43,259 nucleotides of DNA from positions 1 to 43,259 of the forward strand of contig JAUXNU010000028.1 in the NCBI GenBank assembly GCA_030682655.1, written 5' to 3'. Each line of letters starts with the position of its first letter. Position 1 is the stretch's first letter. The notes below the pieces were generated by a model. That model searched no databases. It was not told where the DNA came from and saw nothing but the letters and a program-made list of their open reading frames with translations. The DNA comes from Actinomycetota bacterium (GTDB taxonomy: Bacteria > Actinomycetota > Coriobacteriia > Anaerosomatales > JAUXNU01). Both the position numbers and the translations under genes were made by a program. Shown here piece by piece: positions 1-43,259 of the stretch.

Positions 1-1185
<1,185 letters not shown>

Positions 1186-1224
1186 CCGAGCCGAATCGTC
1201 TCGTTCTAGACGGAGGGTAGAGAG

Positions 1225-1533
1225 TTGGCGAACCAGAAGATCAGGATCCGCCTGAAGGGCTACGATCATGAGATCGTGGATCAGTCCACGAAGATGATCG
1301 TCGATACGGCCCAGAAGACGGGCGCGAAGGTCTCCGGTCCGATCCCGCTGCCTACGGAGCGCAATCTGTACTGCGTCATCCGTTCGCCGCATGTGAACAA
1401 GGACAGCCGGGAGCACTTCGAGATGAGGACGCACAAGCGCCTCATCGACATACTCGAGCCCACGCCCAAGACGGTCGATTCGCTCATGCGTCTCGATCTG
1501 CCGGCTGGCGTGGATATCGAGATCAAACTGTAG
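1225..1533 (+). CDS. rpsJ: 30S ribosomal protein S10
   Basis: S10 is a small-subunit head protein that in other bacteria also takes part in antitermination as NusE. The 102-residue product shows the family's opening [11 protein letters not shown] (residues 5-15) and the conserved [13 protein letters not shown] loop (54-66). The start is TTG, supported by a GGAGGG Shine-Dalgarno site about 8 nt upstream. It is the first gene of the S10 cluster, directly after tuf, which is a common bacterial arrangement. Confidence 0.97.
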
Positions 1534-1540
1534 GAACTGA

Positions 1541-1558
1541 CCGACGGCTAGCCGTCGG
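1541..1558. repeat. Perfect 18-bp palindrome in the rpsJ-rplC gap
   Basis: CCGACGGC at 1541-1548 and GCCGTCGG at 1551-1558 are perfect inverted arms separated by TA. Two shorter palindromes follow: AGCGGTCCGCT near 1569 and GCACGTCGTGC near 1582. The 117-nt gap is otherwise empty, so it may carry folded leader RNA for rplC, or the first palindrome may be a DNA-binding site. No U-tract follows, so a plain terminator is unlikely. Confidence 0.5.
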
Positions 1559-1650
1559 ACTCAGTGGGAGCGGTCCGCTGGGAGCACGTCGTGCACGGGG
1601 TGCGACCGAGAGATGGCCCAAGACCGCATGTGGAAGTGGAGAAGCGCGAA

Positions 1651-2271
1651 ATGATAAGCACCATACTCGGACGCAAGCTGGGCATGACCCAGGTCTGGAG
1701 CGAGGATGACAAGCTCATCCCTGTGACCGTCGTTGAAGCTGGCCCCTGCGTGATAAGCCAGGTCAAGACCGTCAAGCGAGACGGCTATTCGGCTGCCCAG
1801 ATCGCCTTCGGCGACCTGAAGCCGGGCAAGGCCAACAAGCCCAGGGCCGGTCACTTCGCCAAGGCGGGCCTCGACCCCAAGGCTCACATCATCGAGGTTC
1901 GCCTCGGTGACGACGAGAAGGTCAAGGCGGGCGATACGGTGACGGTCGAGATGTTCGAGCCGGGCACCTCTGTGCACGTGAGCGGCACCTCAAAGGGCAA
2001 GGGTTTCGCCGGCGTGATGAAGCGTCACAATTTCAGCGGCGGTCCTGGCGGTCACGGCTCGCACTTCCACCGCGCGCCAGGGTCGGTCGGCCAGGCGTCG
2101 ACTCCCTCCCGCATCTTCCGCGGCCAGAAAATGGCAGGACAGATGGGCAACGAGACGGTGACCGTGCGCAACCTAGAGGTCGTCAAGGTAGATCCGGAGC
2201 AGAATCTTCTGGTCATCAAGGGAGCCGTACCCGGTGCAAAGGGCGCGCTGCTCACCATCCGACTGGCGTAG
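1651..2271 (+). CDS. rplC: 50S ribosomal protein L3
   Basis: L3 is an early-assembly large-subunit protein reaching towards the peptidyl transferase centre. The 206-residue product begins with the typical MISTILGRKLGMTQ and carries the conserved GGHGSHFHR loop at residues 133-141. An upstream in-frame start at 1564 would add 29 residues unlike L3, so the ATG at 1651, preceded by a purine-rich GTGGAG site, is preferred. It follows a 117-nt gap rich in palindromes and precedes rplD by 51 nt. Confidence 0.97.
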   Translation: MISTILGRKLGMTQVWSEDDKLIPVTVVEAGPCVISQVKTVKRDGYSAAQIAFGDLKPGKANKPRAGHFAKAGLDPKAHIIEVRLGDDEKVKAGDTVTVEMFEPGTSVHVSGTSKGKGFAGVMKRHNFSGGPGGHGSHFHRAPGSVGQASTPSRIFRGQKMAGQMGNETVTVRNLEVVKVDPEQNLLVIKGAVPGAKGALLTIRLA

Positions 2272-2322
2272 GCCGGCGGACGCGATACGCATCCGGTACC
2301 GACTCTTCGGAGGAAAGAAAAG

Positions 2323-2946
2323 ATGGCAACGATCGATATCAAGGACACGACTGGCAAGAAGGTGGGATCTGCCGACGTCGCTGACGGCGTCTTCGGCATC
2401 GAGCCCCGTCCCTTCGCCGTGCATCAGGTCGTCCGTAGCCAGATGGCCGCGCGCCGTTCTGGAACGCATGAGACCAAGACGCGTTCCGAGGTCCGGGGCG
2501 GCGGCGCCAAACCATGGCGGCAGAAAGGCACCGGACGGGCCCGCCAGGGAACGATCCGTGCCCCTCAGTGGAAGGGCGGCGGTGTCGTTTTCGGCCCGCA
2601 CCTGCGCAGTTACGGATTCAAGGTGCCCAAGAAGGTCATCAAGCTCGCTATGCGCAGTGTGCTATCGGCCAAGAACGCCGAAGGCGTGCTCCACGTGGTG
2701 GACGAGTTCGGTTTCGACAAGCCGTCCACCAAGAAGGCCGCCGAGATTCTTGCGAATCTGGGAATCACCGGGCGCGTGACGATCGTCGTGGCCAATGACG
2801 ATGCGAACACCGCCTTGTCCTTCCGCAACATCGCCAAGGCGCGCGTCATCACGGCGTCCGAGGCGAACACGTACGATCTGGTAGACAACACCGCCGTGCT
2901 CTTCTCGAGGCCGGCTCTGACATGGCTCGAGGGGGTATTGGCGTAA
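2323..2946 (+). CDS. rplD: 50S ribosomal protein L4
   Basis: L4 lines the polypeptide exit tunnel. The 207-residue product has the diagnostic extended loop around residues 60-90 containing [25 protein letters not shown] site lies about 8 nt before the ATG. Its TAA stop shares one base with the ATG of rplW, so the two are translationally coupled. In Escherichia coli L4 represses its own operon; nothing seen here proves the same mechanism. Confidence 0.97.
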
Positions 2947-3233
2947 TGAGTGATCCTCGCGATATCATCATCCGCCCGGTCGTCTCGGAGAAGTCCTACG
3001 AGCTGATCGGCGACAATCGGTACACGTTCGAGGTGGACAAGCGGGCGAGCAAGCCCCAGATCGCAGACGCGATCACGGAGATCTTTGGCGTGACGGTGAC
3101 AAGTGTGAACACGATGAATGTCAACGGCAAGCCGCGTCGGCTCCGCTACAACAAGGGGCTAACGCGTTCGTGGAAGAAGGCGATCATCACCCTGAAAGCC
3201 GGGGACAAGATCGAGTTCTTCGACGCTAGGTAG
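2946..3233 (+). CDS. rplW: 50S ribosomal protein L23
   Basis: L23 sits at the exit of the polypeptide tunnel and is a docking site for trigger factor and SRP. The 95-residue product starts [18 protein letters not shown], a typical L23 N-terminus, and ends in the usual KKAIITLKAGDKIEFF region. A longer reading from 2922 would lie inside rplD, so the ATG at 2946, overlapping the rplD stop by one base, is chosen. A 139-nt structured gap follows. Confidence 0.97.
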   Translation: MSDPRDIIIRPVVSEKSYELIGDNRYTFEVDKRASKPQIADAITEIFGVTVTSVNTMNVNGKPRRLRYNKGLTRSWKKAIITLKAGDKIEFFDAR

Positions 3234-3305
3234 CACCACGCACGGTACGTCCTGGTGCACATGCGGGCGCGAATGGAGCCGCCCGGCACCGTGGTAGTCC
3301 GGCGT

Positions 3306-3326
3306 TGGATTCGCCCGGCGGGGTAT
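3306..3326 (+). repeat. Degenerate copy of the r-protein leader hairpin motif (rplB leader)
   Basis: This 21-nt stretch contains TGGATTCGCCCGG and resembles the elements at 13844 and 20227, differing from the latter at about four positions. It lies inside a nested hairpin: outer arms ATTCGCC (3309-3315) and GGCGAAT (3340-3346), inner arms GGCGGG (3317-3322) and CCCGCC (3327-3332) with a GTAT loop. All copies precede ribosomal protein genes. The relation to the other copies is less certain than theirs to each other. Confidence 0.4.
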
Positions 3327-3372
3327 CCCGCCAGTCCCAGGCGAATTCGGCCATCGGACGGAAGGAGCAGGA

Positions 3373-4203
3373 ATGGGACTCAAGAAGTACAAACCGACTA
3401 GCCCGGGTCGCCGGTTCCAGACGGTCTCGGACTTCTCCGAGATTACGAAGAGCGAGCCCGAGAAGTCGCTGCTCGAGCCGCTGTCCAAGAAGGGCGGCCG
3501 CAACAACAACGGGCGTATCACGACCCGCCACCAGGGTGGCGGGCACAAGAGGCGCTACCGGAAGATCGACTTCAAGCGCAACAAGGACGGCGTAGCTGCG
3601 AAGGTCGCCGCAATCGAATACGACCCGAACCGGTCGGCTCGGATTGCTCTGCTGCACTACGTGGATGGCGAGAAGCGCTACATCCTCGCTCCGCAGAAGC
3701 TGGGTGTCGGCGACATGGTGATGTCGGGGCCTGACTCCGACATCAAGCCCGGCAACGCGCTGCCGCTGTCCGACATCCCGACCGGTACCGTGGTGCATGC
3801 CATCGAGTTGCATCCGGGCAAGGGCGCTGCCATGGCGCGTTCGGCCGGCACTTCAGCGCAGCTGATGGCCAAGGAGGGCGGCTACGCGATTCTACGTATG
3901 CCCTCCTCGGAAATGCGCAAGGTTCTCGTGAAGTGCCGTGCCACCGTCGGTACCGTCGGTAATGCCGAGCATGAGGGCATCTCGATCGGCAAGGCCGGGC
4001 GTGCTCGCTGGATGGGCGTTCGCCCGACCGTCCGCGGTACGGCGATGAACCCGGTCGACCACCCGCATGGTGGGGGCGAGGGCAAGAACAAGACCGCCGG
4101 TCGTCACCCGGTGACTCCGTGGGGTGTCCCGACCAAGGGTCACCGTACGCGCAAGAAGAACAAGGCCTCCGACCGTCTGATCATCCGCCGCCGCAAGAAG
4201 TAG
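3373..4203 (+). CDS. rplB: 50S ribosomal protein L2
   Basis: L2 is needed for subunit joining and sits next to the peptidyl transferase centre. The 276-residue product has the normal length and the most conserved C-terminal stretch, with DHPHGGGEG at residues 229-237; H230 corresponds to the functionally important His of E. coli L2. A GGAAGGAG site precedes the ATG. It is 139 nt downstream of rplW, behind a nested hairpin, which might influence its expression. Confidence 0.98.
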
Positions 4204-4229
4204 CGGCGAGTAAGGAGCTGGAGTTAGAG

Positions 4230-4505
4230 ATGAGCAGAAGCCTGAAGAAGGGACCGTACGTCCAGCCGCGTCTCCTGGAGCGCATCCAGCGGCTGAACGA
4301 GGCCGGCGAGAAGCAGGTCGTCAAGACCTGGTCGCGCGCGTCGACCATCTTCCCGGAGATGGTGGGGCACACGATTGCCGTCCACGATGGTCGCAAGCAC
4401 GTACCGGTCTATGTCACCGAGTCGATGGTCGGCCACAAGTTCGGCGAATTCGCGCCGACCCGCACGTTCCGTGGCCACGCGTCTGACAAGAAGAGCAAGA
4501 GGTAG
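4230..4505 (+). CDS. rpsS: 30S ribosomal protein S19
   Basis: S19 forms a complex with S13 in the head of the small subunit. The 91-residue product starts [11 protein letters not shown] and ends with the [12 protein letters not shown] segment, both family hallmarks. The chosen ATG has GGAG-type signals upstream; an in-frame start at 4119 would lie within rplB. Gaps are 26 nt from rplB and 7 nt to rplV. Confidence 0.97.
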
Positions 4506-4512
4506 AGGACAC

Positions 4513-4854
4513 ATGGAAGCCAGAGCAGTTGCACGCTACGAGCGGGTGAGCCCGCGCAAGGCGCGCCTCGTCGTCGATCTCATTCGTGGCAAGTCCGTCG
4601 AAGAGGCAACGGCTATCCTGCGGTTCACGCCGAGGGGTGCCGCCGAGGTCGTTGAGAAGGTGCTCAACAGCGCCGTCGCCAACGCCGAGAAGAATCTCCA
4701 CGTCAAGTCGCAGGATCTCTTCGTCGCGACGACGTTCGTGGACGAGGGTCCGACCCTCAAACGCATCCGTCCGCGCGCCATGGGCCGTGCTTTCCGCATC
4801 AACAAGCGGACGAGCCACATAACCGTTGTCGTCAAGCAGCGAGAGGGGGCGTAA
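4513..4854 (+). CDS. rplV: 50S ribosomal protein L22
   Basis: L22 lines the exit tunnel with a long beta-hairpin. The 113-residue product opens with [20 protein letters not shown] and has the conserved hairpin region [15 protein letters not shown] near the C-terminus, a place where macrolide-resistance changes arise in other species; no insertion is seen. The ATG at 4513 lies 7 nt after the rpsS stop. Confidence 0.97.
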
Positions 4855-4858
4855 GCCT

Positions 4859-5563
4859 GTGGGTCAGAAAGTCTATCCTGTCGGGTTCCGGCTCGGTATC
4901 ACCGAGAACTGGCGTTCGCGCTGGTACGCGGGCAAGACCTACAGCGAGACGCTCGCCGGGGATCTGGAGATTCGGAAGTACCTGGACAAGCGTCTCCGCC
5001 GCGCCGCCGTCTCGCGCGTTGAGATCGAACGCAAGGGCGACAAGGTGATAATCGAGCTGTGGACAGCGCGTCCGGGCATCGTCATCGGCAAGAAGGGCGC
5101 CGAGGTTGATGCGCTGCGCAAGGACCTCGAGAAGATGGCCGGCGGCGCAGTCGCCGTCAACATCGTAGAGATCAAGCGGCCCGAACTCGACGCTACTCTC
5201 GTGGCGCAGGGCGTGGCCGAGCAGCTTGTGGGTCGTGTTGCATTCCGTCGCGCCATGCGCAAGGCAGTCGCATCGGCGATGAAGAGCGGGGCCCTGGGAA
5301 TCAGGATCCAGTGCTCCGGTCGCCTCGGCGGCGCGGAGATGGGTCGCCGCGAGTGGTACCGCGAGGGTCGCGTGCCGCTGCACACCCTGCGTGCGAAGAT
5401 CGACTACGGAACCTCCGTGGCCCGTACGTCCATGGGTGCCGTCGGCGTGAAGGTCTGGATCTACCGTGGCGAGGTTCTGCCGGGCGAAGCCATCCCGACA
5501 CCCGCCGACGATCGTGAGCGTCCGGCTCGCGGCCGTCGCAACGACGGTGGGAGGAGAGGGTAG
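4859..5563 (+). CDS. rpsC: 30S ribosomal protein S3
   Basis: S3 is at the mRNA entry tunnel of the small subunit. The 234-residue product starts with GTG, giving [14 protein letters not shown] as expected for the family; a longer reading from 4826 would overlap rplV. The KH-domain signature [14 protein letters not shown] is present near residues 72-85, and the C-terminal tail is short and rich in Arg and Gly. It starts 4 nt after rplV and ends 2 nt before rplP. Confidence 0.97.
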
Positions 5564-5565
5564 AA

Positions 5566-5991
5566 ATGCTGCTACCCAAGAGAGTCAAACACCGCAAGGT
5601 TCAGCGCGGGTCGAGGAAGGGTCAGGCCAAGGGCGGCACCCAGGTCCAGTTCGGCGAGTACGGGCTCAAGGCCCTTGAAGCCGCGTGGATCACCAACCGC
5701 CAGATCGAGGCGGCCCGTGTCGCGATGACCCGCTACATGAAGCGTGGAGGCAAGGTCTGGATCAACATCTTCCCGGACAAGCCCGTCACGCAGAAGCCGG
5801 CGGAGACCCGCATGGGTTCGGGCAAGGGCAACCCCGAGAAGTGGGTCGCCGTGGTCAAGCCTGGCCGTGTCATGTTCGAGCTGGCCGGTGTGTCCGAGGA
5901 AGTGGCCAAGGAGGCCATGCGTCTCGCGGCACACAAGTTGCCCATCAAGACCAAGTTCGTTTCGAGAGCAGACAGTGGCGGTGAGTCATAG
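5566..5991 (+). CDS. rplP: 50S ribosomal protein L16
   Basis: L16 contacts A-site tRNA on the large subunit. The 141-residue product begins [15 protein letters not shown] and contains the conserved [20 protein letters not shown] block, both typical. It begins 2 nt after the rpsC stop and its own stop directly abuts the ATG of rpmC, consistent with coupled translation. Confidence 0.97.
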
Positions 5992-6207
5992 ATGAAGCCG
6001 ACCGATATCACAGTGATGGAGGACGCGGACATCGTCCAGAAGATCAAGGACGCCCGCGCCGAGCTATTCAACCTACGGTTCCAGCTCGCTACGGGCCAGC
6101 TGGACAACCCATCGCGCATCAAGACCGTCAAGAGAGACATCGCCCGCCTGCACACGGAGATGCGGGCCCGTGAGCTCCGCGCCGCGCGCGAAGCCGCTGC
6201 GTCGTAG
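5992..6207 (+). CDS. rpmC: 50S ribosomal protein L29
   Basis: L29 is a small helical protein near the tunnel exit. The 71-residue product contains the usual [20 protein letters not shown] core and a basic end, consistent with two long helices. The ATG follows the rplP stop with no gap. Length is within the normal range. Confidence 0.96.
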
Positions 6208-6227
6208 AGGACGGTGGAGAGGAACCC

Positions 6228-6488
6228 ATGAGTAACGAGCGCAACAGCCGTAAGGTCCGTCAGGGTGTCGTGGTGTCCGCTGGAGGCGACAAGACCTGTG
6301 TCGTCAAGGTCGAGGACCGCAAGCGTCACCCGCTCTACGGCAAGATGATGACCCACAGCACGAAGTTCCACGCGCATGACGAGAACAATGAGTGCCAGGT
6401 CGGCGATTTGGTCACCATCATGGAGACCCGTCCGATCTCGAAGCTCAAGCGTTGGCGTCTCGTGGATGTCGTGAACAAGGCCAAGTAG
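6228..6488 (+). CDS. rpsQ: 30S ribosomal protein S17
   Basis: S17 is a primary 16S rRNA-binding protein with an OB fold. The 86-residue product has the [21 protein letters not shown] opening strand region and the later [15 protein letters not shown] segment expected of the family. A GGAGAGGA site precedes the ATG. It closes the S10-type part of the cluster; rplN starts 76 nt later behind a hairpin. Confidence 0.96.
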
Positions 6489-6506
6489 CTAGCCGAGGAG
6501 CACACA

Positions 6507-6543
6507 GGACCTCTCGTGGAAGTAGCAGACCTCCACGACGTCC
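6507..6543 (+). promoter_or_regulatory. Nested hairpin in the rplN leader
   Basis: In the 76-nt gap between rpsQ and rplN, GGAC (6507-6510) can pair with GTCC (6540-6543), and inside this TCGTGGA (6514-6520) pairs perfectly with TCCACGA (6532-6538) around an 11-nt loop. No U-run follows, so it is more likely a leader structure or processing site than a terminator. Function is unknown. Confidence 0.4.
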
Positions 6544-6564
6544 GAGGAAGGTACGGAGGACAGG

Positions 6565-6933
6565 ATGATTCAGGCAGAATCCCGGCTCAAGGTAGCCGAC
6601 AACTCAGGCGCTCGCCGGGTGCTGTGCATCAAGGTTCTTGGCGGCTCCAAGCGTCGCTATGCCCACGTGGGTGACACCATCGTGTGCACGGTCAAAGAGG
6701 CCATCCCCAACGGCGCCATCAAGAAGGGCGAAATCGTCCGGGCGGTTGTCGTACGCACGAAGAAGGAAATGCGCCGACCCGACGGCAGCTACATCAAGTT
6801 CGATGAGAACGCTGCCGTCATCATCGATAACCAGGGCAACCCGCGGGGTACGCGTATCTTCGGCCCGGTCGCGCGCGAGCTGCGTGACCGCAAGTACATG
6901 AAGATCGTCTCGCTCGCCCCCGAGGTTCTTTAG
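6565..6933 (+). CDS. rplN: 50S ribosomal protein L14
   Basis: L14 forms an inter-subunit bridge. The 122-residue product has exactly the usual bacterial length and the conserved start [22 protein letters not shown] at 6565 has a GGAGGA site 6 nt upstream. It opens the spc-type part of the cluster. Its TAG stop overlaps the AGGAGG ribosome-binding site of rplX. Confidence 0.97.
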
Positions 6934-6947
6934 GAGGTATGGCGGAG

Positions 6948-7271
6948 ATGAGCAAGTCGATGACAGTCCGTAAAGGCGACAAGGTGCGCGTCATCGCGGG
7001 CAAGGACAAGGGCAAGGAAAGCCGCGTTCTCCGGGTGTTGACGGAGAAGCAGCGCCTTGTTGTCGAGCACGTCAACATGATCAAGAAGCATCAGCGTCCC
7101 ACGAGCAAGCAGCCCCAGGGCGGCATCCTCGAGCTCGAAGGCACGATTCACGTGTCAAACGTGATGCTTCTGTGCCCCAGCTGCTCCGAACCGACCCGGG
7201 TCGGCCGGAGACGTGAGGACGGATCCCGGGTTCGGGTCTGCAAGAAGTGCGGAAACGATATCGACAAGTAG
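6948..7271 (+). CDS. rplX: 50S ribosomal protein L24, zinc-ribbon type
   Basis: L24 initiates large-subunit assembly. It has a KOW motif near residues 8-22 ([15 protein letters not shown]). The C-terminal part carries two Cys pairs, C76/C79 and C98/C101, a zinc-ribbon seen in many but not all bacterial L24 proteins. Two in-frame ATGs exist at 6939 and 6948; AGGAGG at 6932-6937 is 1 nt from the first but 10 nt from the second, so the second is chosen, giving 107 residues. Confidence 0.95.
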
Positions 7272-7347
7272 TCGTGCCCCTGTGCGCGGAGTGCACGCGA
7301 TGCCGGGTCGGTAATCCGGCGCAACGAACTCGATGGAGGTAGAATCG

Positions 7348-7890
7348 GTGGTACCAAGGTTCAAAGAGAAGTACCGAGAAGAGGTAGTCCAGGCGCTCAT
7401 GGAGCGCTTCGGCTACGACAACGTGAACGAGGTTCCTCGCCTCGAGAAGATCGTTGTCAATATGGGAGTCGGTATTGCGGCGCAGGACGTCAAGCAACTT
7501 GACGCCGCGATGGAAGACCTCGCGATCATCACGGGGCAGAAGCCCATGATCACGAAGGCGAAGAAGTCCATCGCCGGCTTCAAGATTCGCCAGGGCATGC
7601 CGATCGGAGCCAAGGTGACACTCCGGGGGGCACGCATGTGGGAGTTCTTCGACCGCTTGCTGTCCACGGCCATCCCGCGCGTTCGCGACTTCCGGGGTCT
7701 CCCGGCCGACTCGTTTGACGGTCGCGGGAACTACTCGATGGGCGTCACCGAGCAGCTCATCTTCCCCGAGATCGACTACGACAAGGTCGATCGCATTCGG
7801 GGAATGGACATCACGTTCGTCACGTCAGCGAAGTCCGACGAGGAAGCGAAGGCATTGCTCGGCGCCTTCTCCTTCCCGTTCAAGCGATAG
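7348..7890 (+). CDS. rplE: 50S ribosomal protein L5
   Basis: L5 binds 5S rRNA and contacts P-site tRNA. The product is 180 residues when started at the GTG at 7348, giving [12 protein letters not shown], which matches the family. The ATG at 7333 is less likely because the GGAGGT site (7335-7340) lies inside that longer reading and is 7 nt before the GTG. The conserved [12 protein letters not shown] and [18 protein letters not shown] blocks are present. Confidence 0.96.
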
Positions 7891-7929
7891 ACCGGTCGGC
7901 GCATCCGCGCCGCGACAAGGAGGTAACCG

Positions 7930-8115
7930 GTGGCCAAGAAATCGATGATCGCCAAGGCGAAGCGCAAGCCGAAGTTCTCGGTGCGTGCGGTCAGCCGCTG
8001 CAACCGCTGCGGACGTCCGCGGGCGTTCTACCGCAAGTTCGGTCTGTGCCGGATTTGCGTGCGCGAGCTTGCAAGCCGCGGCGAGCTTCCCGGTGTGAAA
8101 AAGGCGAGCTGGTAG
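7930..8115 (+). CDS. rpsN: 30S ribosomal protein S14, zinc-binding type Z
   Basis: S14 is a late-assembly protein of the small-subunit head. This is the short zinc-containing form: 61 residues with C24/C27 and C40/C43 forming the ribbon, ending in the typical [11 protein letters not shown]. The GTG start follows AGGAGGT by a good distance. No zinc-free paralogue is visible in the window. Confidence 0.97.
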
Positions 8116-8168
8116 GCCCCAAGCCGAGGAAGGCCGATTGTGCAGGCGCTCCGGCCACGGGCTGGGGC
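8116..8168 (+). promoter_or_regulatory. Possible folded leader of rpsH
   Basis: In the 99-nt rpsN-rpsH gap, GCCCCA (8116-8121) can pair with TGGGGC (8163-8168), and inside it GGCCG (8132-8136) with CGGCC (8152-8156). S8 is an operon repressor in E. coli, but I cannot match this fold to the known S8 target, so regulatory function is only a suggestion. Confidence 0.3.
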
Positions 8169-8214
8169 GAACCACACGCTAGGCGTCATCCCGAATCATA
8201 GGAGGATATGCGAC

Positions 8215-8613
8215 ATGAGCATGACAGACCCCATCGCCGATATGCTCACGCGGGTACGCAATGCGAACTCTGCGTTCAAGCCGACGACGATGATGCCGTC
8301 TTCGAAGAAGCTGGTTGAGATCGCCCGGATCATGAAGCAAGAGGGCTACATAGTCGACTACGCGCTGACTCCCGGCGAGCCGCAGGACACGCTCAAGGTG
8401 GAGCTGAAGTATGGCCCCAAGAAGGAGCGGACCATCACCGGCATCAGGCGCATCAGCAAGCCGGGCCTGCGGGTGTACGCGAAGAAGGACGAGCTCCCCA
8501 GAGTCCTCGGTGGCCTGGGAATCGCGGTCATCTCCACTTCGAGCGGCGTGATGACCGACCGCGATGCACGCAAGGCGGGCGTCGGCGGCGAAGTCATCGC
8601 ATACATCTGGTAA
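8215..8613 (+). CDS. rpsH: 30S ribosomal protein S8
   Basis: S8 is a primary 16S rRNA binder needed for assembly of the small-subunit platform. The 132-residue product starts [17 protein letters not shown] and ends with [20 protein letters not shown] followed by a Trp-terminated strand, as expected. The ATG at 8215 is 9 nt after AGGAGG (8200-8205), better placed than the ATG at 8221. Confidence 0.97.
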
Positions 8614-8647
8614 CCGGACAGGACTGACAGGAAAGGAGCGGAACGCC

Positions 8648-9184
8648 GTGTCACGTATCGGCAAGCAGCCTATCCCGGTCCCGTCCGGGGTCGTGGTGGA
8701 GATCAAAGGCTCGACGGTCAGTGTGAAGGGCCCGAAGGGCGAGCTGACCCAGACGTTCAATGAAGATATGAAGATCGTGCTTGAGGACGGCTTCGTACGG
8801 GTGGAGCGTCCAAGCGATTCTCGGGGACACCGCTCGTTGCATGGTCTTACGCGCACACTCGTTGCCAACATGGTCACGGGTGTGTCGGATGGATTCCACA
8901 AGAATCTCGAGATCGTCGGTGTCGGCTATCGTGCCGCTCTCAAGGGCTCGGATCTCGAGATGCAGCTTGGGTTCAGCCATCCGGTACTCGTGAAGGCGGA
9001 CCCGGGCATCACATTCGAAGTCCCAGCTCCGACGAGGATCACCGTCCGAGGAATCGACAAGCAGGCCGTCGGACAGGTCGCCGCGGAGATACGCGACTGG
9101 CGTCGTCCCGAGCCGTACAAGGGCAAGGGTGTCCGCTATGAGGGCGAGTACGTACGTCGCAAGCTGGGCAAGACAGCGAAGTAG
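8648..9184 (+). CDS. rplF: 50S ribosomal protein L6
   Basis: L6 lies near the factor-binding site of the large subunit and has two similar domains. The 178-residue product starts with GTG as [15 protein letters not shown] and ends with the [20 protein letters not shown] segment typical of the family. An AAAGGAG site precedes the start; a longer reading from 8564 would overlap rpsH and is rejected. Confidence 0.97.
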
Positions 9185-9222
9185 GCCGCAAGACGGCTCA
9201 CTGACACGAGGAGAGTAACGGT

Positions 9223-9591
9223 ATGGAAAGACTCAAGGCGAAGGCGGCAGGTCTCGTACGCCGCCGCACGAGGGTCCGCGGCAAGATCAGCGGAACCGCG
9301 GAGCGCCCACGCCTCTGCGTGACGCGCACGAACGCCAACATCTATGCGCAGCTGATCGATGACAGGACCGGGAACACGATTCTCGGCTCGTCTTCGGTCG
9401 ATCCCGAACTGCGTAGCGCACTTAAGTCCGGCAGCAACGTTGCTGCGGCGAAAGCGGTCGGGGAGTCTATCGGCCGTCGCGCACTGGATGCGGGCATCAA
9501 CGAGGTCGTTTTCGACCGGAGCGGCCGTCTGTATCACGGTCGTGTACAGGCCCTGGCCGACGGCGCCCGCAGCGCCGGACTGAAGTTCTAG
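9223..9591 (+). CDS. rplR: 50S ribosomal protein L18
   Basis: L18 binds 5S rRNA with L5. The 122-residue product has the basic N-terminal segment with [12 protein letters not shown], the [18 protein letters not shown] block and the C-terminal [20 protein letters not shown] motif expected for the family. ATG has a GAGGAGAG site upstream. Gaps are 38 nt from rplF and 13 nt to rpsE. Confidence 0.97.
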
Positions 9592-9604
9592 GGAGGATTC
9601 ACGT

Positions 9605-10114
9605 ATGGCGCGCAGAGAAGCACCGGTTTCGGAGTTGCAGGAGAAGGTCGTCTATATCAATCGCGTGGCGAAGGTCGTCAAGGGCGGTAGACGTTTCGCG
9701 CTGACGGCGCTCGTTGTCGTTGGAGATGGCGCAGGTCGCGTCGGTGTCGGAATGGGCAAGTCCCAGGAAGTGCCGATTGCGATCAAGAAGGGCATCGAGG
9801 ACGCGAAGAAGAACATGTTCGTTGTCCCGATCAAGGACGGGACGATTCCGCACGCCGTCCTTGGCCATTTCGGCGCAGGGAAGGTGCTGCTCAAGCCGGC
9901 CTCGCCGGGTACGGGTATCATCGCCGGCGGCCCGGTTCGCGCACTGCTGGATCTCGCAGGTGTTCGTGACGTGCTTTCGAAGTCCCTCGGAACCGACAAC
10001 GCCCTCAACATGTTGAAGGCGGCGGCCGAGGGCCTGAAGTCCCTCTCCAGCGCCGAAGATGTCGCGCGGAAGCGCGGCATGACCGTGGGCCAGATCTATG
10101 GTTGGGAGGAGTAA
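9605..10114 (+). CDS. rpsE: 30S ribosomal protein S5
   Basis: S5 is at the mRNA entry channel and influences decoding accuracy. The 169-residue product has the N-terminal double-stranded-RNA-binding-like domain ([19 protein letters not shown]) and the [20 protein letters not shown] segment. A GGGAGGA site lies about 7 nt before the ATG. The gap to rpmD is 6 nt. Confidence 0.97.
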
Positions 10115-10120
10115 GGCCAC

Positions 10121-10303
10121 ATGGCAGGCAAGCTCAAGATTACCCAGGTCAAGAGCGTTATCGGTACGCCGTCCGATCAGAGGCGAACGGTTCGTGCCCT
10201 TGGTCTCAAGCGAATCAGCGATACTGTCGTGCAGGATGATACGCCCGTGATTCGCGGCATGGTCTTCAAAGTGAAGCACCTCGTAGAGGTCGAGGAGCTC
10301 TAG
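10121..10303 (+). CDS. rpmD: 50S ribosomal protein L30
   Basis: L30 is a small large-subunit protein. The 60-residue product shows the family pattern [24 protein letters not shown] and the closing [12 protein letters not shown]-like end (seen as [12 protein letters not shown]). A GGGAGGAG site overlaps the end of rpsE. It is followed by an unusually long 106-nt gap before rplO. Confidence 0.96.
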
Positions 10304-10305
10304 AA

Positions 10306-10330
10306 CTTCCCTCGGAGAACACGAGGGAAG
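10306..10330 (+). promoter_or_regulatory. Perfect hairpin at the start of the rpmD-rplO gap
   Basis: CTTCCCTCG (10306-10314) and CGAGGGAAG (10322-10330) form a perfect 9-bp stem with a 7-nt loop just after the rpmD stop. Two weaker inverted repeats follow: GCCGGC arms around 10342-10361 and GACGG/CCGTC around 10366-10383. There is no U-tract. The layout suggests a folded intercistronic leader, mRNA processing site or partial attenuator for rplO-secY. Confidence 0.45.
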
Positions 10331-10409
10331 ACAACGAAGTCAGCCGGCGGCGAGCGGCCGGCAGCGACGGGAAGCAATCCGTCGGCTCGCGCAGACAAGG
10401 AGATACGAC

Positions 10410-10856
10410 ATGCAGCTGCACGACCTGTTTCCGGCTCCCGGGAGCCGCAAGCCCCGCAAGCGAGTCGGTCGCGGCAACGGTTCCGGGCACGGCAGTACCG
10501 CCGGTCGCGGTGACAAGGGTCAGCTTTCCCGGTCAGGTGGCGGCAAGGGTCCCGGCTTCGAGGGTGGGCAGAACCCGCTGCACATGCGGATGCCCAAGCT
10601 TCGCGGCTTCAAGAACCGCTTCCGCACCGAGTACGCGATCGTGAACGTCTCCCGGCTCGAGGAGAAGTTCGACAAGGGCGACGTCGTGGATGTGGATGCG
10701 ATGTTCGAGAAGGGCCTGATCAAGTCCAAAGTGGCCCCTGTGAAGATTCTCGGCGACGGTGAGATCACCAAGTCGCTTGCGGTCAAGGTCGACAGGATCT
10801 CAGGTCCGGCCCGGGCCAAGATCGAGGCAGCCGGAGGGACGGTCGATTCGCTGTGA
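10410..10856 (+). CDS. rplO: 50S ribosomal protein L15
   Basis: L15 is a late-assembly large-subunit protein. The 148-residue product has the Gly-rich basic N-terminal arm (RKRVGRGNGSGHGSTAGRG) and the globular C-terminal domain. AAGGAGA precedes the ATG. Its TGA stop overlaps the GTG start of secY by 4 nt, so secY is translationally coupled to it, as in many bacteria. Confidence 0.97.
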   Translation: MQLHDLFPAPGSRKPRKRVGRGNGSGHGSTAGRGDKGQLSRSGGGKGPGFEGGQNPLHMRMPKLRGFKNRFRTEYAIVNVSRLEEKFDKGDVVDVDAMFEKGLIKSKVAPVKILGDGEITKSLAVKVDRISGPARAKIEAAGGTVDSL

Positions 10857-12100
10857 TCGAGGCACTTGCGAATGCGTTTCGGGTACCCGAACTCAGGCGT
10901 CGCATACTCTTCACGCTTCTGATCATCGGTGTGTACCGCCTGGGGGCACACATTCCGGTTCCCGGCGTTGACGTTGCCGCTATCCAGGGCATTATCGAGG
11001 GTACGGCCTCGCTGGACCTCCTCAACCTGTTCTCTGGAGGTGGTCTCGAGCGGTTCGCCGTATTCTCGCTTGGAATCATGCCCTACATCACTGCAACGAT
11101 CATCATGCAGCTCCTTCAGGGCGTGATACCCAAGATCGAGCAGTGGTACAAGGAGGGCGAGTCGGGACAGCGCAAAATCACGCAGGCTTCGCGCTACCTG
11201 ACGCTCGGCATCGCCCTGCTCGAGTCGATCGGTCTGCTCACGGTGTTCCGCTCGACCATTGGTGGCTCAGGGTTCAACCTGGTCACAAACGCGGTCATCG
11301 TCATCACCCTCATTGCGGGCACGGCGCTCATCATGTGGATGGGAGAGCTGATCACCCAGCGTGGCATCGGCAACGGGATGTCGCTGCTCATCTTTGCGAG
11401 CATCGTGGCGCGCTTCCCGGTTGCGATCTACCAGTCTCTGCGCCTGGGTAACTTCGGAATGGTCATCGCAATGATGCTCATCTTCGTGTTCGTTATCGCA
11501 GCGATCATCTACATGGAGCGCGGCCAGCGTAGGATCCCTGTCCAGTACGCCAAGCGGGTTGTCGGACGCAAGGTGTACGGCGGTTCGGGCACGTACATCC
11601 CCCTGAAGGTCAACGGCGCCGGCGTCATCCCTATCATCTTCGCGTCCGCGCTCCTGTTCTTCCCGGCTCAACTCGCGCAGCTCACGAACAATGTGACGAT
11701 AGGGCGCATCGGGACAGCGATGTCGAGCGGATGGGTCTACTACGTGTTCTTCGGTGGGCTGGTCGTGTTCTTCACGTACTTCTACACGGCCCTGGTGTTC
11801 AACCCGATAGACCTGGCTGACAACCTGCGCAAGAACGGTGGATTCATTCCCGGAGTGCGCCCCGGCAAGGCGACGGTGAACTACATCGAGTCCGTCATGA
11901 ATCGCATCACGTTGCCGGGCGCGGTCTTCATCGCCCTCATCGCCATAGCGCCGACGATGCTCTTCCGCGTCACGGGGGTCACGATCCTCGAGACGTTCGG
12001 GGGTACGTCGATACTCATCATGGTCGGCGTGGCGCTCGAGACGATGACTCAGCTGGAAAGCCAGCTGAAGATGCGTCACTACGACGGGTTCTTCAAGTAG
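10853..12100 (+). CDS. secY: Protein translocase subunit SecY
   Basis: SecY is the channel of the general secretion translocase in the cytoplasmic membrane. The 415-residue product has about ten hydrophobic membrane segments and the conserved beginning IEALANAFRVPELRRRILFT. The plug region following the first segment (IPVPGVDVAAIQGII) and the cytoplasmic loop RRIPVQYAKR are present. GTG start overlaps the rplO stop by 4 nt. The gap to adk is 25 nt with a GAGGAGG site. Confidence 0.97.
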   Translation: MIEALANAFRVPELRRRILFTLLIIGVYRLGAHIPVPGVDVAAIQGIIEGTASLDLLNLFSGGGLERFAVFSLGIMPYITATIIMQLLQGVIPKIEQWYKEGESGQRKITQASRYLTLGIALLESIGLLTVFRSTIGGSGFNLVTNAVIVITLIAGTALIMWMGELITQRGIGNGMSLLIFASIVARFPVAIYQSLRLGNFGMVIAMMLIFVFVIAAIIYMERGQRRIPVQYAKRVVGRKVYGGSGTYIPLKVNGAGVIPIIFASALLFFPAQLAQLTNNVTIGRIGTAMSSGWVYYVFFGGLVVFFTYFYTALVFNPIDLADNLRKNGGFIPGVRPGKATVNYIESVMNRITLPGAVFIALIAIAPTMLFRVTGVTILETFGGTSILIMVGVALETMTQLESQLKMRHYDGFFK

Positions 12101-12125
12101 CGCACGGCCTACCGAGGAGGGGACT

Positions 12126-12755
12126 ATGAACACCGCCCTGTTGGGTGCCCCGGGAGCGGGCAAGGGTACGCAGGCGGCCATGATGATCGACATGTGGAGT
12201 CTAGTCCACATCTCGACAGGCGATATCCTGCGCAAGGCGGTGGCCGACGGTACGTCGCTGGGTCTTGAAGCCAAGCGCTACATGGATTCGGGCGAGCTTG
12301 TCCCTGACTCCGTCGTGATAGGTCTTGTAAAGTCCCGAATCACCGAACCTGACGCCCAGAAGGGTTTCATACTCGATGGCTTCCCCCGCACGGTCGCACA
12401 GGCAGAGGCTCTCGATGTGGCGCTCGCTGAGCTAGGTATGGCCCTCGACGCGGTCGTGAGCATCGACGTCGACCGCGACGTGATCGTGGCGCGTCTGACC
12501 TCACGGAGGACCTGTCGTGCTTGCGGCCGTATCACGAACGCCGATGAGGGCGACACGTGCGAGGCGTGTGGCGGGGAGCTGTATCAGCGCGATGACGATA
12601 CCGAAGCAACAGTCCGCAACCGGCTCTCGGTCTACGACACGTCGACCTCCCCGCTAGTTGCCTACTATGCGGGCAAAGGCCTTCTGCGCGAGATCGACGG
12701 CGACCGTCGGGTCGATGCGGTGTTCGCGGACATCGTAGCGACCCTCGGCAAGTAG
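12126..12755 (+). CDS. adk: Adenylate kinase, zinc-lid type
   Basis: Adenylate kinase interconverts AMP plus ATP and two ADP. The 209-residue product has the P-loop GAPGAGKGT at residues 7-15, the GFPRT motif, and a long LID domain with C130/C133 and C145/C148, which bind structural zinc in Gram-positive-type enzymes. Residues 19-25 (MMIDMWS) depart slightly from the common pattern but no key residue is lost. It lies in the usual secY-adk-map order. Confidence 0.97.
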   Translation: MNTALLGAPGAGKGTQAAMMIDMWSLVHISTGDILRKAVADGTSLGLEAKRYMDSGELVPDSVVIGLVKSRITEPDAQKGFILDGFPRTVAQAEALDVALAELGMALDAVVSIDVDRDVIVARLTSRRTCRACGRITNADEGDTCEACGGELYQRDDDTEATVRNRLSVYDTSTSPLVAYYAGKGLLREIDGDRRVDAVFADIVATLGK

Positions 12756-12765
12756 TCGCACCCAC

Positions 12766-13515
12766 GTGATCATCACCAAGTCCGCCGAAGAGATCTCCAT
12801 CATGCGAGAGGCCGGCCGGGTAACTGCCCGGACGCTGCGCATGGTAGGCGAGGCAGTGCGACCCGGAGCCACCACAGCGGATCTCGATGAGTTGGCCGAG
12901 GAGGTTATTCGCTCGGCGGGCGCCCGTCCCGCATTCAAGGGCTATCACGGGTTCCCGGCGACGATATGTGCCTCCCTGAACTGTGAGGTCGTCCACGGAA
13001 TCCCTACGAAGCACCGCCGCCTCAAGGAGGGCGACATTCTCTCGGTAGATGTGGGCGCGATCGTCGATGGATACTACGGCGACAGCGCCATGACGTTTTC
13101 CGTCGGAGAGGTCGCCGCAGAAACGCGGCGTTTGCTCGAGGTGACGCAGCGCTGTCTTGAGGCGGGTATCGCCCGGTGTCACCCCGACATGCGTCTCTAT
13201 GACATCTCCAACGCAGTCCAGAACGTGGCCGAGTCGGCTGGCTTCTCGGTTGTGCGCGAGTATGTGGGGCACGGGATCGGGCAGGCGATGCATGAGGACC
13301 CGCAGATTCCGAACTTCGGGCCGGCCGGGAAGGGACCGACCCTCGTCGAGGGCATGGTGTTCGCGATCGAGCCAATGATCAACGCAGGTGGAGCGGATGT
13401 GCGATCACTCGATGACGGGTGGACGGTGGTCACGTCAGACGGGACTCCCTCCGCGCATTTCGAGCACACTGTCGTGGTAGGGCGGGACGGTCCCGTCATT
13501 CTGACCCTCGAATGA
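12766..13515 (+). CDS. map: Type I methionine aminopeptidase
   Basis: This dinuclear metal enzyme removes the initiator Met from nascent proteins. The 249-residue product shows the ligand motifs VDVGAIVDGYYGD, GHGIGQAMHEDP, and the later FAIEPM and HFEHT glutamate/histidine-containing blocks. It lacks the N-terminal zinc-finger extension seen in some actinobacterial paralogues. GTG start is 10 nt after adk. An 85-nt gap with a promoter-like site follows. Confidence 0.96.
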   Translation: MIITKSAEEISIMREAGRVTARTLRMVGEAVRPGATTADLDELAEEVIRSAGARPAFKGYHGFPATICASLNCEVVHGIPTKHRRLKEGDILSVDVGAIVDGYYGDSAMTFSVGEVAAETRRLLEVTQRCLEAGIARCHPDMRLYDISNAVQNVAESAGFSVVREYVGHGIGQAMHEDPQIPNFGPAGKGPTLVEGMVFAIEPMINAGGADVRSLDDGWTVVTSDGTPSAHFEHTVVVGRDGPVILTLE

Positions 13516-13528
13516 AGTGCATATTACC

Positions 13529-13557
13529 TGGACGGACGGTATGTGTATGGGTATACT
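13529..13557 (+). promoter_or_regulatory. Predicted promoter upstream of infA
   Basis: TGGACG (13529-13534, 4 of 6 matches to the -35 consensus) is separated by 17 nt from TATACT (13552-13557, 5 of 6 matches to the -10 consensus). It falls in the map-infA gap, so infA-rpmJ-rpsM-rpsK-rpsD-rpoA-rplQ may be transcribed from its own promoter in addition to read-through. Confidence 0.55.
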
Positions 13558-13600
13558 ACTCATTTGCGGCTTGAGGCCCTTGAAGAGGAGTTACTAGTCT

Positions 13601-13822
13601 GTGAGTAAGCGTGAGGACGCTATAGAGATGGAAGGCACGGTGTCCGAACCGTTGCCGAATGCGATGTTTCGCGTGGAGTTGGAAAACGGCCACAAGGTTC
13701 TCGCCCACATCTCCGGCAAGATGCGCATGCACTACATCCGCATTCTGCCAGGCGACAAAGTCGTCGTAGAGCTTTCACCGTACGATCTGTCGAGGGGTCG
13801 CATCACGTACCGGTACAAGTAA
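13601..13822 (+). CDS. infA: Translation initiation factor IF-1
   Basis: IF-1 binds the ribosomal A site during initiation. The 73-residue product is an S1-type OB-fold protein with the family features [20 protein letters not shown] and [22 protein letters not shown] start with a GAAGAGGAG signal upstream. It follows a predicted promoter and precedes rpmJ by 124 nt. Confidence 0.97.
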
Positions 13823-13843
13823 GCGCGTCTCTGTGAAGGATGC

Positions 13844-13869
13844 GGTGGACACGCCCGGTGGCGTGTCGG
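13844..13869 (+). repeat. Repeated hairpin motif, rpmJ leader copy
   Basis: The core is ACACGCC (13849-13855), loop CGGT, GGCGTGT (13860-13866): a perfect 7-bp stem. About 22 of 25 positions match the element at 20227 upstream of rplM, and one of the differences (C13850 versus T) keeps base pairing as a wobble. It sits between infA and rpmJ. See the finding on this family. Confidence 0.6.
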
Positions 13870-13946
13870 CAGTCTCTTTGGAAGTCGAAAGAATACGCCT
13901 GCGGCTGGGTGTGAAGATAGATAGTGAAGCACCGAAAGGAAGAACG

Positions 13947-14060
13947 ATGAAGGTACGACCTTCAGTCAAGAGAATGTGTGACAAGTGCAAGGTTATCCGC
14001 CGTCATGGGCGTGTCCTTGTGATCTGCGACAACCCCCGCCATAAGCAGCGGCAGGGTTAG
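13947..14060 (+). CDS. rpmJ: 50S ribosomal protein L36, zinc type
   Basis: L36 is the smallest ribosomal protein, with 37 residues here. It has the zinc-ligand set C11, C14, C27 and H32 and starts with [19 protein letters not shown]. An AAAGGAAG signal lies just upstream of the ATG. A longer in-frame reading from 13833 would add 38 residues foreign to L36 and cover the leader hairpin, so it is not accepted. Confidence 0.96.
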
Positions 14061-14073
14061 GTAGGAGGAGCTC

Positions 14074-14448
14074 GTGGCCCGTATATCAGGCGTCGACCTC
14101 CCGCGCGACAAGCGCGTAGAGATCGGCTTGACCTACATCTACGGCATCGGTCTGACGACCAGTCAGACCATCCTGCGTGATACCGGTATCGATCCGGACA
14201 CGCGTGTTCGCAATCTCACCGAGGAGGAAGTCGTCCGCCTCCGTGAAGTCATCGATCGCGGCCTCAAGGTCGAAGGTGACCTTCGTCGTGAGGTGAGCCA
14301 GAACATCAAGCGTCTGATGGAAATCGGCTGCTACCGTGGCCTTCGCCACCGCCGCGGCCTTCCGGTTCGTGGCCAGCGCACGCACACCAATGCGCGTACG
14401 CGTAAGGGGCCGCGTCGTCAGATCGGCGCGAAGAAGAAGGGCAAGTAA
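14074..14448 (+). CDS. rpsM: 30S ribosomal protein S13
   Basis: S13 is in the small-subunit head and touches P-site tRNA. The 124-residue product opens with [19 protein letters not shown] and ends in the basic [14 protein letters not shown] tail. GTG start with AGGAGGAG just upstream. It lies 13 nt after rpmJ and 3 nt before rpsK. Confidence 0.97.
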
Positions 14449-14451
14449 GGT

Positions 14452-14853
14452 ATGCCAGCCAAGAAGAAGACAGCGAAGACGCGCGTACGCCGCAGCGAGC
14501 GCAAGAACATCGCCGTGGGTGCCGCTCATATCAAGAGCACGTTCAACAACACGATCATCACCATCACCGATCCTCAGGGCAACGTGATCTCCTGGCAATC
14601 GGCCGGTACCGTGGGCTTCAAGGGCTCGCGCAAGTCGACGCCGTTCGCCGCGCAGATGGCCGCCGAGGCCTGCGCGAAGATGGCCCAGGAGCATGGCGTC
14701 CGCAAGGTGGCTGTGTTCGTGAAGGGTCCCGGCTCCGGCCGAGAGACCGCAATCCGCTCGCTCCAGGCCGCTGGCCTGGAGATCTCGAGCATCCAGGATT
14801 GCACCCCCGTCCCGCACAACGGTTGCCGGCCGCGCAAGCGCCGTCGCGTGTAA
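14452..14853 (+). CDS. rpsK: 30S ribosomal protein S11
   Basis: S11 forms part of the platform around the mRNA exit. The 133-residue product has the conserved [16 protein letters not shown] block, the [15 protein letters not shown] segment and the C-terminal [13 protein letters not shown]. The basic N-terminal tail is normal. It lies between rpsM (3 nt) and rpsD (19 nt). Confidence 0.97.
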
Positions 14854-14872
14854 CTCCGGAAGGAACCTGATC

Positions 14873-15499
14873 ATGGCACGTTATACCGGGGCGGACTGCC
14901 GAATGTGCCGCCGCGAAGGAATCAAGCTGTTTCTGAAGGGCGATCGCTGCTACAGCGATAAGTGCGGCGTCGAGCGCCGCCCGTATCCGCCGGGTCAAGC
15001 CGGCAAGCGTCGTCCGCGTGACAGCGAGTATCGCGTTCAGCTTCGCGAGAAGCAGAAGACCAAGAGGATATATGGTCTGCTCGAGAAGCAGTTCCGCAAC
15101 TACTACGAGCTTGCCAATCGCCAGTCGGGCATCACAGGTGTGAACCTCCTGCGCCTGCTTGAGAGCCGTCTGGATAATGTCGTTTACCGATTCGGTTTTG
15201 CGAAGTCGCGCGACGAGGCCCGTCAGGTCGTCCGTCACGGTCACATCGCCGTGAACGGTCGCAAGGTGGACATCCCCTCCTATCGCGTACGCCCGGGCGA
15301 CAGTGTCACCGTCGGCGACAAGTCCAAGGACCTGCTCGTCATAAAGACAGCCCTCATCTCTTCGGAGAAGATCGAGGTTCCGGGATGGCTCGAGGTAGAT
15401 ATCGAGAAGCTGGCCGGCAAAGTGCTGTCCCTGCCCGAGCGCGACCAGATCGACGCTCCCGTCCGTGAGCAGCTCATCGTCGAGCTGTACTCGAAGTAG
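14873..15499 (+). CDS. rpsD: 30S ribosomal protein S4, zinc-binding type
   Basis: S4 is a primary 16S rRNA binder that nucleates small-subunit assembly. The 208-residue product carries an N-terminal Cys set C9, C12, C26 and C31, as in zinc-binding S4 proteins, and an S4 RNA-binding domain around residues 98-160 ([20 protein letters not shown]). AAGGAA precedes the ATG. In E. coli S4 represses this operon; no specific target was identified here. Confidence 0.97.
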
Positions 15500-15530
15500 G
15501 ACGCTCGGATAAGCCAAGGAGGCTTGCTGA

Positions 15531-16469
15531 ATGACAGAGTTCATGAGACCGCAGGTAACCGTCGAGCCGGTCGACGAGCGCGTTGCGCGCTACATCGTCG
15601 AGCCGCTTGAGCGCGGCTTCGGGTACACGCTCGGAAACTGCATGCGCAGGGTTCTGCTGTCTTCGCTGCAGGGTGCGGCCGCGACATCGGTTCGGGTCGA
15701 GGGCGCGCATCACGAGTTCACCTCCATGGAGGGCGTACGCGAGGATCTCACCGATGTTGTCCTCAACATCAAAGGCCTTGTGTTCCGCGAAACCGGAATC
15801 GGCAACGCGGATGCAGTCGCGACGTTGTCCGCCAGTGGTGCCGGCGAGGCGAAGGGTGCCGACCTCAAGGTCCCGGCCGAGTTCGAGCTGGTCAACCCCG
15901 AGCACGTGATTGCCACGCTGAACAGGGGCGCCAAGCTTGAGATGGGTATCCGCATCGAAGTAGGCCGTGGATATGTCTCGGCCGATCGCAACAAACGTTC
16001 CGAGGATCCCATCGGGGTCATTACGGTCGACTCGCTGTTCAGCCCGGTGATTCGCTGCGCCTACGTCGTGGAGAACACGCGTGTCGGTCAGCGGACGGAC
16101 TACGACAAGCTGATTCTGGAAGTCGAGACCAATGGCGCCATCGATCCGGGCGACGCCGTCGCGCGGGCCGGTCGAATCATCGACGAGCACATGGCCCTCT
16201 TTGTCGAGCAGGCGTCTTCCAGCTTGCCCGACGACGGGATCTTCGCGGCAGTGGTCGATGAGAGTGAGAGCGTTCTAGACACATCGATCGACGACCTCGA
16301 CCTGTCGGTGCGGTCGTACAACTGCTTGAAGCGTCAGGGAATCAACACGGTCGGGCAGCTGACCGAGTGCAGTGAAGCCGACCTGCTCAACATCAGGAAC
16401 TTCGGCGCCAAGTCCATCGAAGAAGTGAAGGACAAGCTCCAGCAAATGGGCTTGGGCCTCAAGTCATAG
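15531..16469 (+). CDS. rpoA: DNA-directed RNA polymerase subunit alpha
   Basis: The alpha subunit dimerises to start RNA polymerase assembly and contacts activators and UP elements. The 312-residue product has the N-terminal dimerisation domain, with [19 protein letters not shown] near residues 25-43, a linker, and the C-terminal domain from about residue 250 ([19 protein letters not shown]). An AGGAGG site precedes the ATG. Confidence 0.98.
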
Positions 16470-16485
16470 TAGGAGAGCGGCAACA

Positions 16486-16839
16486 ATGAGACATCTCAAG
16501 AAGGGGCGCAAGCTGGGTTCCGACGCTAGCCATCGCAAAGCGATGCTGCGCAGCCTCGCGATCGCCCTGTTCACGAATGAGCGCATCAAGACGACCGAGC
16601 CGCGGGCCAAAGAGGTTCGCTCGCTGGTCGACCGCATCATCACGTGGGGCAAGCGAGGGGACGTCCACTCCCGCCGCCTTGCGATGGGTGAGCTCGGTGA
16701 TAAGGAGCTCACCCACAAGATCTTCGCCGACATCGCTCCGCGGTTCGAGGACCGCGCGGGTGGCTACACCAGGATTCTGAAGCTTGGTCCCCGTAAGGGC
16801 GACGCGGCGCCGATGGTCATCCTGGAGCTGGTGGAGTAG
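16486..16839 (+). CDS. rplQ: 50S ribosomal protein L17
   Basis: L17 is a large-subunit protein and usually the last gene of the alpha operon. The 117-residue product starts [20 protein letters not shown], typical for the family, and ends in [15 protein letters not shown] precedes the ATG by about 10 nt. A terminator-like hairpin lies 43 nt downstream. Confidence 0.97.
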
Positions 16840-16881
16840 CCGCGGCGCGGGCAGCGGCTCGCTCGCATGCACAAAGACGTC

Positions 16882-16912
16882 CGGAGGGCCTCGCATCGAC
16901 TGCGGGGCTCTC
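16882..16912 (+). terminator. Candidate terminator after rplQ
   Basis: GGAGGGCCTCGCA (16882-16894) can pair over its length, with a few G-U pairs, with TGCGGGGCTCTCT (16900-16912), leaving a 5-nt loop. A pyrimidine-rich but not strictly poly-T stretch (CCGTCTAT) follows. It lies in the 121-nt gap between rplQ and ecfA1, a natural end for the alpha operon, but may be leaky. Confidence 0.5.
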
Positions 16913-16960
16913 TCCGTCTATCGACGAGAGCGGGGGCGGTCCGGCTACGGGCCCGGTACC

Positions 16961-17779
16961 ATGATTCGTTTCGATGAAGTCACATATGCCTATCCCGGTG
17001 AGCCGAGCGGCCGACCGGCGGTCTGCGGCGTGACTCTCGAGGTGGCACGCGGCGAGCTGGTCACCGTCCTTGGCCCAAACGGGTCAGGGAAGTCGACCAT
17101 CGCGCGGCTGACGAACGGACTTCTCGCTCCCGGTACCGGCGAAGTGACGGTGGACGGTATCGACACCTGCGACCGGGCGACCGCGTGGGAGATCCGGAGT
17201 CGGGTGGGACTCGTGTTCCAGAATCCCGACAACCAGATTGTCGGCACGGTGGTCGAAGAGGATGTGGCCTTCGGGCCCGAGAACCTGGGGGTTGCGCGAG
17301 GCGAGTTGCGTGCACGGGTCGACCGGGCGCTTGAGACCGTCGGACTATCGGGACTGGAGAGGCGAGAGCCACATCTGCTGTCGGGCGGCCAGAAGCAGCG
17401 TCTCGCCATCGCCGGAGCACTGGCGATGGAACCGGCCTATCTGGTGCTCGATGAGCCGACTGCCATGCTCGACCCTCGCGGTCGCTCCGATGTGTTGCAG
17501 CTGATCGACGAGCTCCGCCACGCCGGACGCGGAATCATGCACATCACCCATCATCTTGCGGACATGGTGCGCGCCGACCGCGTCATCGTGATGGGCGAAG
17601 GGGCTGTCGCGTGGACAGGCACGCCGGGCGACCTCCTTGGCGATAGGGGTCTCGTTGACGCGCTCCACCTTCGTCTTCCTGCCGCTGCCCGGCTTGCGGA
17701 AGCGTTTCGCGAACTCGGGGTCTCTGTGCCCGCAGAGGCTATCGACGCCGGGAGTCTGGTGGAGGCGCTGTGGCCCTGA
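16961..17779 (+). CDS. ecfA1: ECF transporter energy-coupling ATPase EcfA1
   Basis: One of the two ABC ATPases powering energy-coupling-factor importers for vitamins and metal ions. The 272-residue product has Walker A GPNGSGKST at residues 38-46, a Q-loop FQNPDNQ, signature LSGGQ, Walker B LVLDEPTA and a switch His (THH). The ATG at 16961 matches the family start MIRFDEVTYAYP; a longer reading into the gap is rejected. Overlaps ecfA2 by 10 nt. No substrate-binding S component is nearby, as expected for a shared (group II) module. Confidence 0.94.
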   Translation: MIRFDEVTYAYPGEPSGRPAVCGVTLEVARGELVTVLGPNGSGKSTIARLTNGLLAPGTGEVTVDGIDTCDRATAWEIRSRVGLVFQNPDNQIVGTVVEEDVAFGPENLGVARGELRARVDRALETVGLSGLERREPHLLSGGQKQRLAIAGALAMEPAYLVLDEPTAMLDPRGRSDVLQLIDELRHAGRGIMHITHHLADMVRADRVIVMGEGAVAWTGTPGDLLGDRGLVDALHLRLPAAARLAEAFRELGVSVPAEAIDAGSLVEALWP

Positions 17780-18612
17780 TCCTCGACAACGTCAGCTTCG
17801 CGTACGGCGAGGGCACACAGTTCGCGACGCCAGCGGTGCGACGCGTGGGCCTCTCGGTCGGCCGAGGAGAACTCACGCTGGTGCTCGGGCCCACCGGGTC
17901 GGGCAAGTCGACGCTCCTTCGGCTTGCGGCCGGCCTGCTTCGACCGACTGGCGGGCTGGTCACGCTTGACGGACAAGCGGTCAAGGGCGTGGTGGCGGGG
18001 GAGCGTGAGGGAGTCGGGCTCTTGTTTCAGTCGCCTGAGACCCAGCTGTTCGCCGAGACCGTCGTCCAGGACGTGGAGTTCGGCCCCGTGAACCAGGGCA
18101 GGAGGCCACAGGACGCCAGGGAGGACGCCGTATGGGCACTCGAGAGCGTCGGCCTCGATCCGGAATCGTTCGGCGACAGATCGCCGTTCACGCTGTCGGG
18201 TGGAGAAGCGCGCCGCGCAGCACTCGCGGGCGTTCTCGCGTCCCGGCCGGGCTACTTGTTGCTTGACGAGCCCACGGCAGGACTCGATGCGGACGGCCGT
18301 GCTGCGGTAGTCGAACTCATCATCGGGCTGAAGGAGCACGCAGGCATCGCCGTCGTGACCCATGATGCCGAGGAGTTCCTTCCCCATTGCGACCGGGTGC
18401 TCGTGCTGACCGGAGGGGCACGAGTGTTCGAGGGCTCGCCCGAAGAGCTCCTGGTCGACGTTGGCGTGCTCGAGGAGGCTGGGCTGTTCGTTCCCGATGT
18501 GTTGCGTATCCAGCTTGAGGCAGTGAGGCGTGGAGCGGTGCTCGAGCGCTTCGAGCTCGACCCGGATCGTGCCGCGACAGCGCTCGTGCGGGCGGGGGTG
18601 GGTCGCACTTGA
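17770..18612 (+). CDS. ecfA2: ECF transporter energy-coupling ATPase EcfA2
   Basis: The partner ABC ATPase of EcfA1. The 280-residue product has Walker A GPTGSGKST at residues 40-48, Q-loop FQSPETQLF, a signature LSGGE, and Walker B LLLDEPTAGLD. The FQSPETQLF pattern and the LSGGE signature are typical of the A2-type subunit. GTG start inside the end of ecfA1, and its stop overlaps the TTG start of ecfT by 4 nt, so all three are translationally coupled. Confidence 0.93.
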   Translation: MALILDNVSFAYGEGTQFATPAVRRVGLSVGRGELTLVLGPTGSGKSTLLRLAAGLLRPTGGLVTLDGQAVKGVVAGEREGVGLLFQSPETQLFAETVVQDVEFGPVNQGRRPQDAREDAVWALESVGLDPESFGDRSPFTLSGGEARRAALAGVLASRPGYLLLDEPTAGLDADGRAAVVELIIGLKEHAGIAVVTHDAEEFLPHCDRVLVLTGGARVFEGSPEELLVDVGVLEEAGLFVPDVLRIQLEAVRRGAVLERFELDPDRAATALVRAGVGRT

Positions 18613-19406
18613 GACCGCCGGTTCCATTCGGGCAGTACGTCCCGATCGACTCCCCCGTCCACCGGCTTGAAGCGCGAGCCAAGATGGGGCTTGTGGGCGC
18701 GTTCACGGCGCTGCTCTTCGCGGCCGAAGGCTTCGCGGGACTCGCTCTCGCGGCGGCCGTCGTAGGCGCGACGATCGGCGTGTCCCGGGTACCTTGGCGT
18801 CTCGCGATGCGGGGACTGCGGGCGATAGCCTTCATCCTCGGCTTCACGCTGCTTGCGCACGCCCTGCGGTGGAATCCCGCCACGGCTTCGCTCGTCCGCC
18901 TCGGGCCGCTGGCGATCGACGGGGCCGGTCTGCTGACCGGAGCGTTCTTCTCGCTCAGGATCGTCTTGCTGGTCATGGGGACATCCCTGCTCACCCTCAC
19001 AACATCTCCCGTGCAGCTCACGGACGGTATCGAGCGCCTGATGAAACCACTCGCGCTCGCGGGTGTTCCCGTTGGGGATCTCGCGATGATGTTGACGGTG
19101 GCGCTACGCTTCATACCGACGACGGCCGAGGAGGCGGAGAAGATCATCCTGGCGCAGGCGTCCCGGGGTGCACGCTTCGATCGTGGCGGGCCGGTCGCCC
19201 GTGCGCGTGCGTACGTGCCTGTGCTTGTGCCTCTCTTCGTGAACCTCTTCCGGCGTGCGGACGAGCTGGCAACGGCCATGGAGACCCGATGCTATCGTGG
19301 AGGAAGCGGTCGGACCCGGTTGCACGAGAGCCGGATGAGAGCTGTCGATTGGCTCGTGCTCGCGCTCGGTGTGGCCGTGATGACTGTCGGTGCCGTGCTG
19401 CTCTAG
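18609..19406 (+). CDS. ecfT: ECF transporter transmembrane protein EcfT
   Basis: EcfT is the membrane scaffold that links the ATPase pair to exchangeable S components. The 265-residue product has an N-terminal RLEARAKMG segment, several hydrophobic helices, and the two coupling-helix motifs seen as QASRGARF and METRCY (usually ARG-like), near residues 180-235. TTG start overlaps the ecfA2 stop by 4 nt. The gap to truA is 9 nt. Confidence 0.92.
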   Translation: MRPPVPFGQYVPIDSPVHRLEARAKMGLVGAFTALLFAAEGFAGLALAAAVVGATIGVSRVPWRLAMRGLRAIAFILGFTLLAHALRWNPATASLVRLGPLAIDGAGLLTGAFFSLRIVLLVMGTSLLTLTTSPVQLTDGIERLMKPLALAGVPVGDLAMMLTVALRFIPTTAEEAEKIILAQASRGARFDRGGPVARARAYVPVLVPLFVNLFRRADELATAMETRCYRGGSGRTRLHESRMRAVDWLVLALGVAVMTVGAVLL

Positions 19407-19415
19407 GGAGGGACC

Positions 19416-20195
19416 GTGGGGGGCAAGACGATCGCTATCACAGTGTCCTACGACGGTGCCCGCTTCGCCGGCTTCGCCCGGCAGCCCGGCCTCGATACGG
19501 TGCAGGGACGTATCGAGACCGCGTTGCGCACGGTTCTGCGCTGCGACATCGAGATTGTCGGTGCCGGGCGGACCGACGCCGGCGTGCATGCCTTGGGCCA
19601 GGTCGTGAGTTTCGATGTGCCATCGGATCACGAGGTAGACACGCACGCGTTGGCTCGTTCGCTGAACGCCTTGGCCGGACCAGATGTCGTCGTGCGCGAG
19701 GTTCGCGAGGCAGATCCCGGGTTTTCCGCCCGCTTCGATGCAGTGTCTCGTGAGTATCGCTACCGTATTGTGCCCGGTCCCGTGCCCCCGCTCTTTCTGC
19801 GGGACCTCGCCTGGTGGCCGAAGGTGCCCCTCGAGCTTCGTGCGATGCGGCGGGCGGCCGACGCGCTGGTGGGCGAGCACGACTTCCGATCCTTCTGCGC
19901 TACCGAGAGCGCCGAAGGCAAGCGCACCGTGCGCCACGTCGAGCTTGTCGAAGTACTACCCGCCGAGGAGCTTGGCGAGCACTGCGTTGTCGTCCGTGTA
20001 GTAGGCAACGCGTTCCTGCACTCAATGGTTCGGGTGATGGTGGGCACGCTGGTCGAGGTTGGCGCCGGCCGCAGTGAGGAGGGGTGGGTAGCCGAAGTGC
20101 TCTCGGCGCGAGACCGCGTTGCCGCCGGTCCGACCGCCCCCGCTCACGGTTTGACGCTTTGGCACGTGGACTATCCTGATGAGGTCTGGCTGTAG
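19416..20195 (+). CDS. truA: tRNA pseudouridine(38-40) synthase
   Basis: TruA isomerises uridines 38-40 in the tRNA anticodon arm. The 259-residue product has the catalytic motif GAGRTDAGVHALGQ with D54 as the nucleophile, and the later FRSFCATES and NAFLHSMVR blocks. GTG start with GGGAGGGA just upstream. Location between ecfT and rplM-rpsI is the common Gram-positive order. Confidence 0.95.
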   Translation: MGGKTIAITVSYDGARFAGFARQPGLDTVQGRIETALRTVLRCDIEIVGAGRTDAGVHALGQVVSFDVPSDHEVDTHALARSLNALAGPDVVVREVREADPGFSARFDAVSREYRYRIVPGPVPPLFLRDLAWWPKVPLELRAMRRAADALVGEHDFRSFCATESAEGKRTVRHVELVEVLPAEELGEHCVVVRVVGNAFLHSMVRVMVGTLVEVGAGRSEEGWVAEVLSARDRVAAGPTAPAHGLTLWHVDYPDEVWL

Positions 20196-20226
20196 TCGGA
20201 GTGAGTCGTAGCCGTTTCTTTGGCTG

Positions 20227-20250
20227 GGTGGATACGCCCGGTGGCGTGTT
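20227..20250 (+). repeat. Repeated hairpin motif, rplM upstream copy
   Basis: Core ATACGCC (20232-20238), loop CGGT, GGCGTGT (20243-20249), a 7-bp stem with one T-G wobble. It nearly repeats the element at 13844 ahead of rpmJ. Here it lies 32 nt after truA and ahead of the predicted rplM promoter, so it could be the end of the truA transcript or a DNA site rather than rplM leader RNA. Confidence 0.6.
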
Positions 20251-20254
20251 AGTG

Positions 20255-20283
20255 TTGACGCGTGGTGGGGCGGTGGCTAAAGT
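20255..20283 (+). promoter_or_regulatory. Predicted promoter of rplM-rpsI
   Basis: TTGACG (20255-20260, 5 of 6 -35 matches), a 17-nt spacer, then TAAAGT (20278-20283, 4 of 6 -10 matches). It falls in the 156-nt truA-rplM gap, about 70 nt ahead of the rplM start, and fits independent transcription of the L13-S9 pair. Confidence 0.55.
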
Positions 20284-20351
20284 ATAAGGGTTCGTTTCAA
20301 GGCCCCGTGAAGCCTTCTGCGAACACCCAGTTTCTGCTGTTTGGAGGACCA

Positions 20352-20786
20352 TTGAAGACGTACTATGCCAAGGCCGGTGAAGTCGAGCGCGAGTGGCTGC
20401 TCGTCGACGCTACCGACATGGTGCTGGGTCGGCTCGCGAGCGAGATCGCCCAGATCCTGAAGGGGAAGCGCAAGCCGCAGTACACGCCCCACATCGATGT
20501 GGGCGATTTCGTCGTTGTGATCAATGCAGAGAAGGTCCGGCTCACAGGAAACAAGATGGATGACAAGATCGTCTACCGTCATTCCGGTTTCCCGGGTGGC
20601 CTCAAGGAAGTCCCGATTTCCGTCATGCTCGAGAAGCACCCCGAGCGGGTCATCGAGAAGGCAGTCAAGGGCATGCTTCCCAAGAACACACTGGGACGTG
20701 CGATGGGCAAGAAGCTGAAGGTCTATGCCGGGCCCAATCACCGCAACGCCGCCCAGAAGCCCCGTCAGATCACCCTGGAGGGTTAG
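20352..20786 (+). CDS. rplM: 50S ribosomal protein L13
   Basis: L13 is an early assembly protein of the large subunit. The 144-residue product starts with TTG as [20 protein letters not shown], and has the conserved [15 protein letters not shown] and HRPE-like [19 protein letters not shown] blocks. A TTGGAGGA site lies 6-8 nt upstream. A longer reading from 20262 would cover the promoter region and is rejected. 3 nt before rpsI. Confidence 0.96.
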
Positions 20787-20789
20787 CGC

Positions 20790-21188
20790 ATGGCAGAGAA
20801 CAAGGCGATCTACCACGGCACGGGACGCCGCAAGACGTCCGTTGCCCGCGTGCGCATCATGCCGGGCGAAGGAACGATCACCATCAACAGCCGTTCGGCT
20901 GCGGACTACTTCGGCCGCGAGGCTCTCGTCAACTACGTCGAGCAGCCCTTCAGGGTCACAGAGACTTCCGGTCGTTTTGACGTTATCGCGAAAATCCACG
21001 GCGGCGGCGTTTCCGGACAGGCCGGAGCGCTGCGTCACGGCATCGCGCGTGCACTTCTTGACGCCGGAGACGAGTATCGCGGCGAGCTCAAGAAGGCCGG
21101 CCTGCTGCGCCGCGACCCGCGTATGGTCGAGCGCAAGAAGTACGGCCTGAAGAAGGCCCGCAAGCGCCCGCAGTTCTCCAAGCGCTAG
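20790..21188 (+). CDS. rpsI: 30S ribosomal protein S9
   Basis: S9 reaches the P-site tRNA with its C-terminal tail. The 132-residue product has the [14 protein letters not shown] start and the final basic tail [12 protein letters not shown], both diagnostic. It forms a two-gene unit with rplM and is followed by a strong hairpin. Confidence 0.97.
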
Positions 21189-21213
21189 TACCTGCGGGGA
21201 CCAGGAAACCGCC

Positions 21214-21238
21214 AAGGCCCGCCCTCGCGGCGGGCCTT
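21214..21238 (+). terminator. Terminator hairpin after rpsI
   Basis: AAGGCCCGCC (21214-21223) and GGCGGGCCTT (21229-21238) form a perfect 10-bp stem with a 5-nt loop, 25 nt after the rpsI stop. The following bases (GTGCATT) are only weakly T-rich, so termination may be partial and glmM could be reached by read-through. Confidence 0.75.
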
Positions 21239-21264
21239 GTGCATTGACAGGGGGTCACACGTCC

Positions 21265-22599
21265 ATGACGCGCATGTTCGGAACGGACGGGGTGCGTGGT
21301 GTCGCAAATGCGGACTTGACGCCGGAGCTGGTGTTCCGGCTCGGTGAAGCCGCAGGACACTTCCTTGGCGAGAAAGGGCGCGGCAAGATCGTCGTCGGCA
21401 GGGATACCCGCCGAAGCGGCGACATGCTCGAGGCGGCGCTGGTGGCCGGAATCTGCTCGGGAGGGGCTGACGCGCTGGTGTGCGGGATCGTTCCGACTCC
21501 GGCGGTGGCTCTGATGACGCGCACGCTGGAGGCGGACGGGGGCGTTGTGATCAGCGCGTCTCACAACCCCGCGGAGCACAACGGGATCAAGCTCTTCTCG
21601 CGAGAGGGTTTCAAGCTTCCCGACGAGCTTGAGGACGAGATCGAGAGCTTCGTGCTGGCAGAGCGCCTGTGGGAGCGGCCCATCGGCGGTTCCGTTGGCC
21701 GTGTGCGCGCAATCGAAGATGCGGTTCGGCGCTACATCGCGCATGCCGTCGAGACGGTCGACAGCGACCTCGAAGGACTCACGATAGCGGTGGACTGTGG
21801 TCACGGCGCCGCCGCCGTCGCGACCGTTCCAGCACTCAAGGAGTTGGGGGCGAGGGTTATCGCGACCAACTGCGACTGGGACGGAACCGACATCAACAAA
21901 GGATGCGGCTCGACGCACCTCGGTCCGCTGCAGGAGCTCGTTGCGAGCCACGAGGTCGACCTGGGAATCGCCCACGACGGCGACGCCGACCGCGTGCTCG
22001 CTGTCGACGAGACCGGCAGGGAAGCCGACGGCGACGTGATCATGGCGATCTGTGCGGCTCACATGAAGGACGAAGGCACGCTCGCGAACGACACTGTGGT
22101 CAGCACGGTGATGTGCAACCTCGGCTTCGAAGTGGCCATGCGTGAGCGCGGAATCAACGTCATCAAGACGAAGGTGGGCGACCGCTACGTGCTCGAGCAG
22201 ATGCAGACTTCCGGCGCGGTCCTTGGCGGGGAGCAGTCCGGGCACATCATCTTCATGGAGCACAACACCACAGGCGACGGCTTGGTGACCGCTCTGCAGC
22301 TTGCGTCCATCATGCGCGAGCAGGCTCTTCCGCTTTCCGAGCTGCGCGGGGTCATGCGTCGCTTCCCCCAGGTGCTGGTGAACGTTCCGGTGAGGGACAA
22401 GAACCTGCTTGCGACCAGTGGGGCCGTCTCCAAGGCGGTGCACGACGCCGAGAGCGAGCTGGGCTTGGCGGGGCGCGTGCTCGTGCGCGCATCGGGGACC
22501 GAACCGCTCGTGCGTGTGATGGCGGAAGCCGAGGACGAGGCGACCGCCGAAGCGGTGGTTCAGCGCATTGTCGATGTGGTGCAGGCGGAGCTGACCTAG
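21265..22599 (+). CDS. glmM: Phosphoglucosamine mutase
   Basis: GlmM converts glucosamine-6-phosphate to glucosamine-1-phosphate on the route to UDP-GlcNAc. The 444-residue product has the expected FGTDGVRG start, the active-site ISASHNP with phosphoserine S99, the metal-binding DGDADR motif and the C-terminal RASGTEPLVRVM phosphate loop. The ATG at 21265 has a G-rich site (CAGGGGG) about 10 nt upstream; an alternative TTG at 21244 would add seven atypical residues. It lies directly before the glmS unit, linking consecutive enzymes. Confidence 0.96.
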   Translation: MTRMFGTDGVRGVANADLTPELVFRLGEAAGHFLGEKGRGKIVVGRDTRRSGDMLEAALVAGICSGGADALVCGIVPTPAVALMTRTLEADGGVVISASHNPAEHNGIKLFSREGFKLPDELEDEIESFVLAERLWERPIGGSVGRVRAIEDAVRRYIAHAVETVDSDLEGLTIAVDCGHGAAAVATVPALKELGARVIATNCDWDGTDINKGCGSTHLGPLQELVASHEVDLGIAHDGDADRVLAVDETGREADGDVIMAICAAHMKDEGTLANDTVVSTVMCNLGFEVAMRERGINVIKTKVGDRYVLEQMQTSGAVLGGEQSGHIIFMEHNTTGDGLVTALQLASIMREQALPLSELRGVMRRFPQVLVNVPVRDKNLLATSGAVSKAVHDAESELGLAGRVLVRASGTEPLVRVMAEAEDEATAEAVVQRIVDVVQAELT

Positions 22600-22660
22600 C
22601 GCTATCTGGGCCACAATCACTCGTGAAGTCCGGCGGCCGCCTCAAGGACCTCTCCTTGGC

Positions 22661-22669
22661 TGGTATAAT
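22661..22669 (+). promoter_or_regulatory. Extended -10 promoter of the glmS leader
   Basis: TGGTATAAT contains a perfect TATAAT (22664-22669) preceded by a TG dinucleotide one base upstream, the extended -10 form. No good -35 box is seen 16-18 nt upstream. A start near 22676 would give a leader of about 330 nt containing the whole ribozyme. Confidence 0.6.
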
Positions 22670-22737
22670 CTGCGCCAACAGGCGAGCGCACTGGCCGACG
22701 GCGGAAGGAGATGCCCGGGGAGCTGGCTGCTTCACAA

Positions 22738-22880
22738 AGCGCCAGGACTGGCGGTGCGCGCGTCAGTCGACGAGGAGAGAGTCTATCGAACGGTTCGGCG
22801 GATGGCTCTCCGGCTCGACCGGAGTCGTGACGGTACCGACAAAACCCGCGGGCGACTGCGGAGACAAAGCGGTATCGGAC
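22738..22880 (+). ncRNA. glmS self-cleaving ribozyme-riboswitch
   Basis: This leader matches the conserved glmS ribozyme core. Cleavage is expected between A22738 and G22739, at AGCGCC. P1 is ACTGGCG (22747-22753) with CGTCAGT (22761-22767). Then come core CGACGAGG (22768-22775), P2 arms GGAGAG (22774-22779) and CTCTCC (22806-22811), conserved TATCGAA and TCGGCGG, P3 GGCTC/GAGTC, P4 GGTACCG (22832-22838) with CGGTATC (22870-22876), and a small CCGC/GCGG stem, between which ACAAAACC and GGGCGACT are retained. In known members glucosamine-6-phosphate acts as a cofactor for cleavage and the mRNA is then degraded. It lies upstream of glmS, as expected. Confidence 0.95.
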
Positions 22881-23008
22881 CGGTATCCCCCTTCATGCGG
22901 GGCCTCATGTGCCCCACGCACGGCGGTCGTTTTTGCCGTACGACATCGAACAGCTTGTGCCCGGCGCGCGTCTCGCGCGTCTGATGACTGAAAGGTATCG
23001 GACAGACA

Positions 23009-24835
<1,827 letters not shown>

Positions 24836-24837
24836 CC

Positions 24838-25365
24838 ATGTCCATCCGGGGCCTCGGCGTAGACATCGTGGAGATCGATCGGATGCGGGACGCGTTGCGT
24901 CGGCATCCGCAGATGAGAGAGCGCCTGTTCTCCGAGGACGAATGCGCGTACTGCGACAAGCGCAACAAGCCCGAGATCCACTACGCGATGCGTTTTGCCG
25001 CCAAGGAGGCGGTCCTCAAAGCCCTGGGCACCGGCTTCGCAGGCATGCGCTTTCGTGACGTGGAGGTCTCTCGCGATGACTCCGGACGTCCGGTTCCTGT
25101 TCTGCTGGGACGGGCGGCTGAGGTCGCCGAGGAGCGCGGCGTCATAGAGATGCATCTCTCGCTCAGCTTCACGCATTCCACCGCTGTGGCGTCGGCCGTC
25201 GCTATCACGGCCGATCACCGTCTCAAGCCCCGGGAGATTCCGCTCGACCCGATGGCGGAGATTGCGGCATCCTTCAAGGAAGCGCGGGCGATGCTCGACG
25301 AGATGGGCGCGGCCGGGTCGGGGGAAGACCCCGACGCGGAACAGGAGCCAACCGAGGGGACTTGA
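24838..25365 (+). CDS. acpS: Holo-[acyl-carrier-protein] synthase with C-terminal extension
   Basis: AcpS transfers 4'-phosphopantetheine from CoA to acyl carrier protein. The product shows the GVDIVEIDRM motif with metal ligand D9 and the FAAKEAVLKALGTG motif with E57. It has 175 residues, about 50 more than usual; the extra C-terminal part (from about residue 126) is acidic and low complexity towards the end, with no recognised domain. ATG is 2 nt after the glmS stop. The next gene, nnr, follows after 4 nt; acpS-nnr adjacency is common. Confidence 0.93.
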   Translation: MSIRGLGVDIVEIDRMRDALRRHPQMRERLFSEDECAYCDKRNKPEIHYAMRFAAKEAVLKALGTGFAGMRFRDVEVSRDDSGRPVPVLLGRAAEVAEERGVIEMHLSLSFTHSTAVASAVAITADHRLKPREIPLDPMAEIAASFKEARAMLDEMGAAGSGEDPDAEQEPTEGT

Positions 25366-25369
25366 GACC

Positions 25370-26902
25370 GTGATCTATGCACTTACCGAGTCGGCCGCCA
25401 GACGTGCTGAGGAGCGCGCCGTCGCCGAGGTCGGATTGATACTCGAAGATCTCATGCGACGTGCGGGTGCGGCGGTCGCCCGGGAGATTGAAACGCGCGT
25501 CCCGTACGGCGCGATCGCGATTCTTGCGGGTATGGGCAACAACGGCGGAGACGGATGGGTGGCAGCCCGCGAGCTTGCAGCCCGGAATCGGCCGACTCGG
25601 GTCTTCACACGCATGGCTCCCGAAGCACTCGAAGGACTCCCCGCAATCATGGCAGCCGAGGCGACTGCAGGTGGTGTCGCGGTGAGCGTGGTCGGCGACG
25701 AGGAGATGGAAGCCGACGCGCTCGTGGGCTATGCGGTGATCGTGGACGCGATGTTCGGCATAGGACTCACCGGTTCGCCGCGCCAACCCTACGCGTCTTG
25801 GATCGATGCGACGAATGCGTCTGGCGCTTCTGTCATCGCCGTTGACATCCCCTCCGGTGTCGAGGCGGATTCCGGCCGCGCCGACGCACATTGCGTGCAA
25901 GCAGATATCACCGTCACGTTCTCCTCCCCGAAGGTCGGCCTGCTGGTGCACCCCGGCGCGGAGCATGCGGGAGACGTGCGCGTAGCCGATATCGGAATAC
26001 CATGGGAACTCCTTGGCGAAGCTGGAGATCTCGAGCTGTGGGGCATGGACGACTACCGCTCACTCATGCCCTGCCCGCAGACGGACACTCACAAGAACGA
26101 GCTTGGCCGCGTGCTGATCGTCGCGGGCTCGGGGGCGTTTCCAGGCGCTGCTGCGCTGGCGGCGATGGGCGCGCAGCGCATGGGGGCCGGCTATGTGACC
26201 CTGGCGGTCCCGGAGTCCGTCGCCCACATCATGCAGACGAAGCTCTCCTCGGCAGTCGTGGTCGGTCTGCCCGAGAACCCCTCGCGCACGCTCGCGTCGC
26301 GGGTGACCGAGGAGGTCCTCGACATGGCCAAGGAGTACGACGCGGTCGTGCTCGGCCCCGGTCTCACGGTAGCCCACGGGGCCGTGCTCGTGGCCCGCAA
26401 CCTCGTGAACGAGCTGCAGTTGCCGCTGGTGGTCGATGCTGATGGCCTCAATGCGCTTGTCTACGCGACCGATGCGCTGACCGCCCGCTCTTCGCCTACA
26501 GTGATCACACCGCACCCGGGCGAAGCGGCGCGTCTGCTGGGAATGACGCCGGCTCAGGTTCAGTGGGATAGACTGGGTGCGGGCGCGCGTCTGACGGGCT
26601 CGCGCTGCGCGTGCGTGCTCAAGGGCGCGCGAACGATCGTGAGCGGGGCCGGAAGGCAGATCGTCACGATGGCCGGTGGGCCGGCGCTTGCTACGGCCGG
26701 CACGGGTGACGTGCTTGCGGGCATGATCGGAGCGTTGCTCGCGCAGGGACTCGAGCCCCTTGAGGCCGGGGCTCTCGGCGCATACCTGCATGGACGAGCC
26801 GGTGACCATGCCGCGAACATTCTCGGAGCACCGTGCGTGATCGCCGAGGACGTGCCGGCGTATCTGCCGCTCGCGGTGAAGGAGCTCGTCGGCGAGGAGT
26901 AG
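25370..26902 (+). CDS. nnr: Bifunctional NAD(P)HX epimerase / ADP-dependent dehydratase
   Basis: Repairs hydrated NADH and NADPH. The N-terminal YjeF-type epimerase domain has GMGNNGGDGWVAAREL; the C-terminal ribokinase-like dehydratase domain has GRVLIVAGSGAFPGAAALA, LGPGL, VDADGLNAL, TPHPGEAARLLG and ATAGTGDVLAGMIGALL. Length 510 residues, normal for the two-domain form. The GTG at 25370 is chosen because GAGGGG lies 10 nt upstream; an earlier reading from 25262 would overlap acpS by over 100 nt. Confidence 0.94.
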   Translation: MIYALTESAARRAEERAVAEVGLILEDLMRRAGAAVAREIETRVPYGAIAILAGMGNNGGDGWVAARELAARNRPTRVFTRMAPEALEGLPAIMAAEATAGGVAVSVVGDEEMEADALVGYAVIVDAMFGIGLTGSPRQPYASWIDATNASGASVIAVDIPSGVEADSGRADAHCVQADITVTFSSPKVGLLVHPGAEHAGDVRVADIGIPWELLGEAGDLELWGMDDYRSLMPCPQTDTHKNELGRVLIVAGSGAFPGAAALAAMGAQRMGAGYVTLAVPESVAHIMQTKLSSAVVVGLPENPSRTLASRVTEEVLDMAKEYDAVVLGPGLTVAHGAVLVARNLVNELQLPLVVDADGLNALVYATDALTARSSPTVITPHPGEAARLLGMTPAQVQWDRLGAGARLTGSRCACVLKGARTIVSGAGRQIVTMAGGPALATAGTGDVLAGMIGALLAQGLEPLEAGALGAYLHGRAGDHAANILGAPCVIAEDVPAYLPLAVKELVGEE

Positions 26903-26963
26903 GGTACTCCAGCGGGTATGACATACGACAGGACAGCGCTCGTGACAGGGCATGGAGGAGAAC

Positions 26964-27425
26964 ATGGCTGATCTGAAGGTGCGCGACATCATGACGCCCG
27001 ACCCCGTGACCATCACCCCGGACATGACGGTGACGGATGTCGCAAGACTCATGGTGGAGAAGCGTATCGGCGCCCTGCCGGTCGTCGAAGACGGCGCGCT
27101 CATCGGCATCGTGACCGAAGGCGATCTCATCATGCAGGACGTACGGCTGGAGTTCCCGACCTACATCCACCTGCTTGATGGGTTCATCATGTATCCGCCG
27201 GCCACTGCGCGCTTCGAACGCGAACTCAAGAAGGCGGTCGCGGCCGACGTCCGCGCTGTCATGACTACCGATCCCCTTACAGTGCAGGCCGAGGCACCCG
27301 TGGAGGACGCTGCCACGCTGCTCGTAGATCGCGACGTGAGCCGGCTGCCGGTGCTCGACGGGGACAAGCTCGTGGGTATCATCAGCAAGTCGGACGTGGT
27401 TCGCTCGCTTCTGGTGCAGGAGTAG
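26964..27425 (+). CDS. Tandem CBS-domain protein
   Basis: A small cytoplasmic protein (153 residues) made of two CBS modules, approximately residues 1-60 and 92-153, each with the typical VRDIMTPDPVTI or VRAVMTTDPLTV opening and a later LPVVEDG or LPVLDGD turn. Such pairs usually bind adenosine nucleotides and sense energy state; no catalytic domain is attached and the target is unknown. Start at the ATG 26964, 5 nt after GGAGG; an ATG at 26952 is within that site. It lies between nnr and alr (7 nt). Confidence 0.85.
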   Translation: MADLKVRDIMTPDPVTITPDMTVTDVARLMVEKRIGALPVVEDGALIGIVTEGDLIMQDVRLEFPTYIHLLDGFIMYPPATARFERELKKAVAADVRAVMTTDPLTVQAEAPVEDAATLLVDRDVSRLPVLDGDKLVGIISKSDVVRSLLVQE

Positions 27426-27432
27426 TCCTCCC

Positions 27433-28581
27433 ATGGACTATCGGCGCTACGCGCGTGTCGAGATCGACCTCGAGGCTGTTTCGCACAATGTGCGCGGACT
27501 GGGGGGGCTGACGCGTCCGGGCACGCTCTTCATGGCGGTCGTGAAGGCGGACGCCTACGGTCACGGAGTGATCCCGGTCGCACGGACGGTCCTCGCTTCC
27601 GGAGCCGATCGGCTCGCCGTCGCTACCGTCGAAGAAGCCGTCGAGCTTCGTGAAGCGGGCATCGCGTCGCCGTTGCACATCCTGTCCGAGCCACCCGCGT
27701 CCGCGGTCGATCTGGTCGTGGCGCACGATGTGGTGGCGACAGTCACCTCGCGTCCATTCGCTGTTGCGCTTGGACGCGCGGCCGCCTCAGCGGGCACCGA
27801 GGCGCGGTTCCACCTCAAGGTCGATACCGGCATGAACCGCATAGGCGTGCGTGCCGAGGAGGCTGCGGAGTTCGCCGCAGGACTCAAGGACTTCCCCGGC
27901 TTGTGCCACGAAGGTACTTTCACGCACTTCGCGACCGCTGACGTACCGGGCGACTGGGACTTCGAGCGACAGCTCGAGCGCTTCGCGATCGCGCTGGAGC
28001 AGATGCGGACAGACGGGGTCGATCCCGGCATCGTGCACAGTGCAAACAGCGCGGCCACGATTCTGCATCCCGAGACTCACATGGACATGGTCCGATGCGG
28101 CATAGCTCTCTACGGTTTGCATCCATCTCAGTCCACGTACGGACGGATCGATCTGCAACCGGCCATGTCCGTGAAGGCACAGGTCTCGTTCGTGAAGCAC
28201 GTCGGCATGGGCGAGGGCGTGAGCTACGGTGTGACATATCGCACTGCGGCGCCCGTCGCTATCGCTACCGTGCCCCTCGGGTACGCGGATGGGCTGCACC
28301 GTGCCGCATCGAACAAGCTCGAGGTGTTGATCAAGGGCGTGCGGTGCCCGCAGATCGGCCGTATCACGATGGACCAGGTGATGATAGAAGTCCCGCGTGA
28401 CCTCGGCGTAACCCCTGGTGAGGACGTCGTGATCGTTGGCGAGCAGGGTGGTGTCACGCTGACCATGGATGACTACGCGGTGCAGGCCGGGACCATCAAC
28501 TACGAGACAGCGTGTGCGTTCGGGATGCGCATGGGTCGCGCATACCGGCGGTCTCAGTCCGGCACGGTTTCCTCAGCATAG
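27433..28581 (+). CDS. alr: Alanine racemase
   Basis: PLP-dependent enzyme producing D-alanine for peptidoglycan. The 382-residue product has the PLP lysine K38 in VVKADAYGHG and the catalytic Tyr Y265 in VSYGVTY, plus the GRITMDQ segment. Length is normal. An overlapping CBS-gene context suggests co-transcription from glmS onwards. Ends the wall-precursor region; a 155-nt gap separates it from the ATPase operon. Confidence 0.96.
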   Translation: MDYRRYARVEIDLEAVSHNVRGLGGLTRPGTLFMAVVKADAYGHGVIPVARTVLASGADRLAVATVEEAVELREAGIASPLHILSEPPASAVDLVVAHDVVATVTSRPFAVALGRAAASAGTEARFHLKVDTGMNRIGVRAEEAAEFAAGLKDFPGLCHEGTFTHFATADVPGDWDFERQLERFAIALEQMRTDGVDPGIVHSANSAATILHPETHMDMVRCGIALYGLHPSQSTYGRIDLQPAMSVKAQVSFVKHVGMGEGVSYGVTYRTAAPVAIATVPLGYADGLHRAASNKLEVLIKGVRCPQIGRITMDQVMIEVPRDLGVTPGEDVVIVGEQGGVTLTMDDYAVQAGTINYETACAFGMRMGRAYRRSQSGTVSSA

Positions 28582-28655
28582 GCGGTTCTTCGTTTGCGCA
28601 CTTCGGGTAGCGAGAATCCATTCACACGAAATTGCAGGAAGCCTCTTCCGACCTG

Positions 28656-28684
28656 TCGAAAACTACCCTTAACGCACGTATATG
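28656..28684 (+). promoter_or_regulatory. Possible promoter of the V-type ATPase operon
   Basis: TCGAAA (28656-28661) and TATATG (28679-28684) each match the -35 and -10 consensus at 4 of 6 positions with a 17-nt spacer. The match is weak, but it is in the right gap and the -10 sits inside the inverted repeat at 28673-28693. Confidence 0.35.
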
Positions 28685-28693
28685 CTACGTGCG
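28673..28693. repeat. Perfect inverted repeat ahead of the ATPase operon (possible operator)
   Basis: CGCACGTA (28673-28680) and TACGTGCG (28686-28693) are perfect 8-bp arms with a 5-nt spacer TATGC, 44 nt before the first ATPase gene. The size and spacing fit a repressor or regulator dimer site, and it overlaps the possible -10 box. As RNA it could also form a hairpin, but no U-tract follows. Confidence 0.5.
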
Positions 28694-28736
28694 CTTGCAA
28701 TGATGCCCGAGGCCCGCATGACAGGGGGTTACAAAC

Positions 28737-29105
28737 GTGGACGAGAAGGTCCTCGAGGATATCCAGTTCCATCAGGAAACGCTCAGCCATGATGCCAACT
28801 CGCCGCTGCATCTGATTCGCGAGAAAGAGATGGCGATCTCTGGTCGTGTCCTGGCTGCCAAGAGCGAGGCTGAGAGTATCGTCGCTTCGGCACGCAAGAA
28901 GGCTGTCGAGATGACGTCCAAGGCGGAGGACGAAGCCGGTGTTCTGGCCGAGGAACACCGCGCAAAGGTTCTCGTCGAAGTAGAGGCAGAGATCGAGCAG
29001 ATCAAGGCTGACGCGGATGTCGAGATCGAGACAGTGAAGAAGAGTATCGCTGACCGCTCCGGCAGAGCGGTCACGTTTATCGTCAATAGTGTTACGGAAG
29101 TGTAG
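28737..29105 (+). CDS. ntpF: V/A-type ATPase peripheral stalk subunit (NtpF/AtpH, G-like)
   Basis: A 122-residue, strongly charged coiled-coil protein (about residues 25-105, rich in Glu, Lys and Ala, without Pro) at the head of the ATPase operon, as expected for the peripheral stalk subunit called F in Enterococcus (G or H elsewhere). It should pair with subunit E. GTG start with AGGGGG 8 nt upstream. Identification rests more on position and coiled-coil character than on motifs. Confidence 0.8.
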   Translation: MDEKVLEDIQFHQETLSHDANSPLHLIREKEMAISGRVLAAKSEAESIVASARKKAVEMTSKAEDEAGVLAEEHRAKVLVEVEAEIEQIKADADVEIETVKKSIADRSGRAVTFIVNSVTEV

Positions 29106-29162
29106 GGACGTCTGCTTTCTCAAACGGGGCCATAACAGAATGACCCGAGGGGGGTGTCGCGA

Positions 29163-31136
29163 GTGCTCGTTCCCATGGCAAAGGTAGAGATTATCGGCCC
29201 GAAGAACCTGTTCTTCGACGTCGTTAGTCTTGTACACGAGCAAGGCAAGCTTCATATCGAGGATCTCTCGCGGAAGATCCAGTCCGGCGAGTTGCCGCTG
29301 GATCGGATGGAGGTTTTCGAGAAGCAGCAGGGGGACAAGGAGCGCATGGATGACATGCTCATCCGCGTACGTGCGATCCTCAAGGCGCTTCACCGCGACG
29401 ATTTCAAGGTAGACACAGCTGCCAAGCGAGCCGAGTACGATCGCCTCTACGACCTCGACGCCGATGAGCTCGCCGTTGAGATATCCGGAGTCATCGGAGA
29501 GGTCGAAGACCGCACGGCGGCCCTGGCAACGAGTCACACCGCCATCGAGTCCGAGCTCTCGTTGCTCGCCCGGTACGAGCCGATTCTTCACAAGATCCAG
29601 CCTCTGGCCAAGCAGATCGTGACCACCGGCAACTACGAATCGGTGGCCCTCCTCGTTGAGCGCCGCTACAAGGCCGCTCTCGAGCAGCTCAAGGAGGAGC
29701 TCGACAAGCTCACCAAGAAGCAGTGCGAGATCGTGTCCACCGATGTCGATGAGGACACCACGGCGGCCATCGTCGTTTTCAACAAGAACTACTCCGAGCC
29801 GGTGCACAAGTTCCTGGCTATGGAGAATGTCAACCAGATCCGCCTCCCCAATGAGTTTGACGGCATGCCCTTCGACATGGCGTATGACACGCTGAAGGAA
29901 CGCCGCAAGGAGTTGCCGACGGACCTGGGAGAGATTTCGACAGAGCTTGAGCTGATGTCCAACAAGTGGCAGCTGAAGCTAACCACGATTCGCGACGTGC
30001 TGATCGACAAGGTCGAGCAGATCAGTGCCATTCCGATGTTCGGTCGCACTGAGTATGCGTTCGTCGTTACGGGCTGGATGCCCGTTGCAGAAGTCGGCGC
30101 ATTGCGGAGGATGGTCACCGAGAAATGGCGCGACGACGTGATCATCGAGCAGACCGCGATCCGCGAAGAGGAGTACGCGGAGACGCCGGTCGCGCTCAAG
30201 AATGCGAAGGCTCTCGAGCCCTTCCAGTTCCTCCTGGGCGTATACGGCATGCCTCGCTACGGCACGATCGATCCGACGTGGATGCTGTTCGTCTTCTACC
30301 CCCTGTTCTTCGGCATGATCGTCGGAGACCTGGGCTACGGTCTGGTCATGCTTGGCATCGTCGTGTGGTTGCGCATGAAGTTCCGTGACAATCCGAGCAT
30401 CCAGCTGGCCACGTCGATTCTCGGACCGGCCGCCACCATGGTGCTCGCGTTCGGCATCCTATACGCGGAGTTCTTCGGTGATCTGCTCGGTCACTATCTG
30501 GGCTGGGTGGAGAACATCAAGGTTGCGGGGATCGCTTTGCCGTTCCACAGGACGGTGCTCGTCAAGGAGTTCATGTACATCGCCGTCGCGGTTGGTGTCG
30601 TGCATGTGCTCTTCGGCCTGGTGCTTGGCGTTGTCAATGCCGTGAAGATGAAGCACAAGAAGCACCTGTACGAGAAGGGCGGCATCCTCACACTCATCCT
30701 GGCCATACTCATTGCGGTCGGCCTGGGCATGTCCGCAGGTGTGCTCGGCGAATTGGCGACATGGGGTCAGCTCATATTCGCGGCTATCGCATTCGGCGGC
30801 TTCATCTTCGCGATACGTGGCGGCGGCGTCATGGGTGCTATTGAGACACTCGAGGCATTCACAGGCATGGCGAGCTACATACGTATCATGGCGGTCGGCC
30901 TGGCCGGCGCGATCTTCGCGGACGCGATCAACAAGATCGTCGCGAGCACCGGCAATATCGCCCTTGCTGCGATCATCGCCATCCTGCTTCACGGGCTGAA
31001 CTTCATCATCTGCGCGTTCAGCCCCGCCATTCATGCTTTGCGTCTCAACTTCCTGGAGTTCTTTGGGAAGTTCTACGAGACTGGCAAGCAGCAGTACAAG
31101 CCATTCACGAAAACCGGAGGTGAAAAGAGCGCATGA
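29163..31136 (+). CDS. ntpI: V/A-type ATPase subunit I
   Basis: Subunit I is the membrane stator that forms the ion half-channels with the K ring. The product has a cytoplasmic half (residues 1 to about 370) with long helices and a C-terminal half with seven or eight hydrophobic membrane segments, including the conserved FYPLFFGMIVGDLGYGL and TGMASYIRIMAVGLAG. Of the candidate starts 29154, 29163 and 29175, the GTG at 29163 is best spaced from GAGGGGGG (29147-29153) and gives 657 residues. Its stop overlaps ntpK by 4 nt. Confidence 0.92.
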   Translation: MLVPMAKVEIIGPKNLFFDVVSLVHEQGKLHIEDLSRKIQSGELPLDRMEVFEKQQGDKERMDDMLIRVRAILKALHRDDFKVDTAAKRAEYDRLYDLDADELAVEISGVIGEVEDRTAALATSHTAIESELSLLARYEPILHKIQPLAKQIVTTGNYESVALLVERRYKAALEQLKEELDKLTKKQCEIVSTDVDEDTTAAIVVFNKNYSEPVHKFLAMENVNQIRLPNEFDGMPFDMAYDTLKERRKELPTDLGEISTELELMSNKWQLKLTTIRDVLIDKVEQISAIPMFGRTEYAFVVTGWMPVAEVGALRRMVTEKWRDDVIIEQTAIREEEYAETPVALKNAKALEPFQFLLGVYGMPRYGTIDPTWMLFVFYPLFFGMIVGDLGYGLVMLGIVVWLRMKFRDNPSIQLATSILGPAATMVLAFGILYAEFFGDLLGHYLGWVENIKVAGIALPFHRTVLVKEFMYIAVAVGVVHVLFGLVLGVVNAVKMKHKKHLYEKGGILTLILAILIAVGLGMSAGVLGELATWGQLIFAAIAFGGFIFAIRGGGVMGAIETLEAFTGMASYIRIMAVGLAGAIFADAINKIVASTGNIALAAIIAILLHGLNFIICAFSPAIHALRLNFLEFFGKFYETGKQQYKPFTKTGGEKSA

Positions 31137-31459
31137 TCAAGAATCGGCTCGCAAGGTGGGTGTTTGGCAGCACATTCGTGCTGACCATGCTGATCCCCGC
31201 AATCGCTCTGGCAGAGGAAGCTGCCGCAGCGGCGCCCGCGGATTGGCAGACGAACGTCGGCAGGGCTCTTGCCGCAGGTCTGGCTATGGGTCTGTCCGCT
31301 CTGGGTGCAGGCTATGCGCAGGCCAAGATCGGCTCCGCTGGCGCAGGAACACTCGCTGAGCGCCCTGAGGTTGCAATCTGGATCATCACGCTCCAGGCGC
31401 TTCCGGAGATTATCGTTCTGCTCGGTTTCGTTTCCGCGATCATGATTAGCGGCGGCTAG
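31133..31459 (+). CDS. ntpK: V/A-type ATPase rotor ring subunit K (c-subunit)
   Basis: The rotor-ring proteolipid. The 108-residue product has a hydrophobic leader with Ala-rich, Glu-containing end (residues 1-35, resembling a cleavable signal, similar to that described for Thermus), then one helical hairpin: helix 1 about 43-68 (GLAMGLSALGAGYAQAKIG) and helix 2 about 80-106 with the ion-binding glutamate E92 in LQALPEIIVL. It is thus a single-hairpin ring subunit. E92 is followed by Ile rather than Thr or Ser, which hints at proton rather than sodium coupling, but this is inference only. Confidence 0.92.
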   Translation: MIKNRLARWVFGSTFVLTMLIPAIALAEEAAAAAPADWQTNVGRALAAGLAMGLSALGAGYAQAKIGSAGAGTLAERPEVAIWIITLQALPEIIVLLGFVSAIMISGG

Positions 31460-31506
31460 CAGATTACGCCGCACTCGAATCGCGAACCGCGGAAGGAACC
31501 GTACAC

Positions 31507-32085
31507 ATGGCACTTGAAGATATCTTCAGAGCGCTTGAGGTGCAGGCTGATCAGGAGTGCGACCAGATAGTGGGGAGCGCCCGGGACCAGGCTGACGCCA
31601 TCATTAGCGAGGCGGGCGATCAGGCGGAAGCGATACGCGAAGGCCGGATCGAAGATGCCGAGCGTGTCACGCGCCAGAAGGCGATGCAGTCGGTCAATGC
31701 CGCTAAGCTCGAGAGCAAGAAGCGCGTGGCGGCCGTCAAGCAGCAGGCCGTGGCAGACGCCTTCAAGGCGGCGCTGGAAGAGCTGGGCAAGGTCCGTTCT
31801 TCGAGCAACTACGCGGCGATTCTTCGCGCGCTCGTCGAGGAGGCGGCCGCCGGTGTCGAAGGAGAGCTCGATGCGCTCGTCGATCCGGCAGACGCCGGGA
31901 TTGCCGCTTCGACGTTCGCCGATCTGGGCATCAATGCCGAGATCAAGTCCGAGATCACGTCCTCGGGTGGCGTCATCATTCGCATGGCGGAAGGCCGGAT
32001 CATGCGCCGCAATACCCTCGAGGATCGGCTCGAGAAGGTTGAGCCATCCATACAGTCCGATGTCGCGGAGATTCTGTTCTCATGA
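31507..32085 (+). CDS. ntpE: V/A-type ATPase subunit E
   Basis: Peripheral stalk subunit that joins subunit G/F. The 192-residue product has a long charged helical N-terminal half (about residues 1-100) and a small globular C-terminal domain ending in VEPSIQSDVAEILF, as in the family. The stop overlaps the ATG of ntpC by 4 nt. Length is typical. Confidence 0.88.
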   Translation: MALEDIFRALEVQADQECDQIVGSARDQADAIISEAGDQAEAIREGRIEDAERVTRQKAMQSVNAAKLESKKRVAAVKQQAVADAFKAALEELGKVRSSSNYAAILRALVEEAAAGVEGELDALVDPADAGIAASTFADLGINAEIKSEITSSGGVIIRMAEGRIMRRNTLEDRLEKVEPSIQSDVAEILFS

Positions 32086-33176
32086 GTTCTGGCGCATCCA
32101 CAACCCGCAAAGCGTCCCCTGGCGGCAAGGACTACGGGTACTCGAACGCCCGCATTCGCGGAATGAAGTCGCGGCTGCTTGATCGAGTATTCCTGGACAG
32201 CCTGATTGCGGCTCCAGAGATCGGCAACCTGATTCAGGACCTGTCCGACACGGAGTACGGACCAGATCTTGAAGAGGCCCTCATCCGCGGGCGGGACGCG
32301 GCTGCGGTCGACGAGGCGCTCAAGAACAACATGGTGCGTACGTTCCGGAAAGTCTTCGGCTTCCTGAATGAGGAGGCAGCGTACATTCTGGCAACGCTGC
32401 TTGGCAGGTGGGACGTCTTCAACATCAAGACGATCCTGCGTGGCAAGCACATGCAGTTGAGCACCGCGGAGATCAACGAGGGGCTGCTGCCTGCCGGCTA
32501 CCTGACGCAGATCGATCTTGAGGCGCTATCGTCGATGGGGGACATCCGCGGAGTCGTCGACACGGCGGCTACGTGGGGACTGCCTTTTGCGAGTGCCATG
32601 CGTGAGGGGTATGCGGAGTACATGCGCAGCGGTGAGCTTGCCGATCTCGAGTTGGCGATGGACCGCTATTTCACCGGCTGGGCGGCCGCTCGGCTCGTTC
32701 GTCGCAGCAACAACGTCCAGATGGCGAAGCGCCTACTGGGCATCCAGGTAGATATCCTGAACCTCGTGATGGTGTTCCGTCTGCAGAAGGCGGACATGGA
32801 GTCCGTCAACGTCGAGACGTTCTTCCTCGAGGGCGGGCGGGACGTGGGCAAGGAGCTCTATCGGGAGCTGGGTCATATGTCCGACATCGACGAAGTGCTC
32901 GACCGGTTGCGCGGCACGCCGTACGGCAAGACACTGGACGACGTGTCGCTTCACTATTTGGAGACGAACACCATTGCGGTGTTCGAGCGTGCGCTCGAAG
33001 ACTACCTCGTGCGCAAGGCGCTGACATACGGAACAGGGGATCCGCTAGGGATCGGGGTCGTAATCGCCTACTTGTGGGCGAAGCAGAACGAGATCACGAA
33101 CCTGCGGATCATCGTGAAGGGCAAGTCGGTTGGCATGCCCGTGGACCGTGTGAGGGGAGAGCTGATCCTTGTATAA
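32082..33176 (+). CDS. ntpC: V/A-type ATPase subunit C (d-like)
   Basis: Central subunit linking the rotor ring to the DF shaft. The 364-residue product has the family pattern YSNARIRGMKSRLLD near residues 23-37 and the later EITNLRIIVKGKSVGMP C-terminal segment. It is some 20-30 residues longer than many homologues because of a Ser/Lys-rich N-terminal extension of about 20 residues. Overlaps ntpE by 4 nt and ntpG by 8 nt. Confidence 0.9.
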   Translation: MSSGASTTRKASPGGKDYGYSNARIRGMKSRLLDRVFLDSLIAAPEIGNLIQDLSDTEYGPDLEEALIRGRDAAAVDEALKNNMVRTFRKVFGFLNEEAAYILATLLGRWDVFNIKTILRGKHMQLSTAEINEGLLPAGYLTQIDLEALSSMGDIRGVVDTAATWGLPFASAMREGYAEYMRSGELADLELAMDRYFTGWAAARLVRRSNNVQMAKRLLGIQVDILNLVMVFRLQKADMESVNVETFFLEGGRDVGKELYRELGHMSDIDEVLDRLRGTPYGKTLDDVSLHYLETNTIAVFERALEDYLVRKALTYGTGDPLGIGVVIAYLWAKQNEITNLRIIVKGKSVGMPVDRVRGELILV

Positions 33177-33501
33177 GCTCGTAGTCCTCACAGACTCGGA
33201 CACCGCCGATGGATTCCGCCTGGCAGGGGTGGATGTTGAAGTCGCCGACTCAAGTGATCTTGCGCGCAAGAAGCTCAGCGCGCTTATCGACGATGAGTCG
33301 AGCGGCATCATCGCCGTGAACGAGCGCATGATGGCTGTGATAGACGAACGCACACAGCGAAAGATCGATTCTATCTATCGACCCATCGTCATCTCGCTCC
33401 CGATCCGGGAGAAGCTCGAGGTCGGCGAGGATCACCGGGCGTACCTGTCGCGCCTGATCAGGAGAGCGATAGGCTTTGACATCACTCTGAGGCGAGGCTG
33501 A
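33169..33501 (+). CDS. ntpG: V/A-type ATPase subunit F (NtpG/AtpF)
   Basis: Regulatory rotor-shaft subunit that binds subunit D. The 110-residue product starts with TTG as [23 protein letters not shown], typical of the family, and has the [13 protein letters not shown] segment. A GAGGGGA site lies upstream inside ntpC. Called G in Enterococcus and F in other systems. It begins within the end of ntpC and is 4 nt from ntpA. Confidence 0.88.
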
Positions 33502-33505
33502 TCTG

Positions 33506-35254
33506 ATGATTGTCGGGACCATTGCAAGAATCACAGGACCGGTCGTCACCGCTGGCGGTATGACCGGCGCGAAGATGTACGACGTCGTGCGCGTCGGCCA
33601 GGACGGCCTCATGGGTGAGGTCATTCGCCTGGAGGGCGACCGCGCGACGATTCAGGTGTACGAAGACACCTCGGGCTTGATGGTAGGTGCCCTGGTCGAG
33701 TCGACCGACGCTCCGCTGATGGTGGAGCTGGGTCCGGGGCTGCTGTCGTCCATCTACGATGGCGTGCAGCGTCCGCTGCCTGTCATCGCGGAGTCAGGCG
33801 ACTTCATCGAGCGCGGTACCGTTGCGTCCGCGCTCGATCGCACGAAGAAGTGGCACTTCACGCCTACCGTTACTGCGGGCACGGACGTGGGACCAGGCGA
33901 GATCCTGGGTACGGTGCCCGAGGGGCAAACGGTCATCCATAGCGTGATGGTGCCGCCGAAGATATCCGGGATCATCGCCTCCATCAAGTCGGAGGGCGAC
34001 TACAACGTCGACGAGGTCATAGCGACCCTCGCTGACGGCACGGAGCTCAAGATGTCGCAGTGGTGGCCTGTTCGCCAAGGCCGCCCGTATGCGCGCAAGC
34101 TCGATCCGGGGACGCCGTTCCTGACTGGGATGCGGATCCTTGACACGTTCTTCCCGATTGCCCAGGGTGGCAACGCCATCATCCCTGGCGGTTTCGGAAC
34201 GGGCAAGACGGTCACTCAGCAGTCCTTGGCCAAGTGGGCGGACGTGGACATCATCGTCTACGTCGGCTGCGGCGAGCGCGGCAACGAGATGACGGAGGTT
34301 CTCACCGAGTTCCCCGAACTCGAGGACCCCAAGACGGGCGCTCCGCTCATGGATCGCACCGTGCTCGTCGCCAACACGTCGAACATGCCGGTTGCCGCGC
34401 GCGAGGCGTCTATCTACGTCGGCGCCACTCTCGCTGAGTACTACCGGGACATGGGTTACAGCGTCGCGATGATGGCGGATTCAACCTCTCGCTGGGGCGA
34501 GGCCCTTCGCGAGGTGTCGGGGCGACTCGAAGAGATGCCTGGAGAGGAAGGCTACCCGGCCTACCTTGCTACGCGACTTGCGGCCTTCTACGAGCGTTCG
34601 GGCCGCGTGCAGGCGCTCGGTTCCGACGAGCGAGTCGGATCCGTCACCATGGTCGGCGCAGTCTCACCGGCCGGCGGTGACATGTCCGAACCGATGACGC
34701 AGAACTCACTCCGGGTTACCGGTGCGTTCTGGGCGCTCGACACGTCGCTTGCGCACAGGCGTCACTTCCCGGCCATTTCCTGGACGAAGTCCTACACGCT
34801 CTATACCGCGCAGATTCGGCCCTGGTTCGAGGCCAACGTTGCCGAGGACTGGCAGCCGATCCGCGAACGCGCGATGTTCATCCTCCAGAAGGAGACGGAG
34901 CTTCAGGAAATCGTGCAGCTCGTTGGTCCGGACGCACTGCCGGAATCAGAGAAGATCATTCTGGAAGTCGCGCGCATGCTGCGCGAGGACTTCCTGCAGC
35001 AGTTCGCGTTCGACGAGGTCGACGCCTACTGCCCGCCCAAGAAGCAGTTCATGATGCTCAAGACGATCATGGCGTTCCACGATGCAGCGAACGCCGCACT
35101 CAACCGCGGCGTCTCCCTGCGCCAGATCCTCGAGCTGCCGATCAAGGACGAGATAGCGGGCATCAAGACCACGCCGCACGAAGAGGCATTGGAGATGATG
35201 TCTACCTTTGCCAGCAAGCTCGCCGAAGACATCGCAGGGATCGAGGTGTACTAA
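33506..35254 (+). CDS. ntpA: V/A-type ATPase catalytic subunit A
   Basis: Nucleotide-hydrolysing or -synthesising subunit of the A3B3 head. The 582-residue product has the P-loop GGFGTGKT at residues 228-235, a characteristic non-homologous insert before it (about 110-190), and the conserved [12 protein letters not shown] and [14 protein letters not shown] blocks. ATG start 4 nt after ntpG. Its stop directly abuts the GTG of ntpB. Also named atpA. Confidence 0.97.
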
Positions 35255-36685
35255 GTGGCACAGGAAACCGTGACATCCCCGGAGGAGAAGATATCTCTCG
35301 TCTCCACCGACTACCGCACGATCAGTTACGTGACAGGTCCGCTCATCTTCGTGAACAACGTGCACGGGGTTGCGTACAACGAGATGGTCGCAATCCGCAT
35401 GCCCGACAGTTCGCGCCGTAGCGGCCAGGTCCTTGAGATATCGGGTGACATCGCTGTTATCCAGGTGTTCGAGGGCACACAGGGTATCGACGTGGACGCG
35501 ACCGAGGTGCGGTTCCTGGAGGAGGTCGCGCGAATCGCGGTCTCATCGGACCTCCTTGGCCGTGTTCTGAACGGTGTCGGCAAGCCGATCGACGGCGGCG
35601 CCCCGATCATCCCCGAGGCGCGTTTGGACATCACCGGCTCGCCGATCAATCCGTACTCCCGTGAGAAGCCGGCTGACTTCATCGAGACCGGTATCTCCGC
35701 AATCGACGGACTGAACACGCTGGTGCGCGGGCAGAAGCTTCCGATCTTCTCGGGCTCCGGTCTTCCGGCCAACGAGCTTGCCGCGCAGATCATCCGGCAG
35801 GCACGCGTCAAGTCCGGCGAGGAGTTCGCCATCGTGTTCGGCGCGATGGGCATCACCCACCGCGAAGCATCCTTCTTCATGGAGCAGTTCGAGTCCACGG
35901 GTGCGCTTGAGCGCGTCGTGTTCTTCCTGAACCTGGCCGACGACCCCACGGTCGAGCGGTTGCTTACGCCCAAGTGCGCGTTGACGGTTGCCGAGTACCT
36001 GGCGTTCGAGAAGGATCTGCAGGTTCTCGTCGTTCTGTCGGACATGACGAACTACTGTGAGGCGTTGCGCGAGGTCTCCACGGCTCGCGAAGAGGTTCCG
36101 GGTCGCCGGGGCTATCCCGGCTACATGTACACGGATCTCTCGACCATCTACGAGCGCGCGGGCCGCATCAAGGGCCGTAAGGGCTCGGTCACGCAGCTGC
36201 CGATTCTCTCGATGCCGGACGACGACATCACGCACCCGATCCCGGACCTCACCGGCTACATCACCGAGGGACAGATCGTGCTCTCGCGCCATCTGCACCG
36301 CCGTGGTGTGTTCCCGCCGATCGATACCCTGCCGTGCTTGTCGCGGCTCATGAACCTGGGTATCGGCGAAGGCAAGACACGCGAAGACCACCGCGCCGTC
36401 GCGAACCAGCTCTACGCCGCCTACGCTCAAGGACGCGACCTGCGCAAGCTCGTCGCGATCGTCGGCGAGGAAGCACTGTCCGAGACGGACCGCCGCTACC
36501 TGCGCTTTGCAGATGATTTCGAGTCTCGCATCGTGGGACAGGGCAACGAGGGTCGCTCGATCGAGGAGACGCTGGCAATCAGCTGGGAGCTCATGGCGGG
36601 TCTGCCGATGGGCGAACTGAAGCGAGTCAGAGACTTCATTCCCAAATACCACCCGAACGCCGCTGATCAATCCGGGGACATCTAG
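35255..36685 (+). CDS. ntpB: V/A-type ATPase non-catalytic subunit B
   Basis: The non-catalytic partner of subunit A. The 476-residue product lacks a functional Walker A motif, having [15 protein letters not shown] in its place, as expected for subunit [15 protein letters not shown] and [21 protein letters not shown] are conserved family blocks. GTG start directly follows the stop of ntpA. 8 nt before ntpD. Confidence 0.96.
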
Positions 36686-36693
36686 GGGGTCTC

Positions 36694-37344
36694 ATGGAGG
36701 AAGTCCGGCCAACACGGTCAGAGCTACTCGAACGCAGATCGCAGATTCAGCTTGCGCAGCAGGGCATGGACCTGCTCAAGCAGAAGCGCGATGCGCTTCT
36801 CATCGAGTTCATGGGAGTCATGGACGAGACGCTGCGTCTGTCTGAGTCGCTCCAGAAGTCGGTGTCCGAGGCGCAGTACTCGCTTGCGGTTGCCAAGGCC
36901 GTCGATGGCACGGTCGCGCTGCGATCTGCGGGCATGGCCACGAAGGGCGAGATCGTCGTGGACATGACCGGTACGAAGATCATGGGCGTGTCGGTCCCGG
37001 TGGTCACGAAGGGTGAGAGCCCGATCAAGTCATCGTTCACCCGAGGCTACTCGGTCACCGGTGTGTCTTCACGAGTTGACGAGACTGCCGACAAGTTCGA
37101 GCGCATTCTGGATGTCATCATCGAGTACGCGGATATCGAGACGAGACTTAAGCGACTGGGCGAAGAGATCCAGAAGACGAACCGTCGCGTGAACGCGCTC
37201 GAACAGGTCACCGTCCCGCAGCTGAGAGAGCAGGTGGCCTACATCCGACAGACGCTCGACGAACGCGCACGAGAGGATCTGTTCAGGCTCAAGAAGGTCA
37301 AAGCGAAGATCGAGCGCAAGAAGGCCGAACGACAGGCCATCTAG
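36694..37344 (+). CDS. ntpD: V/A-type ATPase subunit D
   Basis: Central rotor shaft that inserts into the A3B3 head. The 216-residue product starts with RPTRSELLERRSQIQLAQQG, followed by long N- and C-terminal helices that would form the coiled coil (about 1-75 and 140-205), and ends in a basic KKVKAKIERKKAERQ tail. Last gene of the operon. A structured RNA region and terminator-like hairpin follow. Confidence 0.94.
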   Translation: MEEVRPTRSELLERRSQIQLAQQGMDLLKQKRDALLIEFMGVMDETLRLSESLQKSVSEAQYSLAVAKAVDGTVALRSAGMATKGEIVVDMTGTKIMGVSVPVVTKGESPIKSSFTRGYSVTGVSSRVDETADKFERILDVIIEYADIETRLKRLGEEIQKTNRRVNALEQVTVPQLREQVAYIRQTLDERAREDLFRLKKVKAKIERKKAERQAI

Positions 37345-37372
37345 ACTGGTTCCCGCGCCGGAACGGAGCGGG

Positions 37373-37521
37373 ACAGGTCGCTTGTGCTGGAAATGTGGGG
37401 CGGTGTCGCCAACCGGGGGGTGTCAGATACCGCCCCACAAGCTTGCCCCGAATCAGGGGTTGCGAATCTGGAGCACCCGGCATGAGCCGGGTGGGAGCCC
37501 GGTCAGCAATGTGGAACCTGT
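37373..37521 (+). ncRNA. Candidate structured RNA of unknown class after ntpD
   Basis: Strong, nested complementarity fills the 261-nt gap after ntpD. ACAGGT (37373-37378) pairs with ACCTGT (37516-37521), and TGCTGG (37385-37390) with TCAGCA (37503-37508). Enclosed are three hairpins: a perfect 11-bp stem TGTGGGGCGGT (37394-37404) with ACCGCCCCACA (37429-37439), CCCC/GGGG at 37446-37459, and a perfect 8-bp stem CACCCGGC (37474-37481) with GCCGGGTG (37486-37493). The loop of the first contains CCGGG (37413-37417), which could pair with CCCGG (37498-37502) as a pseudoknot. It resembles no class I recognise. The strand is inferred from the adjacent terminator; the fold would exist on either. Confidence 0.5.
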
Positions 37522-37528
37522 GGGACAC

Positions 37529-37560
37529 GAACGCCGCCGCGCACTTGCGCGACGGCGTTC
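37529..37560 (+). terminator. Terminator-like hairpin after the structured RNA
   Basis: A 14-position stem pairs 37529-37542 with 37547-37560 around the loop ACTT, with a single C-A mismatch; the outer arms are GAACGCCG and CGGCGTTC. It lies 8 nt after the outermost stem of the RNA element and is followed by TACTTCTG, weakly T-rich. It probably ends the ATPase transcript or the RNA. Confidence 0.6.
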
Positions 37561-37605
37561 TACTTCTGCGGACACCCCCCGTGCCGCATCAGTCCTTCAC
37601 TCGAG

Positions 37606-37944
37606 CTAGCCCTTCGCGCGCACCACGCTTCCGACATCACTGAGGACGTCGACAGCGTTGCGGGAGTGCTTGCGAAGCTCCCGGCCGAAGCCGAGAATCA
37701 CCCGCAGGTCGTGCATGGACAGCAGCCCGAAACGCAGGTGCTCCCAGTCGTCCCGGGCGATGTAGGCCCACAGTTCACCGAGAACCCACTCGAGTTCCTC
37801 GATCTCGTGAGTCGTCAGCTCCTGCCAGCTGGCCTTGAGTCCCTGCCGAAGGCGCTCGGCGGCGCGTTCTACCGCCTTGGCCTTGCGTATCTGGAACGTG
37901 CGCATTCCGATATCTTCGTCGGTCACGTCAGGTCGATTGTTCAC
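37606..37944 (-). CDS. Small protein of unknown function
   Basis: A 112-residue reading frame on the minus strand that I do not recognise. The predicted protein is hydrophilic, mostly helical, rich in Glu, Arg and Leu, with Trp residues in SWQELTTHEIEELEWVLGELWAY (about residues 39-61), no signal peptide and no membrane segment. The GTG start at 37944 is preceded by a perfect AGGAGGT at an 11-nt spacing, which supports translation. It is the only minus-strand gene I accept, diverging from the nitroreductase gene. No function can be offered. Confidence 0.6.
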   Translation of the reverse strand: MNNRPDVTDEDIGMRTFQIRKAKAVERAAERLRQGLKASWQELTTHEIEELEWVLGELWAYIARDDWEHLRFGLLSMHDLRVILGFGRELRKHSRNAVDVLSDVGSVVRAKG

Positions 37945-38061
37945 TGTTCACACTCACCTCCTACGTCTCATCAGTTCGCCGCGCTGACACGCATCCCTTG
38001 TTTTAGAATGGGGCGAGACCTTCTCATAGCGCGTTCACAATCCTCTCACGAAAGGTAGTCG

Positions 38062-38577
38062 ATGGAGTTCAGCGAGGTAGTCGCCAGGCGCCGAAGTGTG
38101 CGCCACTTCAATGCAAAGCAGGCCGTTTCGGAGTCTGACGTGCGTGCGCTGCTGCTTGCCGCAACGAGCGCTCCGAGTGCCGGGAACATCCAGCCTTGGA
38201 GATTCACCGTCGTACGTAGTCTTGAGGCGCGCGAACGTCTTGCGGGCGCGCTGCACCAGCGATGGGCGACTTCGGCGCCGGTGGTGATAGTCGTCTCCGT
38301 CGATCCTCGGCCATGTTCCGCCCGCTATGGTTCGAGGGGGGAGATGCTCTACGCCATCCAGGACACAGCCGCCGCGGCGAATCACATACTGCTCGCGGCG
38401 GTGGAGCGGGGGCTCGCCTCGTGTTGGATCGGCGCGTTCGATGAGAAGGCGGTCCGCGAGGCTATCGGGGTCGGGGAACCCATCACGCCGGTAGCCGTTC
38501 TGCCGATCGGCTACTCTGCTGAGTCCGCAGGCAAGCCTGCGCGCCGCCCGCTCGAGGAAGTAACCACGTGGCTCTGA
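38062..38577 (+). CDS. Nitroreductase-family protein
   Basis: A likely FMN-dependent oxidoreductase of the nitroreductase fold. The 171-residue product has the N-terminal RRSVRHF motif (residues 10-16), [13 protein letters not shown] (about 36-48), and the C-terminal [11 protein letters not shown] and PVAVLPIGY segments that shape the flavin site in the family. It is at the short end of the family's size. The substrate is unknown. ATG has a GAAAGG site upstream, and the gene overlaps the start of the glycosylase fusion by 10 nt. Confidence 0.87.
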
Positions 38578-39683
38578 GCTTCGACAGCCTCGACGATCTC
38601 CGCACCCACATCGGAGATTGCCACAGGTGTCCGCTCGGCGATACGCGCACCACGCTTGTGTTCGGCGTGGGCGATCCCCGTGCGGACGTGTTGTTCATCG
38701 GCGAAGCGCCCGGGCGAAGCGAGGACCTGAGGGGCGAGCCGTTCGTCGGCGCCGCAGGGCAGCTGCTCGACGAGCTGCTCTCTTCGGCAGGTATGAGGCG
38801 TCAGGAGGTCTACATCGCCAACATCCTCAAGTGTCGTCCTCCGGGCAACAGGGACCCTCTGGCCGAGGAGATCGACACGTGCACTCCGTTTCTGCGCGAG
38901 CAGGTCAGGCTGATCCACCCTCGCGTCATCGTGACGCTGGGCAACTACGCGACGAGATTCGTGCTCAAGATGGATACCGGCATAACGCGACTGAGGGGCA
39001 CCGTCCAGAAGGCCGGCGCGTTTCCGGTGATGCCGATATTCCATCCTGCGGCGGCGCTGTACGATCGTACGAAGCGCGACGTTCTGTTCGAGGACTTCCG
39101 GCAGCTGCGCGCCTTGCTCGACACCCCCGCTCCCTCCGAGCCCGTCCAAGGCTCGCTCTTCGAAGGGTACTCGATGGCAGTTCTGCGCATGCGAACGACA
39201 GCGGCTGCGGCGACCATTGCCGCTGGCCGTTCGCTGGCTGCGATCCTTCGTGCTGGAGATGTGCTGCTGCTCGCCGGCGATCTCGGCGCCGGGAAGACAG
39301 CGCTTGCGAAGGGCGTTGCCCAGGGCCTCGACGTTGAAGAACCGGTGACGAGCCCGACCTTCAACATCCTGCTCGTGCATCGCGGGCGTCTGACGCTCAA
39401 CCACTTCGATCTCTACCGTCTGGAGACCGCCGGCCAGCTCGAGGACATCGACTACTGGGGGACGCTAGAGTCCGGCGGGGTCTCGATCGTCGAATGGGGA
39501 GACCGGTTCTCCGAGGCCGCTCCCGTCGACTGCCTCACGGCGACTATTTCGATCGAGGGCGATGACGAACGCAGAATCGAACTGGCACCCACCGGGCCCC
39601 GCTCCTCCGAGCTTGCCCAGGCGTGGATCGCGGCCTGTCGTGCGCTGCCCGGCGTGCTCGCCGAGGACGGGGAATCTGCATGA
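38568..39683 (+). CDS. Family-4 uracil-DNA glycosylase fused to TsaE
   Basis: Two domains are joined in one 371-residue frame. Residues 1-185 match a 4Fe-4S uracil-DNA glycosylase: cluster Cys C18, C21, C89 and C105, GEAPGRSED at 45-53 and IFHPAA at 157-162. Residues about 203-371 match TsaE, the ATPase of the t6A complex: Walker A GDLGAGKT at 237-244, SPTF at 262-265 and HFDLYRL at 279-285. M203 (ATG at 39174) is preceded 6 nt earlier by GAAGGG, so a free TsaE of about 169 residues might also be made. The stop overlaps tsaB by 4 nt. The fusion is in frame and shows no sign of a lost stop. Confidence 0.9.
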
Positions 39684-40468
39684 GCGCCTTCGTCCTTGCG
39701 ATGGATACCGCCACCGAGGAGGTTGCGCTCGCTCTCGGGGAGCGAACCGGGGACCGCGTGGAGCTCGTCGCAGACCGCGACTTCGAGGCCCCGCGAGCGG
39801 CGCTTGGGCGGCTGCTCCCGGCCGCCCAGGAGCTGCTTGTCAGGGCTGGCCTCACGCCTTCCGACATAGCGGAGGTGGTGGTCGGTCGCGGGCCGGGGTC
39901 GTTCACCGGTGTGCGGATCGGTGTCTCCTCGGCCAAGGGGTTCGCCCACGGGCTCGGGGCACCGCTCTTTGGCGTGGGAACCCTCGACGCGATAGCCTGG
40001 CGGTTCGCGGAGACAGACGGGCTCCTTGGCGTGGTGGGGGATGCGATGCGAGGCGAGGTCTACCCGGCGCTGTTTCGCGTGGCATCGGGGCAGGTGAGGC
40101 GGCTTTCGGATGATACGGTCATGAGTCCGGTGGCAGCGGCACAGATGTGGGCGGAATCGGTCGACGAGCCGCTCGTGCTGGTCGGCAACGGCTTGCGCAA
40201 GTACGAGGACGTGTTCTGCGCGACCCTCGGCTCGAGAGCCGTGGTCGCCGGTCGCCCGATGTGGACTCCCGCAGGCGTTGGACTGCTTGCGGCCTATGCT
40301 GATGCGCGACTACGCGGAGTCCTTGGCGACGGGCAGCCTGGAGCCGTGCTGCCCGTGTACACGCGGCTTTCAGATGCCGAGGAGAACGAGTTGCGGGCAC
40401 TCGGGAACGCGCCTGAGATGACTCCCGACTCCGGTGTCGCCGGGCCGCGAGGAGTGAACGGGCTGTGA
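39680..40468 (+). CDS. tsaB: tRNA t6A modification subunit TsaB
   Basis: TsaB is the non-catalytic partner of TsaD in t6A37 synthesis. The 262-residue product has the family start [19 protein letters not shown] and the central VGRGPGSFTGVRIGVSSAKGFA motif. The ATG overlaps the stop of the upstream fusion gene by 4 nt and its own stop overlaps the GTG of the RimI-TsaD gene by 4 nt. A longer reading from 39623 is not needed. Confidence 0.95.
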   Translation: MSAFVLAMDTATEEVALALGERTGDRVELVADRDFEAPRAALGRLLPAAQELLVRAGLTPSDIAEVVVGRGPGSFTGVRIGVSSAKGFAHGLGAPLFGVGTLDAIAWRFAETDGLLGVVGDAMRGEVYPALFRVASGQVRRLSDDTVMSPVAAAQMWAESVDEPLVLVGNGLRKYEDVFCATLGSRAVVAGRPMWTPAGVGLLAAYADARLRGVLGDGQPGAVLPVYTRLSDAEENELRALGNAPEMTPDSGVAGPRGVNGL

Positions 40469-42036
40469 GCGCGCTTATCAGAGAGATGCGAGCCGCCGAC
40501 CTCGATGCTGTCCTCGCGATAGAAGCACAGGCGTTCTCGACGCCCTGGCAGCGTGGGATGTTCGAAGACGAACTCGAGCAAGTGGAGTCGAGAGCTTGGC
40601 TGGTTCTCGAGTGGCAGGGGTTCGTCCTTGGCTATGGCGGGATCATGCTCGTCGAGGACGATGCGCACATCATGAATCTGGCGATGCGGACGGACAGCCG
40701 GGGGTGCGGGCTGGGGATGGCTCTGCTCGTGCGGCTTGTGCGGCGCGCCCGTGAGATGGGCGCGCGCTACCTGACTCTGGAAGTGCGCGAGCGCAATGGC
40801 CGCGCACGGACGCTGTACGAGCAGGCAGGAATGCGCAGCGTTGGCGTGCGGCATGGCTACTACGCGGACAGCGGCGAGCACGCCGTGATCATGTGGAGCG
40901 ACGACATGTCCTCGCCTGGCGAGGCGGCGCGACTTGAGGAGCTGGAGCTGCGCGGAGAAGAGTCGCTCGCACGATTCGTCGGCCCGGCAGAGTGCGCCGG
41001 GCGCGGTGAGGAGCTGGTCCTCGCCATCGAGACGTCTTGCGATGAGACTGCGGCAGCAGTGATGCGAGGCGGCAACGACCTCCTGGCCAGCGTGATCGCA
41101 AGTCAGGTGGACTTCCACGCCCGGTTTGGCGGGGTGGTGCCCGAGATCGCTAGCCGCAAACACACCGAGGCGATCGTTGCCGTCGTTGACGAGGCGTTGG
41201 AGCAGGCGGGCGTGGGACTGCGGGACCTCGACGCGGTGGCGGTCACGTACGGTCCCGGGCTCATCGGGGCGCTCGTGGTCGGCGTCGCGTATGCGAAGGG
41301 GTTGGCACTGGCGACCGGCTTGCCTCTTGTCGGCGTGAACCACCTCGAGGGACACATCTTCGCGAACATGCTCGACGACCCGACCGTGGCGCCTCCGCTT
41401 GTGGCCCTCGTGGTCTCGGGCGGGCACACGTCACTGGTGCACGTGCCCGAGTGGGGCGTCTACCACACCCTCGGCGAGACGCTCGACGACGCGGCCGGTG
41501 AGGCGTTCGACAAGGTGGCCAAGGTCCTTGGCCTGGGCTATCCGGGCGGTCCGGTGATCTCGAAGCTGGCCGCGCAAGGTGACCCGGCCGCCATCGCCTT
41601 CCCGCGGGCGATGCTGCACTCGGGCGACTACGCCTTCTCGCTCTCGGGGCTCAAGACCGCCGTGATCAATCACATCCGCCACGAGCGGGAGGCCGGTCGC
41701 GAGATCGATGTGGCTGACCTCGCCGCGTCGTTTCAGGCGGCAGTGATCGACGTGCAGGTTGCCAAGGCGGTCCGCGCAGCCGAGGAATGCGGGGTCACGC
41801 AGTTCTGTCTGGCTGGCGGGGTTGCCGCGAATGTCGCACTGCGAGATGCCCTGCGTGACGCCCTGCTGGCCAAGGGCGTGCGCCTCTCTGTGCCTCCCTT
41901 CGCGCTGTGCACAGACAATGCCGCGATGATTGCTGCGGCGGGGACCTATCGCCTGCGGCGAGGCGAGCGCTTGCAGCTCGACGCGGAAGCCCTCGCGAGC
42001 TTGCGCCTCGACGCATCAGCGGGTTCAGACGCCTAA
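40465..42036 (+). CDS. rimI-tsaD: RimI acetyltransferase fused to TsaD
   Basis: A 523-residue fusion. Residues 1-150 form a GNAT domain like RimI (S18 N-acetyltransferase), with the CoA-binding RGCGLG; residues 183-523 are TsaD, the threonylcarbamoyl transferase, with IETSCDE at 188-194 and the metal-binding HLEGH at 293-297. Later blocks include VVSGGHTSL and GGVAANVALRD. A Glu/Arg-rich linker of about 30 residues joins them. GTG start overlaps tsaB by 4 nt. Such fusions are known in some Actinobacteria, notably Coriobacteriia. Confidence 0.94.
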   Translation: MSALIREMRAADLDAVLAIEAQAFSTPWQRGMFEDELEQVESRAWLVLEWQGFVLGYGGIMLVEDDAHIMNLAMRTDSRGCGLGMALLVRLVRRAREMGARYLTLEVRERNGRARTLYEQAGMRSVGVRHGYYADSGEHAVIMWSDDMSSPGEAARLEELELRGEESLARFVGPAECAGRGEELVLAIETSCDETAAAVMRGGNDLLASVIASQVDFHARFGGVVPEIASRKHTEAIVAVVDEALEQAGVGLRDLDAVAVTYGPGLIGALVVGVAYAKGLALATGLPLVGVNHLEGHIFANMLDDPTVAPPLVALVVSGGHTSLVHVPEWGVYHTLGETLDDAAGEAFDKVAKVLGLGYPGGPVISKLAAQGDPAAIAFPRAMLHSGDYAFSLSGLKTAVINHIRHEREAGREIDVADLAASFQAAVIDVQVAKAVRAAEECGVTQFCLAGGVAANVALRDALRDALLAKGVRLSVPPFALCTDNAAMIAAAGTYRLRRGERLQLDAEALASLRLDASAGSDA

Positions 42037-42081
42037 GTCCTACTCGCTCACCGTCTTTGGCAAAATGCCTGATAGAAGCAC

Positions 42082-42110
42082 TTGCATGCCGTCGAGCAGA
42101 CCATTAGAAT
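42082..42110 (+). promoter_or_regulatory. Predicted groESL promoter
   Basis: TTGCAT (42082-42087) and TAGAAT (42105-42110) with a 17-nt spacer; the -10 matches 5 of 6 consensus bases, the -35 only 3. Transcription starting about 42117 would place the CIRCE element at and just after the start, the classical position for HrcA repression. Confidence 0.6.
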
Positions 42111-42163
42111 TCGATTCTGTTAGCACTCGGACTGTTCGACTGCTAGCAGCACGGCTGCTCGAC
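42091..42163. repeat. Long-range inverted repeat spanning the groES promoter
   Basis: GTCGAGCAG (42091-42099) and CTGCTCGAC (42155-42163) are perfect 9-bp complements flanking the -10 box and the CIRCE-like site. A second repeat, CGACTGC, occurs directly at 42138-42144 and 42161-42167. Function is unknown. Confidence 0.4.
42120..42146. promoter_or_regulatory. Degenerate CIRCE operator upstream of groES
   Basis: The left arm TTAGCACTC (42120-42128) matches the CIRCE consensus perfectly; the spacer is 9 nt as in the consensus; the right arm GACTGCTAG (42138-42146) matches 7 of 9 bases of GAGTGCTAA. CIRCE is bound by HrcA, the repressor of groE genes. hrcA itself is not in the window. Confidence 0.8.
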
Positions 42164-42277
42164 TGCGAAACGGGGTAGATACTCATTCGCACGAGTAGGC
42201 GCAGGGGGGTTCTCACACAGGACACCCTTCATCCATTCGGTAATTGTCGGCTGATGTAAGACATAGGAGGGCAGGGC

Positions 42278-42571
42278 ATGAACCTGAAGCCACTGGGCGA
42301 TCGCGTGATCGTCAAGCCGGCGGAAGCCGAGGAGCAGACCAAGAGCGGTCTGTTCATCCCCGACACCGCCAAGGAGAAGCCGCAGCGCGGCGAGGTCATC
42401 GCCGTAGGCGAGGGCAAGCTGACCGACGACGGCGCTCGCTTGCCGATCGACGTGAAGGTGGGCGACACCGTCATCTTCTCGAAGTACGGCGGTGCCGAGG
42501 TCAAGATCGACGAAGTAGAGTACAAGATCCTCGACGCCGAGCGCGACATCATCGCGGTCGTCATCGACTAG
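42278..42571 (+). CDS. groES: Co-chaperonin GroES
   Basis: The lid of the GroEL folding chamber. The 97-residue product has the family start [23 protein letters not shown], with the mobile loop near residues 17-33, and the ending [16 protein letters not shown] site precedes the ATG. It lies downstream of the CIRCE-like operator and 39 nt before groEL. Confidence 0.97.
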
Positions 42572-42610
42572 ACACACCACCCGTTTCCCCTGAAGGAGGA
42601 GATACCTTAG

Positions 42611-43259
<649 letters not shown>

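Follow-up and report, generated by a model that had tools for sequence, protein, structure and literature searches.

Is the glmS gene of an actinobacterial genome controlled by a self-cleaving RNA in its leader, and if so, is that RNA an ordinary member of its class or an oddity of its host? The glmS ribozyme class has been described as a Gram-positive trait (PMC9495366), with members identified in no more than a few groups of bacteria (PMC2258182). We addressed this question for a single contig of a metagenome-derived assembly, JAUXNU010000028.1, the whole 43,259-nucleotide stretch of which is referred to below as the window. An earlier note, based on the letters of the window, had placed a glmS ribozyme with stems P1 to P4 in the glmS leader and had suggested a search with the Rfam covariance model.

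Scanning the whole window against all Rfam families with cmscan returned a match to the glmS model RF00234 on the + strand (102.3 bits, E-value 5.6e-23) that extends over the full model (positions 1-167 of 167) and lies far above the gathering score of 37 bits. The suggested search thus gives a high-scoring match that covers P1 to P4, and no other RNA family exceeds its curated threshold in the window. A search of the window for the simple core pattern AGCGCC..GACGAGG..CGGCGG[AG]T gave one occurrence and none on the opposite strand, and no second glmS ribozyme copy was found in the 2.94 Mb genome. The element lies in the 5' leader of glmS on the same strand, with the ATG 121 nt downstream, and the locus is organized as follows.

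21244..22599, + strand: glmM, phosphoglucosamine mutase, the upstream gene (TIGR01455, 560 bits)
22661..22669, + strand: extended -10 element TGGTATAAT of the TGnTAnnnT type, probable promoter of the ribozyme-glmS transcript
22703..22715, + strand: purine-rich motif GGAAGGAGATGCC, resembling a Shine-Dalgarno sequence and lying about 33 nt upstream of the cleavage site
22727..22887, + strand: glmS ribozyme, whole span of the Rfam model (RF00234)
22888..23008, + strand: spacer from the ribozyme to glmS, containing weak conserved hairpins
22899-22903 with 22911-22915 (GGGGC/GCCCC) and 22920-22924 with 22935-22939 (ACGGC/GCCGU), + strand: spacer hairpins of a weak consensus fold
22990-22995, + strand: glmS ribosome-binding site GAAAGG
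23009..24835, + strand: glmS, glutamine--fructose-6-phosphate transaminase, 608 aa (TIGR01135, 844 bits)

The genome encodes exactly one full glmS, and this is the ribozyme-bearing copy. In all 54 loci that were read, the ribozyme is followed by a GlmS N-terminus, at a distance of 45-202 nt in 53 of them and of about 100 nt in L013. Ribozymes of family f18 were considered as candidates for control of genes other than glmS; this was rejected, as their downstream reading frames encode GlmS proteins starting with MCGVVGY. Elsewhere in the window, we noted a gene cluster for a V/A-type ATP synthase (29154-37344) and two open frames that each combine domains, namely uracil-DNA glycosylase with TsaE (38568-39683; Pfam PF03167, PF02367) and a RimI-like GNAT acetyltransferase domain with TsaD (40465-42036; Pfam PF00583, PF00814).

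To describe the anatomy of the element, the window ribozyme was aligned using MAFFT with 43 relatives, 24 from the same order and the others from other Actinomycetota (n = 44), and base pairs were counted against a structure written with its pseudoknots. The roles of the ribozyme parts are taken from published structures (PMC11602151, PMC7125110), while their mapping onto the coordinates of the window was made in this analysis.

22738..22739, + strand: A(-1)|G1, predicted position of self-cleavage (both residues invariant in 44 of 44)
22740-22743 with 22797-22800, + strand: P2.2 pseudoknot, CGCC with GGCG (100% paired, invariant)
22746-22753 with 22761-22768, + strand: P1 stem (6 of 8 pairs changed on both sides; 94.5% of cells paired)
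22771-22773 with 22786-22788, + strand: P2.1 pseudoknot, CGA with UCG (100% paired, invariant)
22775, + strand: candidate catalytic G (invariant in 44 of 44)
22777-22781 with 22806-22810, + strand: P2 stem, GAGAG with CUCUC (4 of 5 pairs covary; 75.9% paired)
22811-22816 with 22822-22827, + strand: P3 stem (78.8% paired)
22818-22821 with 22881-22884, + strand: P3.1 pseudoknot, L3 ACCG with tail CGGU (4 of 4 pairs changed on both sides; 85.8% paired)
22831-22838 with 22870-22877, + strand: P4 stem (covariation; 92-97% paired, together with P4.1)
22841-22843 and 22866-22868, + strand: IL4 internal loop, AAA and AAA (conserved residues)
22846-22851 with 22856-22861, + strand: P4.1 stem (covariation)
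22852-22855, + strand: GNRA loop GCGA (conserved residues)

The sequence and structural features by which a member of RF00234 is recognized are all present: the scissile A(-1)-G1 followed by CGCC that pairs in P2.2, the P2.1 pseudoknot and the active-site G within GACGAGG, and P3.1, the A-rich IL4, the GCGA loop and the receptor G22766 in P1. Altogether, 90.4% of the cells are paired, compared with 74% in column shuffles and with 32-45% after a shift of the 3' partners by one to three columns, and 294 cells have both sides changed versus 90 in the shuffles. Compensatory changes are numerous in P1, P4 and P4.1, where 92-97% of the cells are paired, while the lower values for P2 and P3 (76-79%) are mainly attributed to register slips of MAFFT between the order and other lineages. 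Invariance in all 44 sequences also extends to the receptor G in P1, the first A triplet of IL4 and, within the GNRA loop, its G and A; the second IL4 triplet is conserved at 89-95%. The GNRA loop presumably docks onto P1.

These data bear out the four stems that the earlier note had proposed and uphold its cleavage site, AGCGCC at 22738-22743 with a predicted cut between A22738 and G22739. Its interval of 22738-22880 is too short, as the 5' flank and also the 3' strand of P3.1 (22881-22884) lie outside it, and it left the pseudoknots P2.1, P2.2 and P3.1, all of which are present, unnamed. The stems are GC-rich, as it had remarked, but this merely reflects genome composition (64% GC in the ribozyme and 63% in the window). 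We are highly confident that the element is best explained as a functional glmS ribozyme of canonical type, situated in the 5' leader of glmS; its class is well known, and the switch is an ordinary one.

The proposed mode of action follows that of the B. subtilis glmS ribozyme (summarized in PMC9495366 and PMC2258182). Transcription would start just downstream of the extended -10 element at 22661-22669, and the RNA would fold into a preformed double pseudoknot of P2, P2.1 and P2.2, the fold being braced by P3/P3.1 and, probably, by docking of the GNRA loop of P4.1; the helices themselves are indicated by sequence and covariation. When abundant, glucosamine-6-phosphate would enter the active site as a cofactor and the RNA would cut itself between A22738 and G22739, as expected from the family. 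The downstream glmS mRNA with its 5'-OH end would then be degraded, probably by RNase J, and GlmS synthesis would drop. RNase J is thought to degrade the cleaved glmS mRNA in B. subtilis (PMC9495366), and the genome encodes this enzyme (590.6 bits against a cut-off of 400). The model predicts that the synthesis of amino sugars, which are cell-wall precursors, would be shut down when the product suffices.

The host of this element is actinobacterial, as the earlier note had surmised. In the RpoB tree, the genome groups with its order-mates next to the Collinsella/Enorma and Slackia/Adlercreutzia groups, which places the host in the class Coriobacteriia, most likely in Anaerosomatales or a related order, and outside the Collinsella/Slackia group. 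The same note had considered the lineage an unusual one for this ribozyme, a view that does not survive the survey of related genomes. A ribozyme match was identified in 55 of the 298 sampled genomes of Coriobacteriia and in roughly two thirds of the listed members of the host's own order. Across the sampled Actinomycetota, 75 of 396 genomes have a match, with many families outside Coriobacteriia, including metagenome-assembled genomes from Acidimicrobiia (L049, L057, L079) and Thermoleophilia (L106). One genus of the order gave no match in any of its sampled genomes (G003, G005 and G007, one of them a single contig), suggesting that the element is dispensable. In addition, a short partial match to the glmS core (26 bits, model positions 49-88) was observed at G124:C24:13262-13300, in a class member whose family groups with Slackia and Adlercreutzia, and is possibly a remnant.

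In the GlmS tree, a single clade unites the order's ribozyme-bearing GlmS proteins; its neighbour is the ribozyme-free GlmS of the Collinsella/Slackia/Adlercreutzia group, and the presence or absence of the ribozyme switches just five times. Together with the distribution, this tree is most simply explained by a feature inherited within the order, with no recent import from Firmicutes. The phylogeny is thus compatible with vertical inheritance, and the element appears to be neither isolated nor a horizontally acquired oddity.

We also examined the leader around the ribozyme. Nearly all 30 loci of the order contain a counterpart of the extended -10 element, located 49-84 nt before the cleavage site, which suggests that the ribozyme is probably transcribed from a promoter of its own. 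A consensus promoter scan detected no site in the leader, and a -35 hexamer is absent from it, so the transcription start given above is a guess. The purine-rich motif, in the form RRAGGRG-GCC, is present in 29 of the 30 order loci (the window and L002-L030), compared with about 10-12 expected from shuffles; it is not enriched in other Actinomycetota and is therefore order-specific. Neither a convincing pairing partner nor a reading frame was found for it in the order loci. Pairing with the 3' strand of P2 (CUCUCC) was rejected, as the core of the same locus was no better than the cores of others (permutation p 0.54), and pairing of the leader with any segment of the ribozyme or the spacer gave a best p of 0.004 in about 37 tests, which is not significant after correction. 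A leader peptide starting after the motif was also discarded, since inspection found no conserved start codon.

Further upstream, 11 of the 30 order loci (L006, L008, L009, L010, L012, L019, L022, L025, L026, L027 and L030) contain a direct repeat, GT[ACG]A[CT]-N6-GT[ACG]A[CT], versus 0.03 expected, an enrichment that is somewhat flattered because the pattern was composed after viewing the sequences. The repeat has a period of 11 bp (e.g. GTAACC-N5-GTCAC) and is located 21-23 bp before the -10 element in 10 of the 11 loci. Activators of the OmpR family such as MtrA need two short direct repeats (PMC5650626), and the repeat in these relatives is likely a site for an OmpR-family (MtrA-like) regulator. 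No such repeat is present in the leader of the window itself. Conceivably, the ribozyme of the order works as a single module within a more extensive leader, in which the purine-rich element and, in many relatives, the OmpR-type repeat would add a second layer of glmS control, responsive to the cell envelope or mediated by the leader RNA, atop the glucosamine-6-phosphate feedback; we consider this unlikely. Between the ribozyme and glmS, the consensus fold is weak, with 8 of 10 pairs compensated and -5.3 kcal/mol, and barely exceeds shuffled sequences (mean z -0.9), so strong spacer structure was rejected in favour of a marginal one.

These leader elements bear on a different interpretation, in which the leader would act mainly as a conventional riboswitch or a multi-layer device, controlling attenuation or translation through its hairpin-rich spacer or the purine-rich motif, with cleavage secondary. 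The nearly universal, order-specific purine-rich motif and the weak conserved hairpins would fit it, but the leader contains no terminator-like site on the + strand, including the segment between the ribozyme and glmS, the spacer structure is hardly distinguishable from shuffles, and the upstream motif has no pair-specific complementarity to the 3' strand of P2. We regard this interpretation as quite improbable. The chance that the element is a decayed or inactive relic, with the response to glucosamine-6-phosphate lost, is smaller again. It can be lost, since some order-mates are entirely without a ribozyme; in a relic, however, core changes are expected to accumulate, as in L168 of a distant family, whereas the scissile dinucleotide, the candidate catalytic G, P2.1 and P2.2 are intact and invariant here, and covariation persists in the peripheral pseudoknot P3.1.

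Contamination was considered as well, given that the assembly consists of 221 contigs with an estimated contamination of 4.6%, and a Firmicutes contig with a ribozyme and glmS could have entered an actinobacterial bin. Against this, the GlmS protein nests among those of the order, with 82% identity to its nearest relative, the GC content of the ribozyme equals that of the contig, and the same arrangement is found in most genomes of the order, making such an origin extremely improbable.

For the window, the result allows the regulation of amino-sugar synthesis to be predicted with confidence, and it opens no new mechanism. In a deep, largely uncultured order of Coriobacteriia, feedback by glucosamine-6-phosphate through the glmS ribozyme is predicted to be a regular trait that is passed on vertically, and the ribozyme also occurs in several further lineages of Actinomycetota. 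The only mildly new point is the breadth of its spread in this phylum.

Divergent variants were also observed within Actinomycetota. In L171-L177, which belong to family f26 except for L177 of family f51, the loop that separates P2.1 and P2.2 in the core contains one further hairpin. Family f47 comprises divergent AT-rich glmS ribozymes (50-62 bits) from four small genomes (1.0-1.4 Mb), with two extra hairpins between the 5' strand of P2 and the 3' strand of P2.1 (L186:4129-7702 and L187:3537-7114, also L167-L170). In the two f47 loci read at length, the order is glmM-ribozyme-glnA-glmS, with acpS next in L186, and the gene after the ribozyme encodes a type I glutamine synthetase (TIGR00653); glutamine-synthetase-like reading frames also lie downstream in the other two loci. 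With this arrangement, glucosamine-6-phosphate would jointly control glutamine supply and GlmS. L168, an f47 member with core changes, may be inactive.

Compared with the window ribozyme, those of other Actinomycetota represent the same element before glmS (82.8-101.6 bits in L049, L057, L079 and L106), but the sequences of P1, P3 and P3.1 differ and the leader is without the order-specific purine-rich motif. With the RF00234 ribozymes of B. subtilis, B. anthracis and Thermoanaerobacter tengcongensis, the window element shares the gene context, the cleavage dinucleotide and the double-pseudoknot core, as well as P3.1, the GNRA-capped P4.1 and the IL4 purines (structure in PMC11602151 and PMC7125110). 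It differs from them in its GC-rich stems, which are in line with a 63% GC genome, in its Coriobacteriia host, in the 121-nt spacer to glmS and in the order-specific purine-rich motif upstream, and these differences leave its class unchanged.
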